A stretch of 35,566 bases of DNA from Planctomycetota bacterium (lineage in GTDB: Bacteria; Planctomycetota; Phycisphaerae; Tepidisphaerales; Tepidisphaeraceae): contig JBCDKH010000013.1 of the NCBI GenBank assembly GCA_038746835.1, positions 1 to 35,566 on the forward strand, read 5' to 3'. Position numbers and translations under genes: made by a program. The notes under the pieces were generated by a model. The model saw only the letters and a program-made list of their open reading frames with translations, had not been told where the DNA came from and made no database searches. This document shows positions 1 through 35,566 of this stretch, piece by piece; within the stretch, counting starts at the first letter, position 1; each line of letters opens with the position of its first letter.

Positions 1-36
1 CAGTTGTGGCCGGTGGTGGGGCGGAGGTGGGCCGGT

Positions 37-54
37 GGTGGGCCGGAGCCCACC
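37..54 (-). terminator. Hairpin directly after the stop of the first minus-strand gene
   Basis: GGTGGGC (37-43) and GCCCACC (48-54) are perfect complements around a 4-nt loop. The hairpin abuts the stop codon (55-57) of the minus-strand gene that ends there. No T-tract follows, so it may be a weak or Rho-assisted terminator, or one unit of a GC-rich repeat: GGTGGG-like words recur through positions 11-42. Confidence 0.35.
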
Positions 55-360
55 CTACAGGAGCGCGTCCTTTTCGCGTTCGGCGGCGAGGCGGGCGAGG
101 CCGGCGAGGAGGCCGTGGCGTTCCTGGTCGCGGATCGGGTCGGGGGCGGGCAGGCAGAGTTGTGACTTGCGCATGACGACCGTCTCAAGCCCCTGCTCCT
201 GGGCGGCCTTGGCAGCGAGGCGGGCGAGCCGCTCCGCCTTGCGTTTGCGGTGCAGGCGGCCGTAGTAGCCGGGGTTGCGCTCGCGGAACTGGCGTTGCCG
301 CTCGGTGTTGGACATCGGCGGGTGCGTGCCGCGTGGCTGGAAAACGGGCATTGACTGCAT
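55..360 (-). CDS. Small basic protein of unknown function next to the 21-nt repeat array
   Basis: A 101-residue protein. The start at 360 was chosen because GGAG (minus strand, 366-369) lies 5 nt upstream; a second ATG at 315 would begin MSNTERQRQF. An in-frame codon at 432 is also open but would read back into the repeat array. The central part is very basic (RQRQFRERNPGYYGRLHRKR) and continues into an Ala/Leu/Arg-rich helical stretch, so nucleic-acid binding is plausible, but no catalytic motif is visible. Short proteins with this kind of N-terminus are, from memory, frequent in planctomycetes and have no known role. The repeat array begins 68 nt upstream of the start, so it lies in the promoter region of this gene. 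A GC-rich hairpin follows the stop. Coding status is likely; function is unknown. Confidence 0.7.
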   Translation of the reverse strand: MQSMPVFQPRGTHPPMSNTERQRQFRERNPGYYGRLHRKRKAERLARLAAKAAQEQGLETVVMRKSQLCLPAPDPIRDQERHGLLAGLARLAAEREKDALL

Positions 361-427
361 GGTTGCTCCATCGGCGACTTGCGCAAGCGACTCCAGCGCA
401 GGCCGCTTCCCGTCAACACCAAGGTCG

Positions 428-664
428 CACAACGAACGCTCGACACCGAGTCACATTTGCTCGACGCGGCATAACGATGCGTCGAGCCCACATAACGTTT
501 GCCCGCCACCGCATAACGTTTCTACCGCATCGCATAACGATGCATCGTTGAGGCGGGCTTCGTCATCGAACACCGTTATGCGGCGCCCATCAAACGTTAT
601 GCGGACGACAACCTCCGTTATGCATGGAGCGTCAAACGTTATGCGAACGACAGCAATCGTTATG
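428..664. repeat. Two-armed 21-nt periodic repeat array, CATAACG core, arms in opposite orientation
   Basis: Exact CATAACG occurs at 470, 491, 512 and 533 on the plus strand. Its complement CGTTATG occurs at 574, 595, 616, 637 and 658. Every step within an arm is exactly 21 nt. Read in one orientation, the conserved block is about 11 nt (mostly G-CATAACG-N-T-G/T), and the other 10 nt differ between units. Two decayed in-phase units precede the left arm, with CACAACG at 428 and a TTTGC-bearing unit at 449. The arms are mirror-symmetric about 556.5, and 509-521 is perfectly complementary to 592-604 (13 nt). The array lies upstream of the small basic gene at 55-360. It has no match to CRISPR architecture. 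A DNA-binding array or structured RNA is inferred, not shown. Confidence 0.92.
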
Positions 665-764
665 CAACACGGATCGGTGGCACGGGTCGCGTCTGCGAGA
701 GCCGGGAGGAGCGGAGCGTCGGACACGGGTCTGCTCAGAAGCCGACCCGTGCCACCGGCGGATG

Positions 765-1418
765 TCAGATGGCCTCGGCTTGCATGACGGGCAAGGGGCG
801 ACTGACGGCGCGGCCGAGGCCGGGGATGAAGCGGCGGAAGAAGTGGGCGGCTTCTTCGTCTTGGCGGTTCAGCGCGAGGACGTGCGTGCCGCGGCCGTGT
901 TCGGCCAGGACGTACTTGCCAAATGCCGAGCCGCCGATGGCGATGTAGCCGACCGCCCCGCCGCCGATCGCGATGAACCCGACGGCCCCGCCTCCGGTCG
1001 CGACGATGCCCATGGCTCCGCCGCCGAAGGCGACCAGTCCGACGGCTCCGCCGCCCATCGCAACGCCGCCGATGCTCAAGCCACCCACGGCGAAGACGCC
1101 GAACCCGAATCCGAAGAAGCCCGACCGCATCCCGCCCAGATCGAACAAGGGCATCGGCCCGAGGTTCACCCGCGGCAGCACGTCGGGCAGGAAAAAGAAC
1201 ACGAGCATGAAGCCCATGATCGCGACCGTCCCACCGACGCCGATGAGCATCTGTGCACGGTTGACGACGCGTCGGAACTCAGCGGGATCGAACCAGGCGG
1301 CGACGTCGGCGGGGAGTCCGGCCTCCTGGACGGCATCGCGGAGCCGGCGGTTTTCCCACTCGAGCTGCTGAAGCCGCTCCGCGAGCTCCTGTGCCGACTT
1401 CTGTTCGCCGTCGCCCAT
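765..1418 (-). CDS. Membrane protein with coiled-coil N-terminus and glycine-rich decapeptide repeats
   Basis: A 217-residue protein when started at the ATG at 1418; the frame is open to 1529, but that extension would overlap the divergent lipoprotein gene. Residues 4-30 are a charged Leu/Glu/Gln-rich stretch that looks like a coiled coil. Residues about 55-77 form one clear membrane segment. Residues about 100-172 are Gly/Ala/Val-rich and include near-perfect 10-residue units of the form GAVGxxAxGG. The C-terminus is soluble and ends in a charged region. The repeats may pack as membrane helices or a regular beta/helix solenoid. No named family was recognised. The gene is divergent from the lipoprotein at 1499, sharing an 80-nt intergenic region. 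Confidence 0.7.
   Translation of the reverse strand: MGDGEQKSAQELAERLQQLEWENRRLRDAVQEAGLPADVAAWFDPAEFRRVVNRAQMLIGVGGTVAIMGFMLVFFFLPDVLPRVNLGPMPLFDLGGMRSGFFGFGFGVFAVGGLSIGGVAMGGGAVGLVAFGGGAMGIVATGGGAVGFIAIGGGAVGYIAIGGSAFGKYVLAEHGRGTHVLALNRQDEEAAHFFRRFIPGLGRAVSRPLPVMQAEAI
930..1049 (-). repeat. 30-bp tandem coding repeat (four decapeptide units)
   Basis: Four consecutive units in the minus-strand membrane-protein gene encode GAVGLVAFGG, GAMGIVATGG, GAVGFIAIGG and GAVGYIAIGG. A fifth, diverged unit (SAFGKYVLAE) follows. The DNA therefore has a 30-bp period, consistent with growth by slippage or unequal recombination. Confidence 0.8.
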
Positions 1419-1498
1419 GCCGGAACCGTACCAGAGTCGCTCGGCAAGGGGGCTTGGTTGGTGACCGGGCGTGCGGCGTGTAATACTTGGGGAACGCA

Positions 1499-1984
1499 AT
1501 GAACCACCTCCTACTGAAGCTTCCTGCACTCGCCCTGCTTGTCGTTGCCGGCTGTACCCAGAGCAGTTCGTCCGATGAGCCGCCGGCCGAGGCTCGGCTG
1601 ACGCCGAACACGCGGATGCCTGAGCCGGTCAACCTGAAGGCGAACGTGCCGCCGCGCGCCGTCGAGGTCGCCCGCAACGTCGGCGGCTTGACGTACGAGG
1701 CGGAGACTGATGGCACGATGTACCTGTACGACTTGCAGGCCAATCAGCGTGTGGCCACGTTCAACGTGCAGACCGGCCAGACCCTGCGCGTCGCGGGCAC
1801 GGCCAACCGGATTACGCTCGACGGGAACGAGTTGAGTCACGAGGCCAGCCTCTCGCCGGCCAAGACGTACATCGTCTACGTCCTCGGCGTTGGCGGCCCC
1901 TCCCAGTCGTCGGCCGCCCCGGCGAGCAACAATCGCCCGCGATTCAGCATTCCGGTCGAAGTCGAAGACGTTGCGAGCGAGTGA
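1499..1984 (+). CDS. Small secreted lipoprotein, unknown function
   Basis: A 161-residue protein. The ATG at 1499 is preceded at 6 nt by GGGG (1489-1492). A TGTAAT hexamer at 1479-1484 could be a -10 element. The N-terminus is a classical lipoprotein signal: short, hydrophobic, ending in VVAGC with the lipidated Cys at residue 19, then a Ser-rich linker. The mature part, from about residue 60, contains a beta-rich region (DGTMYLYDLQANQRVATFNV, then TLRVAG) like small planctomycete lipoproteins of unknown role. It should be anchored to a membrane on the outer side of the cytoplasmic membrane. No enzyme motif is visible. It is divergent from the glycine-repeat membrane protein. Confidence 0.8.
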   Translation: MNHLLLKLPALALLVVAGCTQSSSSDEPPAEARLTPNTRMPEPVNLKANVPPRAVEVARNVGGLTYEAETDGTMYLYDLQANQRVATFNVQTGQTLRVAGTANRITLDGNELSHEASLSPAKTYIVYVLGVGGPSQSSAAPASNNRPRFSIPVEVEDVASE

Positions 1985-2066
1985 GATGAAACACTGTCGC
2001 CGTTACCGATTTCTGGAAGGAAGCAGCAGCTACGTAATGGGCGATCACGATTGAAGTGATGCAGCT

Positions 2067-2285
2067 TCATGCAGCGACCGTGATTTCCGCTGTTTCAGCA
2101 GAGTCGCCTGCATCACGTCGTGAAGCTTCACGATTCAGTTCGATGATCGTCTCGAGCGCTTCCTTGATGCTCTTCAGCAGTTCCTCGCGTGTTCTCTCTT
2201 GACAGTTCACGCCGGGAACCTCTTCGACCCATCCGATCCACCAGTCGTCGGCCTTCTTCAAGATCGCCGTGTAGGTGTTGGTCAT
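2067..2285 (-). CDS. hicB: HicB-like antitoxin, apparently without an intact HicA
   Basis: A 72-residue protein with the HicB N-terminal pattern TAI-x4-DDWWIG-x4-EVPGVNCQ followed by a helix (TREELLKSIKEALETI). HicB proteins bind and neutralise the HicA mRNA interferase. It aligns well by eye with the HicB at 24569-24784 (TAI, DDW, EVPG, N-Q in the same places). In that second pair hicA starts at an ATGA overlap. Here the stop also forms ATGA with a following start (2068-2070), but the downstream frame is not a convincing HicA and soon runs antisense to the lipoprotein gene. It is therefore best read as an orphan antitoxin or solitary HicB-fold protein. Confidence 0.8.
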   Translation of the reverse strand: MTNTYTAILKKADDWWIGWVEEVPGVNCQERTREELLKSIKEALETIIELNREASRRDAGDSAETAEITVAA

Positions 2286-2289
2286 GGGC

Positions 2290-3909
2290 TCATCGTACTA
2301 CATGCCCCTCCGCCTCATCGCGGCCGTGGGTGGCTTCCCATGAGGAGTAGCTGCCGGTTGCGAGGTCGCGGAGGAATTGCTCTCGCAGGCGGTGCATTTC
2401 GGTTTTGACCTTGTCGCCGAAGTTGTCCAAGACGTGGAGCTGTCGGCTGGTGCGGGGGTTCTTTTTGAACTGGTCGCGTTGGTCGTCGACGAACGTCCAG
2501 TACATGTAGTTGAACGGGCACGCGTTCGGGCCGATGCGTTCTTTGGGGTCGTAGCGGCACGGCTTGCAGTAGTCGGACATCTTGTTGATGTAGTTGGCCG
2601 ACGAGACGTAGGGCTTGGTCGCGATGACGCCATTGTCACTGTTCATGGCCATGCCGATGACGTTGGGGACGGTGACCCAGTCGTGGCTGTCGACGTACAT
2701 CGCCAGGAACCAGTCGTTGACCGCCTGCGGCGAAAGGCCTGCGAGCGTGGCGAAGTTGCAGATGACCATCAGCCGCTGGATGTGGTGGCTCATGCCGTCT
2801 TCCACGACGGCCGTCAGGCTGTCGCTCAGGCAGTGCATGTCCGTGTCGCCGTCCCAGAAGAAATCGGGCAACGGCCGGTCGTCGTCGCGCGGATTGCGGG
2901 CTCGATACTCCGGCATGAGCGACCAGTAGATGCCGTAGACGAACTCACGCCAGCCGATGATCTGGCGAATGAACCCCTCGGCCGCGTTGATCGGGACGTC
3001 GCCCTTCTTCCACGCCTTTTCAACGCGTTTGCAGAGATCAATCGGCTCGACGAGCCCCGCGTTGATGAGCGGGCTGACGAGCGAGTGGTAAAGCGTCCGC
3101 TCGCCGCTGACCATCGCGTCCTCGTAATCGCCGAAGAGTGGGAGGCGGTCCTTGACGAACGTGTCGAACGCCTTTTGGGCAGACTTGCGATCGCAAGGCA
3201 TGTTGAAGCCGTCGGTCGTGCCGGGGTGATCGGGGAAGCGGCGTTCGACCTCTTTCAGCACCTTTTTCGTGATCTCGTCGGGCTTGTGGACGACGGTCTT
3301 TGGGAACTCGTGCCCTTTCGGGGCGGCCTTGCGGTTGAGCTTGTCGTAGTTCCATTCGCCGCCTGCGGGTTTGTCGTCGTCCATGAGCAGGTCGTGCTCG
3401 ACGCGCATCTGCCGGTAGTAGTGCTCCATCACCGGCCGCTTTCGGCCGCTGAGCCAATTAGCGAAGTGCTGGCGATCGGTCAGGAACAGGCGGTTGGGGA
3501 ACCACTTGATCGAGACGCCCGGCGTGTCGAACTCCTGGTCGAGCCGATCTGGAACCGTCTCGAGCCAGTTGCGCGTGTGCCACTCGCTCGGCTCGGTGAT
3601 CCAGATCTCGCGGTTCTTGCGACCCTTGAAGTGGTGCGCGAGCGCGCTGAGCGAATCGCGATAGCCGCGTGGCTTGAAGTCGTAGTGAGCGACCGTGTGA
3701 CCCGTTGTCTCCAGCTCGTTGGCGAAGTGCCGCATCGCGCTGACGAGGAACGCGATCCGCTTCTTGTGAAACGGAAACATCCGAAAGTTGATGTCGCTCT
3801 CGATGAGCAGCACCGGCGAGCCTTCCGGGGCCTCCGCGAGCGACGTCGCGTTCGGGTTGAGCTGGTCCTCGAACAACCAGACCGTCGGCACATCACGCGA
3901 ACTGCTCAT
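2290..3909 (-). CDS. phrB: Iron-sulfur bacterial cryptochrome/(6-4) photolyase-type protein
   Basis: A 539-residue protein of the FeS-BCP branch of the cryptochrome/photolyase family. These are FAD-binding, light-dependent proteins that repair (6-4) photoproducts or act as photoreceptors. The N-terminal Rossmann-like half begins TVWLFEDQLNP. The helical FAD domain includes ERTLYHSLVSPLINAGL (about 270-286) and FIRQIIGWREFVYG (about 313-326). Four cysteines, C360, C448, C451 and C464, have the spacing 88-3-13 expected of the [4Fe-4S] ligands in this family, in the contexts MHC, YCKPC and ACPF. The gene lies 4 nt upstream of the orphan hicB on the same strand. Whether it repairs DNA or senses light cannot be told from sequence alone. 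The symbol follows the Agrobacterium homologue. Confidence 0.93.
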   Translation of the reverse strand: MSSSRDVPTVWLFEDQLNPNATSLAEAPEGSPVLLIESDINFRMFPFHKKRIAFLVSAMRHFANELETTGHTVAHYDFKPRGYRDSLSALAHHFKGRKNREIWITEPSEWHTRNWLETVPDRLDQEFDTPGVSIKWFPNRLFLTDRQHFANWLSGRKRPVMEHYYRQMRVEHDLLMDDDKPAGGEWNYDKLNRKAAPKGHEFPKTVVHKPDEITKKVLKEVERRFPDHPGTTDGFNMPCDRKSAQKAFDTFVKDRLPLFGDYEDAMVSGERTLYHSLVSPLINAGLVEPIDLCKRVEKAWKKGDVPINAAEGFIRQIIGWREFVYGIYWSLMPEYRARNPRDDDRPLPDFFWDGDTDMHCLSDSLTAVVEDGMSHHIQRLMVICNFATLAGLSPQAVNDWFLAMYVDSHDWVTVPNVIGMAMNSDNGVIATKPYVSSANYINKMSDYCKPCRYDPKERIGPNACPFNYMYWTFVDDQRDQFKKNPRTSRQLHVLDNFGDKVKTEMHRLREQFLRDLATGSYSSWEATHGRDEAEGHVVR

Positions 3910-3952
3910 CGTCCGCCGCGATGCAAGCCCGCGACCAACGGGCAGCTTTCAC

Positions 3953-4183
3953 TCAGAATGGCGTCTTGAAGCCCAGTGCCTTGGCCGCGCACCATCCGTG
4001 GTACGCCTCGTACAACCCGAACAACCCGAACCCGGCGGCACCTGCGACCAGCACCCAGGCCACGACCGACCCGGCCGGCACCGCCCAGACGATCGCGATA
4101 AACGCGGCCACGACGCAGGCAATCAGCCCGAGCACCCCGCGGAAAAGTCGGCCTTTGGCGTCGATGTTGCACGTGTGTGCCAT
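3953..4183 (-). CDS. DUF2892/YgaP-TM-like small membrane protein
   Basis: A 76-residue protein. The pattern NIDAKGRLFRGVLGL, two hydrophobic segments (about residues 15-34 and 37-58), and a C-terminus of the form GWCAAKALGFKT resemble the DUF2892 inner-membrane family, whose members typically end in GWCP-like motifs. The function of the family is unclear; some members are fused to rhodanese domains. The gene sits 43 nt upstream of the photolyase on the same strand and may be co-transcribed with it. No ribosome binding site is evident. Confidence 0.65.
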   Translation of the reverse strand: MAHTCNIDAKGRLFRGVLGLIACVVAAFIAIVWAVPAGSVVAWVLVAGAAGFGLFGLYEAYHGWCAAKALGFKTPF

Positions 4184-4272
4184 GGCAGGGACGCTATCGT
4201 GCCAGCAGGCCGGGTGTCTGCGCCCGACTCACCACCACCGACTCGACCACGCACCGCGAGACGAACCCAACC

Positions 4273-5382
4273 ATGCGATACGGCGTCATCATGGCCGGCG
4301 GCAGTGGCAAGCGACTATGGCCGCTTTCCCGAGGAAACACGCCCAAGCAGCTGTTGCCCGTCGCCCAGGGCAAGAGCCTTTTGCGACTCAGCTTCGAGCG
4401 GCTCAACGCGACGCTCCCAGCCGAGCAGATCTACGTCTGCACGGGCGAGCAGCACCGCGAAGCCATCCTCGCCGATCTGACGGAATTGCCGCCGGAGAAT
4501 CTCTTGGGTGAGCCGGAGCCGCGCGATACCGCCAACGCCGTCGGCTTCCCGGCGGCGGTGCTGGCCAAGAACGATCCCGATGCGGTGTTTGCCGTCGTCA
4601 CGGCGGACCACGTCATCAAGCCGGTCGACACGTTCGTCGAGCGACTCAACGCCGGCTTCGACGTCTGCGAGAAGCACCCGAACCTGCTTGTCACCTTCGG
4701 TGTCGTGCCGACCCACGGGCACACGGGTCTCGGGTACGTCCAGCGTTCCAACGCCCTCGATGGCGACGCGATCTACTCGGTCCAGGCGTTCAAGGAGAAG
4801 CCCGACAAACCCACCGCCGACCGGTATGTCGAGAGCGGCAGGTACTACTGGAACAGCGGCATGTTCGTCTGGCGTGCGTCCACGGTGCTCGACGCGATCA
4901 AGGAGTTTCTGCCCGAAAGCCACAAGGGCCTTGCGAAGATCGCCGACGCGTGGGGCACCGATCAGCAAGCCGACGTGCTGGGTGCGGTCTATCCGACGCT
5001 GCCGAAGATCAGCATCGATTACGCGGTCATGGAGCCGGCGAGCCGGCGTCCCGGCGATACCGAAGGCGTGGCCGTGGTCGAGCTGCCAGTCAGCTGGCTC
5101 GACGTCGGATCGTGGCCGGCGTTGGCGGAGACGCTGGAGATTGACGACTTCGACAACGCCGTCGATGCCCCGGCGTTGGCGGTGCTCGACAGCGACGCGA
5201 ACATCATCCTCAGCCGCGACGAGAAGACGCCCGACCATCTGATCGCGCTCATCGGCGTAAGCGACACCGTCGTCGTCCATACGGCCGACTGCACGCTGGT
5301 CTGCCCGAAGTCGGAGGCGCAGAAGGTCAAAGAGCTCGTCGACGGACCACTGAAGGAACGGTTCGGCGATCGGTACGTCTGA
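4273..5382 (+). CDS. manC: Mannose-1-phosphate guanylyltransferase
   Basis: A 369-residue nucleotidyltransferase that makes GDP-mannose from mannose-1-phosphate and GTP. The N-terminal GTP-binding motif is GGSGKRLWPLSR, followed by TPKQLLPV. A second motif, FKEKPDKPTADRYV, and the substrate-side segment YYWNSGMFVW are typical of GDP-mannose pyrophosphorylases. The short length indicates no fused phosphomannose isomerase domain. The ATG at 4273 was chosen because the family motif starts at residue 3; upstream in-frame starts would add about 32 residues lacking family character. RuvX follows 9 nt downstream. GDP-mannose would feed glycosyltransferases such as those at 15612 and 17004. Confidence 0.93.
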   Translation: MRYGVIMAGGSGKRLWPLSRGNTPKQLLPVAQGKSLLRLSFERLNATLPAEQIYVCTGEQHREAILADLTELPPENLLGEPEPRDTANAVGFPAAVLAKNDPDAVFAVVTADHVIKPVDTFVERLNAGFDVCEKHPNLLVTFGVVPTHGHTGLGYVQRSNALDGDAIYSVQAFKEKPDKPTADRYVESGRYYWNSGMFVWRASTVLDAIKEFLPESHKGLAKIADAWGTDQQADVLGAVYPTLPKISIDYAVMEPASRRPGDTEGVAVVELPVSWLDVGSWPALAETLEIDDFDNAVDAPALAVLDSDANIILSRDEKTPDHLIALIGVSDTVVVHTADCTLVCPKSEAQKVKELVDGPLKERFGDRYV

Positions 5383-5391
5383 CCCCGGCCC

Positions 5392-5889
5392 GTGCGACAC
5401 CTCGCCATCGATTACGGCACCCGACGCGTCGGCCTGGCTCTGTCCGACGAAGGCGGGCAGTTCGTCAATCCGCTGGCGGTCCTCCAGGTCGGTAACGACG
5501 ACGACGCACGCCGACAGGTCGTCGCAGCAGCACGACGCGAAGACGCCCAGGTTCTCGTCGTCGGACTGCCTCTGAACATGGACGGCACCGAGGGGCCGAG
5601 TGCCGTCAACGTTCGGAAATGGGCGTCGGCTGTCGCGGATGAGCTGACAATCACGCTCGTGCTGGTCGACGAGCGGCTGACGAGCTTCGAGGCGGAACAG
5701 ACCTTGGCGGCCAGGCGTCGTGGTGGCGAGCGGCTGACTCACAAGGGCAAGAAGCGTCGACTCGACGCTGTCGCTGCAGCGGGCTTTCTGCAGCAGTATC
5801 TCGACGGCGAGCTGACCGCGTTGGAGACGCGCCATCCCACCGACGCCGGCAAACAGGTCACAGGATCTGAGCCAGCTCGCGACGACTGA
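5392..5889 (+). CDS. ruvX: RuvX/YqgF-family RNase H-like protein
   Basis: A 165-residue protein starting at GTG. DYGTRRVGLALSD near the N-terminus is the YqgF/RuvX RNase H-fold motif with the first catalytic Asp. Further motifs are VVGLPLNMDGTEG and VDERLTS. The family acts in pre-16S rRNA 5' maturation and has been proposed as a Holliday-junction resolvase. It lies 9 nt after manC and is probably co-transcribed. Its last 32 nt overlap the 3' end of the convergent DUF1854 gene. Confidence 0.93.
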   Translation: MRHLAIDYGTRRVGLALSDEGGQFVNPLAVLQVGNDDDARRQVVAAARREDAQVLVVGLPLNMDGTEGPSAVNVRKWASAVADELTITLVLVDERLTSFEAEQTLAARRRGGERLTHKGKKRRLDAVAAAGFLQQYLDGELTALETRHPTDAGKQVTGSEPARDD

Positions 5890-6325
5890 GGTCGTCCAGA
5901 TCGTCCAGCGGCGGCAGCTCGTAGGTCTGGCCGTCGGGGTCGCGGATGAGCGTCCGGCCGTCGTGCAGCGGGCGAAGGTCCTCGCGTTCGCGGAGGACGA
6001 TCGTGCGGTCGCCGCGATCGGTTTCGACGTCGAAAAGCGTCGCCGCGTTGGCGGGACGGACCTGTCGGACACGCTGGATGCGCGGGACGAAGGTGTGCCG
6101 TTGCAGCCATGCCTCGATCGCCCCGCGGCTGCGTGCCGGCAGGGTCGAAAGGTCGTCGATGCAGGCGACCTCGTTGCCCTCGTAGTCGCGAAGGACGACG
6201 AAGCGATCCGGCGTCGACCACGGGAAGCTCCGCGACGCCTTCACGTGCAAGTCGCCCTCGTCCCGGCTCATCACGAGGCGGCCGAGATCATCGAGGTCGA
6301 CGTCTGGTTGCGTGACGAGGTTCAT
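5858..6325 (-). CDS. DUF1854 protein paired with an ABC exporter
   Basis: A 155-residue soluble protein. Features typical of DUF1854 include a segment near residue 50 (EGNEVACIDDLSTLP), a central REREDLRPLHDGRTLIRDPDG region, and an acidic C-terminus. In other bacteria DUF1854 proteins are coded beside an ABC transporter annotated as cyanophycin-metabolism associated. Here the start overlaps the stop of the ABC transporter gene by ATGA (6322-6325), so the two are translationally coupled. No cyanophycin synthetase or cyanophycinase is visible in the window, so a cyanophycin role is only by family name. Confidence 0.8.
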   Translation of the reverse strand: MNLVTQPDVDLDDLGRLVMSRDEGDLHVKASRSFPWSTPDRFVVLRDYEGNEVACIDDLSTLPARSRGAIEAWLQRHTFVPRIQRVRQVRPANAATLFDVETDRGDRTIVLREREDLRPLHDGRTLIRDPDGQTYELPPLDDLDDLSRRELAQIL

Positions 6326-8535
6326 GCTTCCGTCTCCTCGAAGGCGTTGGCCTGGAGCTGCTGCTGCATGTCGACGAGCTTGCGGAATCGGCCGTCGGGC
6401 TTCTGGAGCAGCTCGTCGTGATCGCCTTGCTCGACGATCCGTCCCTTGTCGAGGACGACGATCTGGTCAGCCGAGGCGAGCGTGCTGAGGCGGTGGGCGA
6501 TGGCGAACGTTGTCCGACCCGTGACGAGTCGATCGAGGGCTTGCTGGATCGCTTTCTCGGTCTTGGTGTCGACGGAGCTGGTCGCCTCGTCGAGGACGAG
6601 AATCTTCGGGTTCTGCAGGATCGCCCGGGCGATGCTGACGCGCTGACGCTCGCCGCCAGAGAGCGACTGGCCGCGCTCGCCGACGATGGTGTCGTAGCCG
6701 TCAGGGAGCTGGCTGACAAAGTCGTGAGCGTTGGCAGCGCGGGCTGCCTGGACGACCTCCGCCAGCGTCGCGTCAGGCCGGCCGTAGCGGATGTTGTCGG
6801 CGACGGTGCCGAAGAAGAGGTACGGCTCCTGCAGCACCACGCCCACGTGGCTGCGGAGCCACTCGAGGTCGTAGTCGCGAAGGTCCACGCCATCGACCAG
6901 TATCTGGCCATCGCTGACGTCGAAGAAGCGGCTGACGAGGTTGACGAAGGTGCTCTTGCCGGCGCCGCTGTGCCCGCAGAGACCGATCATTTGCCCCGGT
7001 TCGGCCACGAGGTCGATGTGCCGCAGCACGGGCTTGGTTCCGTCGTAGCTGAAGCTGACGTCCCGGAACTCGACGTGCCCCTCGAAGCCCGTCGGCACAA
7101 GCGCGTCGGGCTTGGAGTCGATCTCGACCGGCGTGTCGAGCACCTCGAACACCCGCTGAGCGCTGGTCGCCGCACGCGTGACGAGCCGCTGCTTTTGAAC
7201 CATGTCCATGATCGCCATCTGGTACATGCCCAGGATGGCGAGGAACATGAAGAGCGTTCCGACGGTGTTGGCCGACTGGGAGACGTCGACGGGCCGGTAG
7301 ATGATGAAGAGCCCGCCCGCGACGAGGATCAGCAGCCGGCTGAGGAACATCGTCCCTTCGACGATCGGCTGAAGGTTGATCCAGACGTTGACCGTCGCAA
7401 GCTCGTCGTCGGTGAAGTCGCGGTTTCGCGTCGAAAATCGCTCGACCTCGCGACCCTCGGCAGCGAAGGCCTTGACCACCTTCACGCCTGGAATCGTGTC
7501 GCCCACCACGGCCGTGAGCCTCGACCAGTACGTCCACAGCCGCCCGAACAGTCGGGTCATCTTCTGGCTCTTGTAGTACGTCAGAATCGCCACGAACGGC
7601 ACCGGGGCCAGTGCGATCAGGGCGAGTTGCCAGTTGACGACGAGCATGATCACCGTCGCCGCGACGATCATCAGGACGTTGCGGAAGTAGTCGACGCTGC
7701 CGAAGACGATGAAGTCCCACAGCCGGTCGGTGTCGCTGGTGACACGCGTGATGAGGCTGCCGGTTCGGTGCTTGCCGAAGTACCGCATCGACAGGCGATG
7801 CAGGTGCGTGTAGACGCGGTCGCGCTGGTCGCCGGCGACGCGCGAGCCGATGCTGCCGAGCAGGCGGAGCCGCAGCCAGAAGATGAACATCTGTGCCGTC
7901 ACCGCGAGCAGGAAGAGCGTTGCCCAGAAGCCGAGGTTGTAAAACCGCTCGCCGCCGGTGAGTTCACGCGTCGTCGACGGGTCGATCGCCTGATCGAAAA
8001 TGAACTTGGTGATCAGCTGCGGCAGCACCATCACCACGCCGACCAGCGCCGTCAGTCCGAGGCTGATCCACAGTCGGGCCTGGTAAGGCCGCGCGACTTC
8101 CAACAGACGCAGCAGCACGCCGAGTCGCGGCTTGTCCAGGTCGGCTTCGATGTCGGGTCCGTCGTCGGGCGGAACCGCAAGGTCGGGACCGGTCTCGCCC
8201 TCGAGTCGCCGCTGGATCTGCCTGAGCAGACGCGTCATCCCGAGCTTGACCGACTGCTGCCGGCTGAACGGCAGGCTGACGGTCTCGCCGGATTTGAGTG
8301 TCAGCACCAGCCGGTCCAAGCCGGCCGCCTCGTCGAGGTCTGCCTTGTCGACGTCGACCAGGGCGACCTGCCGCTCGCCTGCGTCGGTTTCGAACACCAG
8401 CGTCGCGGCGTCGTTGCTTTCGAGCAGGCGCACGTGACGACGGACGAACCGGAGGTCGTCATCGAGGTCGTACCGCGCCTCGGCCACGACACGGCCGCCG
8501 GCGGGTGCCGGAATTGGGTCCTGCGTTTGCTCCAT
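6322..8535 (-). CDS. ABC exporter half-transporter (TMD-NBD) with extra N-terminal domain, DUF1854 partner
   Basis: A 737-residue protein from the ATG at 8535; an in-frame TTG at 8562 would add nine residues, and neither start has a good ribosome site. Residues about 15-110 form a soluble domain that itself resembles a DUF1854-like module. Then comes a six-helix exporter membrane domain (about 155-440) and an ATPase domain. Walker A is GHSGAGKS (521-528), the signature LSGGE (625-629), Walker B ILVLDE (645-650), and the switch His lies in AIAHRLS (about 681). All catalytic elements are intact. It probably dimerises and exports an unknown substrate. The next gene, DUF1854, is coupled by an ATGA overlap. 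Confidence 0.9.
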   Translation of the reverse strand: MEQTQDPIPAPAGGRVVAEARYDLDDDLRFVRRHVRLLESNDAATLVFETDAGERQVALVDVDKADLDEAAGLDRLVLTLKSGETVSLPFSRQQSVKLGMTRLLRQIQRRLEGETGPDLAVPPDDGPDIEADLDKPRLGVLLRLLEVARPYQARLWISLGLTALVGVVMVLPQLITKFIFDQAIDPSTTRELTGGERFYNLGFWATLFLLAVTAQMFIFWLRLRLLGSIGSRVAGDQRDRVYTHLHRLSMRYFGKHRTGSLITRVTSDTDRLWDFIVFGSVDYFRNVLMIVAATVIMLVVNWQLALIALAPVPFVAILTYYKSQKMTRLFGRLWTYWSRLTAVVGDTIPGVKVVKAFAAEGREVERFSTRNRDFTDDELATVNVWINLQPIVEGTMFLSRLLILVAGGLFIIYRPVDVSQSANTVGTLFMFLAILGMYQMAIMDMVQKQRLVTRAATSAQRVFEVLDTPVEIDSKPDALVPTGFEGHVEFRDVSFSYDGTKPVLRHIDLVAEPGQMIGLCGHSGAGKSTFVNLVSRFFDVSDGQILVDGVDLRDYDLEWLRSHVGVVLQEPYLFFGTVADNIRYGRPDATLAEVVQAARAANAHDFVSQLPDGYDTIVGERGQSLSGGERQRVSIARAILQNPKILVLDEATSSVDTKTEKAIQQALDRLVTGRTTFAIAHRLSTLASADQIVVLDKGRIVEQGDHDELLQKPDGRFRKLVDMQQQLQANAFEETEA

Positions 8536-8616
8536 CACGCTGCTGCTGCCGCGGGCAGTCAAGGGGCGTCGCGGCCAAAGTCAAGGAGAACGTCGATTCC
8601 TGCCGTAGATTTGCCC

Positions 8617-9342
8617 ATGTCCACGCGTGTTCTGTTCGTCACAGGTGGTGCCGTCCGCGTCGGGCGGGCGATCCTGCTCCATTTCGCCCGGCTCGGCTAC
8701 GACGTCGCCTTCACCTACCGCAGCAGCGTCGACCAAGCGTCATCGCTCGCCGCGGAAGTCGAACAACTCGGGCGGCAGTGCCTCGCAATCCAGGTCGACT
8801 TCGAGGCCGACGACGCGGTCCCTCGCATCACAGACGCGTTGGCGGACCGGTTCGATCGGCTCGACGTCCTGGTCCACAACGCGAGCGTCTACCACGCCAA
8901 TGACTTGGCCGCGGTCACGCCGGACGTGTTTCGACGGGATCTGCTCGTGCATGCCGAGGTGCCGCTGTTTCTGACGAAGCGGCTCGCCCCGCTGCTGACA
9001 GCGAGCAGCGGCAGCGTGGTCGCGATGACGGACGTCGACCTCGCTCGCAGCCGCCCGAGCCACCTGAGCTACCTCGCCAGCAAGGCGACGCTCTCGAGCC
9101 TGATGGCCAACCTCGCCCGCGAGCTGGCTCCGGAAGTCACAGTGAACTGCATCGCCCCCGGTGCCGTCGCCTGGCCGGACGACATGCCCGAGTCGGACAA
9201 GGAGGGCTACCTCAGCCGCGTCCCCGCCGGCCGAGTCGGGACGCCCGAAGACGTTGCCCACGCGGTCGAGTTCCTCACGACCCGCGGCCGCTACCTCACC
9301 GGCGAAACCCTCCGCCTCGACGGCGGCCGGCACTTGCGCTAG
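8617..9342 (+). CDS. SDR-family NAD(P)-dependent oxidoreductase
   Basis: A 241-residue classical short-chain dehydrogenase. The cofactor motif TGGAVRVGRAI is at residues 9-19, VHNAS (the NAG-like motif) near residue 88, the catalytic YLASK (Y-x3-K) near 151, and a C-terminal TGETLRLDGG typical of the family. TGGAxRVG together with FTYRSS recalls pteridine reductase/FolM-like SDRs, but the substrate cannot be assigned. The usual catalytic Ser region reads MTDVDLARS, somewhat unlike the normal SSxxG. It is divergent from the ABC transporter (81 nt apart), and its 3' end overlaps the convergent MFS gene by 4 nt. Confidence 0.88.
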   Translation: MSTRVLFVTGGAVRVGRAILLHFARLGYDVAFTYRSSVDQASSLAAEVEQLGRQCLAIQVDFEADDAVPRITDALADRFDRLDVLVHNASVYHANDLAAVTPDVFRRDLLVHAEVPLFLTKRLAPLLTASSGSVVAMTDVDLARSRPSHLSYLASKATLSSLMANLARELAPEVTVNCIAPGAVAWPDDMPESDKEGYLSRVPAGRVGTPEDVAHAVEFLTTRGRYLTGETLRLDGGRHLR

Positions 9343-10886
9343 GTCGGCGTCATGATGGTCTCGGGCCGATACCCGCCGCGGCTCTTGAAGTAGATCAGGA
9401 GGCCGACGTAACAGACAAACATAACCAGCGGCAGCGCGGTCACCTGAAGCAGGGCCGACTGCTTGGCCTCGGCGCGGGCGTCGTCCAGCGTCTTCGCCTT
9501 CTCTTGCGGCAACGTCTTCTCGAGGTCCGCGTCGATCTTGCGATAGCTGCCGACGGCGCCGGTCATCGGCTGGCCCAGTACCGTGGCGGCAAGTTCAGGC
9601 TCGCTCGCGACGAGCGTGCGTTCGATGTGCCGGTCCTGAATCTGCCCAAGCAGCGGCGCGCCAAGGACACCCACGCCCAGCATGCCGACGCCGGCGATCG
9701 CGTTGAGCGTGAGGGCCCCGCCCTTGGGAAATTGCTCGGCGACGAGGCCGAGCGTCGTCGGCCAGAAGAATGTCTGCCCAATCCCGTAGACCGTCGCGGC
9801 CAGAAGGATGTAGATTCCGCTGGCACCCGACAGGAGGGCGAGCCCCGCCGCGGCAAAGAGACAACTGACCGCCAACAGACCCAGCGGATTAAGCAGCTTA
9901 ACGATCGGCCCGCAGAAGAGTCGCAGCACGATCATAATGCTCGCGGTGTAAATCAGCACCCAGCCGCCATCGATGTCGAAGCTGCGTTCCATCGCCGGGC
10001 TCATCAACTCCCTGATCCACGCGTCTGTGCCGAGCTCCGTCGTGGCGAGCAACAGCATGACGATCAGCAGGAACCCAAAGAGCGGCCGGCCAAACGACTG
10101 GCTGATCAGGCCGAACGAAACCACGACGAGGCCGATGATAACTCCGGCCGTCACGCGCCAGGCCTGCGGATCGATCCCGTAAGCCGTCCCGCCGACGCGG
10201 GCCAATTCCCAGATAACGAGGCCACCCGCGACAAGCGCCCCGAACGCACCGAATTCCGCCAGCATCGCCTTGTAAGGCACACCGGCTGCGACGCGTTCGT
10301 TGATCGGGAAGTGTGTCCGCAGCAGCATGACGCCGTACACGATCGTCGGAATCAGCAGCAGGCCGACCTTCCAGCGCCAGTCGAGGTCGGTGAAGAACGA
10401 GGCGACACCCAGCGTCAGCAGGCCACCGATGACCAGCCCACCGGGCCAGCCGGCGTGGAGGATGTTGAGCCACTTGGTCTTCTGTTTCCAGAAAACCGTC
10501 GCGATGACCGGATTGATGACCGCCTCGACCGTTCCGTTACCCAGGGCCGCGATGAAGTTGCCAAGGTACAGGCCCCAGTAGCCCCGGGCGAAGAGTGTCA
10601 CAATCACGCTGATGACGTGGCAGGCGAACGCGAACCAAAGCGCCCGGCCGTAGCCCACGCGGTCGATCACGAGGCTGAAGAGCACGATCGAGATCGCGAA
10701 CGGCCAGAGCCCGGCTCCGAAGAGCTCGCCCTTCTGTGCCTCGCTCAGCCCGAACTCGACAGCCTGCTCATCGATGATGAACGCTCGGATGATGAACGCG
10801 AAGCTGGTCGCGATGAGGGCGACGAAGCAGGTGGCGAACAGGAAGCCGCGACACTCGTCGTCGGCCGCGTAAGTGGTGTCGGTCAA
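9339..10886 (-). CDS. Major facilitator superfamily transporter
   Basis: A 515-residue polytopic membrane protein with about 12 hydrophobic segments. The start is TTG at 10886 with a clear GGAGG at 10893-10897, spaced 6 nt, which decides the start. Residues about 48-80 carry an MFS-type loop (FSLVIDRVGYGRALW), and a Pro/Gly-rich TFFWPTTLGLVAEQFPKGG segment lies in the second half, as in sugar/cation transporters of the superfamily. A soluble insertion (about residues 420-475, DRHIERTLVASEPEL onwards) sits before the last membrane helix. The substrate is unknown; sugar transport is a guess by resemblance. Confidence 0.85.
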   Translation of the reverse strand: MTDTTYAADDECRGFLFATCFVALIATSFAFIIRAFIIDEQAVEFGLSEAQKGELFGAGLWPFAISIVLFSLVIDRVGYGRALWFAFACHVISVIVTLFARGYWGLYLGNFIAALGNGTVEAVINPVIATVFWKQKTKWLNILHAGWPGGLVIGGLLTLGVASFFTDLDWRWKVGLLLIPTIVYGVMLLRTHFPINERVAAGVPYKAMLAEFGAFGALVAGGLVIWELARVGGTAYGIDPQAWRVTAGVIIGLVVVSFGLISQSFGRPLFGFLLIVMLLLATTELGTDAWIRELMSPAMERSFDIDGGWVLIYTASIMIVLRLFCGPIVKLLNPLGLLAVSCLFAAAGLALLSGASGIYILLAATVYGIGQTFFWPTTLGLVAEQFPKGGALTLNAIAGVGMLGVGVLGAPLLGQIQDRHIERTLVASEPELAATVLGQPMTGAVGSYRKIDADLEKTLPQEKAKTLDDARAEAKQSALLQVTALPLVMFVCYVGLLIYFKSRGGYRPETIMTPT

Positions 10887-10892
10887 GAGGAT

Positions 10893-10897
10893 CCTCC
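10893..10897 (-). promoter_or_regulatory. Shine-Dalgarno site selecting a TTG start
   Basis: GGAGG on the minus strand ends 6 nt before the TTG at 10886. It is one of the few strong ribosome binding sites in the window and supports TTG as the true start of the MFS gene. Confidence 0.75.
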
Positions 10898-11007
10898 GCT
10901 GAGTGCGATCCGCAATCTACTGCACCAGCAGCTTCCGGCAAATCGAGAGCGGTTGACGAGCGTGGCTGCTCCCGTAGCTTGTGGTGCCCAACCCACGACC
11001 GCACCGA

Positions 11008-13221
<2,214 letters not shown>

Positions 13222-13271
13222 GCCTCGGCAGCCAGGCGACACGTGGCGATGACAGGTGGTAGGTTGTGGCC

Positions 13272-14507
13272 ATGACGAGTCGTGGGGCACCCGTCACGCC
13301 GACACAATCGCCGCAGTCCACCATGTCCCTGCCGAGAGGGCACGGCGGGCCGGTTCCGATCCGCGGTAAGCGGTACCACGACCTCGACCTGCTACGCGGC
13401 CTGTTGATGATGGGCGGGGTCGTCGTCCACACGGGCACGCTTGCTGCTTCCGAGACGGCGAATCGCATCTCGTGGTTTAGCGGTCAGGTACGCATGGAGG
13501 CGTTCATGGTCATTAGCGGCTTCCTGTCGCTGATGATGCTGCAGAAGTACGGCACTGCGGTCACCAGCAAGCGGCGCCTGATCGCGATCGGCGTGCCGTT
13601 CGTCGTGACGCTGTTGGTCATCAACCCGCCGACGCTCTGGCTCGTCTACCAGTTCCACAATCCTGGCCTGTGGACGGACGGCTACTGGTCGTTTCTCGCG
13701 AACCTGTTCGATCTGGGCGATCGGCAGGGGCCGGTCGTGTGGCACCTTCAGCTCTGGTTTCTGATTCCGCTCCTCGTTTACGTGCCGTTGGTGTTGCCGA
13801 TTGCGAAGGTGGTCGACGGGCTTTCGCGGGCGTCGTCGCATGTGCCGTCCTGGGCGTGGTTCACCGTCGCAGCCGCCGGGCTGGCAGCGGCGTGTCTGGC
13901 GTCGCGCCTGGTCTACGAGGTCGCCGCCGAGTCGATCACGCCTCGGCCGCTGCGATTCGTCGTCCGGCAGACGCTGTACTACCTGCCGTTCTACGCAGTC
14001 GGCTTCGTGCTCTTCGCCTCGCCGGGCATGCGGACCGCGTTCTTCCGATTCCGCCCGCTGCACCTGGTCGCGGCGGGCGTGTGGGTCTGGCTGGCGACGC
14101 GGTACTTCGATTCGCTTCCAAAGAAACCGGCCGAGGCGGTTCTGCTGGTTGGACAGGCCTACTTCGGGTTCGTCCTCGTCTCGACGCTGATGTGGGTCTT
14201 CCGGCGGTGGTTCGCCAGCGGAGGGCAGGTCTCTCGCTTCCTGTCCGACTCGGCCTACACGGTCTATCTCCTGCATTTCATCGTGATCTACGGGCTGGCA
14301 ACCCTGGTGTGGGACCGCATGCCCGACGGCAACTGGCGGATGATTCCAATCGCCTTGGCCACGCTGGCGATCACGCTGCTGCTGCACGCGTTTGTCGTTT
14401 CACGTGTGCCAATGCTGCGATTTCTGCTCAACGGCCGGGGGAAATCGGGTTCCAAACCTGCGACGCGGAGTGGGTCCGCGGTTGCGACCGGAGCGTCTGC
14501 CGCATAA
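13272..14507 (+). CDS. Acyltransferase-3 family membrane protein
   Basis: A 411-residue protein with about ten hydrophobic segments. The region RYHDLDLLRGLLMMGGVVVH near residues 35-54 matches the start of acyltransferase-3 (PF01757) proteins, including the conserved Arg and the His at the end of the first helix. MEAFMVISGFLSLMM is the second family element. These proteins transfer acyl groups to envelope sugars; OpgC-like succinyl transfer is one option. The start could also be the GTG at 13266. The bicarbonate permease starts 4 nt after the stop, so the two are likely co-transcribed. Confidence 0.85.
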   Translation: MTSRGAPVTPTQSPQSTMSLPRGHGGPVPIRGKRYHDLDLLRGLLMMGGVVVHTGTLAASETANRISWFSGQVRMEAFMVISGFLSLMMLQKYGTAVTSKRRLIAIGVPFVVTLLVINPPTLWLVYQFHNPGLWTDGYWSFLANLFDLGDRQGPVVWHLQLWFLIPLLVYVPLVLPIAKVVDGLSRASSHVPSWAWFTVAAAGLAAACLASRLVYEVAAESITPRPLRFVVRQTLYYLPFYAVGFVLFASPGMRTAFFRFRPLHLVAAGVWVWLATRYFDSLPKKPAEAVLLVGQAYFGFVLVSTLMWVFRRWFASGGQVSRFLSDSAYTVYLLHFIVIYGLATLVWDRMPDGNWRMIPIALATLAITLLLHAFVVSRVPMLRFLLNGRGKSGSKPATRSGSAVATGASAA

Positions 14508-14510
14508 GCC

Positions 14511-15596
14511 ATGGCTAGTCCGCGCGGCGGGCTGACCTTGCTGATGCTCGATTCGCTGCCGCAGCTTCTGTCCGCCCCGGTCCTGTTTTTCCTGCTCGGC
14601 GTCTTCGCGTGCCTCGTCCGGTCAGACCTCGACATCCCGCAGCCGATCCCGAAGCTGCTGAGCCTCTACCTGCTCATCGGCATCGGACTCAAGGGCGGCA
14701 TCGAGCTGCGGGCGGCGACGCTGTCGTTCGATGTCGTCGCAGGGCTCGCAGCGGCGATCGTGCTGTCGGCGGCGGTGCCATTGTGGACGTTCTTCCTGCT
14801 GCGACGTCGCCTCGGCTCTGCCGACGCAGCGGGCGTGGCAGCGACCTACGGCTCGATCTCAGCCGTGACGTTCATTCTGGCGGTGAGTTTCCTCGAAACG
14901 CGTAACGAGCCCTACGGCGGGCACATGGTCGCGTCGATGGCGCTCATGGAGTCCCCGGCGATCATCATCGGCCTGCTGCTGGCCCGCCGGTTCGGCGTGG
15001 CTCAGACCGACCCGCTGCCCACGCGTCGGCCGATGGGCACGATCGCGCCCGACGCCTTCGGCTCGCCCACCGTGCCCGGCCTCGAACACGAGCAAACGCC
15101 CTTCCGCTGGCGAACGCTCGTCCACGAGGCGGTCTTCAACAGTGCCGTGCTGTTGCTCCTCGGCTCGTTGGCGATCGGTGCCATCCTCGGCCACGACGGC
15201 TTTACGGAGCTGTCGCCGCTCTTCGGCACGCCATTCAAGGGCGTGCTGTGCCTCTTCCTGCTCGACATGGGCCTGCTCGCGGCGAGACGGCTTGGCGATC
15301 TGGGACGGGCGGGCATTTCGACGACCGGCTTCGCCCTGGTCGCCCCGCCGGTCCACGCGGCGATCGGCATCGGCTCCGCGTGGCTGCTCGGGCTGAGTCC
15401 GGGCGACGCGCTGCTTCTGGCGGTGCTCGTCGGGAGCGCCAGCTACATCGCCGTCCCGGCCGCGCTTCGGCTCAGTCTGCCGGAAGCCAACCCCAGCATC
15501 TTCGTCCCGATGTCGCTCGGCCTGACCTTTCCGTTCAACGTCGTCATCGGCATCCCGCTGTACTGGGGCGTGATCACGTGGCTTTGGTCGGCGTGA
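14511..15596 (+). CDS. sbtA: SbtA-type sodium-dependent bicarbonate permease family protein
   Basis: A 361-residue membrane protein with two related hydrophobic halves separated by a polar linker (about residues 165-200). Features shared with the SbtA (DUF897) family are PKLLSLYLLIGIGLKGGIEL (about 46-65), ATYGSISAVTFILA (about 104-117), LLLDMGLLAARRL-like and VLVGSASYIAVPAALR in the second half. SbtA imports bicarbonate with sodium in cyanobacteria. Non-photosynthetic homologues exist and their substrate is mostly unproven. No SbtB (PII-like) gene follows. It lies directly after the acyltransferase. Confidence 0.85.
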   Translation: MASPRGGLTLLMLDSLPQLLSAPVLFFLLGVFACLVRSDLDIPQPIPKLLSLYLLIGIGLKGGIELRAATLSFDVVAGLAAAIVLSAAVPLWTFFLLRRRLGSADAAGVAATYGSISAVTFILAVSFLETRNEPYGGHMVASMALMESPAIIIGLLLARRFGVAQTDPLPTRRPMGTIAPDAFGSPTVPGLEHEQTPFRWRTLVHEAVFNSAVLLLLGSLAIGAILGHDGFTELSPLFGTPFKGVLCLFLLDMGLLAARRLGDLGRAGISTTGFALVAPPVHAAIGIGSAWLLGLSPGDALLLAVLVGSASYIAVPAALRLSLPEANPSIFVPMSLGLTFPFNVVIGIPLYWGVITWLWSA

Positions 15597-15611
15597 ACTC
15601 CGATACACCGT

Positions 15612-16835
15612 GTGACCGTGCACGTCGCCTACCTCGTCAACCAGTACCCGCAGCCGAGCCAGTCGTTTATCCGGCGGGAGATCGCCGCGCTCGAAGACCT
15701 TGGCCATCGCGTCAGCCGGTTCACACTGCGCCGATTCGATGGCGACCTGCCCGACCCGCGTGACGAGGCCGAGCGTGAAAAGACAACCGTCGTCCTGGCG
15801 CGCGGTGCGAAAGGGCTCGCAACGGACGTCCTCTCGACGGCTGCGGGCAATCCGGCATCGGCGGCGTCCTCGGCACTGTCGGCCTGGCGTGCGTCGCGCA
15901 AAGTGCCGAGCCGGCGCACTGTTTACGGCGTCTATTTCGCCGAGGCCGCAGCGCTCAAACGCATGCTCGATCCGATCAAGGTCGATCACGTCCACGCACA
16001 CTTCGGCACCAACTCGGCGGAAGTCGCCCGGCTATGTCATCGCCTCGGCGGGCCGCCGTACAGCTTCACGTGTCACGGCCCGGAAGAGTTCGACCAACCG
16101 CTCGCCCTCGACCTTGGCGGGAAGGTCGCCGAGAGCAAGTTCGCCGTCGCCGTCAGCAGCTTCGGCCGAAGCCAGCTGTGGCGGTGGACGGACTACGAAC
16201 ACTGGGACAAGGTCAAGGTCGTCCACTGCGGCATCGACGGCTCGTTCCTCGATGCCGAGCCGACGCCGATCGACACCGACAGCCGCGACTTCGTCTGCGT
16301 CGGCCGCCTCGCGGAACAGAAGGGTCAGCTCGTCTTGGTCCGGGCGGCGGGCAAGCTGAAGGATGCTGGTCTCGACTTCCACGTCCACTTGCTTGGCGAG
16401 GGCCCGCTCCGCCCGATCCTCGAAGCTGAAATCGCCAGGCTCGACCTCGGCCGGCACGTGACGCTGCACGGCCTGGCGTCGGGCGACGAGGTGCGATCGC
16501 GCATGGCCGCCTGCCGGGCGACCGTGCTGCCGAGCTTCGCCGAGGGGCTGCCGGTGGTTCTGATGGAGTCGCTTGCGCTGGGCCGGCCGGCTGTGACGAC
16601 GACGGTGGCGGGCATTCCGGAGCTGGTGACGCCCGACACCGGCTGGCTCGTCCCCGCCGGCGACGTGGATCGGCTGGCCGAGGCGATGCGCCACGCGTTA
16701 TCGGCGGATGCTGCGACGCTGTCGGGCATGGGCTTGGTCGGGCGAAGCCGCGTGGCAGAGCGTCACGACGCTGCGACAGAAGCGCAGAAGCTGGTCGATC
16801 AGTTCGGCTCCGCCTCGTTAGGCAAAATCAGGTAG
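15612..16835 (+). CDS. Family 4 (GT-B) glycosyltransferase
   Basis: A 407-residue GT-B enzyme beginning at GTG. The N-terminal half contains SQSFIRREIAALEDLGH (about 17-33), HAHFGTNSAEVARL and TCHGPEEFDQP, all typical of WcaL/colanic-acid-like GT4 enzymes. The C-terminal half has FVCVGRLAEQKGQ (nucleotide-sugar binding) and the E-x7-E motif in PSFAEGLPVVLMESLALGRP. It transfers a sugar from an activated donor to a glycan or lipid acceptor. It starts 15 nt after sbtA and precedes another glycosyltransferase by 168 nt. GDP-mannose from the ManC product is a possible donor, but donor and acceptor are not determined. Confidence 0.92.
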   Translation: MTVHVAYLVNQYPQPSQSFIRREIAALEDLGHRVSRFTLRRFDGDLPDPRDEAEREKTTVVLARGAKGLATDVLSTAAGNPASAASSALSAWRASRKVPSRRTVYGVYFAEAAALKRMLDPIKVDHVHAHFGTNSAEVARLCHRLGGPPYSFTCHGPEEFDQPLALDLGGKVAESKFAVAVSSFGRSQLWRWTDYEHWDKVKVVHCGIDGSFLDAEPTPIDTDSRDFVCVGRLAEQKGQLVLVRAAGKLKDAGLDFHVHLLGEGPLRPILEAEIARLDLGRHVTLHGLASGDEVRSRMAACRATVLPSFAEGLPVVLMESLALGRPAVTTTVAGIPELVTPDTGWLVPAGDVDRLAEAMRHALSADAATLSGMGLVGRSRVAERHDAATEAQKLVDQFGSASLGKIR

Positions 16836-17003
16836 GCTGGTCGTCCCCGACCGCGTCTTGCGTGTCGTGACTGGTGGGCTCGGCGTCGCTGCGACCTCAA
16901 ACCGATGCGCCACCAGACCGATACGTTTTGCGAAGGGGCCGTGCCGGGCGACCCGCGCCAGGCGTGGTCAACGTCCAGACTGGTGCTTCTGCCGACTCGC
17001 TGA

Positions 17004-18251
17004 GTGATCGCCCTCGACGTCATCCTCCTGCTCCTCGCCGCCGGGTTGCTGGTGCCGTCGCTGATGCTGGCGGTGGAGGTCTTGGCCTCGCTCTTGCCCA
17101 GACGCACGGCGCTGCCCGACGAGACGCCCAGGCCGAACGTCGCCGTCATTGTCCCGGCGCACAACGAGGCCGAGCTGCTGCCCAGGACGCTCGCGTTGCT
17201 TCAGGCCGGCCTGACCGACGGGGATCGCCTGATCGTCGTCGCCGACAACTGCAGCGACGCGACCGCGCAGGTCGCGCGCGATGCCGGCGCGGAATGCGTC
17301 GAGCGGCACGACACCGAACGCCGCGGCAAGGGCTATGCACTCGACGCGGGCATGCAACACCTCCAGGCCGAGGGCACGCTGCCGCCCGTGGTGATCTTCA
17401 ACGACGCCGACGTCCTCGCGGACGCTGAGGCGATCGACCTTCTGGCCCGGCAGGTCGTCGCAACGGGTCTTCCGGCCCAGGCGTGCTACCTGATGGCCGT
17501 ACCTGAGAGTGCGGGTCGTCAGGGCATGGTCAGCCGATTTGCCCTGGTACTTAAGAACTATGTCCGCCCGCTCGGGCTCGACCGCCTCGGCGTGCCGTGC
17601 CCGCTCTTCGGCAGCGGCATGGCCTTCCCGGTGGAACTCGCGACGAAGATGTCCCTGGCGACGGGTGATCTGGTCGAGGACATGCGTCTCGGCTTGCAGC
17701 TCTGCCGCGACGGTCACGGCCCGCAATTCTGCCCGCGGGCACTCGTCCAGGGCGAGCTCCCAGCCGACGGTGCCATCGCCGCCAGCCAGCGACGACGCTG
17801 GGAACACGGTCACTTGAGCGTATTCCTCGCAACGCCGGCCCTCTTGCTCGCCGGCCTTCGTCGTGGCAGCCTCGCGACGATCGTCGCCGCACTCGACCAC
17901 GCCGTGCTGCCGCTAACGATTCTCGCCGGTGGCATCCTCGCGATCGTGACGGCCACAACGACGCGCATCCTGACGCTCGAACCGACGACGCTGTCCATGA
18001 TCGCCCTGGCGACCGCGACCGCGAGCATCGGCCTGCTCCTTGTCGCCATCGGGCTGACGTGGCTCGGGCACCTCCGCCGTCAGATTCCCGCCTCGTCGCT
18101 ACTCGGCCTGCCCGCCTACGTCGTCCGCCGCGTACCAAACCAGGCGGCGTTCGTGTTCCGGCGTCAGCGCGACTGGGTTCGAACGCCCCGCGCCCACGAG
18201 CGGCTCGACGACGCCGCGTCGCCCAACAGCAGCGCGGCCTCTCCGAACTGA
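17004..18251 (+). CDS. Family 2 membrane glycosyltransferase
   Basis: A 415-residue protein starting at GTG. An N-terminal membrane helix (about 3-30) is followed by a GT-A domain: VIVPAHNEAELL (about 48-59), the DxD-type FNDADVLAD, a VEDMRLGLQL segment and QRRRWEHGH, a QxxRW motif characteristic of processive-type GT2 enzymes. Two to three C-terminal membrane segments follow (about 275-350). It probably polymerises or adds sugars at the cytoplasmic membrane. The C-terminal 25 residues are polar and low in complexity. It follows the GT4 gene on the same strand. Confidence 0.9.
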   Translation: MIALDVILLLLAAGLLVPSLMLAVEVLASLLPRRTALPDETPRPNVAVIVPAHNEAELLPRTLALLQAGLTDGDRLIVVADNCSDATAQVARDAGAECVERHDTERRGKGYALDAGMQHLQAEGTLPPVVIFNDADVLADAEAIDLLARQVVATGLPAQACYLMAVPESAGRQGMVSRFALVLKNYVRPLGLDRLGVPCPLFGSGMAFPVELATKMSLATGDLVEDMRLGLQLCRDGHGPQFCPRALVQGELPADGAIAASQRRRWEHGHLSVFLATPALLLAGLRRGSLATIVAALDHAVLPLTILAGGILAIVTATTTRILTLEPTTLSMIALATATASIGLLLVAIGLTWLGHLRRQIPASSLLGLPAYVVRRVPNQAAFVFRRQRDWVRTPRAHERLDDAASPNSSAASPN

Positions 18252-18278
18252 ACCGAACAGGCGTCGTACGATCGGATC

Positions 18279-19139
18279 GTGCAGGGACGCCCGTCGCTAC
18301 TCGATCGCCTCGCCGACGTACCGGTGGCCGTGGTCGACGTCGAGACGACCGGCTCCACGCCACGCTTCGGCGATCGCGTGACGGAAGTCGGCATTGCTCG
18401 CTACGAGCCGGGCGTCGGCCGGGTCAACATCGCGCACCTCGTCGACCCCGGCAAACGCATCCCGCCGAGCATCGTCCGGCTGACGGGCATCACCGACGAG
18501 ATGGTCACCGGCCAGCCGACGTTTGCCGATCGGCTGGGCGACATCGTCGAAGGGCTGTCGGGGGCGATCGTCGTCGGGCACAACGTCCGCTTCGACCTCG
18601 GCTTCCTCGCTGCCGAGTTCCGCCGGGCCGGGACGTCGCTGGCCAACGAGCTGGGCAACCCGCACGTGCTCGACACCGTCCGAATCGCCCGGCGACGCTT
18701 CGGCCGAGGTGGCAATGGGCTGCAGAAGTTGTCGCGTCGACTCGGCGTCGTGCCGACCGACGCGCACCGCGCCCTCGCCGATGCGGTGACGACGGGTCAG
18801 GTGCTCGAAATCCTGCTCGAGCCGTGGGGCGGCGCGGCGTGCACCGTGCTCGACGCCGTCCAGGCCCAGGGCGGGCCGATGCCGCTGGATCTCGAGGAAG
18901 ACGACACGCGCGACCTGCCGCCGGAGTTGCTCGATGCGCTGAGCTGTCGCGGACGCGTGCGCATGACATACCTCGATGCGCGTCGCAAGGAGAGCGTCCG
19001 CGAGGTCGAGCCGATCGAGATTCGACGCCAACGCGGCACGGCGACGCTGATCGCGCACTGCTGTCTACGGGACGATCGACGGACTTTTAAGCTGGAGCGG
19101 ATCGTCCGCGTCGAGCGGGTGACGGTGGGGACTTCGTAG
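18279..19139 (+). CDS. DEDDh 3'-5' exonuclease fused to a WYL-like C-terminal domain
   Basis: A 286-residue protein starting at GTG. The N-terminal domain (about 12-180) has all DEDDh residues of the DnaQ/epsilon fold: D20 and E22 in VVDVETTG, D106 in GHNVRFDLGF, and H163 and D168 in DAHRALADA. It should remove nucleotides from DNA or RNA 3' ends. The C-terminal part (about 218-282) reads RVRMTYLD, then REVEPIEIRRQRG, TLIAHCCLRDDRRTFKLERI. This resembles a WYL domain, the ligand-sensing module of many bacterial regulators, some linked to defence systems. The length suits a simple exonuclease plus one small domain. Confidence 0.85.
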   Translation: MQGRPSLLDRLADVPVAVVDVETTGSTPRFGDRVTEVGIARYEPGVGRVNIAHLVDPGKRIPPSIVRLTGITDEMVTGQPTFADRLGDIVEGLSGAIVVGHNVRFDLGFLAAEFRRAGTSLANELGNPHVLDTVRIARRRFGRGGNGLQKLSRRLGVVPTDAHRALADAVTTGQVLEILLEPWGGAACTVLDAVQAQGGPMPLDLEEDDTRDLPPELLDALSCRGRVRMTYLDARRKESVREVEPIEIRRQRGTATLIAHCCLRDDRRTFKLERIVRVERVTVGTS

Positions 19140-19224
19140 GTCCTCGCGTGCTCTGGGGCTCGCTGCGCTCACCGCTAAATGGGGGAGATTGTGCTCTCTG
19201 GATGGTTCCTACTGTCGCGTGCTG

Positions 19225-20082
19225 ATGACCGACGTCGTAGCCGAAACGCAGCCGGTTCGTGAGCCGGTCGCCTTGCCGAGGACGCCGACGCAGGTCGAAC
19301 GCATCCTCGAAGGTTTCGGTGAGTTCTGCCTGTTTGCCTGGCAGACGTTCCTTTACACGGCCAGCGCCATCGTTCGCCCGCACACGATGCGGGGGCTGCT
19401 CACGCAGATGTACGAAGTGGGCGTCAAGAGCGTCCCGGTCGTCGGCATCACTGGCGCGTTCATCGGCATGGTCATGGCCATCGAGAGCTACGCCCAGTTC
19501 GTCGCCATCGGCCAGGAGGAACGCATCGGCAGCGTCATCGGCCTGACCGTCGTCAAGCAGATCGGACCCGTCCTTGCCGCCATGATGCTCGCCGGCCGCG
19601 TCGGCGGAGCACTCACGGCCGAGCTTGGCACGATGAACGTGACCGAGCAGCTCGACGCCCTGCGCGTCATGGGCAGCGATCCGATCCGCTACCTCGTCGT
19701 ACCGCGCTTCCTCGCGTGCCTGATCCTCACGCCGATCCTGACCGTCTACAGCGACTACCTCGGCATCCTGGGCGGATGGATCGTCGCGACCAAGGCGCTC
19801 GGCATTTCCGACGAGGCCTACTGGCAGAACAGCGCCTTCGGCATCGAAACCTGGCAGGTCATGGAAGGGCTCTTCAAGAGCGTCTTCTTCGGCGGGGCGA
19901 TCGGGCTGATCAGCTGCTACAAGGGCTTCACCTGCGGCAGCGGTGCCTCGGGCGTCGGCAAGGCCTGCACGGAAGGCTTCGTCCAGAGCTTCATCGCGAT
20001 CATCATCCTCAACTTCTTCTTCGCCAAGCTCCTCCGCGACATCTACGAAGGCCGCTTCGGCCCGCCGGAGAGCGTGTTCTAG
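19225..20082 (+). CDS. mlaE: MlaE-family ABC transporter permease
   Basis: A 285-residue protein from the ATG at 19225; an in-frame TTG at 19189 exists, but its GGGGGAG is too close to it. It carries the MlaE pattern: YEVGVKSVPVVGITGAFIGM, then SVIGLTVVKQIGPVLAAMMLAGRVGGALTAE-type sequence, ELGTMNVTEQLDALRVMGSDP, and a C-terminal GFTCGSGASGVGKACTEGFV. It forms the membrane part of a phospholipid transporter between inner and outer membrane. The ATPase gene lies 32 nt downstream. No MlaD-type substrate-binding gene is adjacent. A short direct repeat separates the two genes. Confidence 0.93.
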   Translation: MTDVVAETQPVREPVALPRTPTQVERILEGFGEFCLFAWQTFLYTASAIVRPHTMRGLLTQMYEVGVKSVPVVGITGAFIGMVMAIESYAQFVAIGQEERIGSVIGLTVVKQIGPVLAAMMLAGRVGGALTAELGTMNVTEQLDALRVMGSDPIRYLVVPRFLACLILTPILTVYSDYLGILGGWIVATKALGISDEAYWQNSAFGIETWQVMEGLFKSVFFGGAIGLISCYKGFTCGSGASGVGKACTEGFVQSFIAIIILNFFFAKLLRDIYEGRFGPPESVF

Positions 20083-20104
20083 CTGCTAGCGATTAGCTGC
20101 TAGC
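20080..20104. repeat. 11-nt direct repeat between mlaE and mlaF
   Basis: TAGCTGCTAGC occurs at 20080-20090, including the mlaE stop codon, and again at 20094-20104, separated by GAT. A third partial copy (TGCT) follows. Each contains the palindrome GCTAGC. It is probably a local duplication in the intergenic spacer; it carries no obvious function. Confidence 0.7.
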
Positions 20105-20114
20105 TGCTCCTGCC

Positions 20115-20918
20115 ATGTCTCTCCTTCGCCTGAAAAACCTCCACAAGCGTTTCGGGCACCTCGTCGTGCTCGACGGTGTGACGTTGGAGGTCGAGGAGGG
20201 CAAGACGCTCGTCGTCCTCGGGGCCTCGGGCAGCGGCAAGAGCGTCATGCTCAAACACATCGTCGGCCTGCTCAAACCCGACGAAGGCGAAGTCTGGTTC
20301 GAAGGCGTTCGCATCGATCAGCTCGGCAGACGCGCGCTCGAGCAGATCCGCACGCACATGGGCTTCCTGTTCCAGCAGGGCGCACTCTTCGACTCGCTGA
20401 CAAACCTGGAAAACGTCGTCTTCCCGCTGACGCAGCACACCAAGCTCGACAAACGCGAGGCCAACGCACGGGCACAGCGCATGCTCGAGATGGTCGGCCT
20501 GCCCGACGTCGGGCCCAAGATGCCCTCGCAGGTCTCGGGCGGACAGCGCAAGCGTGTCGCGCTTGCCCGCGCGATCGTGATGGACCCGCGCGTCATCCTT
20601 TACGACGAGCCGACCACCGGCCTGGATCCGATTCGCAGCGACGTCATCAGCGAGGTCATCCTTAAGCTCCGCAACGAGCTGGAGGTCACCAGCATCGTCG
20701 TCACGCACGACATGGCCAATGCGTTCAAGGTGGCCGATCGACTAGTCATGCTGCACGACGGCAAGATTCGTTTCGACGGCACCGTCGAACAGATCCAGCG
20801 GTCCGAAGACCCGGTCGTCAACCGCTTCGTCCGCGGCGAGGCCGACCAACGCGAGCTCGGCGGACTGAAACACAGCGAGGGCCGCCAGCCACGCCTCACC
20901 TTCCGCGGCCGGCCTTGA
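20115..20918 (+). CDS. mlaF: MlaF-family ABC transporter ATPase
   Basis: A 267-residue ATPase. Walker A is GASGSGKSV (about 36-44), the Q-loop lies in MGFLFQQGALFDSLT, the signature is VSGGQRKR, Walker B is VILYDEPTTGLDP, and the switch His is in VVTHDMANAF. The Q-loop sequence FLFQQGALFDSLT is typical of MlaF and related retrograde lipid transporters. It powers the MlaE permease upstream. The operon appears to end here, because the next gene is convergent. A polar tail of about 25 residues follows the ATPase core. Confidence 0.94.
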   Translation: MSLLRLKNLHKRFGHLVVLDGVTLEVEEGKTLVVLGASGSGKSVMLKHIVGLLKPDEGEVWFEGVRIDQLGRRALEQIRTHMGFLFQQGALFDSLTNLENVVFPLTQHTKLDKREANARAQRMLEMVGLPDVGPKMPSQVSGGQRKRVALARAIVMDPRVILYDEPTTGLDPIRSDVISEVILKLRNELEVTSIVVTHDMANAFKVADRLVMLHDGKIRFDGTVEQIQRSEDPVVNRFVRGEADQRELGGLKHSEGRQPRLTFRGRP

Positions 20919-20928
20919 GCACGCTTGG

Positions 20929-21597
20929 CTACTTCGCCTTCGCTGCGACGATCGTCTTCGCCGCCTCGACGGCGTCGCGCGCATTCTGAAGGACCTTGGC
21001 CCAGTCGCCGTCGGCAATCGCCGGCTTGGGCGCGATCCACGAACCGCCGACGGCCGGGACGATCGGCAGCTCGAGGTAGCTGCCGAAGTTGTCCTGCTTA
21101 AGCCCGCCCAGCGGGATGTACGAGAGCCCAAGGTGCAGGTAGGGCGCGGCCATCGACGTAAGGTGCTTCACGCCGCCCGACGTCTCGGCCGGGAAAAACT
21201 TCAACAGCTTCCGCCCGTGCCGGACGGCCGTCTCGATGTCGCTGGGCGTCACCACGCCCGGCACGAACGGCATGCCGACGTCTGCGGCTGCGTCCAGAAC
21301 GTCGCTGCTGCAACCTGGAGCCAAGGCAAAGTCGGCCCCGAGGTCGTTGCCCTGCCGAACGAGGTCGGGCGTGAGCACGGTGCCAAGGCCGAGCATGAGA
21401 TCTGGCAGGTGCTTGCGGAGTCGCTTCGCCGCTTCGACCGACGCCGGTGTTCGCAGGGCCAGCTCGACGGCCCGCATGCCCGCTTCCCACAGCGCATCGC
21501 CCAGCGGCTCGGCATCGTCGGCGTTGTCCAGCACGACGACCGCCAGCACGCCAGCGGCGGCCAGGGCGTCGTACACCGTGTTCTCTGCATCGTTCAT
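20929..21597 (-). CDS. eda: KDPG/KHG aldolase family protein
   Basis: A 222-residue TIM-barrel aldolase of the 2-keto-3-deoxy-6-phosphogluconate type. It has the family motif AVELALRTP (catalytic Glu and Arg region), LGLGTVLTPD, FALAPGCSSDVL and LKFFPAET, which contains the Schiff-base Lys. It would cleave KDPG to pyruvate and glyceraldehyde-3-phosphate (Entner-Doudoroff) or split a related keto acid. No edd or sugar-acid genes are next to it, so the physiological substrate is open. It is convergent with mlaF, 10 nt apart. Confidence 0.9.
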   Translation of the reverse strand: MNDAENTVYDALAAAGVLAVVVLDNADDAEPLGDALWEAGMRAVELALRTPASVEAAKRLRKHLPDLMLGLGTVLTPDLVRQGNDLGADFALAPGCSSDVLDAAADVGMPFVPGVVTPSDIETAVRHGRKLLKFFPAETSGGVKHLTSMAAPYLHLGLSYIPLGGLKQDNFGSYLELPIVPAVGGSWIAPKPAIADGDWAKVLQNARDAVEAAKTIVAAKAK

Positions 21598-21626
21598 CGC
21601 CGGCCAGTGTCGCCAACGAGGCCACG

Positions 21627-22190
21627 TCAGTCGAGGACGATCACCTTTTCCAAAATCAGGTGGTTTCGGCCTCGGTACTCCGTCACACGACCTGTCACGC
21701 GGAAGCGACGATCAGGCGACGTGCTCACCGCACGCTCAACGGCCATCAGGTTCAGGTTTGCGACCAACTGCATCGGCGGATCGATGGCCGACGCGTCGGT
21801 GTCGCCGTCCGACTCGAAGACGAACAAAAAGCTGTTGTCGTCCAACTCGCGCACCCGGCCGACGCGATTGACCACGAACGTGCCTTCGCGAAGTAGCTTC
21901 GTCGAGTCGATCTCCGTCAGCTGAACCAGCGACGTTTCGGCATCTCTCGTGGTGGAGCCGGGCGTCGTCCGTGTCGCAGGAGCTTCGCCCAGAAGGCGAT
22001 CGAGGATCGCGTCGCTCGGATCGTGCAGCGAGTGCGTGGTCGGCGTGACGCTTTGCTTCTGGACGGGCTTGTCGTCGCCCTCGGATTGAGCCACCGCGAC
22101 ACCCGACGCCGTCGTCAGCGTCAGAATCATCGCGCCGACAGCGAGGCGGCGGAACGGAAGGACGTGGTCGGCAGTGGTTCGTTGCGTCAT
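21627..22190 (-). CDS. Secreted protein of unknown function
   Basis: A 187-residue protein from the ATG at 22190; the open frame reaches 22283, but that part has no signal-peptide character. A signal peptide spans about residues 1-34, with RR at 14-15, a hydrophobic core and cleavage near VAVAQS. The mature protein has an acidic linker, then a beta-rich segment with FVVNRVGRVRELDDNSFLFVF and a C-terminal GRVTEYRGRNHLILEKVIVL. The latter resembles the OB-fold-like end seen in planctomycete exported proteins. The gene lies 29 nt upstream of the aldolase on the same strand. The function is not recognised. Confidence 0.7.
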   Translation of the reverse strand: MTQRTTADHVLPFRRLAVGAMILTLTTASGVAVAQSEGDDKPVQKQSVTPTTHSLHDPSDAILDRLLGEAPATRTTPGSTTRDAETSLVQLTEIDSTKLLREGTFVVNRVGRVRELDDNSFLFVFESDGDTDASAIDPPMQLVANLNLMAVERAVSTSPDRRFRVTGRVTEYRGRNHLILEKVIVLD

Positions 22191-22377
22191 CGTGGTGCGG
22201 GGCTGGCGTGTGCCGCGAAAAGCTACGATTTGGCTCGGGGCGATGGCAAAGGACGAATTCGGTACCAGTGTGCCAAGTCGCACGTCCGATAGCGACTCGC
22301 CAGATGCGACCGCGAAGGCCGCCTAATCTGTCCCCCTGCCGGTGGCGTTCGCCGTTGGCAGTGCTCCGCCTCGCCGG

Positions 22378-22485
22378 CATGGACGGCCGGGCCGAGGCAA
22401 GGGTCGGTCGTGAACCGGGTCAGGTCCGAGAGGAAGCAGCCCTAAGCGTCCCCGGCTCTGTGCCCTCGCCCCCCGGCCGTCCATG
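22378..22485 (+). ncRNA. ffs: Bacterial signal recognition particle RNA (4.5S-like)
   Basis: The conserved apical domain is present: GAACCGGGTCAGGTCC starts at about 22412, then a GAGA tetraloop (where GGAA is usual), then GGAAGCAGCCCTAAGCG to about 22448. These are the symmetric and asymmetric loop sequences that bind Ffh. The ends pair: CATGGACGGCCGG (22378-22390) is perfectly complementary to CCGGCCGTCCATG (22473-22485). The length of about 108 nt fits the small bacterial SRP RNA without an Alu domain. The RNA guides ribosomes making membrane and secreted proteins to FtsY. The exact transcript ends are inferred from the terminal helix; no promoter was identified with confidence. Confidence 0.93.
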
Positions 22486-22507
22486 GCGACGAGTCGAGAA
22501 ACCACAC

Positions 22508-22588
22508 GACGCCGCGGCGCCAGCCGCGGATTTCTTTGCACCTCTGTGCTTGATCGCACCGTTGATCCGCGGCTAGCGCCGCGGCGTC
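22508..22588. repeat. 24-nt inverted repeat with 33-nt loop, REP-like
   Basis: The left arm 22508-22531 (GACGCCGCGGCGCCAGCCGCGG then AT) and the right arm 22565-22588 are complementary at 23 of 24 positions. Each arm also contains internal palindromes (CCGCGG, GGCGCC, and GCTAGC-like in the right arm). It lies 22 nt after the SRP RNA and 54 nt before nadK. It could act as a terminator for ffs, or be a repetitive extragenic palindrome or miniature element. No T-tract follows the right arm. Confidence 0.85.
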
Positions 22589-22642
22589 CTTTGCGGGACA
22601 CGGTTTCATCGATCCGCGCTGGCCGGTACGCTCGCCCGGCTC

Positions 22643-23578
22643 ATGCGGCTCGCGATCGTCGCCAACCTCAACAAGATGCGCGTCCGCCCCGCCGCCGACG
22701 AGCTGGCAGAGTGGATTCGCCAGACCCACGGTGACCGCGTCGACGTCCTCGGCATCGATCCCAACGGCGACGAACGCGCCAAGAACGACGACCCGCCGCC
22801 CGGCACCACACGCCTCGACCTCGAAACCGTCGAGGCCGACGTCATCCTCGTCCTCGGCGGCGACGGCACCCTCCTCTCCGTCGCACGCCGACTCCAAGGC
22901 CGGCCGATCCCGGTCATGGGCGTCAACTACGGCCGGCTCGGCTTCCTCGCCGACTTTCGGCCCGACGACGTTCGCCACCATTTCACCGCCCTGCTCGAAG
23001 GCAAGCTGACGACCAGCAGTCGGCAGATGCTCGACGTCAGCGTGATCGCCGCCAACGAGCCGTGCGATCTGAGTGACGACAAAGCCGTCGCCGAGAAGCG
23101 TCGGTTCCACGTGCTCAGCCTCAACGACGCCGTCATCAACGCCGGCCCGCCGTTCCACATGATCGAGCTGGACCTCGGCACGGACGGCGAGTTCGGCGTC
23201 AAGGTCTTCGGCGACGGCATGATCGTCGCCACGCCGTCCGGCAGCACCGCGTACAACGTCAGCGCCGGCGGCCCGATCCTCAACCCACCGCTGCAGGGAT
23301 TCTGCCTGACGCCCATCGCCCCGCACAGCCTGAGCTTTCGCCCGGTCATCGTCCCGAGCACCGCCCGCGTGATGATCGTCGCCGCCAAGGTCAACCGCGG
23401 CACGACGCTCGTCTGCGACGGCGCCGACTGCACCCGCCTGAAAGTCGGCGACCGCGTCGTCATCCGCCGCGCCGAGCGCGACCTCTTGCTCATCGAAAAT
23501 CCCACCAGCCGCCGCTGGGACGCCCTCGCCGGCAAGCTCCACTGGGCCAAGACGCCTCGGTACAACGAGGCGGAGTGA
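22643..23578 (+). CDS. nadK: NAD kinase
   Basis: A 311-residue enzyme that phosphorylates NAD to NADP. VILVLGGDGTLLSVARRL contains the GGDGT signature (about 73-77), followed by MGVNYGRLGFLADF, the FHVLSLNDAVI segment (NE/ND motif) and the glycine-rich ATPSGSTAYNVSAGGPI. A central insert (about 125-160, with Asp/Lys-rich DLSDDKAVAEKRR) makes it slightly long. Its stop codon abuts the stop codon of the convergent SDR gene with no spacer. Confidence 0.95.
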   Translation: MRLAIVANLNKMRVRPAADELAEWIRQTHGDRVDVLGIDPNGDERAKNDDPPPGTTRLDLETVEADVILVLGGDGTLLSVARRLQGRPIPVMGVNYGRLGFLADFRPDDVRHHFTALLEGKLTTSSRQMLDVSVIAANEPCDLSDDKAVAEKRRFHVLSLNDAVINAGPPFHMIELDLGTDGEFGVKVFGDGMIVATPSGSTAYNVSAGGPILNPPLQGFCLTPIAPHSLSFRPVIVPSTARVMIVAAKVNRGTTLVCDGADCTRLKVGDRVVIRRAERDLLLIENPTSRRWDALAGKLHWAKTPRYNEAE

Positions 23579-24529
23579 TCACATCTGTCCCGCGTAGCCG
23601 GCCACCGTCTCGGCGAACGGTGTCGGCGTCAGGTCGAAGTCGGCGAGGAGTTCCGTCGTGTCGCCGGCGTAGTCCTCGCGGGCCATTTGGATCTGGGCCT
23701 CGTTGAACGGCAGAAGCGATGCGGGCACGACCTTCGTCAGCAGGCCCGCGTACCACGACGGGACGCCGATGGCGATCTTGGGCTTGCCGCGGACGGCGGT
23801 TGAGATGTGCTTGTGCATCGTCGGCCAGTCCATCACGTCCGGGCCGGCGACGTTGTAGACCCGGCCGGCAGCGGCATCGTTCGTCAGCGCGTCGACGAAG
23901 ATCTTGGCGACGTCCTTCACGTAGACCGGCTGGACCTTTCCACTGCCGCCGAGACCGAGCAGGCCGAAGCCGAAGTAGGGCATGAAGAGGAACGGCAACG
24001 CCTTGCCACGTGCCCAGTCGGCGGCCTGTTGCATGAACTCGCCGCGCGGGCCGTGGACAAGCGATGGGCGGAAGATGGTGTACGTCAGGCCGCTCGTGCG
24101 GACGAGTTCCTCGGCTTGCCACTTCGTCTTGTGATACGCGCTTACGGCATCGGGTCTGGTGCCGAGCGCGGACATGTGGACGTACCGCTCGACGCCGGCC
24201 TCGTTCGCCGCATCCAGCACGTTCCGCGTCGCCTCGACGTGCATCTTCTCGAACGTGACGCCCTTTGCCGGATTCTCGTCGATGATGCCGACGAGGTGGA
24301 TCGCCGCATCGCACCCGTCCATTGCGGCCTTCAACGCGTCGCGATCGAAGAGCCCGCCTTTGAACGTCGTGACGAGGTCACTCTCGACGCTCAGCGGCGA
24401 CGAGTTGACCAGAGCGGAGACGCGGATCCCACGGGCGATGAGTTCTTCGAGGACATTGGTCCCGACAAAGCCGGAGCCGCCGGAGAGGAAGACCCGCTGC
24501 GGCGATGTTGCGGTCAGTGCTTCATCCAT
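23579..24529 (-). CDS. NDUFA9-like atypical SDR, NAD(P)-binding
   Basis: A 316-residue protein from the ATG at 24529; the frame extends to 24655, but that would overlap the divergent hicB. The N-terminus has FLSGGSGFVGTNVLEELIARG, the TGxxGxxG-type cofactor motif. Then come DRDALKAAMDGCDAAIHLVG, MSALGTRPDAVSAYHKTKWQ (Y-x3-K) and FRPSLVHGPRG. This is the pattern of the complex-I NDUFA9/atypical SDR subgroup and related nucleoside-diphosphate-sugar epimerase-like proteins. The substrate is unknown. The gene is divergent from the HicBA pair. Confidence 0.87.
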   Translation of the reverse strand: MDEALTATSPQRVFLSGGSGFVGTNVLEELIARGIRVSALVNSSPLSVESDLVTTFKGGLFDRDALKAAMDGCDAAIHLVGIIDENPAKGVTFEKMHVEATRNVLDAANEAGVERYVHMSALGTRPDAVSAYHKTKWQAEELVRTSGLTYTIFRPSLVHGPRGEFMQQAADWARGKALPFLFMPYFGFGLLGLGGSGKVQPVYVKDVAKIFVDALTNDAAAGRVYNVAGPDVMDWPTMHKHISTAVRGKPKIAIGVPSWYAGLLTKVVPASLLPFNEAQIQMAREDYAGDTTELLADFDLTPTPFAETVAGYAGQM

Positions 24530-24568
24530 CTGCCGCACGCTAGCCAGAGGCCGTGGTAAGCTTTCAGC

Positions 24569-24784
24569 ATGCGCAGCGAATTCACCGCCATCGTCGAACG
24601 CGAGGACGACTGGTTTATCGCCTACGCCCCGGAAGTTCCCGGTGCGAACGGACAAGGCAAGTCGAAACAGGAAGCCCTTGACAGCCTGCGTGACGCGATC
24701 GAGTTGATCCTGGCAGATCGGCTCGAAGACGCCATGCGTGGTCTCCCCGAAGAAGCCGAGCGTGAGACGGTGGCGGTCGGATGA
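24569..24784 (+). CDS. hicB: HicB antitoxin
   Basis: A 71-residue HicB-fold protein: FTAIVEREDDWFIAYAPEVP at residues 5-24, with the DDW and EVPG positions shared with the HicB at 2067-2285, followed by SKQEALDSLRDAIELIL. It should bind HicA and block its RNase activity, and may repress its own operon. No C-terminal DNA-binding domain is visible in this short form. Its stop forms an ATGA overlap with hicA (24781-24784), giving the order hicB-hicA. Confidence 0.9.
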   Translation: MRSEFTAIVEREDDWFIAYAPEVPGANGQGKSKQEALDSLRDAIELILADRLEDAMRGLPEEAERETVAVG

Positions 24785-24975
24785 AGACCGCCGCCCTTCT
24801 CAGACATCTAAGGAAACACGGCTGTTTCCTCAAGCGAGAAGGAGCGAGTCACTCCTTGTGGACCAACCCTGCGACAGGACACACCGAAGCGGTGCCTCGG
24901 CACGTCGAGGTACCAAACTTGCTGGCGAGAAAGATCTGTCGGAGCCTCTCGGTCCCGCAGATCGGAGCTCGATGA
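24781..24975 (+). CDS. hicA: HicA mRNA interferase toxin
   Basis: A 64-residue protein with the HicA double-stranded-RNA-binding-like fold: KTAALLRHLRKHGCFLKREG, then the catalytic His in ASHSLW, a PATGHTEAVPRHVEV beta segment, and LLARKICRSLSV. HicA cleaves mRNA independently of the ribosome when not neutralised by HicB. The start overlaps the hicB stop by ATGA, so expression is coupled. It is convergent with gapdh, 9 nt from its stop. All key positions appear intact, so the pair is likely functional. Confidence 0.92.
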   Translation: MKTAALLRHLRKHGCFLKREGASHSLWTNPATGHTEAVPRHVEVPNLLARKICRSLSVPQIGAR

Positions 24976-24984
24976 CACGCGGCT

Positions 24985-26779
<1,795 letters not shown>

Positions 26780-26817
26780 GTCATCGACGCTTGGCCACTT
26801 GTTCGCATCGCTTGCCC

Positions 26818-26845
26818 GGGGCGTGTGTTTGGGGCACACTTCCCC
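26818..26845 (+). terminator. Hairpin between the receiver-like gene and the diguanylate cyclase gene
   Basis: GGGG (26818-26821) and GTGTG (26823-26827) pair with CACAC (26835-26839) and CCCC (26842-26845) around a 7-nt loop, with a small internal loop. It ends 42 nt before the GGGAG ribosome site of the next gene. It could attenuate or partly terminate transcription. There is no T-tract. Confidence 0.4.
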
Positions 26846-26886
26846 TTGCGGTGCTCGCCGCGTGGGGCAGGCGACACCGCCGACCC

Positions 26887-26891
26887 GGGAG
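26887..26891 (+). promoter_or_regulatory. Shine-Dalgarno site selecting the 26898 start
   Basis: GGGAG lies 6 nt before the ATG at 26898 but directly against the in-frame ATG at 26892, so 26898 is the better start for the diguanylate cyclase. Confidence 0.7.
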
Positions 26892-26897
26892 ATGCGC

Positions 26898-28235
26898 ATG
26901 GCGGTCGTGAAGCACATCCACAAGACGGCGTCGACTGCGCAGGCGGCTCTGCCGTCGCCGCCCTCGCGCGTCCTGCTGGCCGGCCCGTCGGCGGAGTCGC
27001 TGGCGGCGGCGGTGCGACGCGTCCGTCCGACGGCAGAGGTCGAAGTCGTCGAAACCGCCCTGGACGCCCTGGCCGAGGTGGCCCTGGCCGCGGACGCCCA
27101 TCCGTTCGAGGCCGTCGTCGCGGACGTCCGTGAGGCGGCAGAGGTCCAGGCCCTGCGCGACCGACTCGACGTCGGCGGGCTTCCTGCCGGGCGGCTCGTC
27201 GTCACCAGCGACGTGCCCGACGACTGGACCGGTCACGGAGCCGACGACACGCTCGCCCTGCCCGCCGCAGACGAAACGCTTCGCCAGACGCTTTTCCCGA
27301 CCGGAATCGACTCTCCGGCACCGTCCAGGCGATCCAGCCCCTCGAGCGTTCCGGAGCTTGACGCGCACACGCTGCTCGACGCCATGTCGACCAGCCTCGG
27401 CCACGGAGTCGAGGCCACCGTCGCCAAGCTCAACCGTCGCCTCGATGCACATCGTCTCGCACTGGTCCACGGCGAGCGTCCGTCCGAGCCGTTCCAGGCT
27501 CCGGTCACGAGCGAGCTGCACCTCGTCTGGCACGGCGATGCCGAGGACGAAGCCGAGGGCGACGTGCTGCGTCACGACCTGATGACGCTGGCGGATCTGC
27601 TGTCGCGACTGGCAGCCATCGACCGCAAGCACTGCAAGCTCAAGCGGTTGGCCTTGTTCGACGACCTGACCGGCTGTGCGAACAAGAAGTACTTCCACCA
27701 CTTCCTCGGCGGCATCATCGAGCGTGCGAAGCGCGACCGGTTCCCCGTCACGCTGCTGGTCTTCGACATCGATAACTTCAAGCTCTACAACGATCGCCAC
27801 GGCCACGCGACGGGCGATCGCATCCTGAAGGAGACGGGCGAGCTGATCCGACGATGTGTCCGCGACCACGACTTCGTCGGCCGGATCGGCGGCGACGAGT
27901 TCGCCGTCATCTTCTGCGAGACCGACGACGGCGACACGCCCGAAGGCATCGAGGACCACCGCCGCACGGGTCGCGTGCCCAAGGGTCCGCTGCAGATCGC
28001 GGCTCGGTTCCGCCGGCTGATCAGCTCGCCGGAGTTCGCCGCACTGGGCAGCAGCGGCGTCGGCAGGCTCACCATCAGCGGTGGCATGGCGGTCTACCCC
28101 TACGACGCCACCGACGCCGAAGGCTTGCTGGCCAAGGCCGATCACGCCCTCCTGTTCGGTGCCAAGCGCGGCGGCAAGGACGGCATCAGCCTCGTCGGCG
28201 AAGGCGCCGAGGACTCAGACCAACCCCTCTCGTAG
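26898..28235 (+). CDS. Diguanylate cyclase with degenerate receiver domain and intact inhibitory site
   Basis: A 445-residue protein. Residues about 22-133 look like a receiver domain: RVLLAGPS at the start, an Asp at 76 in VVADV, and GRLVVTSDVP. The N-terminal acidic pair is missing, and the usual Lys is not obvious, so it may not be phosphorylated. A helical linker (about 155-250) leads to a GGDEF domain (about 255-435): DDLTGCANKKYF, FDIDNFKLYNDRHGHATGDR and GGDEF at 331-335. RDHD at 322-325 is an RxxD product-inhibition site at the canonical 5-residue spacing. It should make c-di-GMP from two GTP and be feedback-inhibited. The receiver-like gene upstream may be its partner. Confidence 0.92.
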   Translation: MAVVKHIHKTASTAQAALPSPPSRVLLAGPSAESLAAAVRRVRPTAEVEVVETALDALAEVALAADAHPFEAVVADVREAAEVQALRDRLDVGGLPAGRLVVTSDVPDDWTGHGADDTLALPAADETLRQTLFPTGIDSPAPSRRSSPSSVPELDAHTLLDAMSTSLGHGVEATVAKLNRRLDAHRLALVHGERPSEPFQAPVTSELHLVWHGDAEDEAEGDVLRHDLMTLADLLSRLAAIDRKHCKLKRLALFDDLTGCANKKYFHHFLGGIIERAKRDRFPVTLLVFDIDNFKLYNDRHGHATGDRILKETGELIRRCVRDHDFVGRIGGDEFAVIFCETDDGDTPEGIEDHRRTGRVPKGPLQIAARFRRLISSPEFAALGSSGVGRLTISGGMAVYPYDATDAEGLLAKADHALLFGAKRGGKDGISLVGEGAEDSDQPLS

Positions 28236-28251
28236 GGACCGGAAGCCCCAT

Positions 28252-28275
28252 CCCGCGGGTCTACGACCCGCAGGG
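28252..28275. repeat. REP-like palindrome after the diguanylate cyclase gene
   Basis: CCCGCGGGT (28252-28260) pairs with ACCCGC and GGG (28266-28271 and 28273-28275) around a CTACG loop, with one bulged A at 28272. It starts 17 nt after the stop codon. It could be a terminator without a T-tract or a dispersed palindromic repeat. Confidence 0.55.
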
Positions 28276-28334
28276 CGAGTGACGCGGAGAGCCTCTGACA
28301 TCGAAGTTGGTCAGCCGTCCCCTACCATCTCGCC

Positions 28335-28973
28335 ATGCGGGCGGAGCCGGCAGACGACGACGTGAGCATGGACGAAGCTGATCACCCACAACGCGACGAC
28401 TTCCCCACCGGACTTTCCGACCGGTCGGCTGTCGATGTCGACGTGGTCGACGCACCGTGCGAGGATGCCGAGCTCGAAGCGATCCTCCTGACCGCGGACA
28501 AGCCTCTCTCCACCGCCAAGCTCGCAGCATGGCTGGCAACGAGCGGAATCGAAGTGGAGGCCTGCGTCGAGCGGCTCAACGCCCACTACGACGATGCAGG
28601 CCGAGCGTTTGAGATCGCTCGTGTGGCGGGTGGCTGGCGCGTTCAGACGACGGGCGAGCACGACGAATTGGTCCGCCGAGTGACGGAACGTCCGCGCAGC
28701 AAACGACTTGGCCTCTCCGCGATGGAGACGCTGGCAGTCGTCGCGTACCGGCAACCAGTGCTGCGGGCCGACATTGACGCCGTCCGCGGTGCGGCCAGTG
28801 CCGACGCGCTCAGGACGCTCATGGATTGCGGGCTCGTTCGCGTGCGGGGACGCGCGGACCTACCAGGTCGGCCTCTGCTGTACGGCACGACAGAAGCCTT
28901 CCTCGACCGTCTCGGTCTCGACAGCCTCAAGCGGCTGCCGGCCTTAGCCGGCCAGGGCGAACCGGTGGCGTGA
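28335..28973 (+). CDS. scpB: Segregation and condensation protein B
   Basis: A 212-residue protein. After an acidic 40-residue leader, the ScpB core begins with LEAILLTADKPLSTAKLAAW (about 47-66), and the second winged helix contains SAMETLAVVAYRQPVLRADID, the most recognisable segment of the family, followed by LMDCGLVRVRGRADLPGRPLLYGTT. ScpB dimers bind ScpA and the SMC ATPase to organise the chromosome. The start may also be at 28368. No scpA is adjacent. Confidence 0.93.
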   Translation: MRAEPADDDVSMDEADHPQRDDFPTGLSDRSAVDVDVVDAPCEDAELEAILLTADKPLSTAKLAAWLATSGIEVEACVERLNAHYDDAGRAFEIARVAGGWRVQTTGEHDELVRRVTERPRSKRLGLSAMETLAVVAYRQPVLRADIDAVRGAASADALRTLMDCGLVRVRGRADLPGRPLLYGTTEAFLDRLGLDSLKRLPALAGQGEPVA

Positions 28974-29108
28974 CATCGCGGCCGACAGGTCAAGAGCGAG
29001 AGCACGCACCGCGACGCCACATGCGTGACGGCGAGAGACGCTGCGTTCGTGATGACCTACGACCTCGACTCCGCCCCATTACCCCGCTGCGAAACGTGCC
29101 CGTTTTCC

Positions 29109-29336
29109 CTAGTAACGAGCACTATTCGACAGGATGCTGCCCGGAAGAGCGAACCGCTCCCAGGAGGTGCCACTGCACTTGGGGCAGCGACGCGGGGGGC
29201 TCAGACCGTCGGACGGCTCGTAGCCGCAGTTGCGGCACTGGGTCTGGTGGATCGTCATCCGCTCGGTAAGCGGCTGATGGGGGTCGAACGTGGGGTGAAT
29301 TCCACGCGATGCGAAAGCGTCTGAACCGATGCTCAT
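29109..29336 (-). CDS. Small zinc-ribbon protein
   Basis: A 75-residue protein with two CxxC pairs, CRNCGYEPSDG and CPKCSGTSW, forming a likely four-Cys zinc ribbon at about residues 34-58. AAGGAG on the minus strand (29345-29350) lies 8 nt before the ATG and fixes the start. This is the strongest ribosome binding site in the window and lies in a locally AT-richer leader. The small, uncatalogued ribbon could bind nucleic acid or a protein partner. The function is unknown. Confidence 0.78.
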   Translation of the reverse strand: MSIGSDAFASRGIHPTFDPHQPLTERMTIHQTQCRNCGYEPSDGLSPPRRCPKCSGTSWERFALPGSILSNSARY

Positions 29337-29684
29337 ATCTCTTACTCCTTAACAGTAAAGATCCTGCGGTCGCTCGCAGGACGCGAGTGGCCGTTGCCGA
29401 GGGCGGGAATGCAAGCTCCGTGCCAGACGCAAGAAACAGACGACGACACCGCCGCCGTGCGGGGTCATTCTTCATCCGATCCTGACGAGATCGGCCCTCA
29501 ATTCACCGGAGAATGCCGCTTCCAGACCGTCTTCACACATCGGCACGCCACAACCTGTTGCACGGCAACCCCGAAGGCCGGCCCGCGCGTGACGCGCTGA
29601 CATCGCGCCCGCCATTCCGTCGGTCAATCTGACGGCTGGGCGGATCCTGCTGCACCTGCGGGCGGACCACGTCACACGATCGGA
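29337..29684. other. Gene-free stretch upstream of the zinc-ribbon gene
   Basis: About 350 nt without a convincing gene. It holds the ribosome site of the zinc-ribbon gene and a perfect 7-bp hairpin, TCCTGCG (29362-29368) with CGCAGGA (29375-29381), in the likely 5' leader or promoter region of that gene. Short open frames on both strands lack starts, ribosome sites and recognisable sequence. Nothing else was seen. Confidence 0.5.
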
Positions 29685-32549
29685 TCAGCCCGTCGTTCGC
29701 AGACCGCTGGCGATCGCGTTGATGCTCAGAAGCAGTTGCGGCAAAAGCCCTTCGGCCGATCCGTCGTCGTCGCCCGCCCGAAGCTGACGCCACTGACGCA
29801 GCAGCTCGATCTGGCGATGGTGCAGCACCCGCAGGCGTGCATCACGCAGCGAAAGCGTCTTGACCATCCGAGGGCGACGAGCTTCCAATGGCTCGCCGCT
29901 GAGCCGATTCAACATCGTCGACGTCTGATCGAACTCTTCCAAGATTCTCCCCAGCATCGACTTACGGACGCCCTCGTCCTGCACCAGCTCGGCGTAGGCG
30001 TGCATCAGGTCGACGTCGGCGCTGGCAATGTTGGTCTCGACGTTGGTCAGCAGGTAGTTGAGGAAGGGGTACGTCGTCACGCCCGTCTTGCGATCGGCGA
30101 GCTTGTCGAACCACGCCGGCTCCTCCTCGGCCAGACGGGCCAAGGCCGATCCGACGCCGAACCAGCCGGGCAGGTAGAAGCGTGCCTGGTTCCACCCGAA
30201 AACCCAGGGAATCGCACGCAAATCGTCCAGCGTCTGCCGACCCGAACGCCGGCTCGGCCGCGATCCGATGTTGCTCTGCTCGAGCGCGTCGATCGGCGTG
30301 GCCGCGCGGAAGAAGTCGATAAACCCATCCTGAGCAACGATTTCGCGGTACGCGTCTGCACTGAAAGCCGCCAGCATCTCCGCCGCCGGACGCAGTGGAT
30401 GAGCTGGAGGTTGCTGCTGGCCGAAGCTGGCTCGGTTCTGCAGCGTGACGCCCGTCACGCCCGCGACCAGCAGCTCGAGGTGATAAGCGGCCGAGTCGTT
30501 GGTCGCGAACTTCTGGGCGACCGTCTCGCCCTGCTCCGTTAGACGCACGTCGCCACCCAGCGATCGCTGCGGCAGGCTCTCCAGGAATCGGTGCGTCGGA
30601 CCCGCCCCGCGACTGATCGTCCCGCCTCGGCCGTGGAAGAAGCGGAGCCGAACCCCTTGCTCATCAGCGACATCCGTCAGCTCTTCCTGACACCGATGCA
30701 ACGCGAACTGAGCGGCGAGAATGCCACTGGTCTTGTTGGAATCGCTGTACCCGAGCATCGCCTGTTGCACCGGCAGCGTGGTCTCACGGCTGGTCAGCAG
30801 GCTCGGCGGACGACCCGGCCGGTTTTGAATGGTGGCTTGGGTGACCGGATGAGCCAGGAACGCCTTCATCAAGCCCGGAGCCGCTTCCAGATCGTCCTGC
30901 GTCTCGAAGAGCGGCACCACCGGCAGCGGGCAGATCAACCGCCCACCGCCTTGCTGGGCATCGACTTGGAACCGGGCCAGCCCCGCCTCGCGGGCAAAGA
31001 CGTAGACGACCAGCAGGTCGCTCAGACGCCGTGTCATGCTGACGATCAGCGGGCCAAGTCCATACGTTCCGTGCTGATCTGCATGCTCGGCCAGAACTCG
31101 AAGCGTGGCAACGACTTCGTCGCACTCTGGGCCGATCTTGCGCCCGAACCGGGCAAACGGCCGAGGCCCGCCGAGTTCGACGTCGAGGAACGCCAGCCGA
31201 CGCTCCTCCGACCACTGTGCCCACGATGCTCCGTCCGGAACATTCGCAGCAGCAAGGAGTTGCGCGAACGCTCGCTCGTGGAAGTCGCTGTTCTGGCGAA
31301 CATCGAGCTTGGCGAGGTGGAAGCCGATGACGTTGCAGCGCCGGATCGCCGGTGCGACGTCCGCCCGCGCCAGCCGCTCGGCCCCGACGGCGACGAGCGA
31401 GCGGTGCAGCAGCCGAAGGTCCTCCGCCAACTCGCCCGGATCGCCATAAACCGCCCCACCCGCCCCACCCGCCCCGCCCGCCGCCGGGTCGCCTAGGTGA
31501 GCCTTCATCAGAAGGCTCATCAGTCGCCACGGCTCATCCGGGTGCCGGACGCTTGCGTCGTGGTAGGTACTCGGGTGGTACTCGGCCAGCTCCTCGATTC
31601 GCTCAAGAAGTTCCGCGCTAGGTCTCTGAACATGCCCACTTAAGCTCATCGATGTCGCAACGACATCCAGCGACCGCCGATGCACCGCCATCGCCGCCTC
31701 GCGCAGCTCGCCGAGCGTCTTGCGGGTGACGGCATGGGTGACGCCCGGATGGCCGTCGCGATCGCCGCCCGCCCAGAAGCCGAAGGAAATTTCAGGAAGA
31801 TTGGCCGGATCGTCCCCCAGCTCGCCGTGCCCCGCCGCCGACCACGCACGCTTGAGCCGGGCGTCCACCTCTTCCACCGCTTCGGGGAAGACCTCGCGCA
31901 GGTAGTAGAGCAGGTTGGCCCGCTCGGCATTCAGATCCGGCTTCTGGAGTAATATTTCCCCCGTTCTCCAAAGTCGCTCTAATGCTGCTTGTACGCGTTC
32001 TTTTAATAAATTTCTAGACGCGTTTGTCTTAGGTGGATGGGCGATCTGATTTAAGAGATCATAGAGCTTCCGGTGCTGCTCGATGACCGTGCTCGGCTTG
32101 GCCTCGGTCGGGTGGGCCGTCAGGACCGGCTCGACGCGGACGTGCGGGAGCGCCGCCTTGACGCGCTCGGGGTCGAGGTCGGCCTCGGCCAGATCGCGCA
32201 GCGTTCGGCCCCAAAGCCCCGGTTCGGCGGCCGGGCCGCGCTGCGACTCGCGCTCTTGCCGGACCTCGCCGGCGACGTGCTCCTCGACCATGTTGAGCAG
32301 CTGGAACCAGATCGAGTCGACCTGGGCCAGGCGGTCGTATGCCCGCCCGGTCTGTGCCGGCGGGACCGAGGCGATGTCGTCCAGGTGCCTGGCCGCCTCG
32401 TGCTCGCCGAGGCTGACCAGGACGTCGCGCAGGCACTCGCTGAGGTAACTCAGCCGTCGATCGATGGTCTCCAGCCCCGCGGCCGTCAGCGACTGATCCC
32501 CGCCGGTCGGGGAAACGTCATCAGTCGTTTGGGTGGAGGAGCCGGACAT
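29685..32549 (-). CDS. ppc: Phosphoenolpyruvate carboxylase
   Basis: A 954-residue enzyme of normal length that fixes bicarbonate onto PEP to give oxaloacetate. It has the catalytic-His motif VLTAHPTEA (142-150), FGFWAGGDRDGHPGVT, GYSDSNKTSGILAAQ, FFHGRGGTISRGAGPTH and the C-terminal IPWVFGWNQAR. The C-terminus is somewhat diverged: it ends SGLRTTG rather than the usual QNTG. A Gly/Ala insert (around residue 360) is coded by a 9-bp tandem repeat, and residues about 163-203 come from an unusually AT-rich stretch with rare codons. The gene is followed by no operon partner. Confidence 0.97.
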   Translation of the reverse strand: MSGSSTQTTDDVSPTGGDQSLTAAGLETIDRRLSYLSECLRDVLVSLGEHEAARHLDDIASVPPAQTGRAYDRLAQVDSIWFQLLNMVEEHVAGEVRQERESQRGPAAEPGLWGRTLRDLAEADLDPERVKAALPHVRVEPVLTAHPTEAKPSTVIEQHRKLYDLLNQIAHPPKTNASRNLLKERVQAALERLWRTGEILLQKPDLNAERANLLYYLREVFPEAVEEVDARLKRAWSAAGHGELGDDPANLPEISFGFWAGGDRDGHPGVTHAVTRKTLGELREAAMAVHRRSLDVVATSMSLSGHVQRPSAELLERIEELAEYHPSTYHDASVRHPDEPWRLMSLLMKAHLGDPAAGGAGGAGGAVYGDPGELAEDLRLLHRSLVAVGAERLARADVAPAIRRCNVIGFHLAKLDVRQNSDFHERAFAQLLAAANVPDGASWAQWSEERRLAFLDVELGGPRPFARFGRKIGPECDEVVATLRVLAEHADQHGTYGLGPLIVSMTRRLSDLLVVYVFAREAGLARFQVDAQQGGGRLICPLPVVPLFETQDDLEAAPGLMKAFLAHPVTQATIQNRPGRPPSLLTSRETTLPVQQAMLGYSDSNKTSGILAAQFALHRCQEELTDVADEQGVRLRFFHGRGGTISRGAGPTHRFLESLPQRSLGGDVRLTEQGETVAQKFATNDSAAYHLELLVAGVTGVTLQNRASFGQQQPPAHPLRPAAEMLAAFSADAYREIVAQDGFIDFFRAATPIDALEQSNIGSRPSRRSGRQTLDDLRAIPWVFGWNQARFYLPGWFGVGSALARLAEEEPAWFDKLADRKTGVTTYPFLNYLLTNVETNIASADVDLMHAYAELVQDEGVRKSMLGRILEEFDQTSTMLNRLSGEPLEARRPRMVKTLSLRDARLRVLHHRQIELLRQWRQLRAGDDDGSAEGLLPQLLLSINAIASGLRTTG
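31451..31477 (-). repeat. 9-bp tandem repeat coding a Gly-Gly-Ala insert in ppc
   Basis: Plus-strand units CCGCCCCAC, CCGCCCCAC and CCGCCCCGC run in tandem and encode the GGAGGAGGA stretch of the carboxylase. It is in frame and probably a slippage expansion in a surface loop. Confidence 0.75.
31940..32065 (-). other. AT-rich island inside ppc
   Basis: 31951-32060 is about 42% G+C by direct count, against roughly two thirds in the surrounding gene. The minus-strand codons include AAT, TTA, TTA, AAA, GAA, GTA, CAA, GCA, TTA and ATA in a run, all rare elsewhere in the window. The reading frame and the protein motif are intact, so it is a stretch of foreign-looking codon use, not a frame break. 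Confidence 0.75.
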
Positions 32550-32591
32550 CTGCCCACGTTGTAGGGGCTGCGCGGGCGACTCACACGCAAC

Positions 32592-32624
32592 AAAAACACG
32601 GGCCTGGCGGTTTGCCAGACCCGT
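32592..32624 (-). terminator. Rho-independent terminator of rpsR
   Basis: On the minus strand ACGGGTCTGGC (32624 to 32614) pairs with GCCAGGCCCGT (32608 to 32598) around a 5-nt loop, with one mismatch. It is followed by GTTTTTG, the complement of the A-run at 32592-32596. It lies 31 nt after the rpsR stop. It is the clearest intrinsic terminator in the window. Confidence 0.88.
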
Positions 32625-32655
32625 GCTCGGGTTCGTTCGTCTCGAAGCCGCCTGG

Positions 32656-32943
32656 TCAGACGGTCGTCTCGACGTAGGGCAGAAGGCCCATGAATCGGGC
32701 GCGCTTGATGGCGCGGGCGAGCATCCGCTGCTGACCGGCCGAGACGCTGTTGCGGCGTCGGCCTTGCATCTTGGCGTTGCTGCTGAGGTGACGGCGAAGG
32801 GTCTCCGTCTCCTTGTAATCGATGTATTTCGTGCCGTTCTCGGCGGTCTTGATCAGGCGGGGAAGCTCCTGCCTGGGTTCGTCACCGTCGGTCGGCCGAC
32901 TTCCGGGGGACGAATCCCGGCTGCCTCGGTCTGTGCGGGCCAT
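32656..32943 (-). CDS. rpsR: 30S ribosomal protein S18
   Basis: A 95-residue protein. The C-terminal two thirds carry the S18 core: IDYKETETLRRHLSSNAKM, then RRRNSVSAGQQRMLARAIKR and ARFMGLLPYVE. It binds the small-subunit platform together with S6. AGGAG (minus strand, 32949-32953) is 5 nt before the ATG at 32943. The N-terminal extension (about 30 residues, polar) is longer than in many S18 proteins. An intrinsic terminator follows. Here it is not next to rpsF. Confidence 0.96.
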   Translation of the reverse strand: MARTDRGSRDSSPGSRPTDGDEPRQELPRLIKTAENGTKYIDYKETETLRRHLSSNAKMQGRRRNSVSAGQQRMLARAIKRARFMGLLPYVETTV

Positions 32944-33026
32944 GACTGCTCCTGGGTAGTGGGAAAAGGACTTTTCGGGCGGGGAGGCTAGGCGCGGCAC
33001 GCAGCCGACGCGTCGTAGCGTGCCAC

Positions 33027-33773
33027 ATGCCGCCAAAGCCCCTGACCATCGCACTCGTCGGCGGCACGGGACGGGTCGGGCGGTTGCTGCGGCAGGAGGT
33101 CGATGCGGACGACACGCTGTCGATTGTCGGCGACCTGCGATCGGGCGATGCGGTTCCGGCTGATGCCGACGTGCTGATCGACTTCTCGTCACCCGCCGGG
33201 CTTGCGGAGTTCGCAACCAAGGCGGCCGACGCGGGGGTGGCGATCGTCTCGGGGACGACGAGCCTGGATGATGGTGCGAACGACGCCCTCACCTACGCCA
33301 GCGGCAAGGTGGCGGTGCTTCACGCGACCAACACGTCGCTCGGCGTGGCTCTGCTCAACCGGCTCGCCGCCGATGCCGCACGGGTCCTCGGGCACGACGC
33401 CGACATCGAGATCGTCGAACTGCACCACAATCAGAAGCAAGACGCCCCCAGCGGCACGGCCGACACGCTGGCCCGCCGGATCCTCGACGCCCGCGATCAG
33501 ACCGACGCCGACCTTCGCCTCGGCCGTGTCGGCACGATGGCCATCCGTGAGCCGGGCACGGTCGGCGTTCACTCGCTGCGGCTGGGCGACGTCGTCGGAA
33601 GGCACGAGGCGCACTTCGCCACGACCGGCGAGCGACTGTGCGTCTGGCACGAGGCGACGGATCGGCGGACGTTCGCCCGCGGAGCTATCCGGGCTGCACG
33701 CTGGATCGTGGGGCGATCGCCCGGTCTGTACGGCATGGACGACGTCCTGGCCGACGCGCTCGGGACCGTCTGA
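33027..33773 (+). CDS. dapB: 4-hydroxy-tetrahydrodipicolinate reductase
   Basis: A 248-residue NAD(P)H-dependent enzyme of lysine and diaminopimelate synthesis. It has the N-terminal VGGTGRVGRLLRQEV, ADVLIDFSSP, IVSGTTSLDD and the catalytic-loop ELHHNQKQDAPSGTA, with the His and Lys of the active site. The C-terminal GVHSLRLGDVVGRHEAHF is also typical. It is divergent from rpsR, 83 nt apart. It reduces the dihydrodipicolinate-type intermediate that feeds peptidoglycan cross-links or lysine. Confidence 0.96.
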   Translation: MPPKPLTIALVGGTGRVGRLLRQEVDADDTLSIVGDLRSGDAVPADADVLIDFSSPAGLAEFATKAADAGVAIVSGTTSLDDGANDALTYASGKVAVLHATNTSLGVALLNRLAADAARVLGHDADIEIVELHHNQKQDAPSGTADTLARRILDARDQTDADLRLGRVGTMAIREPGTVGVHSLRLGDVVGRHEAHFATTGERLCVWHEATDRRTFARGAIRAARWIVGRSPGLYGMDDVLADALGTV

Positions 33774-33872
33774 CGCGGGATTGCAGCAGCCAAACGCACG
33801 CAAATCGCGTATCGTCGCCGCTGGGGTCGACGTCCTGTCGGCCTGCTCACCTGCCTTGGAGGACGGTTGACC

Positions 33873-35566
33873 ATGAGTCGGATGCGGTTGCTTGTTGCGC
33901 TTTGGGGTGTGCTGGCGTTGGGGCTGGCGACACCGGTTTGGGCCCAGCCGGAAAGGCGTCCGCCGCCGTCGCCGGAGGAGGTCGACCGTGCCGTCCAGCG
34001 CGCAATCGACGCGTTGTACGCCCGGCACAAGCCGGACCTGCTGTGGGAAAACCAGCCCTTCAGCAAGCGTGACCCGACCAAACGCCACGGGCCCAACGAT
34101 GGCCAATGGGGCGGGCTGACGTCGATCGTCACCTACGCCCTGCTCGCCGCGGGCGAAGACCCGTCGGACAACCCCAAGCTCCAGGCCGCCATCAACGGTC
34201 TGACGCAGGCTCAGATCGAGGGCGTCTACGCGCTGGGCATGCGGGCCCAGGTCTGGCACAACCTGCCGCCTCGGCCCGAGTACCAGCGGGCGATGGCCCG
34301 CGACTACGACCTGCTGGTCGAAGCCATCCAGGGCAACGACGTCTCCGTCCGCGGACAGAACCGCCGGAACCGCGGGCTGTTCGACTACATGCTCAACGAG
34401 ACCAATCGCATCGACCTCTCGGTCAGCCAGTACGGCGTGCTGGGCTTCTGGGCCGCAGCGCAGTATGGGGCTCAGGTGCCGCCCGGTTTCTGGAAGGAGA
34501 TGGAAGACGGCTGGCTCCGCACGCAGCAGGAGAACGGCATGTGGGCCTACGGCGGGACGCCGCGCGACAACCACCCGGGCTCCGTCGCGATCACCACGGC
34601 CGGGGTCGCCTCGCTCTTCATCACCAACGACTACCTCCGCAGCACGCCCAACTGCAACGGCAACCAGTTCAACCCGGCGATCGACCGCGGGCTGGCCTTC
34701 ATCGCGGAGCACATGCCCTACCTGCTCGGGTTTGAGACGGCGCCGAACGCTGTCGTCGAGCGGCAAGCCAACGTCAAGACCCACACGCTCTACACGCTCT
34801 ACGGCATTGAGCGCATCGGCGTAGCCAGCGGTCGCAAGTACATCGGCGGCATCGACTGGTACGCCGAGGGCGCGCGGTACCTGCTCAAAAAGCAGAACAA
34901 GTCGGGCATGTTCGGCGGCTTGCCCGACACGGCCTTTGCCATCCTCTTCCTCGTCAACGGACGCCAGCCGCCCGCGATCACCAAGCTTGCCTTTTCCAGC
35001 GAGGCCAACCAACGCCAGAGTGCGTGGAATCAGCGATCGCGCGACGTCGGCAACCTCGTCGATTACATCGAGTACACCGACGAACGCGAGGTCAATTGGA
35101 TCAGCTACCAGTTCGGCTCCAACGACAACGTCGAAGATGCCGTCGCCGAGCTGCACGACTCGCCCATGGCCCTGCTCGCCGCCGGTGGTCGACTGGCGCT
35201 GCGTCCGGACGACAAAGAGGCGCTCAAGCGCTATCTCGAAACGGGCGGGTTCCTCGTCATCAACGCCGACTGCAGCGACCGCGGCATCATCCGTCAGGCA
35301 CGCGAGCTGGGCACCGAGCTCTTCGGCGATCGCGGGTACGAGTGGCGTCGCCTGCCGGAAGATCACCCGATCTACACGACGCAGAAGTTCAACCTGAAAA
35401 ACGTCCGACGCCAGCCCGAGCTGCTCGGCCTGTCCAACGGCGTGCGCGAGCTCATGGTCATCGCCACCGGCGACCCGGCCAGGGCCTGGCAGCTGCGCGA
35501 CCTCTCGCAGGACGGGCCGATGGAGCTGGGCGTCAACCTCTACCTCTACAGCGTCGGCAACCTGCC
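33873..35566 (+). CDS. Secreted DUF4159-domain protein with prenyltransferase-like repeats (partial)
   Basis: The reading frame is open from the ATG at 33873 to the window end (564 codons), so the C-terminus is missing. GGAGG lies 10 nt upstream. A signal peptide (about residues 1-25, ending VWAQP) is followed by an alpha-helical repeat part (about 30-345) with AINGLTQAQIEGVYALGM, QENGMWAYGG and NKSGMFGGLPDTAFAILFLV, resembling squalene-cyclase/prenyltransferase barrels. From about residue 430 the sequence (DSPMALLAAGGRL, GGFLVINADCSDRG, PEDHPIYT) matches DUF4159, an exported domain common in planctomycetes. The role is unknown; surface or periplasmic location is inferred. Confidence 0.85.
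   Translation, partial: MSRMRLLVALWGVLALGLATPVWAQPERRPPPSPEEVDRAVQRAIDALYARHKPDLLWENQPFSKRDPTKRHGPNDGQWGGLTSIVTYALLAAGEDPSDNPKLQAAINGLTQAQIEGVYALGMRAQVWHNLPPRPEYQRAMARDYDLLVEAIQGNDVSVRGQNRRNRGLFDYMLNETNRIDLSVSQYGVLGFWAAAQYGAQVPPGFWKEMEDGWLRTQQENGMWAYGGTPRDNHPGSVAITTAGVASLFITNDYLRSTPNCNGNQFNPAIDRGLAFIAEHMPYLLGFETAPNAVVERQANVKTHTLYTLYGIERIGVASGRKYIGGIDWYAEGARYLLKKQNKSGMFGGLPDTAFAILFLVNGRQPPAITKLAFSSEANQRQSAWNQRSRDVGNLVDYIEYTDEREVNWISYQFGSNDNVEDAVAELHDSPMALLAAGGRLALRPDDKEALKRYLETGGFLVINADCSDRGIIRQARELGTELFGDRGYEWRRLPEDHPIYTTQKFNLKNVRRQPELLGLSNGVRELMVIATGDPARAWQLRDLSQDGPMELGVNLYLYSVGNL

Follow-up and report, generated by a model that had tools for sequence, protein, structure and literature searches.

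A two-armed lattice of CATAACG-type sites at 21-bp steps recurs upstream of a small gene in Phycisphaerae

The analyzed stretch of DNA (35,566 nt, hereafter the window) is the entire contig C13 of a 3.85-Mb draft genome of the Phycisphaerae. It carries nine CATAACG sites in two opposed arms upstream of a small gene, and gene and array were found together at nine intact loci in eight genomes (the window and eight other loci). Judged from the sequences, the two may be assigned to a known kind of module, an upstream site array with a small candidate DNA-binding protein; the protein family would be an undescribed one. The features of the window are as follows:

55..360, minus strand: small gene, probable start ATG at 360, 101 aa (MQSMPVFQPRGTHPPMSNTERQRQFRERNPGYYGRLHRKRKAE...LCLPAP...)
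361..427, minus strand: gap separating the array from the gene, presumably the promoter region
428..434, plus strand: degenerate outer site CACAACG on the lattice; lattice place 449 is lost
470..539, plus strand: gene-proximal arm, four exact CATAACG sites (starts 470, 491, 512, and 533), 21-nt step
540..573, no strand: centre, where the site direction flips; 41 bp between the centres of the flanking 7-mers
574..664, minus strand: gene-distal arm, five exact sites, read as CGTTATG on the plus strand (574, 595, 616, 637, and 658), 21-nt step

The sites lie where an earlier note on this DNA had placed them, in one arm of four and an opposite arm of five, with a step of exactly 21 nt every time in both arms, and they are the only nine copies of CATAACG on either strand of the window. 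The note had held that chance could not produce the array; dinucleotide shuffles of the window contained 1.1 copies on average and none of 100 reached nine, even with the spacing disregarded. The outer site at 428-434 has one mismatch and keeps to the 21-nt lattice, two units outward. No second pair of CATAAC sequences 21 nt apart was present elsewhere in the draft genome. In the gap, a CCGAT element (ATCGG on the plus strand, 370-374) was noticed by eye; at several of the loci this element recurs, 9-11 nt ahead of the probable start codon. Just past the array, a perfect 15-bp inverted repeat (CGGTGGCACGGGTCG / CGACCCGTGCCACCG) occupies positions 675-689 and 743-757 and looks like a dispersed REP-like element, since similar GGTGGCAC... 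repeats adjoin the array of G019. Further along on the minus strand, a predicted protein (765-1529) has a coiled-coil-like N-terminus followed by a run of GGGAxGxxAxGG repeats and no family match, and a small HicB/UPF0150-like protein (2067-2285; Pfam E 0.002, below the cut-off) is encoded without an obvious adjoining HicA toxin.

The conserved block of the small gene opens with a second in-frame ATG (315 in the window); translation probably begins at the upstream ATG (360), after which comes a short Pro-rich stretch. The family pattern is that of a basic protein, M[ST]N.ERQR.FR.R[NH]PGYY.RLH.KRKAE...LPAP. No significant match was obtained against Pfam, NCBIfam, PHROG, PADLOC, or PDB sequences, and, as far as the literature and these libraries show, the family is undescribed and has no known relatives. 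AlphaFold2 predicted a helix-turn-helix hairpin (H3-13 and H17-49) with a pLDDT of 90-98 over the conserved part and a pTM of only 0.40; the modeled hairpin has many Arg and Lys residues, and its N-terminal half is basic. Strands are absent from the model, which means that a ribbon-helix-helix fold is not predicted, and Foldseek gave no fold match in the PDB. Over 27 conserved codons, dN was below dS in nearly all pairs, which indicates a real gene under selection.

The earlier note had proposed a search of related planctomycetes for such arrays beside the same small gene, and they were found there, at 9/9 intact gene loci. A two-site pattern search of 150 related genomes yielded two-armed arrays in G137, G021, and G019, in each of which the small gene (M[ST]N.ERQR.FR.R[NH]P.YY...) starts shortly past the array; the remaining matches were mostly single pairs and a few short simple repeats. 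A three-site pattern with one mismatch, applied to 397 genomes of the class, named as Phycisphaerae after records obtained with the protein, recovered the same arrays and two copies in G167; its other matches, besides one in G066, were a short tandem repeat in G336, a simple repeat in G089, and weak ones. All genomes in which multi-site CATAAC arrays with divergent spacers were found by pattern first (G000, G019, G021, G137, and G167) have the small gene. The protein search gave intact members in G000, G019, G021 (two paralogues), G093, G137, G167, G748 (OFTM33), and G945; in the evenly drawn class sample, intact carriers amounted to 6 of 397 genomes. G821 (L183) has a decayed gene without an array. 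Protein matches on L046, L047, and L049 proved spurious, and a short match on L052 (Flavobacteriales) had no array. No relatives of the small protein were found in plasmid or phage records, and a phage or plasmid origin was rejected on this ground. The matches of the pattern in viral sequences were other loci or repeats of tandem or coding type. The module turned up in none of the literature searches.

G066 has a 42-nt alternating repeat on a 21-nt lattice and no small gene. Two such arrays lie in L213 of this genome (1486-1700 and 7495-7683; GCGCA[TA]AACGCCAG...), one of which abuts a reading frame resembling a broken IS1595-type transposase. The link to IS1595 that this suggested was dismissed: five carrier genomes have no IS1595 domain, and in three others arrays are absent from the transposase loci.

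Across 75 aligned units of the CATAACG-type loci, the core is GCATAACG, with 1.6-2.0 bits at positions 1-8 (somewhat inflated, the units having been picked by likeness to the core), followed by a weak AAA; about 10 of the 21 positions are free, and the spacers carry almost no bits. Both arms are present at 7/9 intact loci. In the reading direction towards the gene, sites of the distal arm run forward at every such locus and those of the proximal arm backward, so that both arms face the centre, and the reversal of direction regarded as unusual in the earlier note is in fact the usual arrangement in the family. The centre-to-centre distance across the flip is 21 in G748, G167, and the paralogue locus of G021 (G021b), 42 in G137, G021a, and G019, and 41 in the window; the lattice of core centres is thus unbroken at six of the seven two-arm loci and 1 bp off in the window. 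Arm sizes vary freely (4 and 12 in G748, 12 and 2 in G137), the number of sites ranges from 3 to 16, and the site nearest to the conserved ATG lies 116-206 bp upstream of it at the loci measured. G945 has a single arm with alternate sites. G093 also has a single arm, with one step of 20 nt and the core GATAACG/CATAACG. The G021b locus has the core CGAAACG on the same 21-bp lattice, and in its protein ERTQEFRRRNPDYNRLY replaces ERQR.FR.RNPGYY.RLH. Unrelated loci have different spacers but the same spacing, which upholds the proposal that selection maintains core and spacing. Neither a lone slippage product nor a lapse of the spacing, which the note had named as outcomes that would speak against it, was seen. 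Tandem duplication does enlarge the arrays, with identical units in G748 and near-identical ones in G021b and G945.

In the 650 bp upstream of the gene, a lag of 21 or 42 was the strongest repeat lag at 9/9 intact loci. Lag 21 was absent from about 500 unbiased control windows taken at these loci; control windows with this lag occurred only in stretches fetched for their 21-nt arrays. Between families, the loci have only the gene and the array in common, apart from one further gene stretch in G167 and G748, which belong to one family; the few genes common to pairs of loci do not recur at further loci. In G137 and G945, members of one genus, the locus is syntenic and vertically kept, and the arrays no longer align. 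Their congeners G942 and G943 have both flanking genes on one contig and lack both gene and array, and the two therefore behave as one unit. G167 contains a second copy of 371 bp, 98% identical, which spans the array and the first codons; its gene is truncated and runs into unrelated repeats, dense tandem and interspersed ones (GCTCACGCCTCCGCTCCCTCACGGTCGCGG..., L212 8490-9300) following directly. No second site cluster was detected in G000, G019, G021, or G137, which makes the sites look like a target private to the module.

The small protein probably binds its own upstream array cooperatively and regulates its own gene, array and gene forming a two-part module. This reading builds on direct observations, namely the lattice and its conservation, the strict linkage to the gene, the joint presence and absence, and the selection on the protein; we infer from them the role of the protein as array binder, its cooperativity, autoregulation, and any further roles. 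The protein would be the natural candidate for the binder because the array occurs and is lost with it, because there is no second cluster, and because the core shifts with the N-terminus in G021b; the covariation of core and protein is clear in this paralogue and weaker in a single further case, G093. According to the model, one GCATAACG site per 21-bp unit would be bound by the small basic protein, and, the sites being two helical turns apart, bound copies would be neighbours on the same face of the DNA, able to touch. This could give rise to a cooperative nucleoprotein patch of some 200-400 bp, which the two inward-facing arms would let grow from both sides of the centre. The most likely immediate effect would be autoregulation of the gene's promoter, located in the gap that follows the array. 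Beyond this, the complex might help to maintain or segregate the locus, possibly in a centromere-like manner. Some observations count against parts of this model. Nine to sixteen sites exceed the need of plain autorepression, G945 and G093 are single-armed, one step in G093 is 20 nt, the arms of the window are 1 bp off the common lattice, and the protein matched neither a PDB fold nor a confirmed family of DNA-binding proteins. The sites might also be occupied by a protein of the host, with the small protein having another function. A bolder version, which we consider possible though doubtful, is an undescribed class of autonomous chromosomal module in which a small helical-hairpin protein and a private two-armed lattice co-diversify, the protein's N-terminus with the core, are gained and lost together, and form a motor-less centromere-like or silencing patch.

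The small proteins of plasmid centromeres bind many short sites, direct and inverted, that lie upstream of their own gene, and they repress their own operon; this applies to type Ib (ParG/omega), type II (ParR-parC), and type III (TubR-tubC) as well as to the single-gene systems pSK1 par and R388 StbA. The module resembles them in its layout and, if the proposed model holds, in its autoregulation. The array could accordingly be thought of as centromere-like, with the small protein binding it and stabilizing or positioning the locus as plasmid par systems do, and with the copies being chromosomal or integrated remnants; we regard this as unlikely. In its favour, par centromeres lie upstream of par genes and consist of direct and inverted repeats bound by small proteins that repress their own operons (PMC5016525), and a direct and inverted repeat array upstream of a small gene is just what the loci have. 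On a contig from a viral collection (L090, 1-540), 21-nt units (GGGACATAACGACCCGAAAAC with variants) also form a long array, probably a partition site, which precedes a small gene and a ParA-like one. Against it, no motor NTPase of the ParA, ParM, or TubZ type adjoins the array or is common to the loci, the small protein alone being common to loci of different families. Moreover, the predicted model without strands argues against a ribbon-helix-helix protein, no sequence relation to plasmid centromere proteins emerged from the Pfam and NCBIfam searches, and plasmid and phage records held no relative. As regards pSK1 Par and StbA, the comparison was by Pfam and NCBIfam families, with no significant match of any kind. 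The module further differs in its fixed 21-bp step, short core, and two opposed arms, and is chromosomal, with loci on chromosome-sized single contigs of 3.84 and 4.62 Mb. Less likely still is an identity as, or descent from, a small mobile element whose array docks a recombinase or transposase at one end. Its patchy presence (the 6 intact carriers among 397 sampled genomes), neighbours that differ by family, the second copy in G167, and species-level absence at a syntenic site would suit such an origin. However, no transposase, recombinase, or target duplication is common to the loci, intact IS1595-type transposase loci in three carrier genomes lack the array, the locus was retained vertically between G137 and G945, and ordinary duplication suffices for the G167 copy because its truncated gene is embedded in other repeats.

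Since binding by the small protein itself is deduced, a host regulator might instead occupy the array, with the small gene merely its target. This is improbable, as the core changes with the paralogue inside one genome (G021), the carrier genomes checked contain no other site pair, and array and gene are lost together. Least probable of all, and no more than a remote possibility, is an action of the array as RNA, be it a long interrupted hairpin, an antisense transcript, or type III antitoxin-like repeats. The joint fold of both arms is far better than that of shuffles (z -5.6, -9.4, and -5.0), but such stability follows from opposed copies of one core. Spacer complementarity in mirrored register (shift 0) is 40%, compared with 37-62% when the register is shifted, and this lack of pairing disfavours a hairpin; some loci have a single arm or arms that differ greatly in size (4 and 12; 12 and 2), and no Rfam match covers the array. 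A type III toxin-antitoxin system was rejected, given the opposed arms, the absence of mirrored spacer pairing, and a protein that is not ToxN-like. So was a CRISPR array: the conserved part is 8 bp plus the weak AAA, the direction flips, and the few nearby genes scanned are not cas. A neutral satellite does not fit core and spacing that recur at unrelated loci with different spacers. A coding repeat was discarded: several frames of the arrays are open, 21 being a multiple of 3, but the encoded peptides are not the same from locus to locus or from arm to arm.

Among other known systems, the iterons of Rep_3-type replicons come close. Their steps are about two helical turns, and the initiator gene stands beside the array and regulates itself. 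The module shares the step and the adjoining gene, and to this extent the likeness to iterons or an operator array drawn in the earlier note held; a strict iteron set is excluded, there being no adjacent replication initiator. The small protein matched no initiator family in Pfam or NCBIfam, and no other gene is common to the loci. The module also differs from iterons in its protein of about 100 aa, its two opposed arms, the roughly 10 free positions of 21, and its chromosomal location. REP/RAYT systems likewise place short repeats beside one gene in bacterial chromosomes, but RAYT is a tyrosine transposase and the repeats are dispersed hairpins, whereas the module forms one cluster per genome and has no such protein. 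On a prophage-like contig (L248, 4980-5210), about nine 21-nt units (CATAACGCTATTCACTGCACA) lie directly before a repressor-like gene. This operator is alike in unit number, step, and the CATAACG core, by which the pattern search had picked it; in contrast to the module, its units are nearly identical and run in one direction, and no related protein is present. The common core may be due to chance.

In the module, a protein family that has no known relatives comes together with its likely DNA target, down to the core and the spacing. Its members range over two cores, 3 to 16 sites, and one or two arms, a natural series for studying how side-by-side binding on one face depends on the number and direction of sites. 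Should it turn out to be a motor-less centromere or a selfish module of planctomycete chromosomes, it would represent a new kind of locus in a phylum with a little-known chromosome biology.
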